Shown here: positions 1-64,000 of the stretch, piece after piece
Position numbering within the stretch: position 1 is the first letter of the stretch
Layout of the letters: every line of letters begins with the position of its first letter
From: Oceanospirillum beijerinckii DSM 7166
Lineage (GTDB): Bacteria > Pseudomonadota > Gammaproteobacteria > Pseudomonadales > Halomonadaceae
Length of the DNA stretch: 64,000 nucleotides
NCBI RefSeq assembly: GCF_000422425.1
Contig: NZ_KE383831.1
Span: 1-64,000 of the forward strand
Reading direction: 5' to 3'
Translations under genes and position numbers: made by a program
Notes under the pieces: generated by a model
What the model saw: only the letters and a program-made list of their open reading frames with translations
Database searches by the model: none
What the model was told of the DNA's origin: nothing

Positions 1-253
1 GCTTGAGTTTGGCGGTGAATCCGACCATATCCATCTTTTGCTTAAACTTAACCCGACGATTCAGCCATCTAAGCTGGTAAACAGCCTAAAAACGGTCACA
101 AGCCGAAAGATTCGAAAAGAGTTCTCAGAGCACCTAAAAGAGTATTATTGGAAACCAGTGCTCTGGAGTCGAGCTTACTGCCTGCTGACTGCAGGCGGAG
201 CACCAGTTGAAGTGCTCAAAGAGTACATCGAGAATCAAGATAGGCCAACTTGA
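1..253 (+). CDS. tnpA: IS200/IS605-family Y1 transposase TnpA, C-terminal part (cut by window start)
   Basis: The reading frame is open from base 2 and ends at a TGA at 251-253, so the start lies outside the window. The visible 83 residues begin with FGGESDHIHLLL, which holds the HxH of the HUH metal site, and end with LKEYIENQ, whose Tyr is in the place of the single catalytic tyrosine of IS200/IS605 TnpA. The segment SRKIRKEF and the WSRAY block also match this family. Such enzymes move single-stranded DNA by cutting at hairpins near the element ends. A 7-bp hairpin (243-261) overlaps the stop codon and may belong to the right end. Whether the whole element is intact cannot be judged. Confidence 0.85.
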   Translation, partial: LEFGGESDHIHLLLKLNPTIQPSKLVNSLKTVTSRKIRKEFSEHLKEYYWKPVLWSRAYCLLTAGGAPVEVLKEYIENQDRPT

Positions 254-261
254 CGTTGGCC
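243..261. repeat. Hairpin at the end of the IS200-type transposase gene
   Basis: GGCCAAC and GTTGGCC form a perfect 7-bp stem around a 5-base loop that contains most of the tnpA stop codon. IS200/IS605 elements carry subterminal hairpins that TnpA recognises, so this may be part of the right end. The remaining 200 bases up to 473 show no gene. Confidence 0.4.
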
Positions 262-473
262 GCGCTATCCATCTCCCACCAAAATATCTCGCCTGAGCTC
301 GTTAGTTTTGGAAGGAGAATTACGCGCTATCCGTTAATAGCAGCTCTGTTCAGAAACAGTCTTGAATCTCAAGAGGTTAATTCTCAAAAGTATAGCCACT
401 AAAATATGTCAATATAAGCCAGTCACTCTATCAGCATAAACTTATACTCTAGAGGCTTACACCCCCTAACCAG

Positions 474-1361
474 TTAAGGCGGATTGCACCAAGGCTGCTG
501 TGCTAAAAATGCTGTCAACTCCTGCTTAAACAACGCCCCTCTTGCAGACAAACTGCGCCTATGAGGCCAGACAAGAAAAATATCGCGCACAGGCCCCTGC
601 CACTCTGGCAAAATATGCTGCAACTGCCCACGCTCAATCAAGATCTGCACCAAACTCAGGGGCAACATCGCTACACCAGCCCCAGCAACAACCAGATTGA
701 TAACCATCTGTAGATTATTACTAATATGACGGTGCTGCTTGCTAAGGCTCACCTTCTCGCCATGAATATCCTGCAAATCCCACTGCTGAAGCAGATCACT
801 GGCGATACTGGGACAAACCTGCAACTGTTCCAGATTCACGGGCACCTCACGCTGCCCTACTCCTGCGACCAGTACAGTCGACGTCGAGCCCAACTTCTTC
901 TGTATCAGACTGGAGTCAGGTTGTGGCCCTACACGAATAGCAATATCTGCCTGACTTGCAACCATATCTTCACGTATATTGCTAAAGTCCAACGTCAGCT
1001 CTATGTCTGGATAGCACTGCGTAAAATCCTGCCAAAAATCATCCAAAGGTCCGCAAGCCATATTCGTCGGAGCCAATACTTTTAAGGTACCTTTCAAACT
1101 ATTCAGCGTCTGATCCAGACTTTCCAGCCGGGCATCCAATGCCTGAATTAAATCAGCACATTCAGAAAAGTACATTTCTCCACTGGCTGTCAGCGTGAGA
1201 CCTCTGGGAGAACGGTGTAATAACTGGCAACCCAAATCACTTTCAAGCGCATTAATACGTCGGGATACCGTTGCAACAGTAAGATGCATCTGCGAAGCCG
1301 CACGGCTCAAGCTCCCATATTGAGCGGCTGCAACAAACACCTTCAAATTATCTAACATCAT
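474..1361 (-). CDS. LysR-family transcriptional regulator
   Basis: This 295-residue protein has the standard LysR layout: a winged helix-turn-helix in roughly residues 5-62 (SLSRAASQMHLTVATVSRRI) and a periplasmic-binding-protein-like effector domain from about residue 88. The start is placed at the ATG at 1361, because AAGGTGG sits 5 bases before it; an in-frame ATG at 1379 lies upstream of that ribosome site. The gene is divergent from the DUF2798 gene at 1513, the common arrangement in which a LysR protein controls its neighbour. The effector and target are unknown; control of the DUF2798 gene is an inference from position only. Confidence 0.85.
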   Translation of the reverse strand: MMLDNLKVFVAAAQYGSLSRAASQMHLTVATVSRRINALESDLGCQLLHRSPRGLTLTASGEMYFSECADLIQALDARLESLDQTLNSLKGTLKVLAPTNMACGPLDDFWQDFTQCYPDIELTLDFSNIREDMVASQADIAIRVGPQPDSSLIQKKLGSTSTVLVAGVGQREVPVNLEQLQVCPSIASDLLQQWDLQDIHGEKVSLSKQHRHISNNLQMVINLVVAGAGVAMLPLSLVQILIERGQLQHILPEWQGPVRDIFLVWPHRRSLSARGALFKQELTAFLAQQPWCNPP

Positions 1362-1512
1362 AGTTACCACCTTGAGCATTGCAAATATGCAAAATAGCTT
1401 TTTAATAATCAGACTATTTGCAAATAACCTCCTTTGCTAAGCTCATCTTAACAGTTTCTGATCACTGCTTACTTGAATCCAAGAATTGCTTACATAGCTC
1501 AAAGGTAAATAA

Positions 1513-1752
1513 ATGAAACACCGCATCCTGTTCGCAACCCTGATGTCTTTGATTCTTTCCTGCCTGATGACGGCATGGGTGACCTGGCTAAACCTGGGTT
1601 TCACAACAGATTTTATCCAGCACTGGCTAAAAGCCTGGATCAGCGCATGGCCTGCTGCGGGCATTATCTCATTTACATTTGCCCCTATGGTGCAAAAAGT
1701 CTGCCTGCGATTGACCAGCCAAAGATCGTCACCACTACAAACAGAGTCTTAG
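1513..1752 (+). CDS. DUF2798 family small membrane protein
   Basis: A 79-residue protein with two predicted membrane helices (about residues 5-25 and 43-63). The middle segment, with NLGFTTDFIQHWLKAW followed by a hydrophobic stretch and APMV, matches the pattern of DUF2798 proteins, which have no known function. AAAGG lies 8 bases before the ATG. It is divergent from a LysR regulator and is followed by a bidirectional terminator, so it is probably transcribed alone. Confidence 0.75.
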   Translation: MKHRILFATLMSLILSCLMTAWVTWLNLGFTTDFIQHWLKAWISAWPAAGIISFTFAPMVQKVCLRLTSQRSSPLQTES

Positions 1753-1795
1753 CAGATAACCGATCTGATTCAGCTCAAAATTTTCTTTTTGTCAT

Positions 1796-1825
1796 AAAAA
1801 ATGCCAACCCAAGGGTTGGCATTTT
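1796..1825. terminator. Bidirectional Rho-independent terminator
   Basis: AATGCCAACCC and GGGTTGGCATT form an 11-bp stem with a 2-base centre. A-rich bases lie to the left and TTTT to the right, so it can end both the DUF2798 transcript (+) and the response-regulator transcript (-). Confidence 0.85.
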
Positions 1826-1851
1826 CGATTCACTAAAAACAAGCTTATGGC

Positions 1852-2514
1852 TTATTCAGTAATCTTTGGCGGATCAATTTCCAGCTGTTTCGCTGCAATC
1901 ACCGCTTGAGTACGACTGTGCACACCCAGCTTACGTAAAATAGCGGTCACATGGGCTTTAATGGTTGCTTCAGAAACATTCAGCTCATAAGCGATCTGCT
2001 TATTCAATAGACCTTCAGTCAGCATATTCAGCACACGGAACTGCTGCGGTGTCAGTGTCGACAGCGCTTCAGCAAAACGCGCCTGCTCTTCACTGATCTC
2101 ACTTAAAGTATCTGCGATTTCAGGGGGAAGCCAAACCTCACCATTCAGTACTTCTTCAATGGCAGAGGCGATAGTATCAAGGCTGGATGACTTAGGAATA
2201 AAGCCTGAGGAGCCAAAATCAATGGCCCGTTGAATGACCAGAGGCTCTTCAGTACCGGATACAACGATAACCGGAATACCTGGGCACTGTCCACGCAGGA
2301 ACACCAGGCCGGAAAAGCCATGGGCACCGGGCATATGTAAATCTAGTAGAATCAGGTCGGCATCTGGATGATCACTGGCTGCATTTTGTACAGCTTCCAT
2401 CGAGTCAGCTTCAACAATTTCAGCTTCAGGGGCCACCTGTTTAACGGCCTGCTGCAAAGCTGCTCGGAATAAAGGGTGATCGTCTGCAATGATGATCTTC
2501 TGGGCTAGTGCCAT
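1852..2514 (-). CDS. LuxR/NarL-type response regulator, CrbR-like by context
   Basis: This 220-residue protein has a receiver domain (residues 6-120; acidic pair D11-D12, phosphoacceptor D58 in LILLDLHMPG, K108) and a C-terminal LuxR-type helix-turn-helix (about 150-210, with TPQQFRVLNMLTEGLLNKQIA). It lies directly downstream of acs on the same strand. In Vibrio and Pseudomonas the response regulator CrbR, paired with the kinase CrbS, activates acs; context makes this protein a CrbR-type candidate (inference). No cognate kinase is in the window. The acs terminator at 2598-2632 lies between the genes, so this one is likely to have its own promoter or to depend on read-through. Confidence 0.85.
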   Translation of the reverse strand: MALAQKIIIADDHPLFRAALQQAVKQVAPEAEIVEADSMEAVQNAASDHPDADLILLDLHMPGAHGFSGLVFLRGQCPGIPVIVVSGTEEPLVIQRAIDFGSSGFIPKSSSLDTIASAIEEVLNGEVWLPPEIADTLSEISEEQARFAEALSTLTPQQFRVLNMLTEGLLNKQIAYELNVSEATIKAHVTAILRKLGVHSRTQAVIAAKQLEIDPPKITE

Positions 2515-2597
2515 TAATCTCCTCCAACTCCCTGCTAGTATTATAATTTTAGCTATTCTTCCATGAATAATACCTTATTGCAGCGGTTATTGCCTGC

Positions 2598-2632
2598 AAA
2601 AAAAAGCTCCCATGTGTTATCCACATGGGAGC
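2598..2632 (-). terminator. Rho-independent terminator of acs
   Basis: GCTCCCATGTG and CACATGGGAGC form a perfect 11-bp stem with a 5-base loop. On the minus strand it is followed by a run of eight U (the A-run at 2598-2605). It sits 22 bases beyond the acs stop codon. Confidence 0.9.
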
Positions 2633-2653
2633 CTTTGGACTCTGAAAGCTAAA

Positions 2654-4600
2654 TTAGCGGTTCAGACGCTCATCAATCAGGCTATCCACCACTGACGGAT
2701 CAGCCAAAGTGGACGTATCACCCAGACCATCACATTCGTTCGCTGCGATCTTACGCAGAATACGACGCATGATCTTACCGGAGCGAGTCTTAGGCAAACC
2801 ATCAGAGAATTGAATCAGGTCAGGTGTTGCGATAGGGCCAATCTCCTTACGCACCCACTTAACCAGCTCTTTACGTAAATCATCACTCGCTTCAATACCA
2901 TCATTCAGTGTGATGTAGATGTAGATACCCTGACCTTTAATATCATGCGGGTAACCCACTACTGCAGCTTCCGCAACGTCGGCGTGCGCCACCATGGCGC
3001 TTTCAATCTCAGCAGTACCCATACGGTGACCGGATACGTTGATCACGTCATCTACGCGACCTGTGATCCAGTAGTAACCGTCTTCGTCACGGCGAGCACC
3101 GTCACCAGTAAAATAGGTACCCTGGTAAGTGCTGAAGTAAGTCTGAACGAAACGCTCGTGATCACCCCAAATGGAACGCGCCTGACCAGGCCAGCTGTCT
3201 TTCAGGATCAGACCACCCTCAACTGCACCTTCCAGTTCTTTACCTTCTGCATCAACCAGCGCAGGCTGAACACCAAAGAATGGCAACGTTGCAGAACCCG
3301 GTTTCAGGTCAGTGGCACCTGGCAGAGGTGTAATCAGGATGCCACCGGTTTCAGTCTGCCACCAAGTATCCACAATAGGACACTGACCGTTACCGATGTT
3401 TTTGTGGTACCAGGTCCAGGCTTCAGGGTTGATCGGCTCACCAACAGAACCCAGCAGACGCAGAGATGTACGCTTGGTATCACCCATTACGTCATCACCT
3501 TGAGCCATCAGAGCACGTACCGCCGTTGGCGCTGTGTACAGAATCGTCACGTTGTGCTTATCAACCACATCACCGAAACGGCTGTGAGATGGGTAAGAAG
3601 GTACACCTTCAAACATCAGAGTCGTTGCACCGTTTGCCAGTGGGCCGTAAACGATATAGCTGTGACCGGTAATCCAGCCTACGTCAGCAGTACACCAGTA
3701 AACGTCACCTTCCTGATAATCAAACACATACTGGTGCGTCATGGATGCATAAACCATGTAACCACCGGTCGTGTGCTTCAGGCCTTTAGGCGCACCGGTT
3801 GAACCAGAGGTGTACAGGATAAACAGCGGATCTTCTGCGCTCATTGGCTCTGGCGCGCACTCTTCTGCTGCTGCCTCAAAGATATCGTGGTACCACACAT
3901 CACGGTGCTCATGCCACGCGATATCACCACCGGTGCACTTCACAACAACCACTTTCTCAACGGTTTTAACACCTGGGTTAGTCAGTGCTTCATCAACATT
4001 TTCTTTCAGAGGAACCGCTTTACCACCACGGCGACCCTGATCCGAAGTAATTACGATACGGGAATCAGAGTTCATAATACGGCCAGCGATGGCGTCTGGA
4101 GAGAAGCCACCAAAGACAACAGAGTGCACCGCACCGATACGGGCACAAGCCAACATAGCCACTGCCGCTTCTGGAATCATTGGCATGTAGATGGTCACTA
4201 CATCACCCTTGCGTACGCCCTGACCTTTCAGTGCGTTAGCGAATTTACATACGCGGGTATACAGATCACGGTAAGTAATTTTCTCATCTTGCTCTGGGTT
4301 ATCACCTTCCCAGATGATCGCAACCTGATCACCACGACTTTCCAGGTGACGATCCAAACAGTTAGCACTGGCATTCAGCACACCGTCTTCGAACCACTTG
4401 ATATTCACATTATGTGGATCGAAGCTTACGTTCTTAACTTTGCTGAAAGGTTTGATCCAGTCGATACGTTGGCCCTGCTCACCCCAGAAACCATCTGGAT
4501 CGTTTACAGACTGTTCGTACATGGTCTGATACTGCTCTTTGTTAATCAGAGCTTTCTCAGCCACTTCTGCAGCTACTGGATACACTTGTTGTTCGCTCAT
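2654..4600 (-). CDS. acs: Acetyl-CoA synthetase
   Basis: This enzyme activates acetate to acetyl-AMP and then acetyl-CoA in the cytoplasm. The 648 residues match the usual length. The adenylation motifs are complete: [11 protein letters not shown] (ATP loop), [28 protein letters not shown] with the hinge Asp, and [11 protein letters not shown] near the C-terminus, where K609 is the catalytic lysine that is acetylated in Salmonella Acs. An AGAGG lies 7 bases before the ATG. The gene has its own terminator. The 313-base upstream region holds two direct repeats that could be activator sites, and a CrbR-like regulator gene follows. Confidence 0.97.
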
Positions 4601-4819
4601 TATCTTGCCTCTGTGCCTTGGAGGAATAAATTCCGGGCGTTTTATTTTTATGATGTGGAGTTGGTAAAAATAACCCCACCCGAAAATCGAAATTTGTGCA
4701 CAAAGTTATACTTTCCCTGAGAGATGGAAAACATTAGACCTTGGTAGCAGTATTTTTTCCTTTTAAATCAATAAGTTAAAAATAGATTATATTATTATGA
4801 CCATTCAGACATTTTTTGT

Positions 4820-4878
4820 TCATACCTTTCGCTAATGCAAAAAAGAAAAAATACGACTTTAGGGTCATACTTTTCGCT
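4820..4878 (-). promoter_or_regulatory. Pair of direct repeats in the acs upstream region
   Basis: Read on the minus strand, AGCGAAAAGTATGACC (4863-4878) and AGCGAAAGGTATGAAC (4818-4833) are near-identical 16-mers whose starts lie 45 bases apart, in the same orientation as acs. Spaced direct repeats of this kind are typical of activator sites. The adjacent LuxR-type response regulator is a candidate binder (inference). The rest of 4601-4913 is AT-rich and holds no gene. Confidence 0.45.
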
Positions 4879-4913
4879 CTACTAAAAAAACATCTGCTTT
4901 ATAAGTTTCCGTA

Positions 4914-5483
4914 TCACTTTGCGTTACGTTCACTGTCAAATATCAAAATACTATTGCAACTTTTACATAAGTAATTGGTACCACGAACAATCTTATTATG
5001 GCGACGTATCGTCAAAGCATGGGTGCGCTCAGGACAAGCACAATGGTAGAGGTAATTTTGCTTAGCGGTTTGAGTCACATCGAACTGGTGCGTCGTTCTG
5101 GCTGGCACTCCCAATACCTGCTCCATCACCCAACGCCACTCTTTGCCGTGGGGGCGAATTTTGCCGCCAAATTCACGAAAGGCGATCAGATGAGCTAACT
5201 CATGAGGCACCACTTCCTGCATAAAGGCCTCATAGTTCTCTTTTAACAGCCCCAGATTAAAACGCACTTTCCAGGTTTGCAGATACGCTTGCCCGGCACA
5301 ACGCCCTCTCAACGACAGATCCAATTCCGGCTGTGGAAAGTTCTTATTAAAGTGCTGTTCAGCTTTCGCGAGCCAAAACAGCATAGCATAACGCAAAGCC
5401 ATCTCAGCCTGTACAGGGTCAGCAGGGTCTGAGCATTCAGGCAGACTGTCATTTAACTGAAATAAGGTAGCGATTTGAGACAA
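4914..5483 (-). CDS. sprT: SprT-family zinc metalloprotease-like protein
   Basis: A 189-residue protein with the zinc-protease motif HELAH (H94, E95, H98, in VVPHELAHLI) and a C-terminal zinc ribbon formed by the pairs CAC and CKSC, the two features of the SprT/SprT-like family related to eukaryotic Spartan. Its substrate in bacteria is not settled. The start is a TTG at 5483, preceded by AAGGAGGA 4 bases upstream, a strong ribosome site that makes the rare start convincing. The gene lies 313 bases upstream of acs on the same strand and is divergent from the UPF0149 gene. Confidence 0.85.
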   Translation of the reverse strand: MSQIATLFQLNDSLPECSDPADPVQAEMALRYAMLFWLAKAEQHFNKNFPQPELDLSLRGRCAGQAYLQTWKVRFNLGLLKENYEAFMQEVVPHELAHLIAFREFGGKIRPHGKEWRWVMEQVLGVPARTTHQFDVTQTAKQNYLYHCACPERTHALTIRRHNKIVRGTNYLCKSCNSILIFDSERNAK

Positions 5484-5692
5484 GAGATCCTCCTTTATTT
5501 AGCAAGCAGATCATCTTACCTGAGATCTGCTTTTTTTCACTGCCAAGACAAGACTTGTTCAATAATTGGAGACACATTGCTCACACAAAGCAAAGGCAGA
5601 AACAAAAGTCTCCCTAGAAATAAAACCAAGGGTTACAATAGGTCATCAGGTTGAATATTGATGCTCAACCAGGACAAGTTAACGAGGTCAAA

Positions 5693-6373
5693 ATGAAAGA
5701 AGAATCGATCCCGGTATCCGTCATTTCCGAAGAGATCCTGGACCAGATTTATGATTTTCTGGAATCGGATCAGGTTGATCCTGAAGCACTGGACATAATT
5801 GGCCTACATGGTTTTATGGTGGCGCTGGCCATCTGCCCGGATCCGGTGCCTACCGGCGAATGGCTGCCAGTGGTCTTTAATGGCATGCCTAAGTTTGATG
5901 ACGAGCTACCTGAAGAACAGATGCTGGACTGGCTGGAAGCGATGCAGGAAGCGACCCGCACCGTTCTTTATCGCGGTCAGACTATCGAGCTGCCGTTTGA
6001 AGCTGAGCTGGAAGAAGACGAGCAGCTGGAAGACAGCGAAATCAGCGCTTGGTGCGCTGGTTTTATGGAAGCGGTCATGCTGCGGGAAGAGATCTGGTTT
6101 GGAGAACACGAGCAAGATGTCGCTGAACTCCTGCTGCCTTTTATGGCTATCTCCTGCCTGTTCCCGGATGAAGAGCTGGATGATATTGTCTCCGATCTGG
6201 ATATCACCAACCGAATGGTCGTGCAGATTCCTGAGCTGCTGGTTGATCTTTACCTGCTGTTCCATGCACCAGCGGAAAAACCCGCACCATTTAAAAAACC
6301 TGGTGGTCATGGTGGTAAAGGCGGCAAGAGTGGAAAAGGCGGTGGCCGTCGTGGTGGCAAACAACGTCGTTAA
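5693..6373 (+). CDS. UPF0149 (YecA/YgfB-like) protein with a Gly/Lys/Arg-rich tail
   Basis: Residues 10-195 form an acidic, helical UPF0149-type domain (GLHGFMVALAICPDPV, WCAGFMEAVMLREEIW). The last 25 residues switch to a strongly basic tail of Gly, Lys and Arg (GGHGGKGGKSGKGGGRRGG), which suggests contact with nucleic acid or another acidic partner (inference). The start is placed at the ATG at 5693 because GAGG lies 5 bases upstream; a TTG at 5651 would add 14 residues without a clear ribosome site. The function of this family is not well known. The stop lies about 30 bases before a palindromic repeat element. Confidence 0.8.
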   Translation: MKEESIPVSVISEEILDQIYDFLESDQVDPEALDIIGLHGFMVALAICPDPVPTGEWLPVVFNGMPKFDDELPEEQMLDWLEAMQEATRTVLYRGQTIELPFEAELEEDEQLEDSEISAWCAGFMEAVMLREEIWFGEHEQDVAELLLPFMAISCLFPDEELDDIVSDLDITNRMVVQIPELLVDLYLLFHAPAEKPAPFKKPGGHGGKGGKSGKGGGRRGGKQRR

Positions 6374-6402
6374 ATTTCCACCAGTAAAGTGGTACTGGTA
6401 AA

Positions 6403-6515
6403 GTGATACCAAGCCCGATAAATTGTTACAGGTCGTAAAAGCAGCAAGGTGCCTTCCGACAACTATCCGCTAGCGGAGTCAATGTCGGATGGCGCTTCGC
6501 TGATCCAGCCTTGTA
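6403..6515 (-). mobile_element. Palindromic MITE/REP element, copy 1 (one end degraded)
   Basis: It begins with a terminal repeat like ATACCAAGCCCGATAA and contains both REP-like hairpin arms (GTCGTAAAAGCAGCAAGGTGC... and GTCGGATGGCGCTTCGCTGA). It is inverted relative to the copies at 21075, 57362 and 63558. The far terminal repeat is not recognisable, so this copy is truncated or decayed. Confidence 0.7.
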
Positions 6516-6610
6516 TTCAAACAAAAGAAAAAGCTCATCCATTTCCTCAAATTCCAGGCACAAGCTACCGTTAAGTAGGCATACAGTACTTTTCCCTACA
6601 TAAAGCCCGT

Positions 6611-6637
6611 ATTTTCCGGCCGCTTCGGCCGGAAAAT
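6611..6637. repeat. Perfect 12-bp stem-loop
   Basis: ATTTTCCGGCCG and CGGCCGGAAAAT pair perfectly around a 3-base loop. There is no T-run after it, so it is not a typical terminator. It lies between the MITE copy and an IS remnant and may be an end or target of a mobile element. Confidence 0.5.
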
Positions 6638-6659
6638 ATCGGAATATTTATGTTCGGGT

Positions 6660-6990
6660 ACTTAACAGGTTTATTGGCATCACCTTCGCTACCTTTCAGC
6701 CAGCTCCTGGAAAGTCGATAATCCTGTTTCAGATGCCCTACGATGGGATCAATCGCCTCCTACAGAGCATACTCTTTCGGTTCTTCTCTTGTTGGCTGTC
6801 TCTTTTCAACCGTGGGCCAGGCAAAATAACTTCAGCATCAACCGTGTGCTTTGAACCTCGATACCCCCGATCAACCACTGCTGTTTCAATTGGCGTCTGT
6901 CGACATTGTTCGGCATGATCCAGAGCGGATTTGAGTGTTTTGGAGTCGTGCTCATTGCGCTCATGGCTAACTAAATAATGTGCAACATTC
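6660..6990 (-). pseudogene. Remnant of an IS5-type DDE transposase
   Basis: Read on the minus strand, one frame gives HYLVSHERNEHDSKTL, then VVDRGYRGSKHTVDAEVILPG, and stops at a TAG. A second frame continues with EAIDPIVGHLKQDYRL and SWLKGSEGDANKP. Together these are the C-terminal third of an IS5-family transposase: the DRGYRG block and the last acidic block before GHLK, in which the usual IEP is IDP. A frameshift, a stop codon and loss of the N-terminal two thirds show that it is dead. From here to 7202 there is nothing else gene-like. Confidence 0.75.
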
Positions 6991-7202
6991 GTTGTTCATA
7001 TTCATCTATGGGTCTAATCTTTCTAATGTAGTTTTAGTCTCTAAGCTGCAGAGCAAAAGCTTTCCAGGCACATCACTGTATTGTTATTCAGTACAACGAA
7101 TAAAAAGTATTGATCGGTCTTGATAAGTTCTTTGTTTCAGTGTGTTCAGGATTGGGTGTGCCAGGGACGCCCAGTAAAGCGCTACGTCCAGTGGAGTTGC
7201 TC

Positions 7203-9497
7203 ATGCCTAATCGATTTATAAACTGCATTCTACTGCTAATACCCTTGCTCTACGCTCCCCCCCTTAAGGCTGCTGATCCTGTTCGCCTGCAGCTGTTATG
7301 GAAACATCAGTTTCAATTTGCCGGTTACTATATGGCGGTCGAGAAAGGGTTTTATGCTGATGAGGGCTTAGATGTTGAACTGATAGAGATGACCAATGGC
7401 ATTGAGCCTTCCCACGAAGTGATGTCGGGGCGGGTGGAGTTTGCTGTCGGGCGCTCATCGTTGTTGATAGGCAGTGCAACGGGTAACAATATCGTTGCAA
7501 TGCTGGCCGCATTTCAGCACTCACCGCTGATGTTACTGACGAAGAAACAGTCCGGTATCATGCGTCCAACGGATCTACGTGGTAAAAGAATCATGATCAC
7601 CAATGATGCCAAGCGGGTGGGTGAGCTATTAGCCATGTTACTGCAATCGGGCATCAGTTCATCAGATTTTATTCAACAACAGCATAGCTATAACGTGCAG
7701 GACCTGATTGAGGGTAAGACCGATGCGATGGCGCCTTATATCTCAAACGAACCCTATATCATGGCGCAGCAGGGGGTGAAATATAACATCATTCATCCAA
7801 AAGATTTCGGCTTTGATATGTACTCCGATATCTTATTCACTTCCCGGGAATTTGCCCGCAAAAATCCAGAGCTTACCGAGCGTTTCTACAGGGCCTCCAT
7901 ACGGGGCTGGGAGTATGCCTTCAATCATATTCCGGAAACCGCCGAGGTGATTCTCAACGGTTATAACAGTCAGAACAAAACACTGGAAGCCTTGATGTTT
8001 GAAGGCCGTGAACTGAAAAAGCTGGCTTATGACGAGAATGGTGATTTTGGAACTTTATCTTTGAATAAGTTTAATCAGATGGCACAGGTTTACCTAATTA
8101 CCAACAGCATCTTTCGCGATTACAACTTTGATAATTTCATATACAAACCGGCCAGTAATCGTTTACGCCTGACACAGAACGAGCTGGATTATCTGAATCA
8201 GATCCGGGACGATAGGCTGAATGTGTGTATCAACCCTGATTGGTATCCCTATGAGTCCTATAATAACGGGCGGCACCAGGGCATGATCTCAGAGTACCTG
8301 CAACAGATCCTGGCGGATGTCGGACTGAATTACACGATTTTACCTTCAAACAGCTGGCGGGAGACATTAAAGCTGGCCCGGCAAGGGCAGTGTAACCTGG
8401 TTGCCGGAGCAATGCAGACCGTACAGCGCAGTGATTATTTACGTTTTAGCCGCCCCTATCTCAGTATTCCGGCCGTTGTCGCGACGCTGCCGGAAAAGCG
8501 CAATATGGTTTTAAAGAACCAACGTATTGCGGTACAGGATAAGTCCGCTTTCCACGATATTCTGCAGGATCGCTTCCCTGCAGCTGAACTGGTGCCTGTA
8601 CGTACAATGAAAGAGGGCTTTCATATGGTACGTAATGGGGATGCAGACGCTCTGGTAGGAGCTGAAGCCAGTTTAATGTATCAGCAGCGAGAGCATCAGA
8701 TCACAGGTGTTGCGATCAGCGATCTGCTGCATGATAACTGGGATATGAGCATCGCGGTCACCCACGATCATGTCGCCTTGCTGAGTATGATCAACAAAGC
8801 GATTGCAGCCTTCTCTCCTGAACGGCATGAAGCGATTTCAAAGCGCTGGTTCCAGGTCGATTTTAATACTGTCGTGGATTACTCCCTATTATGGAAAGTA
8901 TTGGGGGGCATCGCTTTGCTGGCGCTGTTAGCTCTGTATCGTTATCAGAGTGTGATGCGCTACAACCGCAGAATTACTCAGTTGGCGGAAAGGGATGAAC
9001 TCACCGGAATACTCAGCCGACGTAAGATCCGGCAGGAACTGGAAGAGTTTATTGCGTTGGCAGAGCGTCACGACTGGGCGTTATCGCTGATATTCTTCGA
9101 CATTGATGATTTCAAAAAGATTAATGATACCTTAGGCCATGGAGCCGGGGATAAGGTACTCATTAATCTGGCTGCTTTGGTCTCAGGTGAAATCCGTAAA
9201 ACAGACCGCTTTGGCCGTTGGGGAGGCGAGGAGTTCATCTTTTTGACGCTGGAAAGCAATCTGGAGCAAGCTCACGGTACTGCCGAAAAACTCAGAATAA
9301 GCATTGCAAAACATGACTTCCAGATTGGCCGCCCAATTACTTGTAGTTTTGGGGTCGCTCAGTATCAAAAAGGCAGTACTATTGAGCACCTGATCGGTCA
9401 TGCGGATGAAGCCATGTACCAGGCAAAACACAGCGGCAAGAATTGTGTAAAGGTTGCAGCTAAAAGATCATCTTTTATCAAGATGATGGATTGTTGA
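7203..9497 (+). CDS. Membrane diguanylate cyclase with tandem periplasmic binding-protein-like sensors
   Basis: Start chosen at the ATG at 7203: GTGGAG lies 6 bases upstream and a signal peptide follows (CILLLIPLLYAPPLKAAD). The 764 residues contain an NMT1/THI5-like domain (about 23-240; LLWKHQFQFAGYYMAVEKGFY is typical), a second SBP_bac_3-like domain (about 330-570; LNVCINPDWYPYE), a membrane helix near 595-615 and a C-terminal GGDEF domain. The active-site loop is GGEEF, an active variant, and the RKTD five residues before it fits the RxxD inhibitory site. It should make cyclic di-GMP in response to a periplasmic ligand; pyrimidine-like or amino-acid ligands are guesses from the domain names. 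Confidence 0.9.
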   Translation: MPNRFINCILLLIPLLYAPPLKAADPVRLQLLWKHQFQFAGYYMAVEKGFYADEGLDVELIEMTNGIEPSHEVMSGRVEFAVGRSSLLIGSATGNNIVAMLAAFQHSPLMLLTKKQSGIMRPTDLRGKRIMITNDAKRVGELLAMLLQSGISSSDFIQQQHSYNVQDLIEGKTDAMAPYISNEPYIMAQQGVKYNIIHPKDFGFDMYSDILFTSREFARKNPELTERFYRASIRGWEYAFNHIPETAEVILNGYNSQNKTLEALMFEGRELKKLAYDENGDFGTLSLNKFNQMAQVYLITNSIFRDYNFDNFIYKPASNRLRLTQNELDYLNQIRDDRLNVCINPDWYPYESYNNGRHQGMISEYLQQILADVGLNYTILPSNSWRETLKLARQGQCNLVAGAMQTVQRSDYLRFSRPYLSIPAVVATLPEKRNMVLKNQRIAVQDKSAFHDILQDRFPAAELVPVRTMKEGFHMVRNGDADALVGAEASLMYQQREHQITGVAISDLLHDNWDMSIAVTHDHVALLSMINKAIAAFSPERHEAISKRWFQVDFNTVVDYSLLWKVLGGIALLALLALYRYQSVMRYNRRITQLAERDELTGILSRRKIRQELEEFIALAERHDWALSLIFFDIDDFKKINDTLGHGAGDKVLINLAALVSGEIRKTDRFGRWGGEEFIFLTLESNLEQAHGTAEKLRISIAKHDFQIGRPITCSFGVAQYQKGSTIEHLIGHADEAMYQAKHSGKNCVKVAAKRSSFIKMMDC

Positions 9498-9512
9498 ATT
9501 GATTCAGCAAGA

Positions 9513-9539
9513 AAGAAGCCAGGGGTAACCTGGCTTCTT
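9513..9539. terminator. Stem-loop between convergent genes
   Basis: AAGAAGCCAGG and CCTGGCTTCTT form a perfect 11-bp stem with a 5-base loop between the ends of the cyclase gene (+) and the ABC operon (-). T-runs are short, so it is a moderate terminator for either strand. Confidence 0.6.
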
Positions 9540-9562
9540 GCGATATCGGATCAGCTTCTCTT

Positions 9563-10639
9563 TCAGGAGGGGGTATCCGGTTCAAGGGAGCTATCTTGGT
9601 GTTCCCGTTTTTTGCTGTTCGCGGTTAACTGATCCGGCTGCCACTGAGCCAGTTTGACCAGTTGGCGATAGCTCGTTTCCGATAACTGAAAACCATAGTA
9701 CGCTTGCTCAGGTTTCAGATAGTAACGCTTATCCTGTTCAAATAACGCCAGCTTCAAGGGTTTTTGCCCCTCGGCTGACAGTTCCAGAGTATAAGCCGGT
9801 GATATTGAAGGCAGACTGGCTGAGAAACCTGCCACCGTGAGCCCTGAGAGCTGCTCGGCAAACTGCTCTGCCTGATTCTGCAACGCTTTCTCATCCAGCG
9901 CTGCGATCTGACCTTTTGTCAGCTGCCAATAGCCCTGCTGTTTCTCTAAACTGAACCCGTCCGTAGTGATCTCCAGCAGATCTTTCTGCGCCAACAGTTT
10001 TTTATCCAGCCAATGATCTGCATCGACAGGGAAATCATGGTGATTGAGTTTTACCCGATATACCTGATCGCTCCCGGCAGGACGCAGATAGAGCTGGCGA
10101 TAGCCTGGGGAGGTCCCCAATAACAGGTCACCTAAAAGCTTTTCATCATGATACAGTCGAATACGGCGCTGATATGTGTCGTCAGTCAGATCAAAACGTC
10201 GATGACTATCGTGACTGTCGGAAACTGGCCAGCCTGCTTTTAAAGACTGTAGCTGCTGCAAAGCATGATCGATCAGACGCTGATCAACCGGCAGGTGATG
10301 ATATTGCGGCAGTTGCCAATGAGCCTGGTCGGGGTGCTGCGTTTGTGCCAGGCGCAGTATGATCTCCTCTTTCTGTTTACCCTGGTTATTATTCTGCCCG
10401 TCCGCTTCGCTTTTATCTGAACGGCTATCTGAGTGGTTAGCTGAGCGGTTATCCGGTTCATCCGCGTTATTCTTAATCCCGGTATGGCTCTCGATCACTA
10501 TTTTATTCACCGCCAGCTCTGTGCTGACCAGTGATGTTGGCGATGTATCGCTTTGATCCCGATAATAGCCGTAGAGCCCCAGAGTAAGCACAAGCTGAAG
10601 AATCAGTACGCCAAACAGTCGCTGATAATGTCTTTTCAT
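9563..10639 (-). CDS. DUF4340 domain protein, third gene of Gld-type ABC operon
   Basis: A 358-residue protein with one N-terminal membrane anchor (about residues 8-25, LFGVLILQLVLTLGLYGYY), a low-complexity polar linker (about 50-90, rich in D, N, S, K, Q) and an extracytoplasmic region with repeats of the DUF4340 type (GDLLLGTSPGYRQLYLRPAGS; WLDKKLL). DUF4340 proteins usually follow GldG-like genes. GGAG lies 7 bases before the ATG, and only 4 bases separate it from the stop of the upstream gene, so the three genes form one operon. The role in export is unknown. Confidence 0.8.
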   Translation of the reverse strand: MKRHYQRLFGVLILQLVLTLGLYGYYRDQSDTSPTSLVSTELAVNKIVIESHTGIKNNADEPDNRSANHSDSRSDKSEADGQNNNQGKQKEEIILRLAQTQHPDQAHWQLPQYHHLPVDQRLIDHALQQLQSLKAGWPVSDSHDSHRRFDLTDDTYQRRIRLYHDEKLLGDLLLGTSPGYRQLYLRPAGSDQVYRVKLNHHDFPVDADHWLDKKLLAQKDLLEITTDGFSLEKQQGYWQLTKGQIAALDEKALQNQAEQFAEQLSGLTVAGFSASLPSISPAYTLELSAEGQKPLKLALFEQDKRYYLKPEQAYYGFQLSETSYRQLVKLAQWQPDQLTANSKKREHQDSSLEPDTPS

Positions 10640-10643
10640 CGAT

Positions 10644-13610
10644 CTACTCCTTTACGACAGTACTAAACTGCGCCAGATAGCGCTGACTTTTCTGATGTTT
10701 TCGGTGTTTTGCCAGCAACATCACCAGTAGCAGGGCTATCAGAGCCAGAGCGTAATTGACAGACTCCCAGAAGATCTGTTCCTGCTCTGACATCGGGGGC
10801 AGGGTGCGATTGAAGTGTCCTCTGGCGCGGATACTGAGCAGCGCTTCATCTTCCAGTGACCAATCCACGGCATTAACCGCCAGTTGCAGGGCGTTCAGGT
10901 ACTGGTTCTGAACCGTATTGGCCAGCAGGGTCAGGGTCTGATCCCGGAAGACATCATTGGAGCTGATCAGAATAATGCGAGCCGACTCAGGCGAGCGTTT
11001 AATCACCCGATTCAGTACCAAAGGTGCCGGAGTCTCCTGATCACTTGTGGCATCTGATGGACTGGCGCTCTTGTTCAGATCGCCATCTCCAGTGCCCTGA
11101 TCCGCTAATGGTGAGGGCTTATTGGCGAAGTATGAGTCAAAGCGTCCCTCATTAATCAGAGCCAATAACTGTTTACTTTGAGCACCTTCGGGCCGATAAG
11201 GCACCATCCCCGTTGCATTGAACTCGGGTACGATCCGGGTTGAGGTCGATAACCAGGAACGGTCTGAGCTATATAACAGCGGTGTAATACGCCGGTCAGC
11301 GTTTTTCTCTGTATCCACCTCAATGGGAGAGGCCCAAGGCAGAGTGACCTGTGGCAGTTCTGAAGTGATCAGATGCTTTTGGTTCAGCTGTTCGCCCCGG
11401 ATATCGGCAAAGTAGGGGTAGTCCAGTAGCTGCATCTCCTGAATCGTGAAGCCGCCAATATTGCGTTCCACAGGAACCGGGAAAGCGGTGTTCTGAGGGT
11501 CCATCACCAATGATGCCGTTTGTGTCAGACCATGATGGGCCAGCCAGTCGGATAAACCGCTTTCGTGAGAGTTTAAGGTCAGTTGCTGCCGGGAGCATTG
11601 AGCCTGGAACGGCGAGGTTGCTGCGATCACTGTGCCACCACGCATTAAAAACTGGTCAACGGCAAACAGCGCCTTGTCATTCAGGTTTTCAGGCGCTGTC
11701 AGGAACAAAATATCAGCCGCCCCGGAAATCTGGCCATCACTCAGATCTTCCTCGGCAACATTCATCGTTTCGCCTAACAGGTGCTTCAGTTCTGTAAACC
11801 GAGGTCCGTTATAGGCTTGATACGGATTGCTGGGCTGATAGGGATTATTGGATTGATAGGGGTTGTAGCCTTGAGAGGCCTGTGGTGTGACCAGTGCGAC
11901 CGTTCGGGTGAATCCCTGGGCAAAACGTTTAATTGCTGCATCCAGGTTGCGCTCAAAGCTTGCCGGAGTCATATCATCCAGAGGAATCTGGACGATCTGT
12001 TCCCCCTGACTCAGCGTGAGATAGAAATAAAACGACTGATCAGAGAACAGTCCGGCACTCATCGGCTGAAAACCATAATCCTGTGCCAGTTGGGTGGCCA
12101 GAGAACCGCCATCGGCTTCCGGGATCTGCCATTGAACTGCAAGGCGTCCCTGAGCCTGATCACTCAGCTCACTCAGGTGCTGTTCAATCTGCGATTTAAA
12201 TTGCACCAGAGCTTCAGGTAAGCGGTTATCTTCTGAGATATAGCCGGTAAACGTCAGTGGCGTGCTGACGGCGCTGAACAGTTCGCCAGAGGATTGATAG
12301 TTCTGCAGAACATTCTTGATCGCCTGGGTCAGATCGTGTTCCGGGTTTCTGAGTTGTACATCGATATCGGCCTCACTATCAGAGCGTACCTCGATCAGAT
12401 CCCTGAAGCCCAGTACCTGATGTTCACTACCGTACTCAATCAGCACATTAAAATAGGAGCTGACAATGGAGGATTGATAGCGATCCGAGATCTGGAAAGG
12501 AACCGGTTTAATGCCGTATTGTTCATTGGCTTCCTGCTCCAGTGATGGCTGAGTGGCCGGATCAACAAACTCAACCCGGATACGTCCCTGGCCCTGTATC
12601 TCATACTCCTCAATCAGATCCTTCAGTTGAGGAACTAATGGTGCCAGTAATGGATGGGTTTGAGCACTGAAATAGCCCCGGATCAGCATAGGCTCCTGTA
12701 ACCGGTTCAGATAATGGCGCGTGGCTTCTGAAATGGAATAGATGCGCCCCTGCGTCATATCCAGGCGCAGCGTACTGAGCTGTCCCAGCCAGAGGTTCAG
12801 AGCCAGCGCATTGACAATCACTAAAGTGGTCAGGGCATACCAGTGTTTATGGCTTTTATGTGCTTGTCCGCTCCAGCGTGAACGTTCCAGAGTCAGTGTA
12901 TTTAACGCCAGAAAGCAGAGCATCAGGCTAAGATAGTAGCCCAGATCAGACAGATCAATCACACCCCGGGCGATCGACTCAAAGCGTGATCCCGTGCCTA
13001 ATAGCCGTAGCTGTTCGGCCACATCGATACTAAACAGGCTGGTGAATAAAGGACTGCCTAGCAGATAAAAGGCCCCGGCCAGCAGACAGCTGAACATCAG
13101 ACTGACAATCGGGTTATCGGTTCTGGAGGAAATAAATAACCCCATACTCAGATACGTTGCTCCGAGCAGAAGCGTTGCCAGATAGCCTGCAGCGACAGGT
13201 CCCCAGTCCAGATCTGCGAGAAAAGAGAGGGTGATCGGCAAAGGCAGGGTCAGTAGCAAAGCCGTAGCCAGTAACATCAGACAGGCCAGGAATTTACCCA
13301 GTACAAAATGCCAGATCGGTATGCCCTGAGTCAGCACATGCTCCAGCGTGCCTGTGCGACGCTCGTCACTCCAGATGCGCATTGTCAGGGTCGCACTCAG
13401 GAAGATCAGTAATACCGGCATCCATTCAAAGAGGGGACGGATATCGGCGATATTACGGGCAAAAAAAGCTTCGGCCCAGAAAAAAATAAACAGAGCCAGT
13501 GCCACAAAGCTGGCCAGAAACAGCCAGGCCACCGGCGAGGCAAAAAACAGCGTGACCTCTTTTTGTGTAATCCGCTTCAGGCTGGCACGCAGTGAAATAT
13601 CAGGCTGCAT
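10644..13610 (-). CDS. Fused ABC permease and GldG-like auxiliary protein
   Basis: In 988 residues this protein joins two parts that are often separate genes (GldF and GldG). Residues 1-250 are an ABC-2-type permease with six membrane helices (MRIWSDERRTGTLEHVLTQ is typical). After a further helix (about 258-275) comes a long extracytoplasmic part (about 280-930) of the ABC_transp_aux/GldG type, starting with LSTLRLDMTQGRIYSIS. A last helix lies at about 955-975. An NPYQ-rich repeat (about residues 592-608) interrupts the middle. The start overlaps the ATPase gene by 11 bases and has GAGAGGGGG upstream. Gld ABC systems serve gliding in Bacteroidetes; elsewhere their cargo is unknown. Confidence 0.88.
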   Translation of the reverse strand: MQPDISLRASLKRITQKEVTLFFASPVAWLFLASFVALALFIFFWAEAFFARNIADIRPLFEWMPVLLIFLSATLTMRIWSDERRTGTLEHVLTQGIPIWHFVLGKFLACLMLLATALLLTLPLPITLSFLADLDWGPVAAGYLATLLLGATYLSMGLFISSRTDNPIVSLMFSCLLAGAFYLLGSPLFTSLFSIDVAEQLRLLGTGSRFESIARGVIDLSDLGYYLSLMLCFLALNTLTLERSRWSGQAHKSHKHWYALTTLVIVNALALNLWLGQLSTLRLDMTQGRIYSISEATRHYLNRLQEPMLIRGYFSAQTHPLLAPLVPQLKDLIEEYEIQGQGRIRVEFVDPATQPSLEQEANEQYGIKPVPFQISDRYQSSIVSSYFNVLIEYGSEHQVLGFRDLIEVRSDSEADIDVQLRNPEHDLTQAIKNVLQNYQSSGELFSAVSTPLTFTGYISEDNRLPEALVQFKSQIEQHLSELSDQAQGRLAVQWQIPEADGGSLATQLAQDYGFQPMSAGLFSDQSFYFYLTLSQGEQIVQIPLDDMTPASFERNLDAAIKRFAQGFTRTVALVTPQASQGYNPYQSNNPYQPSNPYQAYNGPRFTELKHLLGETMNVAEEDLSDGQISGAADILFLTAPENLNDKALFAVDQFLMRGGTVIAATSPFQAQCSRQQLTLNSHESGLSDWLAHHGLTQTASLVMDPQNTAFPVPVERNIGGFTIQEMQLLDYPYFADIRGEQLNQKHLITSELPQVTLPWASPIEVDTEKNADRRITPLLYSSDRSWLSTSTRIVPEFNATGMVPYRPEGAQSKQLLALINEGRFDSYFANKPSPLADQGTGDGDLNKSASPSDATSDQETPAPLVLNRVIKRSPESARIILISSNDVFRDQTLTLLANTVQNQYLNALQLAVNAVDWSLEDEALLSIRARGHFNRTLPPMSEQEQIFWESVNYALALIALLLVMLLAKHRKHQKSQRYLAQFSTVVKE

Positions 13611-14580
13611 GGTTAACCCCCTCTCGATTTATTTCTGGTTCTTCTACACTGCGAAACAGGCTTTCCAGGTCTCGTTTTTCCGGTTGCAAGCGGTAGATTC
13701 GATAACCCTGCGCGATAATATGCTCCGCGATATCGGCACAGAGCGTGTGTACATCGACTCCCGGTTTAAGCTCAATGCGCAGTGATGTCTGGTTCGGTGC
13801 CTGTTCAGGTTGACTTGCAAGCTGACTCTGGCGGTGGGAAATATGTTGAATATCCGGGTGTTGACGCAGGCTGTTAATCACAGTTTCCGGGCTGTTGGTA
13901 TCCACCTGAATAAAGGCGCTTTGGTAGAGATGGGGCAGATCCGCATCCATCGCCAGACGTCCCTGGTTGATAATGAGCACCCGGGAGCAAAGGGCTTCAA
14001 CCTCCTGCATGATATGGGTGGAGAGAATCACCGTCGCATGCTGTGCGATCTGACGGATCAGTTGGCGCATTAACTGAGTTTGTTCCGGGTCCAGACCGTT
14101 GGTGGGTTCATCAAGGATCAACAACTCAGGCTGCCCCAGAATCGCCTGGGCAACCCCCACCCGCTGTTTGTAGCCCCGGGACAGATTGGCAATGGGCGTC
14201 AGTAGCCGGTCGGCCAGATCAGTGGCGGTCACAGCCTGTTGGATCGCCTGTTGTTTTTCCGGGCCTGTCAGCCCCTTAAGCTCAGCTGCATAATCCAGGT
14301 AATCGGCCACCTGCATCTCAGGGTAGACCGGCAGATTTTCAGGCAGATAACCGATTTTACGCTGCACCAGAGCCCGCTGAGTGTTCAGGTCCTGTTGGTC
14401 CAGCAGGACGCAACCCTGATCAGGCTCGGTGTAACCGCAGATCATCTTCATCAGTGTGGTTTTACCCGCGCCGTTATGGCCCAGCAAGCCGACAATTTCA
14501 CCTTTGCCAATGTTAAAACTGACCTGGTGTACGGCTTGCACTGCACCAAAACGGCGGGAGAGTTGTTTAACTTCCAACAT
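13600..14580 (-). CDS. ABC transporter ATP-binding protein (GldA/NatA-like)
   Basis: First gene of the operon. The 326-residue ATPase shows Walker A (GHNGAGKTTLMK), the signature LSRGYKQRVGVAQAI and Walker B with LLILDEPTNGLDPEQ. The C-terminal 90 residues form an extra domain, as in ATPases that pair with ABC-2 exporters. AAAGGA lies 7 bases before the ATG. It overlaps the permease-GldG gene by 11 bases, which implies translational coupling. A tandem repeat lies just upstream. Confidence 0.92.
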   Translation of the reverse strand: MLEVKQLSRRFGAVQAVHQVSFNIGKGEIVGLLGHNGAGKTTLMKMICGYTEPDQGCVLLDQQDLNTQRALVQRKIGYLPENLPVYPEMQVADYLDYAAELKGLTGPEKQQAIQQAVTATDLADRLLTPIANLSRGYKQRVGVAQAILGQPELLILDEPTNGLDPEQTQLMRQLIRQIAQHATVILSTHIMQEVEALCSRVLIINQGRLAMDADLPHLYQSAFIQVDTNSPETVINSLRQHPDIQHISHRQSQLASQPEQAPNQTSLRIELKPGVDVHTLCADIAEHIIAQGYRIYRLQPEKRDLESLFRSVEEPEINREGVNHAA

Positions 14581-14617
14581 AGGCTATTCCTTTTATCAAG
14601 GCGTACTTATGATGTGG

Positions 14618-14690
14618 TCCGGAAAATAGAGCCGTCCGGAAAATAGAGTCGTTCAGAAAGTGACGTTGCTCGAAAAGTGACGTTGCTCGA
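14618..14690. repeat. Imperfect 17-bp tandem repeat upstream of the ABC operon
   Basis: Units such as TCCGGAAAATAGAGCCG, TCCGGAAAATAGAGTCG, TTCAGAAAGTGACGTTGC and TCGAAAAGTGACGTTGC follow each other, with a partial fifth unit. They start about 35 bases before the ATPase gene, so they lie in its promoter or leader. Confidence 0.7.
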
Positions 14691-14731
14691 AAATTTGATA
14701 CGAGGTTGTTTAACGAACAGCCGTACAGGGT

Positions 14732-14755
14732 AAAAAGGGGGGCGCTAAGCCCCCC
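14732..14755 (-). terminator. Rho-independent terminator of groES-groEL
   Basis: GGGGGGC and GCCCCCC form a 7-bp GC stem with a 5-base loop. On the minus strand a run of five U follows. It lies 80 bases beyond the groEL stop. Confidence 0.85.
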
Positions 14756-14834
14756 AAACGACTTGTCAGTAAAGGTCTGTAAAGACTAAAAAATGCAGGA
14801 CTATTCGCTTACAACACGCGAAGGCAAGGTTTTA

Positions 14835-16777
<1,943 letters not shown>

Positions 16778-16843
16778 TAAACAGATCTCCTATAATGAGG
16801 TTTAATCAGAAACAAAACAGGGTCAGATCCTGTCAAAATCGCT

Positions 16844-16871
16844 AGATAGGGTCACTGAAAAGAGTTTCAAG
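16844..16871 (-). promoter_or_regulatory. Sigma-32 (heat-shock) promoter of groES-groEL
   Basis: On the minus strand CTTGAAA (16865-16871) and CCCTATCT (16844-16851) lie 13 bases apart. The sigma-32 consensus is CTTGAAA with 11-16 bases to CCCCATNT, so only one core base differs. The start of groES is 67 bases downstream. Confidence 0.8.
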
Positions 16872-17044
16872 ACTTTTTCTGAAAAAAAATCAAAAAATTT
16901 TTCTGGCGATAAAAGTCATGGAATACAGCAGGTTAAACTGAACCCATAAACTTTTTCTGTATTGATTTGTCGATTGGTTCAGAGGTATAGCGAAAATACG
17001 AAATACCTGTTTATGCTTGGAATATGTGTATTTGGAGGTGCTTT

Positions 17045-17638
17045 ATGGCTTCATCTTCCATTATCCAGAAAACATCACTCAGTGCTTATTTTCATGAAGA
17101 GCTGATTCATTTTGGTAACAGGCTTAAACCTCAGCCTCATGAAGATACCCTCTGGTATCTGGGTGAGATGCTTGCCCGTTTGGGAGACAGTCGACAGCTG
17201 TTTGCCTATCAGGATGGTGAATACGGTCTCAGGCCCCTGGCGCTGTTGTATCAGGATGCCTTAAACAGTGAGCGTATGTGGCAGCGCTGCTTAATTCTGC
17301 GCCAGTTAGGCGATCTGTCACTGTTTATGTCAGCATTGTTCCCTGAAGTTTTTGCCCGTAAAGGCCTGGGTAAAGACTACCTCAGCGGTATGGGCGGCGG
17401 GGCCTATGAATATCTGGCTGACAACGACCGCCAGGCACCTCATATCTTTCAGGAACTATCGGCCACCTTCGACAGCATGACAGATCTGATCGCAAGAGTG
17501 TGCAGTAAAGAGCAGGTATCGGATACGGATCATATCATTGCGCTCTATCAACAGTGGCAGAAGACGCGAGATCCTGAGCTGGCAAAACAGCTCAAACAGT
17601 GGGGCATTGATGTCAATCTGGCCGGACAGCACCATTGA
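17045..17638 (+). CDS. Hypothetical protein upstream of an M48 protease
   Basis: I do not recognise a family. The 197 residues are probably soluble and helical, without signal peptide or membrane segment. Notable parts are HEDTLWYLGEMLARLG, MWQRCLILRQLGDLSLFMSA and a glycine cluster LSGMGGGAYEYLAD. The start is the ATG at 17045, with GGAGG 6 bases upstream. It is divergent from the groES operon, and its stop lies 80 bases before the start of the M48 protease gene on the same strand, so the two are probably co-transcribed. A role in protein quality control is suggested only by the neighbours. Confidence 0.7.
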   Translation: MASSSIIQKTSLSAYFHEELIHFGNRLKPQPHEDTLWYLGEMLARLGDSRQLFAYQDGEYGLRPLALLYQDALNSERMWQRCLILRQLGDLSLFMSALFPEVFARKGLGKDYLSGMGGGAYEYLADNDRQAPHIFQELSATFDSMTDLIARVCSKEQVSDTDHIIALYQQWQKTRDPELAKQLKQWGIDVNLAGQHH

Positions 17639-17718
17639 TTTGCCCTCTGCCTGCCCTTATACCCTACCGTAACGGGCAGGTCGCTAACAGAACCCGTGAG
17701 ATAAAGAGGAGGCTGGCG

Positions 17719-18672
17719 ATGAATCGTTTTAATGCGGAAAAACACCATCAACGTAATGTGCTGCACACTCTGTTGCTCGTCTGCTCCATGTCGTTGCTGC
17801 TGGCGTTCAGTGTCTATCTGTTATTCGGCTGGAACTTCTGGTTGTGTCTGTTGGCGGTCAGTACTGTTCTGGTGATCACTCTGCGCTTGTTGCCCACGCA
17901 CTGGACGTTGCAGATCTATAATGCCCGTCGGTTGAGCTATCAGGAGGCACCTGAGCTGTATCGTGTCACTCAGATACTGTCTCAACGTGCCGGACTTAAC
18001 CGGGTGCCTGAGTTGTATTGGATACCCAGTCGTATGTTGAATGCCTTTTCTGTGGGCGATGAAACCCGCTCCGGCGTGGGTTTAACCCATGGATTATTGA
18101 ATACGTTGACCCACCGGGAACTGGTGGGCGTGATGGCTCATGAGATCAGCCATATCGCTCATAATGATACCCGTTTAATGGCCCTGGCCGATATTATCAG
18201 CCGGTTAAACTATCTGTTGGCCCTCACGGCCTGTTTGATGACATTGCTATTAATGCCGATGGCGCTATTAGGCTTGGTGGATCTGTCCCTGTTGGCCCTG
18301 ATGCTTTTAGTGTTAACGCCCTGGCTTTCAGGGTTGTTGCAGCTAAAGCTGTCCAGGACCCGTGAGTTTGCCGCTGATCTGCAGGCCGCTCATTTGACTG
18401 GGGACCCCATGGGACTCGCCTCTGCGCTAAGCAAAATCGATATGGGGGAGCGGAAAGGCTGGCAGCGCATCTTGGTCGGATATCAGCAAACCCAACCCTC
18501 TTTACTTCGCTCTCATCCGGCGACAAAGGAACGTATTCGTGCTTTGAAGCAACTGGAAGCACCGGTCCACTCTCAGGCAATTGAAGAAGTGAAGCACTGG
18601 TCTCATACACCGGCTCACAGTATGGGGATTCAACGACCAAGGCATCGAATTATTATGGGTGTGTGGCGTTAA
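17719..18672 (+). CDS. M48-family membrane zinc protease (HtpX-like)
   Basis: A 317-residue protein with two N-terminal membrane helices (about 15-60), the zinc motif HEISH (H141, E142, H145) followed by IAHND, a helical hairpin of two more membrane segments (about 160-212) and the third zinc ligand E216 in SRTREFAADL. This is the HtpX plan; HtpX degrades damaged membrane proteins. The start is the ATG at 17719, with GAGGAGG 6 bases upstream. It lies between groESL and htpG, which fits a stress role. It is not the closest match to E. coli HtpX in its termini, so no symbol is given. Confidence 0.88.
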   Translation: MNRFNAEKHHQRNVLHTLLLVCSMSLLLAFSVYLLFGWNFWLCLLAVSTVLVITLRLLPTHWTLQIYNARRLSYQEAPELYRVTQILSQRAGLNRVPELYWIPSRMLNAFSVGDETRSGVGLTHGLLNTLTHRELVGVMAHEISHIAHNDTRLMALADIISRLNYLLALTACLMTLLLMPMALLGLVDLSLLALMLLVLTPWLSGLLQLKLSRTREFAADLQAAHLTGDPMGLASALSKIDMGERKGWQRILVGYQQTQPSLLRSHPATKERIRALKQLEAPVHSQAIEEVKHWSHTPAHSMGIQRPRHRIIMGVWR

Positions 18673-18808
18673 TATTTGTTTAGGACGGCTTTGGAATCAG
18701 TTCTCGTCTCTTGACCTATAAACTAGGTAGAGCTGAGGATCTCTTTGATTCGTCTGCAAAAAATTACCCGCAAAAATTATATCTTCAGATCAAATTTTAA
18801 TTTTTTTA

Positions 18809-18836
18809 CTTGAAAAACAGATCTGCGCTCCCATTT
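18809..18836 (+). promoter_or_regulatory. Sigma-32 (heat-shock) promoter of htpG
   Basis: CTTGAAA (18809-18815), a 13-base spacer and TCCCATTT (18829-18836) fit the sigma-32 consensus CTTGAAA/CCCCATNT with one mismatch. The htpG ATG is 163 bases downstream. The rest of the 326-base gap 18673-18998 shows no gene. Confidence 0.75.
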
Positions 18837-18998
18837 ATAACTCCATACACTACCCCGAATAAAAGTAGGACTATTCGTGTTAAATAGGCGCTTTGTTCGG
18901 GTGTTTAGCAAAAGTAGTGGCTCTGAATAGCCACTCTCTGAGTTAAGAAATGATCTGACCGATGCCAGATCTGGATTGTTTTTTAGGAGTTTGACGGA

Positions 18999-20915
18999 AT
19001 GTCTACAGAAGCACAGAAAGAAACCCTTGGTTTTCAGACAGAAGTAAAACAGCTGTTACACCTGATGATTCACTCTTTGTACTCCAACAAAGAGATCTTC
19101 CTGCGTGAGCTGATCTCCAACGCCTCTGATGCTTGTGACAAACTGCGTTATAACGCGCTGGAGAATGATGCCCTGTACGAAGGTCAGTCTGAACTGCAGG
19201 TTAAGATCACGACTGACAGTGAAAACAACAGCGTCACCATCAGCGATTCCGGTATCGGTATGAACCGTCAGGATGTAATTGACCACCTGGGTACAATCGC
19301 TAAGTCCGGTACAGCAGAATTCCTGAGCCAGCTGACCGGTGATCAGAAAAAAGATTCTCAGCTGATTGGTCAGTTCGGTGTCGGTTTCTACTCTTCTTTC
19401 ATTGTGGCTGATGAAGTAGAGGTGGTGACTCGTAAAGCGGGTTCTCCAACATCAGAAGGTGTGCGCTGGGTTTCTAAGGGTGATGGCGAGTTCACCATTG
19501 AGACCGTTGAAAAAGCAGAGCGTGGCACCAGCATCACGCTGAAACTGAAAGCGGATGAGAAAGAGTTCTCTGAAGACTTCCGCCTGCGTAACCTGATCCG
19601 TAAGTACTCCGATCATATCGCTGTACCTGTACTGATGGAAAAGCAGAGCTTTGGTGCGCCGGAAGAAGATGAAGACGCGGCAGATAAAGCACCTGAGTTT
19701 GAAGCGGTTAACGAAGCGAAAGCCCTGTGGACCCGCTCCCGTACTGACGTGAAAGACGAAGAGTACCAGGAGTTCTACAAGCACGTTTCCCATGACTTTG
19801 CCGATCCTCTGGCCTGGAGCCACAACAAGGTTGAAGGTAAGCTGGAATACACCAGCCTGCTGTATCTGCCAGGTAAAGCACCGTTTGACCTATACCACCG
19901 TGAAGCATCCCGTGGCCTGAAACTGTACGTGCAGCGCGTATTCATCATGGATGACGCTGAACAGTTCCTGCCGCTGTACCTGCGTTTTATCAAGGGTGTT
20001 GTCGACTCCAACGACCTGTCTCTGAACGTATCCCGTGAGATTTTGCAGCAGGATCCAAATATCACGTCTATGAAGAGTGCACTGACCAAGCGTGTACTGG
20101 ATATGCTGAGCAAACTGGCGAAAAATGATGCTGAGAAATACCAGACCTTCTGGAACGAGTTCGGTAGTGTACTGAAAGAAGGCCCAGGCGAAGATTTCTC
20201 CAACAAAGAGAAGATCGCCAAGTTGCTGCGCTTTGCTTCCACTCACAACGACTCCGATGTACAGAATGTCGCTTTGGCTGAATACGTTGAGCGTATGAAA
20301 GAAGGTCAGGATAAGATCTACTACCTGACAGCAGAAAACTACAATACTGCGAAAAACAGCCCACATCTGGAGATCTTCCGTAAGAAGGGTATCGAAGTAC
20401 TGCTGCTGGCGGATCGCATCGACGAATGGCTGATGAGCCACCTGACCGAGTTTGATGGCAAGTCTTTCCAGGATGTTGCCAAAGGCGAGCTGGATCTGGG
20501 TGATACTGAGTCTGAAGAAGACAAGAAGGCTCAGGAAGAAGCTGCAGAGAAAGTAGAAGGTATGGTTGAGCGCGTTAAAGAGCTGCTGAAAGAGCAGGTT
20601 GAAGATGTGCGTGTGACTCACCGCCTGACTGAATCCCCAGCGTGCGTGGTTCTGAAAGATGGCGAAATGGGCGAGCAGATGCGTCAGATTATGGCCGCTG
20701 CGGGTCAGGAGATCCCTGAAGCCAAGCCAGTGCTGGAACTGAACCCAACTCACCCCCTGATTCTGAAATTGGACCAGGAAGCAGACGAAGATCGCTTTGG
20801 CGAGCTGGCCCGTATCGTATTGGACCAGGCGATGCTGGCGGAAGGTCGTCAGCTAAAAGATGCTGCAGCTTACGTTCAGCGTCTGAATCGCCTGCTGCTG
20901 GATCTGGCGGGTTAA
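18999..20915 (+). CDS. htpG: Molecular chaperone HtpG (bacterial Hsp90)
   Basis: ATP-dependent homodimeric chaperone of the cytoplasm. The 638 residues are full length. The N-terminal GHKL ATPase shows [23 protein letters not shown] (split here by its Glu and Asn catalytic residues), DSGIGM and [11 protein letters not shown]. The middle domain with NVSREILQQ and the C-terminal dimerisation domain follow. AGGAG lies 8 bases before the ATG. A sigma-32-type promoter lies upstream and a strong terminator downstream, so it is a single-gene unit. Confidence 0.98.
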
Positions 20916-20953
20916 CCTGACCTGGCGAGTAAAAGCACTCCGTAAAAATAGAA

Positions 20954-20980
20954 GGGGCTGCCAATTGGCAGCCCTTTTTT
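20954..20980 (+). terminator. Rho-independent terminator of htpG
   Basis: GGGCTGCCAA and TTGGCAGCCC form a GC-rich stem followed by six T. Confidence 0.92.
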
Positions 20981-21074
20981 GTGCTTAAAGCATATATTTT
21001 GATCTTGGAACAAACAGGGCGAATAGGATAAACGGGCAGAGTACCAGCCAGTTTCTAGCCAGAAACCGACCGCT

Positions 21075-21210
21075 TTATACCTTTCGCGATAAGTTTTGAT
21101 ATATGAAGCTCGTAGGTCGGATAAGCGAAGCGCCATCCGACATCTATCTCAATTGTCGGAAGGCGCCTTGCGGCTTTTCCGATCTACAATATTTATCGGG
21201 ATTGGTATTA
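21075..21210 (+). mobile_element. Palindromic MITE/REP element, copy 2 (complete)
   Basis: Ends are TTATACCTTTCGCGATAAG (left) and, inverted, TAATACCAATCCCGATAA (right). Between them lie two hairpins: GTCGGAT...ATCCGAC (21116-21142) and GTCGGAA...TTCCGA (21155-21183). The right end touches the stop codon of the gene at 21212. Confidence 0.85.
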
Positions 21211-21211
21211 T

Positions 21212-24200
21212 TTATTCTTCTGGTTTCAGGTTAGCTAAATGCTCAACCGCGTCATGTAAACCCACACCCTGAGATGATTTGAAGAGTACAAGATCGTCTT
21301 TTTTCAGGAAGTTGGCCACCGCCCGTTTAATCATGGTGATATTTTTACGGAAATGGCTATTTACGCCTGCTTCTTTCAGCATGGGTTGGATTTTCTCCAT
21401 GCGATCACCGATTAAGAAGACCACTCGAGGATTCACCGCTTTGATCAAGGGTATCAGCGCTTCGTGTTCCTGGTCTGAAGCACCATAAGCATCTTGCATA
21501 TCGCCCAAAATAAGCAGTTTGCGTCGTGCTTTCTGGCTTCCAAGCGCTTGAAGCGATGCCTTCATCGAGCTAGGGTTAGCACTATAAGTGTCATCAATGA
21601 CGGTAAAAGGATCATCTTTGATGGTGAGCTGTAGTACTTCTCCACGGCTGGAAAGTGGTTGAAACAGGCTAAAGATGCCTTCTGCGGGTGCTCTTTGTAG
21701 CCCCAGAGCATAAGTGACACCTAAACAGGCCAGAGCATTCAGCGCCATATGAATCCCAGCACAATTCAGAACAAAGCGGGTTTCCTGATCGCTCACTTTG
21801 GCCGTCACAACCCCTGTATCAGGAGCGATATCTAACAGGCGAATATCACTGCCTTCGTGTTCACCAAAGGAGATAACTCGCAGAGATTTAGCTTCAGCTG
21901 CTTGTGAAACCGTATCCCACTCAGGCATATCCCGATTGATGACGGCATAGCTACCTGGGTCCATTGCCGCAAAGATTGATTGTGCTTCGCTGGCATTAAT
22001 CAATATCGCGATATCCGGTTTTACTACCGTTGAACTATGAGCTAAATCTCTAAGGGGTATTTCCAGAATAGTAAAGTCAGTATCCCAAGGCATAGAAGTG
22101 ATATGTTCTGCCAGATCTTTGGTTTGGGTCGCGTCGTGTCTGCTATGAGAAACTTTTCCGTATGGCGCTAAAGCTTGGCTTAACATCGCTAGCGTCGTTG
22201 TTTTACCCGCATTACCTGTAATGCCAATAGCTTTACCCAGTAGCTGTGCACGAGCATAAGCGGCCATCGACATCACTGCCTGATCAAGATCGAATACTTT
22301 TAATATTGGAATAGATGCAGCAAAAGCATCCAATGGCCAATCATCTTGAGTCAAGATAGCCTGGGCAGTGCAAGGAAGGCTCTCTATCTCTTGTTTTGAA
22401 AAATAGTTTTGTTGATCTTCAGAGCCAGCCACAACCATTTGGCCAGGCTGGAATATAGATGAATCAAGGCAAAGACCGGTCGCGCGCCAGTGATCGTTGC
22501 CTGGGGCTCGTAACCACTCACCCTCTGTTGCAGTTTCCAGTCGGCTGGCAGTCCAGTTAATGCCGCCGCTATAGTTTTTGGTGAAGCCTGCAGGCGCGTT
22601 TGATTCTGTTTCGGCTGATTCAACAGATGGGGTTACTTCTGAATCATCCAAAGCGCGCATTACCATATCCAGCTCTGCTTTCTCAAAATCAGAGATGGTT
22701 TCTTCAACATCAGTAGCGTCAAAGGGCTCTGGCTCAGCTTCATCAACTTCAGCCGCAGGAGCCTCAAGGGCTGCATCAAATTCAAGTATATCAACCACTT
22801 CGGTTTCAATATCTTGAGCTTCGGTTTCTAGTGTCTCGATTGCTTCAGGTTCAATTTCCTGACCCCCATCTTCTGGCGGTTCAGTAACATCAGGTTTCTC
22901 TTCCTGTATTTCAGCCTCAGGTGCAATGATAGTATCCGCTTCTCCCCCTAGTTCTTCTACTTCCGACTGATCAATGGTATCCCCTTGGGCTTCCTGAACT
23001 TCATTTTCAGATAGGTCTGGGGTTTCAAGTTCCGGTGTATCGATTACTTTGGTTTCAACCTCTTGGGTTTCAACCTCTTGGGTCTCAGCCTCTAGTGTAT
23101 CGACTGCTTCTGATTCAATTTCCTGCCCCTCAGACTCAAATGATTCAGGCTCTACTTCTTGAGTCTCTTCCTCTGGCGTATCGGTAACTTCAGACTTCTC
23201 TTCCTGTGTATCAGCTTCCAGAGCTTCGATAGTTTCAGACTCGACTTCCTGTGTATCCACTTCAGGTGCATGGATTACTTCTGACTGCCCGTCCAGAACT
23301 TCAGATTGATTGTCAGAGGCAGCGGGCAAAACGCTTTGCTCCTCAGATTGCAACGGATTCAAATAGTGGTTCAGGTATGCCACATAACCTGATAGGTAGT
23401 TTTCGACATCATCAATACGAACCCGAAAAGCGTGATGACGAATAAAGAAGCTACCAACAATCGTATTTGGGTTTCTAAAGAACATGGCGTATTCCGGCCA
23501 GAAATGCCCGTTCATCAGATAGTGAGCACGGTACTCCAAGGCTCGATAAAACTTATCAAGATCCAGCTGTTTCAGCAGATGATTGAATTCTGGCTGTTCT
23601 TTCAGATGTGTCACCATCTTGTGTGCAGCCATCATTAGCTCTAATAGCTCTGGCGACGTTGTAATACGCTGTTGGATAACATCCAGATAGTCCGCAACAT
23701 TTTGAATACCAAACTGGTAATAGCGTTCCTCAGGACGATATTGGACTAATTCATTGATGCAGTGACTAAGCCAATGGTCACGAGCACGCCAATGATCGGT
23801 TTTAATCAGGTAATCAAAGGCTTTTTCTACTATGTTTAGCCAGCGTTCATCCTTGGTTAAAGCATAGAAGCGCATTAAACTGAAGGCGGCTTCGCCGTCA
23901 TAGTAAATAATACGAACACCTTCTTTAACGGTTAATTCCGGGTAGCTTATCACGTGAATAAACTCGCCGTTATTTGGATCCTGCATATATTGGATGCCCA
24001 GAGCCAGGCGCTCCAGTAGAGGCCGGTATTGCTCGTCTCCCATTAACTCGATGTATTTTGTTAGTACCAACAGACTAACGGCATTACCACCCAGCTTAAT
24101 TTCATTATTTACTTCGATTAAAAAGGCCGCTTCAGTGCCATCACCTAAGGTGACATCTTTAATTAACTCTGAAGTCAGATAGTGTAAGGAGCGCTCAATA

Positions 24201-25006
24201 GCCGCTTTTAAAGCATCGTCCTGAGTAACTTCCCAGGCTTCCAGCATGGCATAGGTCGTGCTGATATGACGTAAGGTGTTGTAGGCATCGATTTGGCGGC
24301 CAAAGCAGGGGTGCCAGCCATAATTAAATTGCCCTGTTTCCTGTACTTGTCCCGCTAGATAATCACTGCTGCTTTGGATCATAGCACGGGTTTGTTCATC
24401 ACCCAGAGGGTAGATAATGCGGCGACCGGCATTCAGCCCCTGATCATGCAATAACAAAGGATCGCTATCTTCGGCACAGAATATGCCCTGAGTACTGAGG
24501 CGATAGACAGTTTTATCGTCAGAGAAATCTAACGTCAGCTGTTTGCCATAACGTCCACTGGCGTAGACAGTAAAGTTCTTTTCATTCAGTTGAGCATGCT
24601 GAACTTTATTACCCATAAACAAAGTAGCATTGGCATTCAGCTCCTGTTCCAGAAAAGCAAACTCCAGTTGATCATCTAACGCCAGGCCATAACGAAAATA
24701 GTTTCGTTTAGCCTGGGTAATCAACTGTTTCATGTTTTGCCAGGTGTACTCTTTCACCTCATTGACCCAATCAACTCTGAGCCAGCAGGGGGAAATATCA
24801 AACTGCTCGGCCAGTGCCAGCACCGCTTCATGGCCCTGTTCCCAGGCTTGTTCCAAGGTATCAGCAGATGTATTCACCACCTGAGCACGTTGCTCACCGT
24901 CACTAATGGAGAAGAACAGCGTGTAAGTAGGCCAGGGACTGTCTAATGGTCTGATGTGCTTAGTCAGTTCTGGTTGCAGTTTGTGCAGTAAAGTAGAAAG
25001 TGACAT
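21212..25006 (-). CDS. Fusion of an alpha/alpha-toroid domain, acidic repeat linker and MurF-like ligase
   Basis: One uninterrupted frame of 1264 residues. Residues 1-180 are unassigned. About 195-550 look like an alpha/alpha six-hairpin toroid (FNYGWHPCFGRQIDAYN, IIYYDGEAAFSLMRFY). About 555-802 are an acidic linker of degenerate repeats around TQEVESE/ETQEVE. About 805-1264 match the Mur ligase plan, closest to MurF: W-rich N-domain, P-loop GITGNAGKTTT, DDTYSANPSSMKASL, LILGDMQDAYGASDQEH and a C-domain ending FKSSQGVGLHDAVE. MurF joins a dipeptide to a UDP-sugar peptide using ATP. The usual NxxAH motif reads NASEAQ here, so the substrate probably differs. No signal peptide; stands alone between htpG and a chemoreceptor. 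It may attach amino acids to a sugar-containing substrate (inference). Confidence 0.85.
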   Translation of the reverse strand: MSLSTLLHKLQPELTKHIRPLDSPWPTYTLFFSISDGEQRAQVVNTSADTLEQAWEQGHEAVLALAEQFDISPCWLRVDWVNEVKEYTWQNMKQLITQAKRNYFRYGLALDDQLEFAFLEQELNANATLFMGNKVQHAQLNEKNFTVYASGRYGKQLTLDFSDDKTVYRLSTQGIFCAEDSDPLLLHDQGLNAGRRIIYPLGDEQTRAMIQSSSDYLAGQVQETGQFNYGWHPCFGRQIDAYNTLRHISTTYAMLEAWEVTQDDALKAAIERSLHYLTSELIKDVTLGDGTEAAFLIEVNNEIKLGGNAVSLLVLTKYIELMGDEQYRPLLERLALGIQYMQDPNNGEFIHVISYPELTVKEGVRIIYYDGEAAFSLMRFYALTKDERWLNIVEKAFDYLIKTDHWRARDHWLSHCINELVQYRPEERYYQFGIQNVADYLDVIQQRITTSPELLELMMAAHKMVTHLKEQPEFNHLLKQLDLDKFYRALEYRAHYLMNGHFWPEYAMFFRNPNTIVGSFFIRHHAFRVRIDDVENYLSGYVAYLNHYLNPLQSEEQSVLPAASDNQSEVLDGQSEVIHAPEVDTQEVESETIEALEADTQEEKSEVTDTPEEETQEVEPESFESEGQEIESEAVDTLEAETQEVETQEVETKVIDTPELETPDLSENEVQEAQGDTIDQSEVEELGGEADTIIAPEAEIQEEKPDVTEPPEDGGQEIEPEAIETLETEAQDIETEVVDILEFDAALEAPAAEVDEAEPEPFDATDVEETISDFEKAELDMVMRALDDSEVTPSVESAETESNAPAGFTKNYSGGINWTASRLETATEGEWLRAPGNDHWRATGLCLDSSIFQPGQMVVAGSEDQQNYFSKQEIESLPCTAQAILTQDDWPLDAFAASIPILKVFDLDQAVMSMAAYARAQLLGKAIGITGNAGKTTTLAMLSQALAPYGKVSHSRHDATQTKDLAEHITSMPWDTDFTILEIPLRDLAHSSTVVKPDIAILINASEAQSIFAAMDPGSYAVINRDMPEWDTVSQAAEAKSLRVISFGEHEGSDIRLLDIAPDTGVVTAKVSDQETRFVLNCAGIHMALNALACLGVTYALGLQRAPAEGIFSLFQPLSSRGEVLQLTIKDDPFTVIDDTYSANPSSMKASLQALGSQKARRKLLILGDMQDAYGASDQEHEALIPLIKAVNPRVVFLIGDRMEKIQPMLKEAGVNSHFRKNITMIKRAVANFLKKDDLVLFKSSQGVGLHDAVEHLANLKPEE
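22600..23340 (-). repeat. Degenerate acidic coding repeats inside the fusion protein
   Basis: About 250 codons encode repeats of Glu/Thr/Val/Asp-rich units (e.g. ETQEVE, ALEADTQEEKSEVTD, DTPEEETQEVEPES). At the DNA level the plus strand shows repeated AACCTCTTGGGTTTC-like words (23050-23090), including an exact tandem of 15 bases. The array could change length by slippage. Confidence 0.75.
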
Positions 25007-25536
25007 CTGGCTTTTCCATCCAAGTTCATGCGTGATCTGCAGTCATTATTGCTGCCATTATCAGACCCGCGATGCTTTTCCAAAACTTTTCATAAGTGTA
25101 CCTGATCTCTTCGTGACAGGCATGAGTGGCCAACAAAATGATGATTTATCTGGCTTTTATGTATCCATTCAGGTGTTTTTTATATAGGTAACAAAATGTA
25201 TCTATAGACCAGATCAAGGCAGTATTACGGTGATGTTTTCTAAAATTTACACATTTCTCAGTTGATCATCTGGGTTAGCAGCATTTTTTATATTAGACTT
25301 TTGTTGTAAGAAATTGCCCGGACTTTAATGATCAGATGCAGGTTCTATTGCATGGGCAAAAGAAGAAAGGTGCATAAGCCATAACAGGTGCACGATTAAG
25401 TCTCAAATAAGCCCCAAGCAATACTTTTCGAACTGAATCTTCTTATTCCCCGGTGACTCACCAGAGGATATTGAGAAAGTCCTGTTTGGGTGCGAACTAC
25501 AACTAAAAAAGCACAGATTACCCCGGAGGTTACGTG
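25007..25536. other. 530-base intergenic region between divergent genes
   Basis: It must hold the promoters of the fusion gene (-) and the chemoreceptor (+). The one recognisable element is TAAAATTT (25241-25248), 12 bases, GTTGATCA (25261-25268), a weak resemblance to the flagellar sigma-28 promoter TAAAGTTT/GCCGATAA in chemoreceptor orientation. No gene is seen. Confidence 0.35.
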
Positions 25537-27426
25537 ATGACGTTAAAAAACAAAGTGTTGGCAGTGGTTTTACTGCCGGTACTTTTAGTCACACTGATTT
25601 TGACACTGATTAGCTATTCCGATCTGGAAAAAGAGATTGTAGGCTCCGTCGGTACAGACACGGAACGTTTAGTACATGATGCCAATATCACGATTGATGC
25701 CTGGTTTAATAACAAGATTGCTATCGTGGAGTCTTTTGCCCAGATATCCAGTCAGCAAGAACATCTGATGCCGCTAATTCTGCAAGCAGAAAAATCAGGC
25801 CGTTTTGATGTTTTCTATATCGCCAGGGAAGACGGTAGTTTTCTGTTCAGTAAGCCAGATATTCAAACCTATCTGGAAGAGAAGAAATTTGATCCCCGTG
25901 TACGACCTTGGTATATGGCCGCAAAACAGAAGAATGGCACTATCGTGACGGAGCCTTATGCGGATGCCAACTCAGGTCTATTGGTGCTGTCAGTCGCTAC
26001 ACCGGTAACCCATAACGGGCGCTTCAGTGCGGTAACCGCTGCTGACCTGGGGCTGTCTGAAGTGGTTGATACCGTGCGTAATATCAGTATCAGTAGTCAG
26101 GGATTCGCTATGCTCGTTGATGAAAGCGGCATTGTAGTCGCACACCCGGATAAAGCGCTGAGCATGCAACCCATCAGTCAGGTGGGCCGGGAGCTTGATC
26201 AGGCTCTGATACAAAAACTGGCGCAACAAAAACAGCTGGTGACTCAAAAGTTAAACGGTGTTGAGCATCTGATCCGTTTTGAGCAGGTAGGAAGCAGTCG
26301 TTTCTACGTTGGCGTCGCATTGGAAAAAGACGCAGTCATGGCTCCTCTGACTGAGTTGTTGATTAAAAATATTGTGGTTTCAATTGTATTGATTGCTCTG
26401 TCTGCCCTGATTGGCATGATGGTCGTGAGCCGAGTACTAAAACCATTGAGAGAGATCGGTAAAGCACTGGCAGAGATCGCCCTGGGTGAAGGTGATCTGA
26501 CTAAGCGCCTTAAGGTGACGACTAAAGATGAGATCGGTGTTTTAGCCGGTCACTTTAATCATTTTGTGGATTCCCTGAATAAAATTATTCGTGAAATCTC
26601 AGAACTATCGGTGAGTTTGCGTACGACATCCAATGACAGCGCTCAGGTAGCACAGCGTACCAGTGATGATGTGCAGAATCAGATGCAGGAAGTCGCTATG
26701 GTTGCAACTGCGGTCTCTCAGATGGCTACAGCAACCCAGGAAATTGCCAGTAACGCTGAAAATACAGCCACAGCAGCTCAGCAGTGTGCAGCGGCCAGTA
26801 AGGAAGGTCAGACAGTGGTTGCCCATAGTCGCAGCTCAATCGAAAATCTGGCAGGGCAAGTACAAAACGCAGCGGATGTCATTGATCGCCTTAGCGAACA
26901 TGCTCAGCAGATTAATACTATTCTGTCGACGATTCAGGATATTGCAGAGCAGACAAACTTATTGGCGCTGAACGCCGCTATTGAAGCAGCTCGGGCCGGA
27001 GAACAAGGCCGTGGTTTTGCGGTAGTCGCGGATGAAGTACGTGTTCTGTCACAGCGTACCCATCAATCCACGGAAGAGATTCAGGAGATGATTATCAGCC
27101 TGCAAAAAGCATCTGCGGATGCAGTCAGTATTATGAGCAAAAGCCAGGAGCAGGCAGGCATGAGTGTAGCAGAAGCCAGTGAGGCCTACGATAAACTGAT
27201 CTACATCACGGATGCCATCTCTCATATCAGTGATATGTCAACGCAAACCGCAGCAGCAACGGAAGAGCAAAGCCTGGTCAATACCAATATATCTGAAAAT
27301 ACTCAGCGCATCAGCGCAATTGCAGATCTGTTGGCCCAGGAGTCTGATCAGGCTAAAGAGCGGGCAGGTGAGCTGAATCGTTTGGCTGACCGCCTGCATG
27401 AACAGGTGCGTTTATTCAAGCTGTAA
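25537..27426 (+). CDS. Methyl-accepting chemotaxis protein with dCache-type sensor
   Basis: A 629-residue chemoreceptor: membrane helix (about 6-28), periplasmic double-Cache-like domain (about 35-270, with [26 protein letters not shown] and [17 protein letters not shown]), second helix (276-298), HAMP and the cytoplasmic signalling rod whose tip is the invariant [20 protein letters not shown]. dCache domains usually bind amino acids or other small metabolites. The ATG at 25537 is preferred over the GTG at 25534, because GGAGG ends 7 bases before it. No C-terminal CheR-docking pentapeptide is present. A terminator follows at 27482. Confidence 0.95.
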
Positions 27427-27481
27427 AAACCCGTTAAGCTACAGTTAAAAAGCCAAAACAGCTGCTGTTGATAGTGAATGA

Positions 27482-27522
27482 AACCAGATAACTTTGCCAC
27501 GGTGAAGGTATCTGGTTTTTTA
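27482..27522 (+). terminator. Rho-independent terminator of the dCache chemoreceptor
   Basis: AACCAGATA and TATCTGGTT form the outer stem, with further pairing inside, followed by TTTTTA. Confidence 0.8.
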
Positions 27523-27598
27523 TTGCTTAGGCTGCAAAGAGGGAACCTCGCACCATCTGTAATGACTTTTGCAGCTCTTTTATTTCTGCAGCTCTTTT

Positions 27599-28012
27599 TT
27601 ATTTTTGCAACTCTGTCATATAGCGTGCGACAGAAATATCCAGGGGTTCTGAGCGGTGACTCCAGACAAACCACATGGCATAAAATACGGTAAAGACCAC
27701 AATCACTTTCAGCCATAGCGCAAAGGGACGGAAAAACAATGGATAACTGATCATAGTAAGCATCATGACGGTAGAGATCAGTTTGGCTTTATGGGGTATC
27801 ACCTTGTGCTGCTCCCAGGCACGTATCATGGGGCCAAAGGTTTTCTGGTTTAACAGCCACTGATGCAGCCGTTCAGAGCCTTTCGAGAAAAAGAATGCCG
27901 CCAGTATCACAAAAGGGGTGGTTGGTAGCAGGGGCAGGACGACGCCGATAGCGCCCAGCACCAGAGCCAGGAATCCAGCGCACAAGTAAAGAGGACGTTT
28001 TAACCGCTGCAT
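27599..28012 (-). CDS. DUF454 (YbaN-like) inner-membrane protein
   Basis: A 137-residue protein with two to four hydrophobic segments. The pattern LGAIGVVLPLLPTTPFVILAAFFFSKGS is the DUF454/YbaN signature (quoted in part; key residues G, PLLPTTPF, FF.KGS). The function is unknown. The ATG at 28012 is chosen over one 18 bases upstream because AAAGGA precedes it by 7 bases. The next gene on the same strand lies 83 bases upstream. Confidence 0.85.
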   Translation of the reverse strand: MQRLKRPLYLCAGFLALVLGAIGVVLPLLPTTPFVILAAFFFSKGSERLHQWLLNQKTFGPMIRAWEQHKVIPHKAKLISTVMMLTMISYPLFFRPFALWLKVIVVFTVFYAMWFVWSHRSEPLDISVARYMTELQK

Positions 28013-28095
28013 ACAATATTCCTTTACCAAAGTCGCTAACAGTTTGAGCGATATAGATATTTTGGATCAAACAGCGGTTTTTGTCTGCCTAAGAT

Positions 28096-28347
28096 TTATT
28101 CTTCCAGCAACTTTTTAGTTTTTTCTGCTGCCGTTTCTGCCCCTTCTTTAGTGGAACAAACCGCACGTTCAGCAACACACTCAGCCATACAGCCCATTTT
28201 TCCTAAACTATCGTTAAAGTAACGGATCTTGCAACCGGCTTCACAGGCATCCTGTTTTAGGGCACAGGAGGCATGGCTCATATTGGAAAATGTAATGGCC
28301 GTTAGTGATGTAAATAACAGAGACAGGGTTACAATAACCTTTTTCAT
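28096..28347 (-). CDS. Small secreted protein with mirrored CX3C pairs
   Basis: An 83-residue protein with a clear signal peptide (MKKVIVTLSLLFTSLTAITF, cleavage probably after SHA at residue 26). The mature part has six Cys in a symmetrical pattern, C-x6-C-x3-C-x13-C-x3-C-x6-C, followed by a Glu/Lys-rich helix. Mirrored CX3C pairs fit a disulphide-locked helical hairpin in the periplasm (inference). I do not recognise a named family. It lies upstream of the DUF454 gene on the same strand. Confidence 0.75.
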   Translation of the reverse strand: MKKVIVTLSLLFTSLTAITFSNMSHASCALKQDACEAGCKIRYFNDSLGKMGCMAECVAERAVCSTKEGAETAAEKTKKLLEE

Positions 28348-28480
28348 CGTAAAAACCTTTTCATCGTCAATAGCGACTAAATATAGTCATAGGGTCAAAG
28401 ACTAAGCTTAACAGAGGCTTACGGGCTCCTGGTAATATTATGGATAAGCTTTAACTGAATAACCCCGAATAGTAAGTGGA

Positions 28481-29206
28481 ATGATTTTGGCCCCATCAAA
28501 TAATAATTTCGATCTGTCCCCTGATTTTTCAGTACTCGATCTGCAGGATGACTTTGTTGTCATCAATAAAGCCCCAGGTGTGGATGTGCACAGGGATGGC
28601 GATGAGCCGGGCATCTGTGAAAAAGTAGCCGAGGCTTTAAACCTGCCGGAACTGTACCTGGTGCATCGCCTGGATAAGGTGACCTCCGGTTTGTTGATTC
28701 TGGCCCGAACCTCCGAAAGTTGTGCTCAATTGGCACAGCTGTTTAAAGAGAAAACCATTCAAAAGTACTATCTGGCACTGGCCGATAAAAAACCGAAGAA
28801 GAAACAGGGTTGGATTAAGGGCGATATGCAACGCTCCCGACGCAGTAGCTGGAAGCTGGTAAACAGTCAGCACAACCCGGCAGTGACCCAGTTTTTTACC
28901 ACTTCCGTTACACCGGGTATTCGGGCTTTTTTGCTTAAACCGCTTACAGGGAAAACCCATCAGCTAAGAGTTGCGATGAAAAGCCTGGGTGCCCCTATTT
29001 GTGGTGACCTGCTTTATAGCGATGCTCAACAAGCAAGTGACTATGACAGAACCTACCTCCATGCCTATGTCATCGCTTTTGAACTAAAGAGCGTAAGCTA
29101 TCGCTACTGTGCTCAGCCAGAACAAGGGGGACAGTTTTTAACACCTCAGTTCCTGGCGGCGGTAGAACAGTGGTGTACACCGGAAACTCTTTCGTGGCCA
29201 TCATAG
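28481..29206 (+). CDS. RluA-family RNA pseudouridine synthase (TIGR01621-like)
   Basis: Converts a uridine in rRNA or tRNA to pseudouridine. The catalytic block is LYLVHRLDKVTSGLLILA with the nucleophilic Asp, and the family motifs VVINKAPGVDVHRDG and PLTGKTHQLRVAMKSLGAPI are present. The 241 residues lack an S4 domain. The annotated start is the ATG at 28481; GTGGA directly touches it, so the TTG at 28487 is an alternative start. The target RNA cannot be told from sequence. Confidence 0.9.
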   Translation: MILAPSNNNFDLSPDFSVLDLQDDFVVINKAPGVDVHRDGDEPGICEKVAEALNLPELYLVHRLDKVTSGLLILARTSESCAQLAQLFKEKTIQKYYLALADKKPKKKQGWIKGDMQRSRRSSWKLVNSQHNPAVTQFFTTSVTPGIRAFLLKPLTGKTHQLRVAMKSLGAPICGDLLYSDAQQASDYDRTYLHAYVIAFELKSVSYRYCAQPEQGGQFLTPQFLAAVEQWCTPETLSWPS

Positions 29207-29362
29207 CTTGAGATTTTTGCCCGATTGCTGGGCACGCATAAGGTTTATAGCCACTGCGTTTCTTATCAATGCACTATCTTAGTTCACTAGTGGCCTACCC
29301 ACAGTAGTGATAAGGTGTATTAGCGCCTTGCGAACAAAAATAATAAGGGTAGGGTTATTAAT

Positions 29363-29899
29363 ATGTCTGAAGGGAATGCGTCATGTACTGTGCAGATTCG
29401 TGAACTCACGCCACGGGATGCACAGGCTTTAATTCAGCTGCGTGTACAGTGTATCGGCCATGATCCACACAGCTTCTGTGTGTTATTGGATGAAGAGCGC
29501 CAGATCAGTCAGGCTCAGATGTTTTCCATGTTACAGCGTTTTCAAAATAATCCACGCTCAATGCTTTGGGGCGCGTTTTATGGTGATCGTATGGTTGGCA
29601 TGATAGGGCTGGAAAGTCTGGCAGGTCAGGTCCGGCAGCACAGAGGGATTGTTAGCAGTTTATGTGTTCTGCCTGAGTTTCGCCGTTACGGTATCGGCAG
29701 AGCCTTACTTGAGATCCTGATCGATTATGCACGTACCTTGCCTGATTTGCGTTATCTGATACTGGAGGTGAGTGCATCCTCAGAAGCAGCGATTACCCTC
29801 TATCAACATTTAGGCTTTCAGCACAATGGTGTTGAACCCGAAGCACTGCACTACGATGATCAGTTTATTGATCTTTACCGCATGAACCTAAGGCTATAA
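29363..29899 (+). CDS. GNAT-family N-acetyltransferase
   Basis: Transfers an acetyl group from acetyl-CoA to an amine. In 178 residues the acetyl-CoA-binding core is visible as VSSLCVLPEFRRYGIGRALLE (key Arg-x-x-Gly-x-Gly/Ala), followed by LILEVSASSEAAITLYQHLGF, the usual C-terminal strand and helix. AGGG lies upstream of the ATG. It stands alone and is followed by a strong terminator. The substrate is unknown. Confidence 0.9.
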   Translation: MSEGNASCTVQIRELTPRDAQALIQLRVQCIGHDPHSFCVLLDEERQISQAQMFSMLQRFQNNPRSMLWGAFYGDRMVGMIGLESLAGQVRQHRGIVSSLCVLPEFRRYGIGRALLEILIDYARTLPDLRYLILEVSASSEAAITLYQHLGFQHNGVEPEALHYDDQFIDLYRMNLRL

Positions 29900-29935
29900 G
29901 CCACCTTAGGTTTTCAATCATTTCAGCCTTTGTAT

Positions 29936-29970
29936 AAACCATTCGGGCCAACCGACCCGAATGGTTTTAT
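29936..29970. terminator. Bidirectional terminator between GNAT and chemoreceptor genes
   Basis: AAACCATTCGGG and CCCGAATGGTTT form a perfect 12-bp stem with an 8-base loop and TTTTAT at the right. Confidence 0.85.
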
Positions 29971-30017
29971 CTGCTTTGCTAACCCGGTGATAAACCGGCC
30001 TCAGCTTTGACAATCGG

Positions 30018-31709
30018 TTAATATTTAAAGCGACTGACCAGTGCTTTTAGCTCATGGGAAAGCTGTGTCAGACGGGCACTGTTTTCTGCGGCTTGCTCGG
30101 AAGCGGTCGCCGCTTCTTCAGACACATTGTTAATCGCCATGATATTCTGTTCGATCTCATTGGCTACAGCGCTTTGTTCTTCACTGGCGCTGGCAATTTG
30201 ATCGTTCATGGCCGTGATCTGGGCAACGGCACTGGCGATTGCATTAAGCGCCTCGTTGGCCGATTCCGCCTGAATAACGGTTTGCTGGGCGTGCTCGCAG
30301 CTCTTGGTCATCACCTGAACCGATGACGTTGTCCCGGTTTGCAGCTCCTCAATCACCTTCTGAATCTCTTCTGTGGCCTCCTGAGTACGACTGGCCAGGC
30401 TTCTGACCTCATCGGCTACCACCGCAAAACCACGCCCCTGCTCACCGGCACGGGCAGCTTCAATGGCTGCGTTCAGTGCCAACAGATTGGTTTGTTCAGC
30501 GATAGAGCGAATCACATTCACCATACCGGTAATATTTTCAGACTCTTCATCCAAACGACGAATCGCCGACATCGCCTGGTTGATATTGTCAGCTAACTGA
30601 TCAATATCACTGCGGGTGGCGTTCACCACTCTATGGCCATCTTCGGCTACGGCATTAGCCGTTTGGGCGGCCTGGGCAGCTTCTGCGGCATTTTTAGCCA
30701 CATCGGCTACGGTGGCGACCATCTCGTTAATCGCGGTAGCGGCCTGATTGGTCTCATGGGCCTGGCGCTCCAGACGTGCTCTGTTATCCGATGCCTGCTG
30801 CGTCATCGACTCTGCCGTGGTATTCAGAGAGTCACTGGTTTGCGCCATCTGACGCACCATATCGCGGATATGCCCTGTGAAGTGATTAAACGAGTGGGAC
30901 AAGTGCGTAATTTCATCATTGCCCTTCTCCACTAATTGAGCGGTCAGATCACCATCGCCTTTGGCAATCTCCTCCATGGCTTTGTTCAGATTATTCAGAC
31001 GACGCTGAATTACACGCTGGTAGACCAACCACAAACTGACCAGAGTGAGCAGCAACAGTCCAACGACCAGCAGCGTGATTTTGGCACTGGTAGCACGTCC
31101 CGCTTCCAACTGGTGACTGATATCGGTTGTCACTTCCAGTACACCCCGCACACCACCCATTTTCCAATCATTCTTGGGTGTATCCGGGTGACTGTTATGA
31201 CAGGCGACGCAAGCCTCTGCTGACATCGTATCGGCAATAGCCACCTTAACCAGATGGCGACCATTGTCCTCGAATTCTTCGACGATGGTGGCTCCTGGGG
31301 TATTACTCAGCTTATCCCAGGCGGAGCGCTCAAAGTCAGACAGGCGGCGATCCGCACGGTTAGGGAATGGATAGGCGCTGTACAGCTTGATTTCCAGCCC
31401 CTTCTCTTTCATCAAACCACTCAAGTCATGAATCATGGTTGCTGGCAGTGGTACTTTGTTAGGGTTTGACTTGTGGTCGCTGCCAGGTCTTAAATCATTA
31501 GACTTAACCACCTTCTTGATCACATTCTGTGTGTAGTACTGACGTATGGTTTTAAATTGATCAACAGTGGCTTGAGAGTTATTAATCACGCCGTCCATTA
31601 CGGTTCGATTAAGCTGGTAGGGGATAAAGAGGGCCAGTACCAGTGCGATCAGGGCAATAATAGCCACAATCGGTATGGCCATCTTGCCAAACAGGCCAAG
31701 GTTATTCAT
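30018..31709 (-). CDS. Methyl-accepting chemotaxis protein with a haem-type (Tll0287/DUF3365-like) sensor
   Basis: A 563-residue chemoreceptor: membrane helix (about 10-30), periplasmic domain of the DUF3365/Tll0287 type (about 35-205), second helix (about 213-235), HAMP and signalling rod with the invariant [20 protein letters not shown] tip. The sensor carries CVACH at residues 167-171, a c-type haem attachment motif, so it may sense redox state, oxygen or NO (inference). The ATG at 31709 is chosen because AAGGAG precedes it by 8 bases; an ATG 18 bases upstream lacks this. The gene is divergent from the SulP transporter. Confidence 0.93.
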
Positions 31710-32084
31710 GGGTAAAGCTCCTTGCAATGGAAGGTCTTAAGTCATTGAAAATATTATCGTTTAAATCGCAGCTCTTGTAGAGGTTTAATTGTTTTGCATC
31801 AAACGCAGAAAACTTTTTGACGAAATAAAAATCAGCCTTCAGTGTCACGTCACTTTAACCCTAGTTGGCTAGTCTGCAATTATCAATTTGACCCATTTCA
31901 CAGGGGGACAAATATTTCGATATTTTCTGTATCAAGGCGTCAGAAAGGATGGGATTACTTGCCCTGAAAACGGTTGTTTCGCTGCTCTAAAGCAGATGGG
32001 CTTTTGCACAAGCGAATGCCTTGCTGTAAAATCTTGCCCCCTTCCTATCCCCCCACACAGAATACAGCCCTTTAGAGGAAACAG
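31710..32084. other. Divergent intergenic region, no gene seen
   Basis: This 375-base stretch separates the haem chemoreceptor (-) from the SulP transporter (+) and must carry both promoters. I see no clear operator, repeat or RNA gene. A 72-codon frame from 31888 that runs into the transporter gene is probably chance. Confidence 0.4.
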
Positions 32085-33641
32085 ATGGATTCCAAGCGCT
32101 ATTTAACGCCCGCGCAGATGAAGAACGATGTCTTGTCGGGTTTAACCGTGGCTCTGGCTCTTGTGCCAGAAGCTGTAGCTTTTGCTTTTGTGGCCGGTGT
32201 TGAACCTTTAGTGGGTTTGTATGCGGCCTTTATGGTGGGTCTGGTCACTGCCTGTATCGGTGGTCGTCCGGGTATGATCTCTGGTGCAACCGGTGCACTG
32301 GCCGTTGTGATGGTGTCCCTTGTGGCTCAGCACGGCGTTGAGTATCTGTTTGCCGCTGTGGTGCTGATGGGGATCTTTCAGATTGCTGCCGGTATTTTCC
32401 GTCTGGGGAAGTTTATCCGCATGGTGCCTCACCCGGTGATGTTGGGCTTTGTGAACGGTCTGGCTATCGTGATCTTCCTGGCTCAGTTGGGTCAATTTAA
32501 GTGGAAAGATGAATCCGGCGATATGGTGTGGATGTCTGGCGAACCCCTGATGATTATGGGTGGCCTGATTATTCTAACCATGGCGATTATTCACTACCTA
32601 CCGAAGTTTACCAAGGCGATTCCTTCTTCACTGGCTGCGATTGTGACTGTAACGCTGCTGGCGATCTTTATGGATCTGGATGCCCGTACGGTACAAAACG
32701 TATTGGCAGATATGACCAATGATCCGCTGGCCTCTATTGCAGGTGGCTTCCCAGAGTTCCATATTCCTATGGTACCGCTGACACTGGAAACGCTGTGGAT
32801 TATTCTGCCGTATTCTCTGATTCTGGCGGCGGTAGGTCTGATTGAATCCCTGCTGACCCTGAGTCTGATCGACGAGATGACGGAAACCCGAGGTCGTGGC
32901 AATAAAGAATGTGTCGGTCAGGGTACTGCAAACATTCTGACCGGTTTCTTCGGCGGTATGGGCGGTTGTGCCATGATCGGTCAGAGTATGATCAACATTA
33001 ACTCTGGTGGTCGTGGTCGTCTGTCCGGTATTACTGCAGCGGTATTCCTGCTGTTGTTTATCCTGTTCGCCTCTTCTTTGATCGAGATGATCCCGGTTGC
33101 GGCCTTGGTCGGCGTAATGTTTATGGTGGTGATTGGCACCTTTGAATGGGCCAGTCTGCGCATGATGGGCAAGATTCCTAAGTCCGATGCCTTTGTGATC
33201 GTACTGGTATCCGGTGTCACCGTGGTGACCGATCTGGCGATTGCAGTCATCGTGGGCGTGATTGTTTCCGCGCTGATCTTTGCCTGGGAACACGCCAAGC
33301 ATATTCAGGTGCGTATTATTGAAGACAATGACGAGCGCCGTGTATACGAGCTGACAGGTCCGCTTTTCTTTGCCTCGATCAATAATTTCCGTGAGCAGTT
33401 TGATCCGAAAAATGATCCTCAGGATGTGGTGCTGGACTTCCGTAACTCCCGCGTGAGTGATCATTCGGCCCTGGAAGCGATTGATGCCCTGGCAGAGAAA
33501 TATATCGCTGCGGGTAAAACCCTGCACCTGCGTCATCTGAGCGGTGAGTGTCGGGAGTTGTTGAAGCAGGCCGGTGATCTGGTGGAAGTGAATGTGATCG
33601 AAGATCCTAAGTACCATGTTGCAACGGATAAGCTGGCGTAA
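32085..33641 (+). CDS. SulP-family inorganic anion transporter with STAS domain
   Basis: A 518-residue membrane protein. The N-terminal part starts with [19 protein letters not shown], the SulP signature, and carries about 12 hydrophobic segments including [11 protein letters not shown] and [24 protein letters not shown] cytoplasmic STAS domain follows (about 410-510, [20 protein letters not shown]). SulP proteins carry sulfate, bicarbonate or other anions, often with sodium or protons; which one here is open. GAGGAAACAG precedes the ATG. Its stop overlaps the start of truC by one base. Confidence 0.92.
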
Positions 33642-34423
33642 TGATGGAGCTACCGGAAACTGACTCTGGTAACAATAACGGGCAGGATGAGATCCTGCCC
33701 GTTTTGTATCAGGATGACGCTCTGATTGTGATCAACAAACCAACCGGCTTGCTGGTGCATCGCAGCCCCATTGATCGTCACGAGACCCGTTTTGCCCTGC
33801 AGTTAGTGCGCAACCAGATCGGTCAGCGGGTTTATCCCGTGCATCGTCTGGATAAGCCGACTTCAGGTGCGCTGGTGTTCGCTTTAAGCTCAGAGATCGC
33901 CCGTAAGCTCACCGAACAGTTTACGGCTAAGCAGATAGATAAAACCTATCTGGCGGTGGTACGGGGCTATGCTCCTGAGTCCGGCACAATTGATCATGCG
34001 CTGGTGGAAGAGCCGGATAAAAAGATGCCGGGCAGCAAGATCAAGTCCGATCCACAACCGGCGGTCAGTCACTACCGCTGTCTGGCTCAGGCGGAGCTGT
34101 CGGTATTGATTGAGCGTTATCCCCAGAGTCGTTTTTCTTTGGTGGAAGTGAAACCAGAAACCGGACGCCGCCATCAGATTCGCCGTCATATGAAACATAT
34201 CAACCACCCGATTATCGGTGATGCCAAACATGGCCGTGGGCGCTATAACCGCTATTTTAAAGAGTGTATGGACAGTGATCGCTTACTGCTGGCAGCAACA
34301 GAGATCAGTTTTGATCACCCAGTCAGTGGTGAAAAACTGACGATTAAAGCGCCGGTTCAGGATAATATGCTGGCCTTAATGAACCGACTGGGTTGGCAGT
34401 TGTGGGTAGAACGCTATCGTTAG
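33641..34423 (+). CDS. truC: tRNA pseudouridine synthase C (TruC-like)
   Basis: A 260-residue RluA-type pseudouridine synthase with the catalytic block VYPVHRLDKPTSGALVFAL. The segments VINKPTGLLVHRSPID and NHPIIGDAKHGRGRYNRYF are typical of TruC, which modifies U65 in some tRNAs. It begins one base inside the stop of the SulP gene (TAATG), so it is translationally coupled to a transporter, an odd pairing. Confidence 0.88.
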   Translation: MMELPETDSGNNNGQDEILPVLYQDDALIVINKPTGLLVHRSPIDRHETRFALQLVRNQIGQRVYPVHRLDKPTSGALVFALSSEIARKLTEQFTAKQIDKTYLAVVRGYAPESGTIDHALVEEPDKKMPGSKIKSDPQPAVSHYRCLAQAELSVLIERYPQSRFSLVEVKPETGRRHQIRRHMKHINHPIIGDAKHGRGRYNRYFKECMDSDRLLLAATEISFDHPVSGEKLTIKAPVQDNMLALMNRLGWQLWVERYR

Positions 34424-34537
34424 GCAATATGGTTTGCGCCGGGCTTTGGTTTGATTAAACAAGTTGGTTTGATTGAACAGGTTAGCTTGTATTGAAAAAG
34501 CTGTAGCTAATCTGAGTTAAATTTGAGTAATAGAAAG

Positions 34538-35359
34538 ATGAGTGATGATTACGCTTACCGCTTTGGCGGTATTGAGCGCCTGTATGGCACTGTAGCGGCC
34601 CAGGCGTTTCGTCAGGCCCATGTGGCCGTAGTGGGTATTGGTGGTGTCGGTTCCTGGGGCGCTGAGGCCCTGGCCCGCAGTGGTATCGGTCAGATTACTT
34701 TGATCGATCTGGATGATATCTGTACCTCTAATATCAACCGCCAGATTCATGCGTTGGATGGCCAGATTGGTCACTCCAAGGTAGACGCGATGGCCGAGCG
34801 TATTCGTTTGATCAACCCAGAATGTCAGGTGAATGCGGTATCGGCTTTTGTCACCGAAAAAAATGTCGCAGAGCTGATGAGCAAAGAGTTCGATTATGTG
34901 CTGGATGCGATTGACTCGGTAAAGCATAAGTGTGCCATGATCGCGTATTGCCGTCGTAATAAGATCCCGCTGATCACCATTGGCGGTGCCGGTGGTCAGA
35001 CCGATCCACTGCAGATTACGACGGCTGATCTGAGTAAAACCGAGCAGGATCCGCTGTTAGCTAAGACTCGTAATCAGTTGCGCCGTAACTATAATTTCCC
35101 CACCAACACCAAGCGCCGTTTTGGTGTGGAAGCGGTTTATTCTACCGAACAACTGGTTTATCCCGCTGAAGATGGCTCCGTGTGTCATCAGAAACCGGAT
35201 AATGGCGAATCCGTACGCCTGGATTGCCGCAGTGGTTTTGGTGCGGTTACCGTTGTTACCGGTACATTTGCTTTTGTGGCGGTATCGCGCATTCTGAAAA
35301 AACTGGCGGCAAAGGCAGAGAGGGTTAAAGAAGAGGCTGAAAAGAAAACAGCTTCATAA
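34538..35359 (+). CDS. tcdA: tRNA threonylcarbamoyladenosine dehydratase
   Basis: Catalyses the ATP-dependent cyclisation of t6A37 in tRNA to ct6A. The 273-residue E1-like protein has the nucleotide loop VVGIGGVGSWGAEALARSGI, LIDLDDICTSNINRQ, and the later Arg/Cys region RFGVEAVYSTEQ typical of TcdA (CsdL). The start at 34538 (MSDDYAYRFGG) gives the usual N-terminus; a TTG 15 bases upstream is the alternative and neither has a strong ribosome site. A terminator follows at 35406. Confidence 0.92.
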   Translation: MSDDYAYRFGGIERLYGTVAAQAFRQAHVAVVGIGGVGSWGAEALARSGIGQITLIDLDDICTSNINRQIHALDGQIGHSKVDAMAERIRLINPECQVNAVSAFVTEKNVAELMSKEFDYVLDAIDSVKHKCAMIAYCRRNKIPLITIGGAGGQTDPLQITTADLSKTEQDPLLAKTRNQLRRNYNFPTNTKRRFGVEAVYSTEQLVYPAEDGSVCHQKPDNGESVRLDCRSGFGAVTVVTGTFAFVAVSRILKKLAAKAERVKEEAEKKTAS

Positions 35360-35405
35360 TCTACTCTTCATACTGAGATCATCTGGCACTAACACTCTGA
35401 AATAA

Positions 35406-35446
35406 AAGGCTATTCTTCGGTACCAGACCAGAGAATAGTCTTTTTA
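35406..35446 (+). terminator. Rho-independent terminator of tcdA
   Basis: AGGCTATTCT pairs with AGAATAGTCT (one G-U pair) and is followed by TTTTTAT. Confidence 0.75.
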
Positions 35447-35467
35447 TATCCTGCTGATCAAAAAGCA

Positions 35468-35632
35468 TTAGCTGTTGTGAGGAAACGTCCTGCGATAGGT
35501 TTCAGCCAGTTTATTCAACCTTAGTAGTTCACTAAGATTATTGACTTCCGTGACAGTAAGTAGAAGGCGAACACCCTCCAAAATATCATTGCTCTTCCAT
35601 TGCTGTAGCGCTTCAAACTCTTGCTCTGACAT
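35468..35632 (-). CDS. Small hypothetical protein, 54 residues
   Basis: A short frame begins with MSEQEFEALQQWKSND and ends with RTFPHNS. Its composition is that of a normal amphipathic helical protein (LLRLNKLAETYRRTF), and AGGA lies 8 bases before the ATG. No membrane helix or signal peptide is seen, and I know no family. It fills a gap of 437 bases between tcdA and the DUF3095 gene, which supports it being real. Confidence 0.5.
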   Translation of the reverse strand: MSEQEFEALQQWKSNDILEGVRLLLTVTEVNNLSELLRLNKLAETYRRTFPHNS

Positions 35633-35796
35633 AGTCTGTATTCCTGAAAATCGTTTGATTAGACTATAGTAAAAAGATGTTGCAGCGCAATATCAAAAGT
35701 GTGACATTTCACCAGTCTTTGCCAGATATGATTGATCGGACATTCTTAAAGTTATTAACTCCTTATATATCATAGGGATAGTGCAGGTTCCTACCG

Positions 35797-36990
35797 TCAC
35801 GTATTGTCTTTGATCATTTCTGCTGATTGCTTTCTCTGTTGCTTGAGTTGTCGAGCAGCCAGAGCATCAGCACCATCAACAAAATGGAAATGATCTATGC
35901 CACTTTGAAAAATCAGACAAGTTAATAATGCAGCCGAGGATACACTGGTTCCGTAATACAACCGACCCTGCTGGAACTCTTCTTCAAGACATTGAATAAG
36001 CCGCTCACGCTGTACCTGATTGCCTGCGAGTACCATACGCAACATATCATCAAACTTTCTGTGGTCGGAATTGGCAATCATATCAGCCTTGTATTGCCCC
36101 CAGTTATAACCACTGACAGAGATCGAATGCCCCATCATCAGACCGCCAAAAAAGGCGACTACGCGCATCTTGATCTTGTACCACAGCTTATAAAAGGCGC
36201 CTCGGTTACGGGTAAACAGACGATACTCACTGCGTAACTTTTCCTGGGAAAAACTCATGCTCAGCTTATCAGCCTGCAAAGGATGGTGTTCTTCCCGTTC
36301 GCCGTAGATATGCAGAATCTTATCCATCATCTGACGGTAGGTTTCTGTTTGTTGCTCCAGAGTATCGCAACGGGCTTCAATTAATATAGATACGGTTTCG
36401 TCCTTTGGGCTGGGAATACGGTCCCAACGACACTGCAAGCCTGAGAAATCAGCATCCGCAACAATATAGTCTGGAATTCCGTAACGCTCAGGGCACTGTT
36501 TAAGCCAGTTCTCCGCAGCTTGCAAACCACCGCCGGTAAATGAGGCCTGAGTGGCTCCAGGGCTGATACGCAGTTTGCTGACCAAAAGAGGAATACGATC
36601 TGCACTGAGTAAAGATACGGGAACAAAACCTGTTCTCAGTTTTAGGTTATAGGCCTGCTCAGAGATGGCCGCTGTCCCCTTTAAAGCGGCCAGAGCAGGC
36701 TCCAGGCAGTCCGGTGGAATACATAATGAGGCGCCATCACCACCAAAGATATAGGGAATTTCCAGGCGCTCACAGGCGTTGAGCACTGCGATAATACAGC
36801 TGGCTCCCAAAGTGTTAACATCCTGATAGCGGTCATTTTCAATAGCCTGGGTCGAACCTTCAATATCAGCGACCAGCACATACCAATCTTCGGGTACCTG
36901 ATGGTAAGCATTCAGCTCTAACAGGTCGGTGAAGGCACAAACCTCCGTCAACTCCTGGTAGAAATTTCGATGACTGCTGGCACTGCTCAT
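35797..36990 (-). CDS. DUF3095 family protein (class III nucleotidyl-cyclase-like)
   Basis: A 397-residue protein whose N-terminal half resembles a class III adenylate/guanylate cyclase core: VLVADIEGST holds a metal-ligand Asp (D42), and IPYIFGGDGASL supplies a second (D85). The family DUF3095 has no proven activity. The start at 36990 is chosen because it clears the upstream gene, leaving a 67-base gap; an ATG at 37077 would overlap the asparaginase stop. It lies downstream of ansA on the same strand and is probably co-transcribed. Confidence 0.82.
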   Translation of the reverse strand: MSSASSHRNFYQELTEVCAFTDLLELNAYHQVPEDWYVLVADIEGSTQAIENDRYQDVNTLGASCIIAVLNACERLEIPYIFGGDGASLCIPPDCLEPALAALKGTAAISEQAYNLKLRTGFVPVSLLSADRIPLLVSKLRISPGATQASFTGGGLQAAENWLKQCPERYGIPDYIVADADFSGLQCRWDRIPSPKDETVSILIEARCDTLEQQTETYRQMMDKILHIYGEREEHHPLQADKLSMSFSQEKLRSEYRLFTRNRGAFYKLWYKIKMRVVAFFGGLMMGHSISVSGYNWGQYKADMIANSDHRKFDDMLRMVLAGNQVQRERLIQCLEEEFQQGRLYYGTSVSSAALLTCLIFQSGIDHFHFVDGADALAARQLKQQRKQSAEMIKDNT

Positions 36991-37057
36991 AGTGTTTTGA
37001 GTTCCATAATGACAAGAAGTCTGCCGAGAATCCAAAAAAGACCAGCAGTATGCCGAA

Positions 37058-38161
37058 TTATACGCTGAACTCCCCACAATGATTGCGTTTAAATGCCTGT
37101 TTTAACTCATCTCCCTGTAGGCCTGCCTGCAGTAAACAGTGTAGTTTGGTAAAAGCCGCCTCACAGGTCATATCAACAGCAGAAATCACTCCGCATTCTG
37201 ACAGGGCAGAGCCTGTCGCATAGCTCTGACTAACAGGGCCATTAGGGCACTGACTGCGATTGACAATGACGATGCCAGAATCATTGGCTGCTTTTAACAA
37301 GGCCATCAGGTTTTGGTTCTGATCCGGAGCATTACCACTACCAAAGGTTTCCAACACAACAGCTTGCACAGGTGCACGTAGCAGCGGTGCTAACAGATCC
37401 GCACTTAAACCAGGGTGCAGTTTAAGTACGCAAACCTGGGCCTGATGCTGCTGAGCGGCCTGACTAAGGCTGAGATACAGGTTACTGTCAGTAACGACAG
37501 CAGGTAGCAGCCTACTGCCATCAAGAGAGAACAGATCGTCACGCCAATGGCCTAAAGCTTCAAGATTTGGTGTCGCAAACCCCTGATGGGAATAGGTACT
37601 GATCTTGCTGCTGCGGTTAGCACGTAGCAAATGGCCACCAAAAGCGACCAGAGTTTCCTGAATTTGATTATTTTGGGCATAAACCAAAGAAGCGATCACA
37701 TTATTCGGCGCGTCGCTGTTCTCAAACTCCAGAGGATATTGAGAGCCGGTGACAATAACCGGCTTGCCTAACCCCTGAGTCAAAAAGCTCAACGCAGAAG
37801 CGGTATAAGCCAGCGTATCGGTACCGTGTAACAGGATAAAACCCTGATATTGATCCCGGTAGCGCCAAATCATCGCTGCCAGTTGGAACCAATGTTCCGG
37901 TTGAGCATTAGAGCTATCAATCAGAGGCTCCAACGTAAAAAGATCAAAGCTCGTAAGCTGATTTTTGATCCCGTCCGGTTGTTGACTCAGCAGTTGTGAT
38001 AGACGCTGAGCCATATTGCCGCTGGGAGCTAAACCTTTGTCCGTTTGAGTCATGCCTATGGTGCCGCCAGTGTAGATAATGGCGATACGTGGGGATAGTG
38101 AGATATCTTGCGTCACCGTTTGCAGTGTAACGGTTTCGCGCAATTCGGTTGTTTGACTCAT
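37058..38161 (-). CDS. ansA: L-asparaginase (type I-like)
   Basis: Hydrolyses asparagine to aspartate and ammonia. The 367 residues show both catalytic Thr motifs, IIYTGGTIGM and LLHGTDTLAYTASAL, and the following VIVTGSQYPLE. No signal peptide is seen, so it should act in the cytoplasm, as type I enzymes do. GAGAG lies upstream of the ATG. The product fits the acidic-amino-acid theme of the window. Confidence 0.92.
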   Translation of the reverse strand: MSQTTELRETVTLQTVTQDISLSPRIAIIYTGGTIGMTQTDKGLAPSGNMAQRLSQLLSQQPDGIKNQLTSFDLFTLEPLIDSSNAQPEHWFQLAAMIWRYRDQYQGFILLHGTDTLAYTASALSFLTQGLGKPVIVTGSQYPLEFENSDAPNNVIASLVYAQNNQIQETLVAFGGHLLRANRSSKISTYSHQGFATPNLEALGHWRDDLFSLDGSRLLPAVVTDSNLYLSLSQAAQQHQAQVCVLKLHPGLSADLLAPLLRAPVQAVVLETFGSGNAPDQNQNLMALLKAANDSGIVIVNRSQCPNGPVSQSYATGSALSECGVISAVDMTCEAAFTKLHCLLQAGLQGDELKQAFKRNHCGEFSV

Positions 38162-38380
38162 GGCTGGCTCTCAAAGTGATTTATAGGGTGTTTTTATCTT
38201 ATAATCAAAGGGTTGTTGAACAGTAACGCACTACAATTAGATAACTAACTCTCTATCTCAACAGCATCATTGCCTCTACGTCGCCACTGTACAAAAATAA
38301 TGACAGACAATAGCGATTGCTCAACAAGAGATAGCATGGGTTATGTCAATACATTATCAGCTGTCGTGTTCACGCAGTGC

Positions 38381-38443
38381 GTAATGCTTACAGTGAATTG
38401 TATAGCGTTTACTGTGGATTTTGCCTTTAAGGCTTAGCATTAC
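38381..38443. other. Three-way-junction-like inverted repeat in an intergenic region
   Basis: An outer stem GTAATGCT/AGCATTAC (38381-38388 with 38436-38443) encloses two smaller stems, ACAGT/ACTGT (38390-38394 with 38411-38415) and GCCTT/AAGGC (38423-38433). It lies in the 444-base gap between ansA (-) and the oxoprolinase fusion (+), where no gene is seen otherwise. Confidence 0.45.
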
Positions 38444-38605
38444 AGCGAATAAGTGATGACGACAAAACAAATGTTAAGTATGGCAAAGTCATAATAAAAA
38501 ACCTACATATTTGCTTGAACCCAACCATTTAAACTTATTTGTCATTTTATTTCGGGGGAATATCTGGCCGGTTTAATGACTGACAGATAGCATGGAGAAA
38601 ACAGA

Positions 38606-39955
38606 ATGATCCGTATTGAAATCGCCTCTGCCAATAGCCTGATGCTGGCCTTTTCCTATCAGGCCAGTGCAGATATTCAGCAGCAGATAACCAGTGTGGC
38701 ACATGAGATTGCTCAACTGGAAGAAGTGACGGATCTGGTGCCCGCACCTATCTCTCTCTTAGTATGCTTTGACCTGTTAAAGACAGACTCAGCCCAACTG
38801 ATCGCCAAGCTGGAAGCCCTGCTACAATCAAAAGCTCAGGGTAGTTCACACCCGGGTTCAAGCTCTGAACAAAAAACAAAAATGGTGTCATACGACCCGC
38901 TACCACCATTGTTTACGGAAAGCAGAGGCCTCACCTCTGAGGCTAAACGGCAGATTCAGCAAGCACATGATAGCTGGAGCGAGCAGGCTCCTCAGTCAGG
39001 TTTCAGTGTTATTCACCCAGGACTGATGTCTCAGATTCAGGACGGTGGTCGTCGGGGTTACCAGCAGCAGGGGCTGACATCCGGCGGGCCCTTGGATGAA
39101 CATGCATTTCAGTGGGCCAATCATCTGTTGCAAAATACCTCAAGCAGCCCTGTGATTGAAATCAGCTTTGGCGGCTTAAAACTACAAAGTCAGGTGGATA
39201 CCTTGATTGCCGTCACAGGGGCAGATCTCAGCCTGAGCATTAATGACCAACCGGCTCCGAATTGGGAGATACTGGCCGTTCGTGCCGGTGACCGTATTGA
39301 ATTTGGTTACCCCAAAAGTGGGACCCGAGCTTATCTGGCGGTTAAGGGTGGTTTTCAGTTGCCACAATATTTTGGCAGTTCAGCAACAGTGCAATGGCAG
39401 GGCCTGGGAGGTTTTGGGGATCAACATAGTGGTGATAGTCCGTGTACAGGACTTCAGTTTGGTGAACTACTGCCCTGTAATGAACAGGAACATCGCAGTA
39501 ACAACCAACTGCAGAGCCTGATCGGCAAACGGGTCAGTAGCAGCTATATTCCGGATTATCAGCACTCTTTAAGCCTGAGAGTGGTTTTGGGTTATCAACG
39601 TAAGCTGTTTAGCGCCGATCAATTAGAGCGCTTTTTCCGCCACTCCTACCAGATATCTCAGGACTGTGATCGCAAGGCTTTTGTCCTGGAAGGTTCCAGT
39701 ATTAAACCACAACAATCTCAATCAACTGAGCAGGGTTTGGCTTTGGGTGCCGTTCAGATCTCTGATCAGGGACAGCCTGTTATTGCGATGCCTGACCGGC
39801 AGCTATTATCGAAGTGCTCTATCCTGGGTTGTATCTATCCACCGGATCTGGGCCAATTGGCACAGCGTCACCCTAAAACAGAAGTACGCTTCGAGCCGAT
39901 CAGCCTATACGAAGCGCAGCTGCAACTGACCCGACTTTACCGCTATTTCCGTTAA
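38606..39955 (+). CDS. Fused 5-oxoprolinase subunit: PxpB remnant plus PxpC
   Basis: PxpABC cleave 5-oxoproline to glutamate with ATP. Here 449 residues join an N-terminal piece (1-85, IEIASANSLMLAF...EEVTDLVPAPISLLVCFD) resembling only the first part of PxpB, a polar linker (86-130), and a PxpC-like domain (133-445; VIHPGLMSQIQDGGRRGYQQQGLTSGGPLD). The C-terminal block normally ending in a TGGYP motif reads DRQLLSKCS instead, so activity is doubtful. No pxpA lies nearby. It may be a divergent or decaying carboxylase-type protein. The ATG at 38606 has GGAG about 10 bases upstream. Confidence 0.82.
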   Translation: MIRIEIASANSLMLAFSYQASADIQQQITSVAHEIAQLEEVTDLVPAPISLLVCFDLLKTDSAQLIAKLEALLQSKAQGSSHPGSSSEQKTKMVSYDPLPPLFTESRGLTSEAKRQIQQAHDSWSEQAPQSGFSVIHPGLMSQIQDGGRRGYQQQGLTSGGPLDEHAFQWANHLLQNTSSSPVIEISFGGLKLQSQVDTLIAVTGADLSLSINDQPAPNWEILAVRAGDRIEFGYPKSGTRAYLAVKGGFQLPQYFGSSATVQWQGLGGFGDQHSGDSPCTGLQFGELLPCNEQEHRSNNQLQSLIGKRVSSSYIPDYQHSLSLRVVLGYQRKLFSADQLERFFRHSYQISQDCDRKAFVLEGSSIKPQQSQSTEQGLALGAVQISDQGQPVIAMPDRQLLSKCSILGCIYPPDLGQLAQRHPKTEVRFEPISLYEAQLQLTRLYRYFR

Positions 39956-40078
39956 TTCCGTTAATTCGTTTTTGAGTCGTTAAGGAATGTAAAAGCCGAT
40001 AAGGGAAAAGCCTTATGCAGAGGACGCTCTGCTGGTGCTTCAGGGGAAACCGTTCACTTTTTATACTGTTATTTTAAA

Positions 40079-40101
40079 AAATTGTTACCACATAACATTT
40101 T
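40079..40101 (+). promoter_or_regulatory. Zur-box-like palindrome before the CobW-type gene
   Basis: GTTA, five bases, TAAC (40084-40096), flanked by AATT on the left and ATTT on the right, matches the gammaproteobacterial Zur box (AAATGTTA-N5-TAACATTT) at nearly every position. A weaker second half-match, GTTACAACAGTGATATT, lies at about 40125. The downstream gene is of a zinc-linked family, which supports the call. Confidence 0.7.
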
Positions 40102-40194
40102 TACCGGAAAAGCCTGTATTGAGTGTTACAACAGTGATATTTTCCTGCATAAAGATTACCGTGATAACCCCCTGTGTCAAAAGAGATCTCTTAC

Positions 40195-41310
40195 ATGGCC
40201 AAAAAACAGGCGCTTAAAAAAATCCCCACTCATCTGATTACCGGCTTTCTAGGTGTTGGCAAAACCACAGCGATTCGCCATCTGTTGGCAACTAAACCGG
40301 AAGATGAAAAATGGGTAATCGTCGTTAATGAATTTGGTCAAGTGGGCATTGATCAGGCCGCTTACGACAAACCTAATCAGACTGAAGGTGAGATACAGGT
40401 TCAAGAGCTGCCCGGTGGTTGCATCTGCTGTAGTCTCGGGGTTGTGCTCTCTGCCACTTTGGTGAAACTGATTCGCCTGCATAAACCGGATCGTCTGATC
40501 ATCGAGCCCACGGGTATTGGTCATCCGGCAGGTATTCTGGATACTCTAACCAATGACACTTTTTCAGAGGCACTGGATGTTCGCGCCGTAATCTGTCTGG
40601 TTGATCCAAGAAGCCTGGAAGACCCACGTACATTGGAAAATGAGATATTTCAGGATCAACTTAGCCTGTCAGATATTATTGTAATCAATAAAACAGATCT
40701 GGCAACTGAAGCGCAAACCGCCCGTTTTGAACATGCTGCATTATCTATGTTCCCACCGAAGCAGTTTGTGTGCCGTGCAAAACAGGGCTCTCTGGATGTG
40801 AGCCTGCTGGACTACGGCCGCAATGGCGAATATCACGGTAATTGGTTAGAAAGCCATCTACCCGGTGAACAACATCTGCACGACAATCATGCCCATGCCC
40901 ACTCGCATAACCACGACCATGAGCACTCCCATAGCCACGATAATCACTCTCACCATGCCAAGCATAACCCTGATTTTGCAGCAGCAGCTTTACAACAGGT
41001 TCAACCCGGTGAACCGGTTTGTTTATCAGGCCAAGGAGATGGTTTTTACACCACGGGTTGGTTGTTCCATCGAGATGACCAGTTTGATCCAAAAAAACTG
41101 CAAGCCTTCTTAGATCAGGTGCCAAACCTGCTGCGCCTGAAAGGCGTATTTCGTTTCAGAGATCAGTGGCGTTTCTATAACCGTGTCGGCACGGAAAGCG
41201 ATCTTTACCCGATTGCCTACCGCCGGGATTCCCGGTTTGAGCTGATCAGCTCAGCCCCCCTGGATGAAAAAGCGTTACAGACTGACTTAATGGCGTGCTT
41301 ACTCCAATAG
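40195..41310 (+). CDS. CobW/COG0523 GTPase, putative zinc metallochaperone
   Basis: A 371-residue G3E GTPase: Walker A GFLGVGKTT (17-25), the metal-binding CxCC motif in GGCICCSLG (C76, C78, C79), INKTDL for guanine, a His-rich stretch (about 223-258, HAHAHSHNHDHEHSHSH) and a C-terminal CobW_C domain. Proteins of this class (ZigA, ZagA, YeiR) bind zinc and are induced when zinc is short. A Zur-box-like palindrome about 100 bases upstream agrees. The ATG at 40195 is preferred; a GTG at 40174 is possible. Confidence 0.9.
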   Translation: MAKKQALKKIPTHLITGFLGVGKTTAIRHLLATKPEDEKWVIVVNEFGQVGIDQAAYDKPNQTEGEIQVQELPGGCICCSLGVVLSATLVKLIRLHKPDRLIIEPTGIGHPAGILDTLTNDTFSEALDVRAVICLVDPRSLEDPRTLENEIFQDQLSLSDIIVINKTDLATEAQTARFEHAALSMFPPKQFVCRAKQGSLDVSLLDYGRNGEYHGNWLESHLPGEQHLHDNHAHAHSHNHDHEHSHSHDNHSHHAKHNPDFAAAALQQVQPGEPVCLSGQGDGFYTTGWLFHRDDQFDPKKLQAFLDQVPNLLRLKGVFRFRDQWRFYNRVGTESDLYPIAYRRDSRFELISSAPLDEKALQTDLMACLLQ

Positions 41311-41404
41311 TCACGTCGGTCGGGCAACATTGATCGGTAAAAGGTACAGCAACCTCGGGGTATTGGGTTTGAAGTAGACTCAGTCGAGGGACCGATCTGA
41401 ATGA

Positions 41405-41423
41405 AGCCCTGCAAAGCAGGGCT
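41405..41423. terminator. Stem-loop between convergent genes
   Basis: AGCCCTGC and GCAGGGCT form a perfect 8-bp stem with a 3-base loop between the CobW-type gene (+) and a chemoreceptor gene (-). No long T-run follows. Confidence 0.6.
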
Positions 41424-41447
41424 ATAAAGTACCCCTTATTTATCTCG

Positions 41448-43130
41448 CTATATCCCGATAGCGGCTGACGACTTAATCTTGAAATAGTCCATCTGTTCTT
41501 CCAGTGCCTTAGCGACTATCTCCAGATTATTGGCCGCCTGCCAAACCTCTTCAAAGGCCTCGCTGCTGCTTTGGGTAATCTCACTGATCGCAGCCAGGTT
41601 CTGATGAATCTCTTCCGCTACAGCACTTTGCTGTTCTGCCGCACTGGCGATCTGCGTATTCATCTCATCGACAATAGATACGGCTTGATCAATTTTCTCC
41701 AGGTTTTGCTGTGTTTGTTCAGCAAAGCTCACCGCCTGCTTCGCTTCTGCCTCGTTATTGCGCATGGCCGAGACCGATTCGGAAACACTGGCCTGGATTT
41801 TCTGGATCATACCCTGGATCTGATGGGTAGAATCGTGGGTACGGCTGGCCAGGGTACGTACCTCATCAGCAACCACCGCAAAACCCCGTCCCTGCTCTCC
41901 AGCCCGCGCAGCTTCAATCGCCGCGTTTAACGCCAGTAGATTGGTCTGTTCAGCAATCTCTCCAATCACCGCCAGGATAGTGCCCACCTCTTCGCTGTCT
42001 TTGGCTAAACGGGTGATCACAGAGGCGGATTGATTAATTTCACCAGCCAACTGATGGATACTACGGATACTTTTATCAACAATCGCAATCCCATGACTCA
42101 TTTCGCTTTTAACCTCCTGATTGACCCGTACCGTTTCCAGACTGTTTTGCGCTACATTTTGCACGGTACTGCTCATCTCAGACATGGCCGAAACGACCTG
42201 TGAGATCTCATCTTTCTGTGTTTGCAACAAACCGCGGGTAGTATCCGTTCTTTGATGCAGCTGTCCCGCCAACACGGTGACCTCCTGACTGGCACCTTTA
42301 ACACTACTGGCAACAGAGCCCGGTGCGACAGCCATATTACCCACAGCACTCATAATACTGTCACCCGGAACCCCTCTAGGGACCTGAACTGTTAAATCCC
42401 CCTTCGCAACCAAAGCAGTGGTTTGTCGCACATATTCAGGTTCTCCACCAATTTGTCGTGAAACGCGCAGCACAATATAGACCCCAGCCGTCAAGCTCCC
42501 GGCAATAGCTAATGCAATAAGCGCCATCATGGTGTTAAAGATTTGAGTGTAATGGTCCTGAGCTTTTAAATACTCCTGCTCAGCCACATCCAGCTGTAGC
42601 TGTACCAGCTGTGAAACCTTTTCACTAATTGGGTCAATGGTTTGATATAGAGGGCCATTAATACTGCCTAGCAAACCCTGTGCATTCTCCGGCACCTGAC
42701 TTAATACCGCTTGTGCTCTGGCAATATCCTGATTAGCTGCAGCAAATAAGAGTTCTGCTTCTTTAGCCAGTTGTGCTTCTTCGGGTGTGAGACGAGCCTT
42801 CAGATAATTTTGCCAATACTGATTAATTCTGTCTTGAGCAGTAGCGATATCCTGCCTGGCAGTGGATGCCGTCGTTAAACCTGCATCCGCTTTATTGATA
42901 GCATCAATAATCAACACGGCATAGTCATCAGCAATGGTTTTTAACTTGGCCAGGGGCACTACACGATCAGCGTATACCGTCTCAAGTCCTCGTGAAATCT
43001 CTTTTAAGCCCCATAAGCTGACCATCCCCAATAACAATAAAGCTGCCAGGGGGACCAAAAAGCCTAACGCGAGATTTAACCGAAAGGGCATCTCTTTTGA
43101 GTGATATTCTTGCTCCGCATATTGTGCCAT
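41448..43130 (-). CDS. Methyl-accepting chemotaxis protein with four-helix-bundle sensor
   Basis: A 560-residue chemoreceptor with membrane helices at about 18-40 and 197-217 and an all-helical periplasmic domain of about 155 residues between them, of the 4HB_MCP (Tar/Tsr-like) type: [20 protein letters not shown] is characteristic. A HAMP-like segment ([16 protein letters not shown]) and the signalling rod with [20 protein letters not shown] follow. CAGGA lies 8 bases before the ATG. The ligand is unknown. It is divergent from the next chemoreceptor gene. Confidence 0.93.
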
Positions 43131-43897
43131 TGCTGAATTCCTGTTTATCCATAATAGAGCGCCTGCTCCTTTTTATTGTTCAGTCGTCAGGAGCTTCTTT
43201 TAAGTATCGTTATAGGGCAGTGTTTGTCTCTATAGATGATCAATCAAACGATAGGAAACACTTAAGAAAAGTGCCTTCTTCAGTTTGTATATCTATCAAG
43301 ACACTTCGATAGAGCAAGGGATATGCCAGATAGCCAGCCTTGTAAGAAAAGACAACAAAATGTGTCGTTTTGTAGCAAGAAAGGAGACGTCAATGTAGTC
43401 AGCACGGGTATAGATGCCTTTTTATCGTGCATCAGACAAAAGGGTTAAGCACCACTACAGTGCATAAACAGTACAGGCTTGTTGTCGACAGTATAGGCTT
43501 GCTGTCAAAAGTTATTCGGGACAGAAGTGCTCATCGTCACTATTGACGACCTCTTTCTACACGCCTGCCACATGCCAGGTTATTCTTTATCATCTAATGG
43601 AATTGACCCAACCCTTAGCTATCTTTGCCCCTTGTCCGAATATGTTAATAAAGCGGCTGCATTGGTAATTGTCCTTATTTGCCCTGTACGCAAGACTAAA
43701 GTCGATTATTTGAGTGCGCTTTAAATCAGTGCATAAAGCTGAATCCGCGCCCTTAACCAATGTCTGGCCGTCAATAAACCGCTCACTCACCGTCTCTTAA
43801 TTGAGCGGATAATAACAACAAAGAGCATGATCTGAAGTCCATTCAGAGCCCCCGCCAGTCACTTAACAATAAGATAAAAAATACGCAGGGCTTTTTT
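43131..43897. other. 767-base gap between divergent chemoreceptor genes
   Basis: No convincing gene is seen; two overlapping frames of about 65 codons on opposite strands (43527-43790) lack ribosome sites and known motifs. The region holds a 20-bp tandem repeat at 43468-43507 and is otherwise ordinary sequence. It may be the footprint of a lost gene. Confidence 0.4.
43468..43507. repeat. 20-bp tandem duplication
   Basis: ACAGTACAGGCTTGTTGTCG is directly followed by ACAGTATAGGCTTGCTGTCA, 17 of 20 bases identical, in the gap between two chemoreceptor genes. Confidence 0.75.
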
Positions 43898-45919
43898 ATG
43901 CTAGCAAACCTAGTTTATCCCGCCATTAAGCTGATGAATCGGCTGAGTTATGGCTATAAATTTCTTCTGATTAATATCCTGTTTGTGCTGCCTTTAATCG
44001 CACTGGCTTATCTGCAGTTGGCAGAATTGTCTAAGCAGCAAAATGTCACCCATAAAGAGCTGGATGGTATTCAGATTCTGCGTCAATCATTGAAGTTAAC
44101 CGAGGTCGCGGCGGAAATTCGCGACCTGCAGCTGATTCAAGGCAATGATGAATCTCTCACGCAAGAGATCACGCAGCAAAAACAGCAGTTCAGTCAGCTA
44201 CTGGATCGACTCAGTGACAACAGCCAACGACTGGATCAGGATGGAAAGGTTCAAAGCAATATTCAGAAACTGCGCGAGCAGTTACAGGAGCGCAGCAGCT
44301 ACCAAAGCACCAGCATCAATGTCGTGTTTAATAAGTATCAACGCTTAGTAGAAGGCAGCTGGAGCCTCACCAGGCAGTTCAGCCAACTGACGGGGCTATC
44401 CAGAGATAGTGACAATGCTAACTTTTTACTGATGAAGCTGACGTTGGATCAGCTTGAACCTATCTTAAAGCATCAAGGGCAGGTACGTAGCTACTCTGCA
44501 AAAGCAATACGGGCGGGGGCTATCAACTCGGCTCTCGCTAATGCACTAAACAGTTTGCTGGACGCATTAATTACCGATCAAAATCGTCTGGCTATCATTA
44601 TGTCGCCAATCCAATCAGATCAAGCGCATTATGGCCGTCATTTATTGGGTTTTGTTAATGCAATTCCCGAACAGTTAGAGCAAAGATTAAACCGCTTTGA
44701 GAATGACCTGCTGTTGGAAGAACAATTAGATCACGATTGGCAGACCTATTTTGAGCAGGAATCCGGGGCTCATCAGGCGATCTATCTGTTTATTGAACAG
44801 GCAGTCACCTTTGTTGAGCAAAACCTGCAGCAGCGTTTTGATGAACAAAATCAGAATTTTTATATGGTCTTGATCGGTGTGGTTGCCACCATCCTGATCA
44901 CTAATTACCTGATGCTGGGCTTTAATCTTTCCGTACGCCATGGTTTGCAGGAGATCTTAACCGCAACAGAGAAAGTGGCTCAGGGAGATCTGACCTGCCA
45001 GGTACAACTCAATAGCCGTGATGAGCTGGGACAATTTGCCAGCGAATTTAACCGGATGGCGGAACGTATGCGCAATCTGCTTGCCATGGTGAACACCACT
45101 GTTGCATCGGTGGCAGAACAAGCGGAATCCGTCAGCCATATCGCCAGTCAAAGCCATAGTTCAGTGGACGAGCAACATAAGCAGATTGAACGAGTGGCCA
45201 GTGCATTTAATCAGATGACCCGCAGTGCTCAGGAAATTGCCAACCAGACCCAAACCGCTTCTCAGCAATCCCGTGAAGTGGGTAGCAAAAGTCATCAGGG
45301 ACAATCGCTGGTACAAAATACCCTGACAGATATTAACCGTCTGTCATCGGATATTAATCAGGCCGTACATGTCATCCATAAACTGGAGCAAGATAGCAGC
45401 AATATCACTCAGGTACTGGATGTGATCAAAGGCATCGCGGAACAAACCAACCTACTGGCACTTAACGCAGCTATTGAAGCCGCTCGTGCCGGTGAACAAG
45501 GCCGGGGATTTGCCGTGGTGGCCGATGAAGTCAGAACTCTGGCTCAGCGCACCCAGAACTCCGCATCCGAGATTGAGCATATGATCATTCAACTGCAGGA
45601 AGGGGTTAATGGCGCTGTTGAGGCGATGCAGGTGAGCCACCAAAAAGCCAGTCAGACGGTGAGCAACTCCTCTGCGGTATCTGAAACCCTGAACCTGATC
45701 TCAGAGCATATCGAACAGATTGTGGATTTTAACAGCCAGATCGCGTCTGCCAGTGAAGAGCAGACCATGGTGTCGAACGAGATCGAACGGAATATCCACA
45801 GTATCTTCCAAGCGGCGAGTGATACGGCGTCAGGTGCAAATGATACCGTGAATGCGTGTCAGCATATGCTGCAACAAACCCAGGAACTGAAAAGCCGGGT
45901 CAGTACGTTTAAAACCTGA
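43898..45919 (+). CDS. Methyl-accepting chemotaxis protein with large helical (NIT-like) sensor
   Basis: A 673-residue chemoreceptor with membrane helices at about 22-42 and 319-343. The periplasmic domain is unusually long (about 275 residues) and wholly helical, with two bundle-like halves; [19 protein letters not shown] resembles nitrate/nitrite-sensing (NIT) domains, so that is a possible class (inference). HAMP ([16 protein letters not shown]) and the signalling tip [20 protein letters not shown] (about 514) follow. AGGG lies 7 bases before the ATG. A stem-loop at 45966-45996 separates it from the convergent hutG gene. Confidence 0.92.
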
Positions 45920-45965
45920 TAAGACAAAGCTGCTCCTATAAACCGGCCTGAGATCAGTGCAGCCG

Positions 45966-45996
45966 CTTATCTTCATTTAACAAATCAGAAGATAAG
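45966..45996. terminator. Stem-loop between chemoreceptor and hutG
   Basis: CTTATCTTC pairs with GAAGATAAG, with ATTT/AAAT pairing inside. It lies between convergent genes; T-runs are weak. Confidence 0.6.
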
Positions 45997-46033
45997 AGGC
46001 TGTTATTTCAACGATTTCAAGGCGGTTCTGTTA

Positions 46034-47005
46034 TTACAAACGTTGCGCCAGCTCCGCTACCAAACGTGCTGCCAGCTTAGCCGTGCGACCTTCCTCATCC
46101 AGCGTCGGATTACACTCGGCGATATCTGCCAATACCACAGACACATCAGCCTTTTGAGCCTCCTCCAGAACAATCAACATGAGTTGCATACCGGTCACAG
46201 GCTCCAATCCCATCACCGAAGGCGCACTCACGCCGGGCGCTGCAGAAGCGGCAAATACATCCAGACAGATAGTCAGATAAAGATAATCCAGTTGTGCCAG
46301 ATAGTCCGCCACATCCTGACGAATTGTCTCAAGATCCGTCAGCTTGCAGTCCTTATCCAAACGCCATAGCACACCCTGCTCTCGGGCGAAATCAAACAGT
46401 GCCTGAGTGTTAGCCGTTTCATTCACTCCCAGGCAGTAGTAATGAAAAGGCTTATGCTTCGCCTGACACCATTCTGCTATCTGACGGAACGGCGTACCGG
46501 AACTAGATTGTAGTTCTGGATTGCGCAAATCCAGATGAGCATCCAGATTGATAATCCCCACATGGGCATCAGGCTGCCGCTCAAACACATGGCGGGCGAT
46601 GCCTTTATAGCTGCCCCAGGCAACCTCATGCCCACCGCCCAGCACAATCGGTTTTAATCCCTGATCCAGTAAGAGAGCCACCTTGGCTGTTAATTGGTTT
46701 TGCGCCACTTCCAGGGCTGAATCATCACAACTGACATCTCCGGCATCATAAACCACCCCCTCCAGATGCCAGGCCGTATTGGCCAGCGCCTGACGGATTG
46801 CCATAGGCCCCAATTTGGCCCCACGACGACCTTTATTACGACGCACACCTTCATCGCAGGCAAAGCCTAAGAGCGCAATATTGCCTGCTTCAGCACCCTG
46901 AGCAGGCAAAGAGCTGACCTCCTGATGCCAGCGGCTGCTGATACCTGCTTCTTCACTGTCCACCCGCCCTGTCCACAGGGTCATATCTGCAGGATTGTAG
47001 GTCAT
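46034..47005 (-). CDS. hutG: Formimidoylglutamase
   Basis: Last step of one histidine-degradation branch: N-formimino-glutamate to glutamate and formamide. The 323 residues belong to the arginase/ureohydrolase family, with metal-site motifs VLGGGHEVAWG and NLDAHLDLR. In the third motif (TICLDVFAASAAPGVSAP) the first Asp of the usual DxD is Cys, though the later Asp is kept. GGAG lies 7 bases before the ATG. The start is 14 bases after the hutI stop, so the two form an operon. Confidence 0.92.
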   Translation of the reverse strand: MTYNPADMTLWTGRVDSEEAGISSRWHQEVSSLPAQGAEAGNIALLGFACDEGVRRNKGRRGAKLGPMAIRQALANTAWHLEGVVYDAGDVSCDDSALEVAQNQLTAKVALLLDQGLKPIVLGGGHEVAWGSYKGIARHVFERQPDAHVGIINLDAHLDLRNPELQSSSGTPFRQIAEWCQAKHKPFHYYCLGVNETANTQALFDFAREQGVLWRLDKDCKLTDLETIRQDVADYLAQLDYLYLTICLDVFAASAAPGVSAPSVMGLEPVTGMQLMLIVLEEAQKADVSVVLADIAECNPTLDEEGRTAKLAARLVAELAQRL

Positions 47006-47019
47006 TTATTCACTCCGAT

Positions 47020-48306
47020 TCATTGTACTTCACACCCCGCCAGCCAGATTTTTGCCGGACGGTGCATATTAATACCGTAGCTGAGTTCACTGGGATGGTC
47101 GATAGACCACAACAACAGATCCGCATCATAGCCCACCTGCAGCATGCCTTTACGATCTTCCAGCCCCAGCGCTTTAGCCCCATGGCAGGTGGTACCGGCT
47201 AACGCTTGTTCCGGCGTCAGTCCAAACAGCACACAGCTTTGATTCATCGCCAACAACAAAGACGCTATCGGAGAAGTACCGGGGTTTAAATCCGTCGATA
47301 CCGCTACCGGAATCTGGTGTTCAAACAGCCCTTTTATGGGTGGCAGCTTTGTTTCTTTCAAACAATAAAACGCTCCCGGCAGCATCACCGCCACAGTGCC
47401 CGCTTGTTTTAAAACCGGTAGATCCTCTTCTGCCAGGTACTCAAGATGATCCACCGACAACGCATTAAACTCTGCTGCCAGTACGGCACCTTTTAGATCA
47501 CTCAGCTGCTCCACATGGCCTTTTACCGGTAAACCATGTTTCACTGCTGCCTCAAATAAACGCCGGGTCTGAGCCGGTGAAAAACCGATACCTTCACAGA
47601 ACACATCCACCGCATCGGCCAGCTTTTGCTCTGCGACCTGAGGCAGCATCTCATTGATGACAATATCCAGATAAGCATCAGGGTCCTCTTTGTATTCAAC
47701 GGGAACAGCATGGGCACCGAGAAAAGTACGCTTTACCGTTAACCCGGTATGCTCCGCCAGTCGCCCGGCAACTTTGAGCATCCGAAGTTCCGTTTCGGTA
47801 TCCAAACCATAACCGGATTTGATCTCAACCGTCGTGACACCTTCGGCCATCAAACGCTTAAGACGCTTTAAGCCTGAAGCAAACAGCTCATCTTCAGACG
47901 CGGCCCGTGTCGCGGTGACCGTACTGACAATACCGCCACCTTTGCAAGCAATCTCCTCATAGGAGATACCCTGCAAGCGCCACTCAAACTCACGGGCACG
48001 GCTGCCGCCATAGATCAGATGAGTATGGCAATCGATCAAACCCGGCGTTAACCAACCGCCTTGGCCGTCCACACACTGCTGTGCTTCAAACGCTGGAGCA
48101 TCAACAGCTGCACCCAGCCAACTGATACGACCATCAGTGACGGCTAACACGCCTTGCTCAATCCGGCCATAAGCCTCTGCTTCAGGCAAAGCCGGTATAC
48201 CCTCACTATAGCCCTGCATTGTCGCCAGGGAGATATTTTCTATTAACAGATCACACTTATGAGGTGCTGTACTGCTATGATTTACCAAGGAATCTGACAC
48301 TGTCAT
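47020..48306 (-). CDS. hutI: Imidazolonepropionase
   Basis: Third step of histidine degradation: imidazolone propionate to N-formimino-glutamate. The 428 residues show the amidohydrolase metal motif LIDCHTHLIYGGSRAREFE, KSGYGLDTE, GHVEQ and VSTDLNPGTSP. About 20 extra residues at the N-terminus are likely part of the protein, since AGAGATGACCCC directly precedes the ATG at 48306. It is divergent from hutC, with a HutC-like operator in the 145-base gap. Confidence 0.95.
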   Translation of the reverse strand: MTVSDSLVNHSSTAPHKCDLLIENISLATMQGYSEGIPALPEAEAYGRIEQGVLAVTDGRISWLGAAVDAPAFEAQQCVDGQGGWLTPGLIDCHTHLIYGGSRAREFEWRLQGISYEEIACKGGGIVSTVTATRAASEDELFASGLKRLKRLMAEGVTTVEIKSGYGLDTETELRMLKVAGRLAEHTGLTVKRTFLGAHAVPVEYKEDPDAYLDIVINEMLPQVAEQKLADAVDVFCEGIGFSPAQTRRLFEAAVKHGLPVKGHVEQLSDLKGAVLAAEFNALSVDHLEYLAEEDLPVLKQAGTVAVMLPGAFYCLKETKLPPIKGLFEHQIPVAVSTDLNPGTSPIASLLLAMNQSCVLFGLTPEQALAGTTCHGAKALGLEDRKGMLQVGYDADLLLWSIDHPSELSYGINMHRPAKIWLAGCEVQ

Positions 48307-48394
48307 GGGGTCATCTCTTTATTATCGCTTTTAAAATATATCTTTTAAAGCCTGAGCGTAATCCATCAGGCAGAAAACTTTTTTCACAAGACTA

Positions 48395-48418
48395 CTTGTA
48401 TAGACAAGTATATACAAG
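48395..48418. promoter_or_regulatory. HutC-like operator between hutI and hutC
   Basis: CTTGTATA (48395-48402) and TATACAAG (48411-48418) are inverted half-sites around GACAAGTA, giving overlapping CTTGTATAGACAAG-type palindromes. HutC repressors of Pseudomonas bind CTTGTATGTACAAG-like sites and release them with urocanate. The position would let HutC control hutI-hutG and itself. Confidence 0.8.
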
Positions 48419-48451
48419 CTAGACTGATTACAAATTCGGGGGACGAATCTT

Positions 48452-49180
48452 TTGAAAACCAGTACAGCCAATGCACCGGCTTACGCCAACATCAAAAACC
48501 ATCTGCTGCATCAGATCGAAACCGGGGAGTTAAAACCCGGCGATAAAGTCGCATCAGAAAATACGCTGGTTAATCAGTTTAGTGTAAGCCGTATGACGGC
48601 ACGCCGTGCGCTGACGGAGTTACAGGATGAAGGTGTATTGATTCGCACCCAGGGACTGGGAACCTTTGTCGCGGATCAGAAAGCCAGTGGCTCCATGCTG
48701 GAGATTCGCAATATTGCCGATGAGATCAGTGAACGGGGCCACAGCTACTCCAGCCGGATTCTGAATCTGGAAGCACGCCCGGCCAGTGGTTATGAAGCGG
48801 CCCGTTTCGGTGTTCAGGAAGGCAGTACGCTGTTTTTCAGCCGTATTGTGCATTGTGATAACGGTACACCCTTGCAGCTGGAAGAGCGCTGGGTCAGTGC
48901 CGAACGGGTGCCCGATTATCTACAGCAGGACTTCAGTCAGCAAACGCCTAATGCCTATTTATCACAGGTGGCACCACTGACAGAGGCCGACCATATGGTG
49001 GAAGCGGTGTTGCCAAGCCATGATCAGGCTCAACTGCTGGATATGGTGGAAACCGCACCCTGCTTACAGGTGATCCGGCACACCTACTCCCGAAACGGCA
49101 TGATCAGTCTGGCAAGGCTGATTCATCCCGGAAACCGCTACCGACTGGGTGGGCATATTCAGTTTAATACTCCGTTGTGA
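48452..49180 (+). CDS. hutC: Histidine-utilisation repressor, GntR family
   Basis: Represses hut genes until urocanate binds. The 242 residues have a GntR winged helix (about 8-72, VSRMTARRALTELQDEGVLIRTQGLGTFV) and a UTRA ligand domain (about 92-235). No ATG is near the N-terminus, and GGGGGA precedes the TTG at 48452, so the gene starts with TTG. A HutC-like operator lies 34 bases upstream, which suggests autoregulation. Confidence 0.92.
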   Translation: MKTSTANAPAYANIKNHLLHQIETGELKPGDKVASENTLVNQFSVSRMTARRALTELQDEGVLIRTQGLGTFVADQKASGSMLEIRNIADEISERGHSYSSRILNLEARPASGYEAARFGVQEGSTLFFSRIVHCDNGTPLQLEERWVSAERVPDYLQQDFSQQTPNAYLSQVAPLTEADHMVEAVLPSHDQAQLLDMVETAPCLQVIRHTYSRNGMISLARLIHPGNRYRLGGHIQFNTPL

Positions 49181-49360
49181 CAGGCGTCTGCTGCCTTAAG
49201 AGCACAACAGGGCATAAACCTGGAATAAGCTGCGTCACAACAACACCCGGTAAATGAACTAAAGTCCACGCTCTGACCATCATTTGATGGATTGGTACGG
49301 GACGGAATAAAAACAAATCGGCCTAAGCCGAACAGACAGAGAAAGATAAAGGGTTTTGTT

Positions 49361-51103
49361 ATGAACAAGCGTCTTGATACTTCGCGCGTGATCCGTGCGC
49401 CACACGGCACCGAACTCAGCGCCAAAAGCTGGCTGACAGAGGCACCACTGCGTATGTTGATGAACAACCTGGACCCGGATGTTGCCGAACACCCCCACGA
49501 GCTGGTGGTTTACGGCGGTATCGGTCGCGCGGCTCGTGACTGGGAGTGTTACGACACCATTGTTGAAACCCTGAAGCAGCTGGAAACAGACGAGACGCTG
49601 CTGGCACAAAGCGGCAAGCCTGTGGGCGTATTTAAAACCCACGAAAACGCACCGCGTGTTCTGATCGCCAACTCCAATATCGTGCCGCACTGGGCCAACT
49701 GGGAGCACTTTAACGAGCTGGATAAAAAAGGCCTGATGATGTACGGCCAGATGACAGCAGGTTCCTGGATCTATATCGGCTCTCAGGGTATCGTTCAGGG
49801 CACTTACGAAACCTTTGTCGCCGTCGCAAAACAGCACTTTAATGGTGATGCCAAAGGCCGCTGGGTTCTGACCGGTGGTCTGGGTGGTATGGGCGGCGCT
49901 CAGCCACTGGCAGGCACTATGGCGGGCTTCTCTATGATCGCTGTTGAGTGCGATGAGAGCCGTATCGACTACCGTCTGCGTACCGGTTATGTGGATAAAA
50001 AAGCCACCTCTCTGGATGAAGCGATGCAGATGCTGCAGGAATCTCTGGACAGCGGCCAACCCACCTCTATCGGCCTACTCGCCAACGCAGCAGATATCTT
50101 CCCTGAGCTGGTAAAACGTGGCATCACACCTGATGTGGTCACCGACCAAACCTCTGCTCACGATCCATTAAACGGTTACCTGCCACAGGGCTGGACCATG
50201 GATCACGCCAAAGCGATGCGCCAGCAAGATGAAGCCGCAGTGGTAAAAGCGGCGAAACAATCCATGGCGGTACAGGTTCAAGCCATGCTGGACCTGCAAA
50301 GCCAGGGCGCAGCGACACTGGATTACGGTAACAATATCCGCCAGATGGCACTGGAAGAAGGTGTCGAAAACGCCTTTGATTTCCCAGGTTTTGTACCCGC
50401 TTATATCCGCCCACTGTTCTGTGAAGGCATCGGCCCTTTCCGCTGGGTGGCGCTGTCTGGTGACCCGGAAGATATCTACAAAACCGATCAGAAAGTGAAA
50501 GAGCTGATCCCGGATAATCCACACTTACACAACTGGTTGGATATGGCTCGCGAGCGTATTCAGTTCCAGGGACTGCCTGCCCGTATCTGCTGGGTGGGTC
50601 TGGAAGACCGTGCCCGTCTGGGTCAGGCCTTTAATGAGATGGTTAAAAACGGCGAGCTGAAAGCCCCGGTTGTCATTGGTCGTGACCATCTGGACTCCGG
50701 CTCCGTAGCCTCCCCTAACCGTGAAACCGAGGCCATGATGGACGGTTCCGATGCCGTATCCGACTGGCCGCTGCTGAATGCCCTGCTGAACACCGCAGGC
50801 GGTGCCACCTGGGTCAGTCTGCACCATGGTGGTGGCGTAGGTATGGGCTTTAGCCAGCACTCTGGTGTCGTGATCTGCTGTGACGGTACAGATGAAGCTG
50901 CCGCCCGTGTGGGTCGTGTGTTGTGGAACGATCCCGCCACAGGTGTGATGCGTCACGCCGATGCCGGTTACGAGATCGCCCGTAATAGCGCTGAGCGTAA
51001 TGGCCTCAATCTACCTATGATCAACAAAGCGCGTCAACAGGCTCAAGGCGACACAAATAACAATACAAATAGCGATACAGATAACAACACGGATAGCGAA
51101 TAA
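49361..51103 (+). CDS. hutU: Urocanate hydratase
   Basis: Second step of histidine degradation: urocanate to imidazolone propionate, with tightly bound NAD. The 580 residues carry [33 protein letters not shown] (dinucleotide loop), [12 protein letters not shown] and [17 protein letters not shown]. The last 20 residues are a low-complexity Asn/Thr/Asp/Ser tail not usual for HutU. The ATG at 49361 is chosen to match the family N-terminus, with AAAGGG upstream. hutH follows 23 bases after the stop, so they are co-transcribed. Confidence 0.96.
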
Positions 51104-51126
51104 GGAACCAACCGGAGATGACAACA

Positions 51127-52662
51127 ATGAACGCTTATGAACTACACCTGGTTCCTGGTCAACTGACACTGGCACAACTGCGTCAGATCAACGACAACCC
51201 GGTTAAACTCTCTCTGGATGCAGGCTGCCACGACGCCATTCATGCCTCCGCCCAAACCGTCGCCAATGTAATCAGCGAAGGCCGCACCGTTTACGGTATC
51301 AATACGGGTTTTGGTCTGCTGGCCAATACCCGGATCGAACCGGAAGAGCTGGAAACCCTGCAGCGCAGTATCGTACTGTCACATGCCGCCGGTATCGGTG
51401 ACATGATGGCGATAAACACCGTGCGTCTGCTGATGGTGCTGAAGATTAACTCTCTGGCCCGTGGTTTTTCCGGTATTCGCCTGTCGGTCATTGAAGCCCT
51501 GATTACCCTGCTGAATCGTGAGATCTACCCGTGTATTCCTAAGAAAGGCTCTGTGGGTGCTTCCGGTGATCTGGCGCCACTGGCGCATATGTCGGCGGTA
51601 CTGTTGGGGGAAGGTCAGGCGATCTACAAAGGTGAAACCATCTCCGCCAAAGTGGCACTGGAGCTGGCCGGTTTACAGCCAATAGAACTGGCACCCAAAG
51701 AAGGGCTGGCACTGCTAAACGGTACTCAGGCCTCTACGGCATTCGCTCTGCAAGGTCTGTTCGCAGCAGAAAATGCGCTACTGTCTGCGACGGTTATTGG
51801 CGCGCTATGTGTGGAAGCAGCCACTGGTTCCCGTCGCCCATTTGATGATCGTATCCACCAGGTACGCGGTCATAAAGGCCAGATCGATATGGCAACAGCC
51901 TATCGCGCCCTGCTGGATCACTCTCAGATTGAAGACTCGCACCGTAGCTGTGAAAAAGTGCAGGACCCTTACTCCCTGCGTTGTCAGCCTCAGGTGATGG
52001 GCGCTTGTTTGACTCAGATCCGTCAGGCCAGTGAGGTGATTCTGACCGAGTGTAACGCCGTATCCGACAACCCACTGGTGTTCCCGGAAGATGGCGATAT
52101 TATCTCCGGCGGTAACTTCCACGCCGAGCCAATCGCCTTTGCTGCGGATAATCTGGCTCTGGCTATTGCCGAAATCGGCTCTCTGTCTGAGCGTCGTATG
52201 GCCCTGCTGATCGACTCCAACCTGAGCGGCCTACCACCCTTCCTGGTGGATAACGGCGGTGTTAACTCCGGCTTTATGATCGCCCAGGTGACCTCGGCTG
52301 CCCTAGCCAGCGAGAACAAAGGCCTGGCACACCCAGCCTCCGTCGATAGCCTGCCAACCTCAGCTAACCAGGAAGACCATGTCTCCATGGCGACCTGGGC
52401 CGCCCGCCGTCTACAGGATATGCATGAAAACACCACGGGTATTCTGGCGGTAGAACTGCTGGCGGCTTGTCAGGGGATCGACTTCCGCAGCCCACTGAAG
52501 ACATCGGATATTCTGGAGCAGGCTAAAGCAGAGCTGCGCAGCCGTGTAGCCTTCTACGACAAAGACCGCTATTTCTCACCGGATATTGAAGCCGCAGCTA
52601 CATTGATTCGAGAGGGTGCGTTGGAGAAATTTGTCACGGAAGTGATTAAAATTTCGGCGTAG
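51127..52662 (+). CDS. hutH: Histidine ammonia-lyase
   Basis: First step of histidine degradation: histidine to urocanate and ammonia. The 511 residues contain [15 protein letters not shown], whose Ala-Ser-Gly forms the MIO electrophile, and [14 protein letters not shown] and the late QEDHVSMA. The ATG at 51127 is preferred: GGAG (51114-51117) is 9 bases before it but touches the other ATG at 51118. A terminator follows at 52729. Confidence 0.97.
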
Positions 52663-52728
52663 AATACTAAACGCAAGACAAGGTCTTTGTATTCCGTATC
52701 ATCTTGCACAAACCGAGCTGTAACACAA

Positions 52729-52762
52729 AAAGCCTCATTGTTTAAAACCGATGGGGCTTTCT
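52729..52762. terminator. Terminator of hutH
   Basis: AAAGCCTCAT pairs with ATGGGGCTTT (one G-U pair) around a 12-base loop, A-rich on the left and T-rich on the right. It can also serve the small minus-strand gene at 52821. Confidence 0.75.
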
Positions 52763-52820
52763 AATACTCTAATGTCAATCCGTCAAAAGAGCAGGCTATT
52801 CAGGTTGATTACAACTGAAG

Positions 52821-53051
52821 CTATTGTTTCAAGGCGTAAAAATCGTTCATTTGATCCAGCATTTTCGCTGGCGTGTCCGCACGCAAAAGCAGTCCTTGGT
52901 CTTCAGCCCTCAAAAAGCCCTCTTGCTCAGCCTTGTCCAGTAGATGATTCATGGCATCATTGCTTTGCGTTCGTGCATAGTCTGCACCACAAGAGGGAAC
53001 AAACACGGCCAGAACTAGAGCAAAAAAGCCATATGTAAGATACACTTGCAT
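52821..53051 (-). CDS. Possible small exported protein divergent from modA
   Basis: A frame of 76 residues starts with a hydrophobic segment (VYLTYGFFALVLAVFVPSCG) that could be a signal peptide or, with the Cys, a lipoprotein-like signal. It is followed by a soluble helical part (NDAMNHLLDKAEQEGFLR). The ribosome site before the ATG is weak, and the frame is open further upstream into the modA start. I know no family. It may be real because it fills most of a gap and has a terminator downstream. Confidence 0.45.
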   Translation of the reverse strand: MQVYLTYGFFALVLAVFVPSCGADYARTQSNDAMNHLLDKAEQEGFLRAEDQGLLLRADTPAKMLDQMNDFYALKQ

Positions 53052-53074
53052 AACCCAAAACAAAAGACCCCTGC

Positions 53075-53851
53075 ATGCCCAAGATTTCTCTACTGTCATT
53101 AAGCCTGATACTCCTGTCACCAGCCCTGCCCCCCATAGTACAAATTGCTCAGGCAGATAACGTACGTATTGCAGTCGCCAGTAACTTTACGCCGACACTA
53201 AAACAGATAGCACAACGATTTGAACAAAAAACCGGGCATCAGATCAGTTTAATTTCCGGTTCTACCGGTAAGCACTACGCTCAAATTAGAAATGGTGCGC
53301 CCTTCGATGCTTTTTTTGCTGCAGACAGCCAAAGTCCAAAGCGCCTGGAACAGGAAGGTAACACTTTAGCGAATAGCCGTTTTACTTATGCTATTGGTCG
53401 GGTGGTGCTATGGAGTCCCAAGGCTCGCTTCTTTGATGACTCCAGTGACATATTACGACAGGATCATTTTCATTATCTGGCTATTGCAAACCCTAAACTG
53501 GCACCTTATGGCCAGGCTGCGCAACAGGTGATGGAAGCCAAGGGAGTTTGGCAATCACTACAGGGAAAATTGGTACGAGGGGAGAATATCGCCCAGGCTT
53601 ATCAGTATGTAAAAACCGGAAATGCACAACTGGGTTTTATCGCACTCTCTCAACTGCAACAACTCAAGCAAAAGAGCGGATATTCAGAATATTCCGGCTC
53701 TTACTGGCTACCAGACCAGAGTCTGTATTCACCGATTGAGCAACAGGCCGTATTACTGAACGACAAACCTGCCGCTCAGCAGTTTTTTCGCTTTGTGAAA
53801 AGCCCTGAAATCAAACAATTGATTCAGAGCCAAGGCTATACAACCCCTTAA
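53075..53851 (+). CDS. modA: Molybdate-type ABC transporter substrate-binding protein (orphan ModA)
   Basis: A periplasmic oxyanion-binding protein of 258 residues: signal peptide (about 1-27, ending AQA), then VRIAVASNFTPTLKQIAQRFE, SGSTGKHYAQI and AADSQSPKRLEQEG, all typical of ModA. The Ser residues of the ASNF and SGSTGK loops bind the oxyanion in the family. No modB or modC genes are adjacent, so it may serve a transporter elsewhere or a sensor. The ribosome site before the ATG at 53075 is weak. Confidence 0.88.
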   Translation: MPKISLLSLSLILLSPALPPIVQIAQADNVRIAVASNFTPTLKQIAQRFEQKTGHQISLISGSTGKHYAQIRNGAPFDAFFAADSQSPKRLEQEGNTLANSRFTYAIGRVVLWSPKARFFDDSSDILRQDHFHYLAIANPKLAPYGQAAQQVMEAKGVWQSLQGKLVRGENIAQAYQYVKTGNAQLGFIALSQLQQLKQKSGYSEYSGSYWLPDQSLYSPIEQQAVLLNDKPAAQQFFRFVKSPEIKQLIQSQGYTTP

Positions 53852-54010
53852 TGAACACCGGAGAGAACTGCAGTTGCTTAAACTTTTTCAGATTAAGCCA
53901 TTCAAGCTAACCGCGACAGCTTGCAACGAGAGCATTCAACTAAAGTCGCGATAGGGGTATGATACTCCATCTGAATTCCTGTTCTATGCCAAGGCTGGTG
54001 GCTATCTGCT

Positions 54011-55783
54011 ATGTTTCTGTTTTTTCCATTTGAAGCCAGATTACGGTCTGATGCTCAAAGCAAAAGCCAAAGGCGATATCTCCTCTCTTTCCCATGCCTG
54101 ATACTACCTTTCCTGTCAATTTTACTGACATTATCACTTCCTGTTTGGGCCAATGAGCATTCTGTAATAGAAGTAAGTGACAGTGTGTCTCAAAACTCTG
54201 AGGGCGTGATCCTTATCGGCGGAGACTATAACTACCCACCCTATGAGTTTATCGACGATAACGGTGAACCCGCCGGTTATAACGTTGATCTGACTAAAGC
54301 GATCGCTGAAGTGATGGGTATGAAGGTGGCCTTTCAGATGGGCCCCTGGTCAGAAGTCAGAAAAGCACTGGAACAGGGTAAGATTGATGCCCTTCAGGGT
54401 ATGATCAGCTCGGATGAGCGTAAAAAGCAGTTTGATTTCACCCCGGCCCACGCCATCATTCATCAGTCAGTCTTTGCCCGTAAAGGCATGCCTCGGATCT
54501 CTTATCTTCACCAGCTGACCGGCAAAGAGGTCGTCGTACAGGAAAACGGCATTATGCATGACTATCTGCTGGATAATGATGTCGGGGCCAAATTGATCAC
54601 TGTACAAACCCATGCCGATGCCCTGCGTAGTCTGGCCGCAGGTAAACACGATTATGCTTTGGTAGCCAACCTACCAGGCCTGTATCTGGGTAAAGAGCTG
54701 GGGCTGTCCAATATCGTGCCTGTAGGGCAAACTTTTCAGGCACAACGCTACGGTTATGCGGTTCTCAAGGGGCGGGAAGCGTTATTGGCACAATTCAGTG
54801 AAGGCTTGGCTATTCTGAAAAATACCGGTCGCCAGCAACAGATCTACAATAAATGGCTAAGCCCACTGCAAGACAAAGGCTTCCATTGGCAAAATATTGG
54901 TAAAGCCGCTGCTATTATCTCTGCACTATTACTGGTGGTACTCGGTGGCACCGTGATCTGGAACCGTATGCTCAGACGGGAAGTCAATCGACGCAGTGCC
55001 GAGCTGCATATCCAGCAACAGCAACTGATTCAGGCGGATAAAATGACCTCATTAGGAGTCCTGGTATCCGGCGTCGCCCATGAGATTAATAACCCTGCCG
55101 GTCTGCTGCTACTGAATATACCCACGTTGCAAGATGCCTGGCAGGACGCCGAAGAGATTCTGGAGCAGTATTATCAGGAGCAAGGGGGTTTTCTGCTTGC
55201 GGGCCTGCCCTATTCCCGTATGCGTAACGAGCTGCCTCAACTACTGGAGGATATGCAGGACGGTACCCAGCGCATCAAACGTATCGTCGAAGATCTGAAA
55301 GATTTTGCCCGTCAGCAGCATGATGATGAGATCGTCGCGTTTGATCTTAATGAGGTCGCAGAGATCGCTATTCGTCTGGTAGATAACTCCATCCGCAAGC
55401 ATACGGATCACTTCACTGTTGAGTACTTTAAACCTCTGCCTCAGGTAAGAGGCAACGCCCAACGGATTGAGCAGGTGGTGATCAATCTGATTCTGAATGC
55501 CTGCCAGGCTCTGGAAAACCGTGACAAAGGTGTCAGTGTGCGTACCTTCTATGACCCTTCAGATCAGAAAATCGGTCTGGAAGTGATCGACCAGGGCTGT
55601 GGTATCGAGCAGGAGAACCTCAATCGTCTGATTGACCCCTTCTTTACCACCAAACGGGAACAGGGTGGTACAGGACTGGGATTGTCGGTCTCCAGTGGTA
55701 TTATTCAGGCCCATGGAGGGCTGCTGCAATTTGCTTCTACGCCCGGTGAGGGCACACGGGTTACTCTGCTGCTGCCAACCTAA
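54011..55783 (+). CDS. Sensor histidine kinase with SBP_bac_3 periplasmic domain
   Basis: A 590-residue kinase. After a signal or membrane segment (about 24-46) comes an amino-acid-binding-protein-like domain (about 65-285: GGDYNYPPYEFIDDNGEPAGYNVDLTKAIAE, quoted in part by its PPYEF and GYNVDL). A membrane helix (about 297-317), a short coiled coil, the dimerisation helix with phospho-His H357 (GVAHEINNP) and an ATPase with NLILNACQAL, GCGIE and GGTGLGLSV follow. The sequence style is that of kinases paired with sigma-54 activators. The next gene, 101 bases on, is such an activator. The sensor domain suggests a polar amino acid as signal (inference). Confidence 0.93.
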   Translation: MFLFFPFEARLRSDAQSKSQRRYLLSFPCLILPFLSILLTLSLPVWANEHSVIEVSDSVSQNSEGVILIGGDYNYPPYEFIDDNGEPAGYNVDLTKAIAEVMGMKVAFQMGPWSEVRKALEQGKIDALQGMISSDERKKQFDFTPAHAIIHQSVFARKGMPRISYLHQLTGKEVVVQENGIMHDYLLDNDVGAKLITVQTHADALRSLAAGKHDYALVANLPGLYLGKELGLSNIVPVGQTFQAQRYGYAVLKGREALLAQFSEGLAILKNTGRQQQIYNKWLSPLQDKGFHWQNIGKAAAIISALLLVVLGGTVIWNRMLRREVNRRSAELHIQQQQLIQADKMTSLGVLVSGVAHEINNPAGLLLLNIPTLQDAWQDAEEILEQYYQEQGGFLLAGLPYSRMRNELPQLLEDMQDGTQRIKRIVEDLKDFARQQHDDEIVAFDLNEVAEIAIRLVDNSIRKHTDHFTVEYFKPLPQVRGNAQRIEQVVINLILNACQALENRDKGVSVRTFYDPSDQKIGLEVIDQGCGIEQENLNRLIDPFFTTKREQGGTGLGLSVSSGIIQAHGGLLQFASTPGEGTRVTLLLPT

Positions 55784-55884
55784 AGCTTATTTCCATAGGT
55801 ACACTATCCGATCTAAAAACTCATTAACAGTCGGCTAAAAACGCATTAAAACCTGTAACTACACTAAAAATAAGATAATCCATA

Positions 55885-57348
55885 ATGATCAAACAGAGCC
55901 TCTTCCCTGAATTTGGTGTTTTACTGGTGGATGATGAAGCCTCCTTTCTACGCAGCCTGAGTATGACGCTGGAGCGTAACGGCGGTATCAACAACCTACA
56001 TCGCTGCGACGATAGCCGTCAGGTGATGGATCTGCTGACACAGCAGCAACTTGAGCAACACCCCATTGGCCTTGTACTGCTGGATCTGACCATGCCCCAC
56101 CTCTCCGGGCAGCAGCTGCTACAGATGATCAATGAGCAACATCCTGAGATTACAGTGATTATTATCTCTGGCCTCAACCAGGTGGAATCCGCCGTTGAAT
56201 GTCTGAAGCTCGGCGCGTTTGATTACTTTGTAAAAACCACGGAAGAAGGGCGGCTACTGGAAGGTATCAAACGGGCTATTCGTATGCAGGAGATGCAACT
56301 GGAAAACCAGGCGCTAACCCGACGTATGATGAGCAACAGCCTGGAACACCCGGAAGCCTTTGATAATATCGTCACCCGCAGCCCCCAGATGCGCGCTATT
56401 TTCCAATACCTGGAATCCGTTGCCAGAAGCAGCCAACCGCTACTGATTTGTGGTGAAAGCGGCACGGGTAAAGAGCTAATCGCCCAGGCCGCCCATAAGC
56501 TAAGCCAACGCTCAGGCGCTCTGGTCACTGTTAATGTTGCAGGGTTAGATGATAACGTTTTTGCCGATACCCTATTCGGTCATCAACGGGGCGCCTTTAC
56601 CGGAGCTGATCGCGCCCGTCCGGGCTTAATTGAAGAGGCCGCTGGTGGCACCCTGTTTCTGGATGAGATCGGTGATCTCAGCATGGCCTCTCAGGTTAAA
56701 CTGCTGCGTTTACTGCAAGAAGGCGAATACTACCCTCTGGGCAGTGACAGGCCAAAACGTAGTCAGGCCAGAGTGATTGTTGCGACCCATCAGGATCTGC
56801 AGCAGCGCCAAAGCGAAGGCCGTTTTCGTAAAGACCTCTACTACCGTTTGTGTATCCATCAGGTAGAGATTCCCGCCCTGCGTCAGCGCAAAGAGGATCT
56901 TCCACTGTTGCTGGATCATTTCCTCGCTCAAGCCGCTGCAGAGATGGAGAAATCCGTACCCGGTTACCCTTCTGAGTTACCGCTACTACTCAGTAACTAC
57001 CATTTTCCCGGCAATATCCGCGAGCTAAGAGCTTTGGTTTTTGATGCGCTGAGTCGCCATAAATCCCATCTGTTATCGATGGAAGGTTTCCGTCATCTGC
57101 TGGAACAAGATCAGAACAGTCATCTGCTTCAGGATGAAGGGTCACAAGATAGCGGATCGGCTGCAAATCAGGCTCCGGTGCAGTTTAACCCTGATACGCC
57201 ACTACCCACACTGGCGATGATGGATAGTCTGTTAGTAGAAGAAGCCCTGCGCAGGGCAGACAATAACCAGTCCCTGGCCGCTCGTTTGTTGGGAATTTCT
57301 CAACCAGCACTAAGCAAGCGCTTAAAGAAGGCCCGGCCTGAGTCTTAG
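55885..57348 (+). CDS. Sigma-54-dependent response regulator (NtrC family)
   Basis: A 487-residue activator: receiver domain (about 10-125, phospho-Asp D67 in VLLDLTMP), AAA+ domain (about 165-395) with Walker A GESGTGKE, the sigma-54 contact loop GAFTGADRARPG and Walker B GGTLFLDEIGDL, and a Fis-type DNA-binding end (about 445-485, NNQSLAARLLGISQPALSKRL). The partner is the kinase gene just upstream. Its probable targets include the symporter gene at 60461, which has a sigma-54 promoter and three palindromes (inference). Confidence 0.94.
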   Translation: MIKQSLFPEFGVLLVDDEASFLRSLSMTLERNGGINNLHRCDDSRQVMDLLTQQQLEQHPIGLVLLDLTMPHLSGQQLLQMINEQHPEITVIIISGLNQVESAVECLKLGAFDYFVKTTEEGRLLEGIKRAIRMQEMQLENQALTRRMMSNSLEHPEAFDNIVTRSPQMRAIFQYLESVARSSQPLLICGESGTGKELIAQAAHKLSQRSGALVTVNVAGLDDNVFADTLFGHQRGAFTGADRARPGLIEEAAGGTLFLDEIGDLSMASQVKLLRLLQEGEYYPLGSDRPKRSQARVIVATHQDLQQRQSEGRFRKDLYYRLCIHQVEIPALRQRKEDLPLLLDHFLAQAAAEMEKSVPGYPSELPLLLSNYHFPGNIRELRALVFDALSRHKSHLLSMEGFRHLLEQDQNSHLLQDEGSQDSGSAANQAPVQFNPDTPLPTLAMMDSLLVEEALRRADNNQSLAARLLGISQPALSKRLKKARPES

Positions 57349-57361
57349 ACAACCTAAAAAG

Positions 57362-57504
57362 TTATACCATTCCCGATAAGTTTTTGATATCTGAGTAGGT
57401 TGGATCAGCGAAGCGCCATCCGACACTTTCTCTGGTACCGGATGATTGTCGGAAGGCGCCTTGCGGCTTTTCCGACCTACAACGACTTATCTGGTTTGGC
57501 ATTA
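57362..57504 (+). mobile_element. Palindromic MITE/REP element, copy 3 (complete)
   Basis: Ends are TTATACCATTCCCGATAAG and, inverted, TAATGCCAAACCAGATAAG. Inside are the same two hairpins as in copy 2 (TTGGATCAGCGAAGCGCCATCCGA-type and GTCGGAAGGCGCCTTGCGGC-type). It lies between the response regulator stop and the ribosome site of the next gene, only 33 bases before that start. Confidence 0.88.
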
Positions 57505-57537
57505 CGATCACATAAGCGGCAGAAAAAAGGATTAGCG

Positions 57538-58380
57538 ATGTTACTGGAAGGCTTGGAAACCCTGTATGTACTGGCTCAGGAAGGCACCATGGGTAAAACC
57601 GGCAGTCGCCTCTATATCAGTCAGTCTGCAGTCAGCAAACGCATCGCTAATCTTGAAGCCCGTTTAGGCAAAAAGCTGATCGAACCTCAGGGACGTAATA
57701 TCCAGCTCACCGCAGAAGCCAAAGAGTTGCTCACCCAGGCTGCACCAGAACTGGTGACACTTAAGGGCTTGCTGTTTGATCATCAACAGATGACTGATGA
57801 CACCCTGCTGCATATTGCCTGCTCAGAGACCGTGCTGGCTGCCTATCTGGGACCTTTTCTGGCGGATTATCTACAGAAGGATTCGGGCCTGAGTTTCCGT
57901 ACTCATCACACCCCTATGATTCTGGAAAAGGTACGTGCCGGTGATGCGATTCTGGGTATCTGTGCAGGCCAGCTGCCTTCAATTGCTGATCTGAAAATCA
58001 CCGAGCTGTGCCAGGAGAGTTACGTTCTGGTTTATCCTACACAGATTAACGAGCATCAAACACCACAACTTCTGACCATAGACCTGCATAATCCCGCTAA
58101 CCGCTATCTGGAGCCCATTCTACTGGCCAACGGCTATAAGATACTGATGCAGATGGATTCCTACTTTGCTGTCGCTCAGCTGGGCCTAAGCGGTGTCGCT
58201 CCCGCACTGGTTCCTAAAGGTCTGGTCGATGCGATGCGTATTCCGACCTCTGCAGTGCACGCTTTTCCCCTTAATCTGACCCGCCCGATCAGCCTGTGTT
58301 ATCGCTCACGCAGTATACAAAGAGAGCGGATTCAGCATCTGTATCAAGATCTGGTAGATCACTTTCAGTATTACGCTTAA
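57538..58380 (+). CDS. LysR-family transcriptional regulator
   Basis: A 280-residue LysR protein: helix-turn-helix at about 5-60 (GSRLYISQSAVSKRIANLEARLGKKL) and effector domain from about 85. The ATG at 57538 is chosen because AAGGA lies 6 bases upstream and it gives the standard LysR N-terminus; the frame is open further upstream only because it passes through the MITE. The element must supply or separate its promoter. Its target is unknown. Confidence 0.88.
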   Translation: MLLEGLETLYVLAQEGTMGKTGSRLYISQSAVSKRIANLEARLGKKLIEPQGRNIQLTAEAKELLTQAAPELVTLKGLLFDHQQMTDDTLLHIACSETVLAAYLGPFLADYLQKDSGLSFRTHHTPMILEKVRAGDAILGICAGQLPSIADLKITELCQESYVLVYPTQINEHQTPQLLTIDLHNPANRYLEPILLANGYKILMQMDSYFAVAQLGLSGVAPALVPKGLVDAMRIPTSAVHAFPLNLTRPISLCYRSRSIQRERIQHLYQDLVDHFQYYA

Positions 58381-58640
58381 CGCAACAAAGCATCCTTCTT
58401 TTAACCCGGTATTAAATTTTCTACAAGGTGTATCAATAGGCTCAAAGCCAGAGACCACGGGCATTAGCGAACCATCAAAGCACCGTTTTAATAAGCGGTA
58501 ATAAATTGTTTCTAAAGAAAAATAAAACCTGACCGAAATATGTATTACAGATGATTGGTATACAGACCTACCCAGAGATGGCCTGATCTGGAGCAAATAT
58601 AAACAGTAAAACAGCCCTATCTCTGCACAGGAGCATCATT

Positions 58641-58928
58641 ATGGGAACATCACATCTACCAGCACAACATACCGGATGGCTGACACAGGTTCGCCAGGCT
58701 ATCCCTGTCATTTTGTTTCAAGGTGGTCGCTATAATATCGAGCAGATCGCTTATGAGACAGATGACTTTGTTGTCTATGAGTTACAAGACAGCATCACGT
58801 TAAACGGCAAAACAGAAACCTTTCTGGCGATCAACCAGGAAGCCAAACTGTTTACCATCGATGTACTGGCGGGCCCAAGTGGTTTTCTGGCCCAGGAACA
58901 CGGCACAGCATGGATGGAGTGGTCCTGA
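58641..58928 (+). CDS. Small hypothetical protein, 95 residues
   Basis: A soluble, beta-rich-looking protein without signal peptide or membrane helix (VILFQGGRYNIEQIAYETDDFVVYELQD; quoted in part). AGGAG lies 7 bases before the ATG, which supports it. I do not recognise a family. It is convergent with the TauE/SafE gene. The 260 bases before it show no gene. Confidence 0.65.
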   Translation: MGTSHLPAQHTGWLTQVRQAIPVILFQGGRYNIEQIAYETDDFVVYELQDSITLNGKTETFLAINQEAKLFTIDVLAGPSGFLAQEHGTAWMEWS

Positions 58929-58990
58929 CAGGCGCGATACAGTCAAAATGATCAAGCGCCAAAAACAACCCTTGGCATTGTTTACCACTA

Positions 58991-59803
58991 TCAAACCCCG
59001 GCAACCATATGCGTCAGCGTTGCAAACAACTGCTGAAAACTCCCATCCTGATACTGCTGCCAAAACAGCTTGGCAGATACCGCTAGAGTGACAACAACCA
59101 CCAAGGGGCGAACCAGACGCGTGCCTTTACTCATCACCAGACGTGCACCTAACTGACCACCGACCAGTTGACCAGCTGCCATTATAAAACCCGCCAGCCA
59201 GATAATATTGCCGCCAATAGCAAAGAAGATCAGCGCCGCAATATTAGAGGTAAAGTTCAACACTTTAGTATTTGCTGTCGCCTTTTTCAGGTTATATCCC
59301 GCCATGGCTACAAAGGCCAAGGCAAAGAAAGTCCCCGTACCGGGCCCAAAAAAACCATCATAAAAACCAATGGCTGCGGCAAAGGTAAAAGCAAACACCC
59401 CTTCGCTGATACGGCGTTCGCTGTCTTCATCACTGATTGAACGGGAGAACATAAAGTAGAGTGCAACAATAACCAGCAGAATAGGCATCACTGTTGCCAG
59501 CAGTGACGTATCCAGCATCTGCACCAGCACAGTACCGGCCACCGCACCAACAAAAGTACAAGCGATCAGCAGCTTCATCTCTGCAAGCTTGACCATCTTA
59601 CGACGGACAAAATACAAGGATGCAGCAAAAGAGCCGAAGCTGCCTTGTAACTTATTGGTCGCCAGAGCTTCTACCGGACTCATGCCCGTGGCCATCAATA
59701 CCGGTAGCGTGATCATGCCACCACCACCGGCAATGGCATCTACCATTCCTGCGCCTAAACCGGTTAATACCAGCAGCAGGACTAATAACAGATCCAGTTC
59801 CAT
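58991..59803 (-). CDS. TauE/SafE (TSUP) family permease
   Basis: A 270-residue membrane protein with about eight hydrophobic segments. The N-terminal LTGLGAGMVDAIAGGGGMITLPVL and the internal repeat GFYDGFFGPGTGTFFALAFV are the two family signatures (quoted in part). Members export sulfite, sulfoacetate or other organic anions; the substrate here is unknown. The ATG at 59803 is preferred over the GTG just before it, since AAGG lies 8 bases upstream. It is divergent from the symporter gene. Confidence 0.9.
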   Translation of the reverse strand: MELDLLLVLLLVLTGLGAGMVDAIAGGGGMITLPVLMATGMSPVEALATNKLQGSFGSFAASLYFVRRKMVKLAEMKLLIACTFVGAVAGTVLVQMLDTSLLATVMPILLVIVALYFMFSRSISDEDSERRISEGVFAFTFAAAIGFYDGFFGPGTGTFFALAFVAMAGYNLKKATANTKVLNFTSNIAALIFFAIGGNIIWLAGFIMAAGQLVGGQLGARLVMSKGTRLVRPLVVVVTLAVSAKLFWQQYQDGSFQQLFATLTHMVAGV

Positions 59804-59978
59804 CACTCTTGCCTTATAGTCAAAGAAAAATCAGACAGACTGAACCCGTCAGCCTTCAATTGCCCGCACTCTAACAGCACTGATCTGGACTGAATAGCGA
59901 AACACCTGCATTCAATCTATTCCTAAAAGGAATCATTAAACCCTGATAAATATGATCTCCCTATCAGACCCAAAGGGA

Positions 59979-60102
59979 TATAACCCTGGTTATAGCCATA
60001 ACTCTGGTTATCCCAAGCAACACCTGGATTAATCTTTTTATTTTCAACAAGTTATAAATAATATTACCCAAAGCCACCCTGCCAACTATAACCCTGGTTA
60101 TA
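59979..60102. promoter_or_regulatory. Three copies of a TATAACC-CT-GGTTATA palindrome
   Basis: TATAACCCTGGTTATA occurs exactly at 59979-59994 and 60087-60102, and ATAACTCTGGTTAT at 59998-60011. The first two sites are centred 18 bases apart; the third is 91 bases further. All lie 90-215 bases upstream of the sigma-54 promoter at 60192, the usual place for activator sites of NtrC-type regulators. Confidence 0.8.
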
Positions 60103-60191
60103 CCGGATTCTTTGTACGCCGATAACAGCTATAAAAAATATTTATTATATAAATCAGTAAGTTATATAACACTCAATATACCTAAAGAAGC

Positions 60192-60207
60192 TGGCATCTC
60201 CCTTGCT
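60192..60207 (+). promoter_or_regulatory. Sigma-54 promoter of the symporter gene
   Basis: TGGCATCTCCCTTGCT has the exact GG-N10-GC spacing and matches the consensus TGGCAC-N5-TTGCA at all but two or three positions. Transcription would start near 60218 and leave a leader of about 240 bases. Confidence 0.75.
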
Positions 60208-60217
60208 CTATCACTGT

Positions 60218-60460
60218 TACCGGATTTTTTAAAATCAGGGGTGAAAGTTCATGTCCTCTGTGTTTAGGAAAAACTAACACACAAAGTGCTGGGATAAGCG
60301 CGCGTACTACCCATGTACTCACGCACTATCGCATGCACTAAAGGGACATGAGGAAAAACCCAGGCACTCTGTGCTTGAGGTTTAGCTGTTGGCGACGACT
60401 CCCATCCGTTGCACACACGCCTCCCAACAACAATGAAAATAAGTAATTTGAGGTCAATGT
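60218..60460 (+). other. Long untranslated leader of the symporter gene
   Basis: The stretch has no gene-sized frame but shows self-complementarity: TCATGTCC (60249-60256) pairs with GGACATGA (60344-60351), and AGGAAAAAC is repeated at 60266 and 60351. It may fold or be a target for post-transcriptional control. No known riboswitch class is recognised. Confidence 0.4.
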
Positions 60461-61750
60461 ATGACTAGCGCAACTGCTGCAACCACCCAAGGCGGTGGCT
60501 CCAAGGGCAAAATGGCCCTATGGAAAAAAATTCTAATCGGTATGATCGCCGGTATTCTGGTCGGTGCCATAATGGGCCCCAGTGCAGAACTGTTGAAACC
60601 GATTGGCACCCTGTTTATCAACGCGATTAAGATGCTGATTGTGCCTCTGGTCTTCTGCTCCCTGGTGGTCGGAGTCACCTCCATGCAGGACACTACCAAG
60701 ATGGGTCGAATCGGTATTAAGTCCATTATCATCTATCTGGCAACCACCGCAGTGGCGATTACTATCGGTCTGGGCCTGGGTGTCTTGCTGGAACCGGGTG
60801 CCGGTCTGAATATGCAGCCGGACGCCAGTGCCGCTGTGGCCGCTAAAGAAGCGCCATCACTGGTCTCCACACTGCTGGCACTGATCCCTAAAAACCCAAT
60901 TGAAGCCTTAGCGGGTGGTAAGATCCTGCAGATTATCGTCTTTGCACTGGGCCTGGGTATTGCACTGAACCTGATCGGTGAAAAAGGCGAGCCAGCGGTT
61001 AAGGTCTTCAACAGCCTGGCAGAAGCCATGTACAAACTGACCGAACTGGTGATGAAGTTCGCGCCTTACGGTATCTTCGCGCTGATGGCGTGGGTGGCTG
61101 GTAAATATGGCCTGGAAGTGCTGCTGCCACTGATTAAAGTCATCGGTGCCGTATTTGTGGGTTGTATTATTCACGTACTGGTCGTCTACTCCGGTGCGAT
61201 CTCTGTTATCGCGGGTCTGAAACCCACTCAGTATCTGAAAGGTATTGTTAACGCACAGATGATGGCATTCACCTCAACCAGCTCCTCCGGTACGCTGCCT
61301 GTTAGCATCCGCTGTGCCCGTGAAAACCTGGGTGTATCTAAGGGCACTGCCAGCTTTGTACTGCCACTGGGTGCCACCATCAACATGGACGGTACAGCCC
61401 TGTATCAAGGTGTGTGTGCGCTGTTTATCGCTCAGGCGTTTGGTATTGATCTGAGCATGGCGGACTATATGACCATTATCGCGACCGCAACTCTGGCCTC
61501 TATCGGTACCACCGGTGTACCAGGTGCGGGTTTGATCATGCTGTCTCTGGTATTGACTACTGTTGGTCTGCCAATGGAAGGTTTGGCGATTATTGCGGGT
61601 ATCGACCGTATTCTGGATATGGCCCGTACTTGTGTAAACGTATCCGGTGACCTGATGGTATCCGTACTGATTGGTAAGTCTGAAGGTGAGCTGGACGAAA
61701 GTATCTATAACTCAGATACGGCCTCTGACAAACAAACAGAAACTGCCTGA
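60461..61750 (+). CDS. Acidic amino acid:cation symporter (DAACS/GltP-like)
   Basis: A 429-residue transporter of the glutamate/dicarboxylate family with eight membrane helices and two re-entrant loops. Visible motifs are TSTSSSGTLP (hairpin 1), INMDGTALY (sodium site), GTTGVPGAGLIM (hairpin 2) and DRILDMARTCVNVSGD, whose Asp, Arg and Asn correspond to the acidic amino-acid-binding residues of GltPh. Glutamate or aspartate is therefore the likely substrate. The leader is long and follows a sigma-54 promoter. A stem-loop at 61776 follows the stop. Confidence 0.92.
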   Translation: MTSATAATTQGGGSKGKMALWKKILIGMIAGILVGAIMGPSAELLKPIGTLFINAIKMLIVPLVFCSLVVGVTSMQDTTKMGRIGIKSIIIYLATTAVAITIGLGLGVLLEPGAGLNMQPDASAAVAAKEAPSLVSTLLALIPKNPIEALAGGKILQIIVFALGLGIALNLIGEKGEPAVKVFNSLAEAMYKLTELVMKFAPYGIFALMAWVAGKYGLEVLLPLIKVIGAVFVGCIIHVLVVYSGAISVIAGLKPTQYLKGIVNAQMMAFTSTSSSGTLPVSIRCARENLGVSKGTASFVLPLGATINMDGTALYQGVCALFIAQAFGIDLSMADYMTIIATATLASIGTTGVPGAGLIMLSLVLTTVGLPMEGLAIIAGIDRILDMARTCVNVSGDLMVSVLIGKSEGELDESIYNSDTASDKQTETA

Positions 61751-61775
61751 TCATCCCTGATCTGAAAGCTGATGC

Positions 61776-61802
61776 CTAACCCGCCGTATTACGGCGGGTT
61801 AG
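61776..61802. terminator. Bidirectional stem-loop between symporter and DUF3124 genes
   Basis: CTAACCCGCCGT and ACGGCGGGTTAG form a 12-bp stem with a 3-base loop. The stop codon of the DUF3124 gene is part of the stem. T-runs are short. Confidence 0.7.
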
Positions 61803-62353
61803 AGTGACGAACACTCCCGCATTTTCACTCCCCTGGATGAAAAACTCAGCCCTTTAGTGCCACGGTAACCCGCCATAACCGCCTCGATAAGCGGCTCTTG
61901 CGCCACCTCATCGGTAGACCACTGCACCATAAAGTTTGCCCCAGCACCGCCGCTCATATCCTGTTGGTCAATCACAAATGTCGCCGTTGCCATCGGTGCT
62001 AACGCAAACCAGCTTTCAATTAAACCTTCAAGTTTGCGCCCCCGGGTATCAAAATATTCCACGGATTTAATAATTAAACGCTTTTCAGGATCAATATTGC
62101 GAATGCTGAGCATGACCGATAACGGAACCTGGGCGCTTTCCGAGAGAAAGATATGGGAATAGGCTGGCACATACACCGAACAATCCCGGAGGTTATCCAA
62201 CTTAATATCCTTTGATTGCACCGGATAAAAGTGAGCCCCTCTTTCCGGGCTTTTACGCACAATATCGGCCAGAACCGGGACATTAATCGCAATAAAGCTC
62301 CCCATAAACAGCATAAACCGGGCAACCCAAGCCAAACCTGAATTTCTTTTCAC
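61799..62353 (-). CDS. DUF3124 family exported protein
   Basis: A 184-residue protein with an N-terminal signal or anchor (about 8-29) and a DUF3124 domain: CSVYVPAYSHIF, LSIRNIDPEKRL, VEYFDTRGRKLE and GGAGANFMVQW. The function is unknown. The start is a GTG at 62353, with GGGAG 8 bases upstream. It is convergent with the symporter gene. Confidence 0.85.
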   Translation of the reverse strand: MKRNSGLAWVARFMLFMGSFIAINVPVLADIVRKSPERGAHFYPVQSKDIKLDNLRDCSVYVPAYSHIFLSESAQVPLSVMLSIRNIDPEKRLIIKSVEYFDTRGRKLEGLIESWFALAPMATATFVIDQQDMSGGAGANFMVQWSTDEVAQEPLIEAVMAGYRGTKGLSFSSRGVKMRECSSL

Positions 62354-62612
62354 CTTATAAACTCCCTGAAGGTCGATTCAAGACAATCAGTATAGGCTTC
62401 GGCAGCCGATGACAGAAGAGCCAATCACAGCGCCCATTGCACGACAGCACATGCCGGAATCAGGTATCGGAATCAAATAAGAGAGCTTATACGCAAAACA
62501 ACAAATCGAAAGAAAATCCACTCTATGACTAATAAACAGAGGTTTATTTGTTAGATTCCCAATAAAACCAGTGGCAAACTTGGCTGTCCGTCTTTTCATG
62601 AGATATTTCACT

Positions 62613-63560
62613 ATGCCACCCCAATCCAATCATTTTATACAGGGGCTGTTCTTTTCACTCACCACGCTACTGTGCTGGGCGATGCTCCCTATTGGCCTAA
62701 AGCTGGCGGCAGACTTTATTGATGCCATCACTTTGACCTGGTTTCGTTTTCTGGTCGCTTTGGTACTGGTTTTTATCTGGCAAAGTTACCGAGGGCAACT
62801 CAGCGAGTTTAGCGCACTGAACAGGAATGACTGGTTAAGGCTGCTGGCCGCCGGAGTTTTTCTAATCATAAACTACATCACCTTTGCCAATAGTCTCAGC
62901 TATCTTCACCCTGGCATTGCACAGCTCAACTTCCAAACCGCTCCTTTTTATCTGGCTGCCGGTGGACTCCTCTTCCTTGGGGATAAAATCTTCCGTCAAC
63001 AATGGTTGTGCTTTGGCGGTATTGCCATTGGCCTGCTGCTGTTCTTCCATCCCTACTTGACGGGCGATACACAAACAGAGATCTCGGTGGTGGGATTAGT
63101 CATTATTCAGATCTCCTCCCTTAGCTGGTCCTTGTATGCCCTGTTACAAAAGGCACTATTTAGCAAGCTATCCCCCAGCAATATTCTGCTTGCGATTTAT
63201 GCCGTCGCAGCCCTGACGATGTGGCCTTTTGCCGATATGTCTCAGTTAGCAGCGCCCAGCACCGATGAGATACTGATTCTGACATTTTGCAGCTTAAACA
63301 CCCTGGTCGCTTATGGCGCACTCTCCCAGGCGATGCGCTACTGGCAGACGGTACAGGTGAGCGCCATGATCGCACTGACACCAATCGCCAGCTTTTTGCT
63401 ATCTGAACTGTGTGTACTGCTGATGTTATGGCCCGACTATATCCAAAGCGCACATCTTGGCCCGGTTAGCGTGGTTGGAATTCTTATCGTGGTCGGTTGT
63501 GCGGTGCTGGTTCAGCTAGTGACGGCACGGATTCAGAGACAGCAAGCGGCCAAGACCTAA
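62613..63560 (+). CDS. EamA/DMT-family transporter
   Basis: A 315-residue membrane protein with about ten helices in two EamA repeats (FFSLTTLLCWAMLPIGLKLAADF; ISSLSWSLYALLQKALF). DMT exporters move amino acids or other metabolites; the substrate is unknown. The start is set at the ATG at 62613, which gives the usual short N-terminus; an ATG at 62598 is also possible. The TAA stop is the first base triplet of a MITE copy, so the insertion may have changed the natural end of the gene. Confidence 0.85.
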   Translation: MPPQSNHFIQGLFFSLTTLLCWAMLPIGLKLAADFIDAITLTWFRFLVALVLVFIWQSYRGQLSEFSALNRNDWLRLLAAGVFLIINYITFANSLSYLHPGIAQLNFQTAPFYLAAGGLLFLGDKIFRQQWLCFGGIAIGLLLFFHPYLTGDTQTEISVVGLVIIQISSLSWSLYALLQKALFSKLSPSNILLAIYAVAALTMWPFADMSQLAAPSTDEILILTFCSLNTLVAYGALSQAMRYWQTVQVSAMIALTPIASFLLSELCVLLMLWPDYIQSAHLGPVSVVGILIVVGCAVLVQLVTARIQRQQAAKT

Positions 63561-63642
63561 TACCTTTCACGATAAGTTTATTGATACACAAAATACGTAG
63601 GTCGGATAAGCGAAGCGCCATCCGACATCGGTTTCAACCCTT
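63558..63642 (+). mobile_element. Palindromic MITE/REP element, copy 4 (left half only)
   Basis: The terminal repeat TAATACCTTTCACGATAAG and the first hairpin GTCGGATAAGCGAAGCGCCATCCGAC are present; the second hairpin and the other end are missing. It starts with the stop codon of the EamA gene. Confidence 0.8.
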
Positions 63643-63672
63643 GGGCTGGTTTAACTTAGCAGGCTATAAAGC

Positions 63673-63702
63673 AAAAAAACCGGCCTTTACGAAAAGACCG
63701 GT
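63673..63702 (-). terminator. Distal Rho-independent terminator downstream of the thiolase gene
   Basis: ACCGG...CTTT pairs with AAAG...CCGGT (one internal mismatch), and the A-run at 63673-63679 gives a U-run on the minus strand. Confidence 0.65.
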
Positions 63703-63741
63703 ACTTCAAGTGAAGTCATAAGTGTGCAGGTGCCATATGAG

Positions 63742-63916
63742 TGCCTGGGCTCAGCAGATAAATCCAGGCATGGCTGGAAGTGCAGGCTCAATACACTTCC
63801 GATTCAAACGCCTCTGGATTACAGGCGTTGAAACTGACTGCATCTGTCAGAAACCCTACTAGGGGTTAGCAGTTCCTGACAGATACGGGTTAAGCGCTTT
63901 AAGAAAAGCGCTTAAC
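63742..63916 (-). other. Array of five stem-loops downstream of the thiolase gene
   Basis: Consecutive perfect stems are TGCCTGG/CCAGGCA (63742-63770), GGAAGTG/CACTTCC (63776-63800), AACGCCT/AGGCGTT (63807-63829), ATCTGTCAG/CTGACAGAT (63842-63885) and GTTAAGCGCTTT/AAAGCGCTTAAC (63889-63916). The last is the first one met by a transcript leaving the thiolase gene and may already be a terminator. Confidence 0.7.
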
Positions 63917-63935
63917 ACTCCAACAACGTCGGTGA

Positions 63936-64000
63936 TTACAGACGCTCAAAGACAGTGGCTACGCCCTGGCCCATACCGATACACATGGTCGCCAGACCCA
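63936..64000 (-). CDS. Acetyl-CoA acetyltransferase (thiolase), C-terminal end, cut by window end
   Basis: Only the last 20 residues are inside the window: GLATMCIGMGQGVATVFERL and a TAA at 63936-63938. The GG/CxGxGxG-type end (CIGMGQG) is the conserved C-terminus of thiolases such as AtoB/FadA, and its Cys is the second catalytic cysteine of the family. Whether it is the biosynthetic or degradative type cannot be told. Confidence 0.9.
   Translation of the reverse strand, partial: GLATMCIGMGQGVATVFERL

Follow-up and report, generated by a model that had tools for sequence, protein, structure and literature searches.

A single open reading frame in the genome of Oceanospirillum beijerinckii DSM 7166 raises the question of what a protein that joins an (alpha/alpha) toroid to a MurF-like ligase could act on. 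The frame lies on the minus strand at 21212-25006 of the 64,000-nucleotide stretch of DNA that was analysed (the window). Translation yielded 1264 codons plus a stop, with an ATG start and 0 internal stops, and frame 1 of the plus strand was crowded with stop codons over the same interval. The first-pass annotation had described this single frame, and the possibility that it is spurious was rejected, since the same two-domain protein is encoded beside the same genes in Oceanospirillum sanctuarii and a second copy is present in the same genome. The features of the gene were as follows.

21212..25006, minus strand: whole gene, 1264 aa, toroid, acidic linker and MurF-like ligase (ORF and translation; syntenic in O. 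sanctuarii)
24407..25006, minus strand: N-terminal alpha/beta domain, aa 1-200, fold not recognised (model pLDDT 94.0)
23360..24400, minus strand: (alpha/alpha) toroid, aa ~203-549 (model pLDDT 92.9; Foldseek, GH76/AGE-type toroids)
22556..23311, minus strand: acidic linker, aa 566-817, 34% Asp+Glu (composition; not an (Asp-X)n tract)
21716..22222, minus strand: Mur ligase middle domain, aa 929-1097, P-loop kept (PF08245, 3.6e-15)
21980..21997, minus strand: NASEAQ, aa 1004-1009, at the position of the Mg-binding His (alignment with relatives)
21272..21619, minus strand: Mur ligase C-terminal domain, aa 1130-1245 (PF02875, 2.3e-14)

The linker, annotated earlier as an acidic stretch of about 250 residues, was present with a length of 252 residues, and its content of Lys+Arg was 2% (composition over 253 residues). 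The long linker is missing from the nearest relatives, i.e., from the paralogue in the same genome (1133 aa, 131 fewer) and from the O. sanctuarii protein (1059 aa, 205 fewer).

The fold search with the model of the N-terminal domain gave no PDB match at E<=0.001. For the toroid model, the 50 PDB matches listed, with a Foldseek probability of 1.0, were GH76, N-acylglucosamine-2-epimerase-type, GH105/unsaturated glucuronyl hydrolase and similar toroids; their TM-scores were 0.34-0.66 (target length) and 0.29-0.47 (model length). Thus, the region previously noted as toroid-like is an (alpha/alpha) toroid in the predicted structure. The N-terminal half of the window protein had no Pfam match up to E=1, and its sole NCBIfam match was NF007619 (YceG), with an E-value of 0.053. 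When 28 toroid relatives were compared with family profiles, weak matches were observed in some, e.g., to GH88 in five and to GH76 in two, and hhalign of the toroid family against AGE epimerases returned a probability of 1.5%. Membership in GH76 or AGE was rejected, since the fold alone agrees and the window protein passed no profile cut-off. Of the family-conserved positions, 177 of 193 (92%, counted over aa 1-560) are kept in the window copy. About 80 toroid residues weakly resemble the cell-wall protein YceG (8 of the 28 relatives, best 7e-6; PDB 2r1f, 0.0053), and weak LanM matches occurred in two of the 28.

The C-terminal half contains the motifs GITGNAGKTTT (aa 928-938), which is the P-loop for ATP, DDTYSANPSSM (1138-1148) and LGDMQDAYG (1167-1175), and its matches to Mur_ligase_M and Mur_ligase_C confirmed a MurF-like ligase. 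Against the MurF profile TIGR01143, the window protein scored 164.1 bits, and 164.3 bits when the whole genome was searched, below the curated cut-off of 288.6. In the middle domain of Mur ligases, a histidine binds Mg and a lysine is carbamoylated. The alignment of this domain displayed the His in 31 of 36 rows and the Lys in 31 of 36 rows, and the genome's own murF has residues aligned with both. In the window copy, Gln stands in place of the Mg-binding His, and 15 residues after NASEAQ, including the Lys that is carbamoylated in relatives, are absent. A substrate different from that of MurF had been deduced from NASEAQ; this explanation was rejected, since the alignment revealed lost catalytic residues instead. 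Because the Mg-binding His is replaced and the segment bearing the carbamoylated Lys is missing, the window copy is probably a non-catalytic ligase. It retains 50 of 62 conserved Mur positions; the median of the remaining 35 rows is 97%, and two of them, L128 and L113, lie below the window copy. The Variovorax and Xenophilus copies have also lost ligase residues and retained the toroid. In PHROGs, a match to a metallo-phosphoesterase (0.0021) was confined to the Mur half.

The toroid defines a widespread family without a name, with at least 575 relatives, and this family is genomically linked to (Asp-X)n tracts. An ORF was scored as encoding a tract when 10 or more Asp-X pairs followed one another, with A, S, G, T or N as X. 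The count covered the 80 closest named toroid loci and the flanking sequence available for each, which at some loci is cut by a contig end; 42 had a tract ORF in the flank, compared with none of 20 control regions, which were fixed places in five toroid-bearing genomes and not a random draw (Fisher 4.6e-6). A HlyD-like gene was found in the flanks of 50 of the 80 loci and of none of these controls, and 62 of the 80 had one or the other. The median gap between tract and toroid gene was 717 bp (60 loci with a tract). A tract was lacking in the flanks of 38 of the 80 loci, and the same was true of 22 among the 51 loci that span 19 kb or more; the Acinetobacter locus L039 encodes a T1SS-target protein without an (Asp-X)n run, and L011 has no such run. 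Asp is constant in the tract pairs, and its partner is A, S, T or G. The linkage extends across phyla: the toroid gene is the next gene after the tract gene in the records examined for Listeria (tract gene presumably lmo1799), Enterococcus and Staphylococcus, and an LPXTG-type motif is present in Listeria and Staphylococcus. A general partnership with BapA adhesins was rejected, since none of 19 BapA_N places in 17 toroid-free genomes bears a tract; in G166, a genome that does carry a toroid, the BapA_N place shows a 952-pair run.

The modules that follow the toroid differ. MurF-like, CapA+Mur, YheC/D ATP-grasp, triple ATP-grasp, GT4, GT2 and methyltransferase plus aminoacyltransferase-like modules and DD-peptidase additions were observed, and many loci have a toroid without a recognised module; such genes stand beside a tract protein in Listeria, Enterococcus, Halopseudomonas and Falsochrobactrum. 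A quick tree of 114 toroids required at least 33 changes of five module labels. As a trend, module chemistry matches tract type: Ser-majority tracts accompany three of three glycosyltransferase-module loci and two of 41 ligase-module loci (L045 and L073; p=7.6e-4), the other 39 of 41 lying beside Ala-Asp tracts, in counts that are uncorrected for kinship and include two sister sequences among the three glycosyltransferase cases and several near-copies among the ligase loci (Variovorax, Agrobacterium). Domains of the DD-carboxypeptidase type are appended in L079, L103 and L113. Matches below the family cut-offs were aspartyl/asparaginyl-hydroxylase-like in L066 (0.0045) and L078 (0.0057) and Fic-like in L060 and L054. 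Several database names call the protein a poly(glycerol-phosphate) glucosyltransferase; this was rejected, since neither the window protein nor toroid-domain set A1 contains a glycosyltransferase domain. Toroid-GT4 fusions such as L037 are the probable source of this name; L050 likewise has a GT4 module. A phage origin was rejected as well, with matches in 8 of 50,697 phage records, six of those eight unannotated, and a scan of viral contigs confirmed the toroid family in none of 54 stretches.

In the O. beijerinckii genome, the true murF that had been expected elsewhere was found at G000:C2:163989-165281 (423 bits; cut-off 288.6). The paralogue at G000:C14:82402-85803 lies about 60 kb from the window copy and has kept the ligase residues. 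A DA-repeat protein is encoded about 8 kb from the paralogue and about 69 kb from the window copy, on the same contig; no tract protein was found within about 10 kb of the window copy or in the whole 64-kb window. The end branch of the window copy on the toroid tree measured 0.43, compared with a median of 0.22. In Nitratireductor thuwali, the two halves occur as separate neighbouring genes, the arrangement for which the first-pass annotation had proposed a search.

The favoured reading, to which a probability of roughly 0.55 is assigned, is that the family serves large surface proteins with long (Asp-X)n tracts by means of interchangeable modification modules. The family proteins would probably be cytoplasmic, with surface proteins carrying (Asp-Ala)n, (Asp-Ser)n, (Asp-Thr)n or (Asp-Gly)n as partners. 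The conserved N-terminal domain and the toroid would bind the unfolded tract before export, which would use a type I system in Gram-negatives, and a wall anchor would serve in Gram-positives. A swappable writer would follow the toroid. Mur ligases and ATP-grasp enzymes might convert the carboxylate of the Asp side chain into an acyl phosphate and then attach an amine, by analogy with the Mur-like M domain of cyanophycin synthetase acting on poly-Asp, and glycosyltransferase modules might act where the tract contains Ser. The partner family tracks tracts, not adhesin type, with ligases, glycosyltransferases and others, which suggests that the tracts are scaffolds for covalent decoration. At odds somewhat short of even, this may amount to RiPP-like tailoring, in which a constant toroid reader docks on ribosomal (Asp-X)n tracts and many writers are exchanged in Gram-negatives and Gram-positives, the window copy being a reader with a dead writer. 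In that case, Asp side chains would be amidated by Mur and ATP-grasp ligases, making the surface protein the carrier of a comb polymer akin to cyanophycin; glycosyltransferases would serve Ser-Asp tracts, and hydroxylases, methyltransferases and DD-peptidases would perhaps be further writers. If Mur ligases modify exported proteins, a classical cell-wall enzyme family would be extended to protein modification.

As part of the favoured reading, the paralogue is the predicted active enzyme. The window copy itself has most likely diverged or taken on a regulatory role, with its toroid as the working part, since the toroid is kept, the Mg-binding His and the carbamoylated Lys of the ligase are lost, and no tract protein is encoded in the window; its target is possibly the tract protein about 69 kb away. 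That it is a duplicate in decay, with no function of its own, which would be compatible with the same role for the family, is doubtful but a serious candidate: the eroded ligase half, the lack of a tract protein in the window and the long end branch point to decay, whereas the open frame of 1264 codons, the 92% of conserved positions kept in the N-terminal half and the conserved position in O. sanctuarii argue against it.

For the family as a whole, the toroid could be the main enzyme: its active site, resembling that of a glycosidase, epimerase or transferase, would work on the tract or on a sugar attached to it, and the modules would only extend or trim the product. Its fold is typical of sugar enzymes, it has many invariant His, Arg, Glu and Asp residues, it persists in the window, Variovorax and Xenophilus copies, and toroid genes that lack a recognised module and stand beside tract proteins may encode a real enzyme, or none at all. 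No family match rose above its cut-off, however, and the low AGE profile probability also makes this option unlikely. The frequent pairing of secretion genes with the toroid, together with toroids without a recognised module, would suit a non-covalent role, as a chaperone in the cytoplasm or a pilot for export: the polyanionic tract would be held unfolded and delivered to the secretion system. At least seven unrelated enzyme types fused to the toroid are hard to square with a pure chaperone, and the toroid also accompanies proteins anchored in Gram-positive cell walls, for which a type I system is not needed, so that this role is distinctly improbable. The first-pass annotation had proposed that the two halves act on one sugar-peptide in a cell-wall-like pathway. 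The MurF motifs, the sugar substrates of many toroids, the DD-carboxypeptidase-type domains and the weak YceG resemblance are in its favour, but the Mur half is swapped for ATP-grasp, glycosyltransferase or nothing, family genes adjoin adhesins in the annotated records examined, and a true murF exists in the genome. This pathway is the least credible of all, with hardly any weight. The substrate is probably not a sugar-peptide, since what the family is linked to are large surface proteins and their (Asp-X)n tracts. The further suggestion of the first-pass annotation, a role outside peptidoglycan synthesis, is probably right, and as far as the searches reach, no earlier description of the system was found. 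The novelty rests on architecture and linkage, not on demonstrated chemistry.

Compared with known systems, MurF shares Mur_ligase_M, Mur_ligase_C and the P-loop with the window protein, which, unlike MurF, is fused to a toroid, scores below the TIGR01143 cut-off and has lost the two catalytic residues. GH76, AGE epimerases, GH88/105 and C5-epimerase have the (alpha/alpha) toroid fold in common with it, at about 10% identity, and it differs from them by its extra N-terminal domain of unrecognised fold. To our knowledge, cyanophycin synthetase (CphA1) has no toroid. Its Mur-ligase-like and ATP-grasp domains act on an Asp polymer, as proposed for the toroid-family modules, and its M domain works on Asp side chains (PMC9262961). 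Whereas CphA1 builds its own poly-Asp backbone, the Asp tract linked to the toroid family is made by the ribosome as a segment of an exported protein, and the Pfam search found no ATP-grasp domain in the window protein, unlike in cyanophycin synthetase. Hundreds of Asp-Ala pairs are present in the surface proteins BapA of Paracoccus denitrificans and Lmo1799 of Listeria, which are the kind of protein that the toroid family adjoins, and the accessible parts of their published accounts make no mention of a toroid or ligase partner (PMC5588039, PMC8687577). The nearest known kind is SdgA/SdgB, glycosyltransferases that act on SD repeats of staphylococcal surface proteins (PMC7029136). Like the toroid family, SdgA/SdgB, GtfC/GtfD and GtfA/GtfB are dedicated enzymes encoded beside surface proteins (staphylococcal repeat proteins); SdgA/SdgB and GtfC/GtfD act on Ser-Asp dipeptide tracts, and the toroid family, too, has GT4-type modules (L037, L050). 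The shared gene arrangement goes together with a different design: the SdgA/SdgB type consists of glycosyltransferases on Ser, whereas the toroid family has a constant toroid core, and most of its recognised modules are carboxylate-amine ligases beside hydroxyl-free Ala-Asp tracts.

The main larger finding of this part is the toroid family, defined by an N-terminal domain plus an (alpha/alpha) toroid, together with its tie to (Asp-X)n tracts, i.e., runs of alternating Asp pairs in large surface proteins. The window member is encoded by a single open frame at 21212-25006, as the first-pass annotation had proposed, which lies on the minus strand and codes for 1264 residues. In this protein, Mur_ligase_M and Mur_ligase_C were the only Pfam families above cut-off, which bears out the MurF-like C-terminal region, and NCBIfam murF was matched below its cut-off. 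The N-terminal half gave no Pfam match up to E=1, and its sole NCBIfam match was a YceG stretch (0.053).

Residues 1-560 were modelled with AlphaFold2 (52 relatives in the alignment; pLDDT 92.9, pTM 0.91). A Foldseek search with this model yielded 129 PDB matches at E<=0.001, and the 50 listed were GH76 mannanases, N-acylglucosamine-2-epimerase-type enzymes, GH105 and similar toroids (E 1e-7 to 4e-5, ~10% identity). The TM-scores were modest (0.34-0.66 by target length), and the first match superposed poorly. Thus, the model and its Foldseek matches agree with the earlier reading of an alpha/alpha toroid. Since profile comparison with twelve AGE sequences gave a probability of 1.5%, and weak matches to YceG, GH88, GH127, C5-epimerase, GH76, LanM and cellobiose-epimerase models occurred in only some of 28 relatives, the modelled N-terminal half is assigned the toroid fold, yet is a member of no known toroid family. 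In the predicted structure, residues 1-200 fold as an alpha/beta domain of their own (pLDDT 94.0), for which structure search returned no PDB match at E<=0.001. Within the toroid, some 80 residues (~436-526) weakly resemble the YceG (MltG-type) model in several relatives, and also PDB 2r1f (0.0053).

The N-terminal half was matched in 54 of 72,556 plasmid records, in 8 of 50,697 phage records, and, own genome included, in 15 of 398 genomes of a phylum sample and 5 of 58 near relatives. A profile search found it in 9 of 369 genomes of the class sample (counting the own genome, the others being mostly distant or partial); in one other order, another query matched 7 of 345 genomes. On genome contigs, the toroid was confirmed at at least 575 of 595 candidate stretches. 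The best 80 of these at least 575 loci were kept; these are the closest relatives, and the neighbour counts apply to this portion of the family.

In Agrobacterium, Nitratireductor and Klebsiella plasmid records, genes for TolC, an ABC exporter, HlyD and a large surface protein (annotated as BapA-type, 'clumping factor' or hypothetical) are followed by the toroid gene. The toroid gene also comes after a surface protein gene in Staphylococcus, Listeria and Enterococcus records, the Staphylococcus tract frame being unannotated in the record and detected in the locus sequence. Among the first 11 plasmid loci inspected, nine carried (Asp-Ala)n or (Ser-Asp)n tracts, with none in the Variovorax (L011) and Acinetobacter (L039) loci. 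Counting tracts of at least 10 pairs, a tract was present at 42 of the best 80 loci, an HlyD-like gene at 50 and either at 62; for the loci of at least 19 kb (n=51), these counts were 29, 40 and 42. Control regions of 20 kb, taken at set positions of five genomes that carry the toroid, had neither a tract (0/20) nor an HlyD-like gene (0/20). The gap between tract and toroid had a median of 717 bp and was below 400 bp in 19 of the 60 loci with a tract. Asp was partnered by A, S, T or G, with 674 T pairs adjoining a distant toroid in L193 and 88 G pairs in L057. Full-text searches, which covered few subscription papers, found among the papers listed none tying a toroid or Mur ligase to (Asp-X)n tracts.

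BapA_N adhesins occurred in 34 of the 398 genomes, including two of the 15 toroid genomes, G166 and G097 (BapA_N under cut-off in the latter). For comparison, 19 BapA_N places in 17 of the 32 toroid-free genomes were picked from the better scores. A tract was present in 0 of these 19 places, at least one long frame (L225) being cut by the stretch taken, versus a run of 952 pairs at the BapA_N place of toroid-bearing G166. Therefore, in the BapA_N places compared, the toroid tracks the tract and not the adhesin head.

The module behind the toroid is swapped: MurF-like ligases, CapA plus Mur, YheC/D ATP-grasp, a three-ATP-grasp chain, GT4, GT2, a methyltransferase with an aminoacyltransferase-like domain, and DD-carboxypeptidases appended after Mur were found. 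Some Mur proteins bear an extra region of 400-500 residues, and a chain of 2391 residues (L113:10001-17176) joins toroid, CapA, Mur, acylphosphatase, a VanY-type DD-peptidase and a second Mur. At L066:11600-12328 and L078:11618-12316, an aspartyl/asparaginyl-hydroxylase-like domain is weakly matched, under cut-off, in fusion with the toroid (E 0.0045 and 0.0057). Many toroids have no recognised module in their flank. Separate neighbouring genes in place of a fusion, for which the first-pass annotation had suggested looking, occur in Nitratireductor. A quick tree was built for 114 toroids, leaving out L043, L044 and L059, which repeat L087, L116 and L061. Five module labels were placed on it: Mur for 54 toroids, CapA with or without Mur for 24, ATP-grasp for 4, GT4 for 2, and alone or unclassified for the other 30. 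These labels needed at least 33 changes versus a shuffled mean of 51.7, with two long-branch joins flagged. Among loci with a tract, Ser-majority tracts accompanied 3 of 3 glycosyltransferase modules (L037, L050 and L110, the last labelled by hand) versus 2 of 41 ligase modules (L045, L073); the Fisher p of 7.6e-4 takes loci as independent although L037 and L050 are sisters.

The Mur domains of the window protein and of 35 of the 43 long matches were aligned. A His and a Lys that correspond to residues of the true murF of this genome were each present in 31 of the 36 domains; we equate them with the Mg-binding His and carbamoylated Lys known from Mur ligases. The window domain has Gln at the His position and a 15-residue gap at the Lys position. 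Of the earlier interpretation, the toroid fold, the MurF-like ligase, the split halves and a true murF elsewhere (C2:163989-165281, 423 bits in the own-genome search) hold, while the reading of NASEAQ as a change of substrate gives way to this Gln and gap. The other four rows without His and Lys, three from Variovorax and one from Xenophilus, have lost the P-loop Lys too (L124, L126, L134, L128), and the three Variovorax copies still adjoin Asp-Ala (DA)-tract proteins. Of 62 positions that the remaining rows conserve, the window Mur half retains 50; the N-terminal half retains 177 of 193. The motif is intact in the paralogue, the second toroid-Mur copy of this genome (C14:82402-85803).

The window is a piece of contig C14 (genome 5.3 Mb, 99% complete). 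It contains no (Asp-X)n tract within its 64 kb; the nearest tract found is in a DA-repeat protein at about 93.9-98.4 kb of C14, about 8 kb from the intact paralogue. The stretch around the paralogue (L007) contains:

L007:5988-8513, lying between paralogue and DA-repeat cluster, a protein that joins a protein kinase domain to TPR/Sel1 repeats and to a weakly GT9-like domain
L007:9714-11159, separate Mur-like protein, 481 aa, and L007:11195-13054, distant second toroid subfamily, 619 aa, adjoining the DA-repeat protein
L007:13898-18370 (C14 ~93,898-98,370), large DA-repeat protein, whose Asp-Ala pairs number at least 175, with part of the sequence read as N

Another protein of this cluster, without a Pfam match, is presumably a peptidase, as judged by eye. 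The distant toroid also occurs in L115 and L193, both with HlyD-like genes, the latter with an (Asp-Thr)n protein. The O. sanctuarii homologue is flanked by the same neighbour genes as the window copy, presumably htpG and a chemotaxis receptor gene. Three window proteins (25534-27426, 30018-31727, 43898-45919) are related to O. sanctuarii counterparts and, from their sequences, are taken to be chemotaxis receptors. The window gene is taken as a diverged copy retaining the reader part.

Mur ligases and ATP-grasp enzymes have unrelated folds and share one chemistry, in which an amine attacks an acyl phosphate on a carboxylate. Since both swap behind the toroid at tracts in which Asp is constant, and glycosyltransferases occur at Ser tracts, the sequence patterns point to tract side chains as putative acceptors of the module chemistry. 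A guess, suggested by the MurF likeness and the appended DD-carboxypeptidases, is that D-Ala-D-Ala donates the amine. The toroid may only dock on the tract or may itself have enzyme activity; loci with the toroid alone, and copies whose ligase is probably dead, argue for some role of its own.

Surface proteins of this kind are described for BapA, which has 891 Asp-Ala repeats and a link to biofilm (PMC5588039), and for Listeria Lmo1799, with Asp-Ala pairs (PMC8687577); SdgA and SdgB act on SD repeats (PMC7029136). For Asp side-chain modification, cyanophycin synthetase serves as the working model: in this enzyme, Arg is attached to Asp side chains by the Mur-like domain, and the N domain uses charged patches to bind the polymer (PMC9262961).
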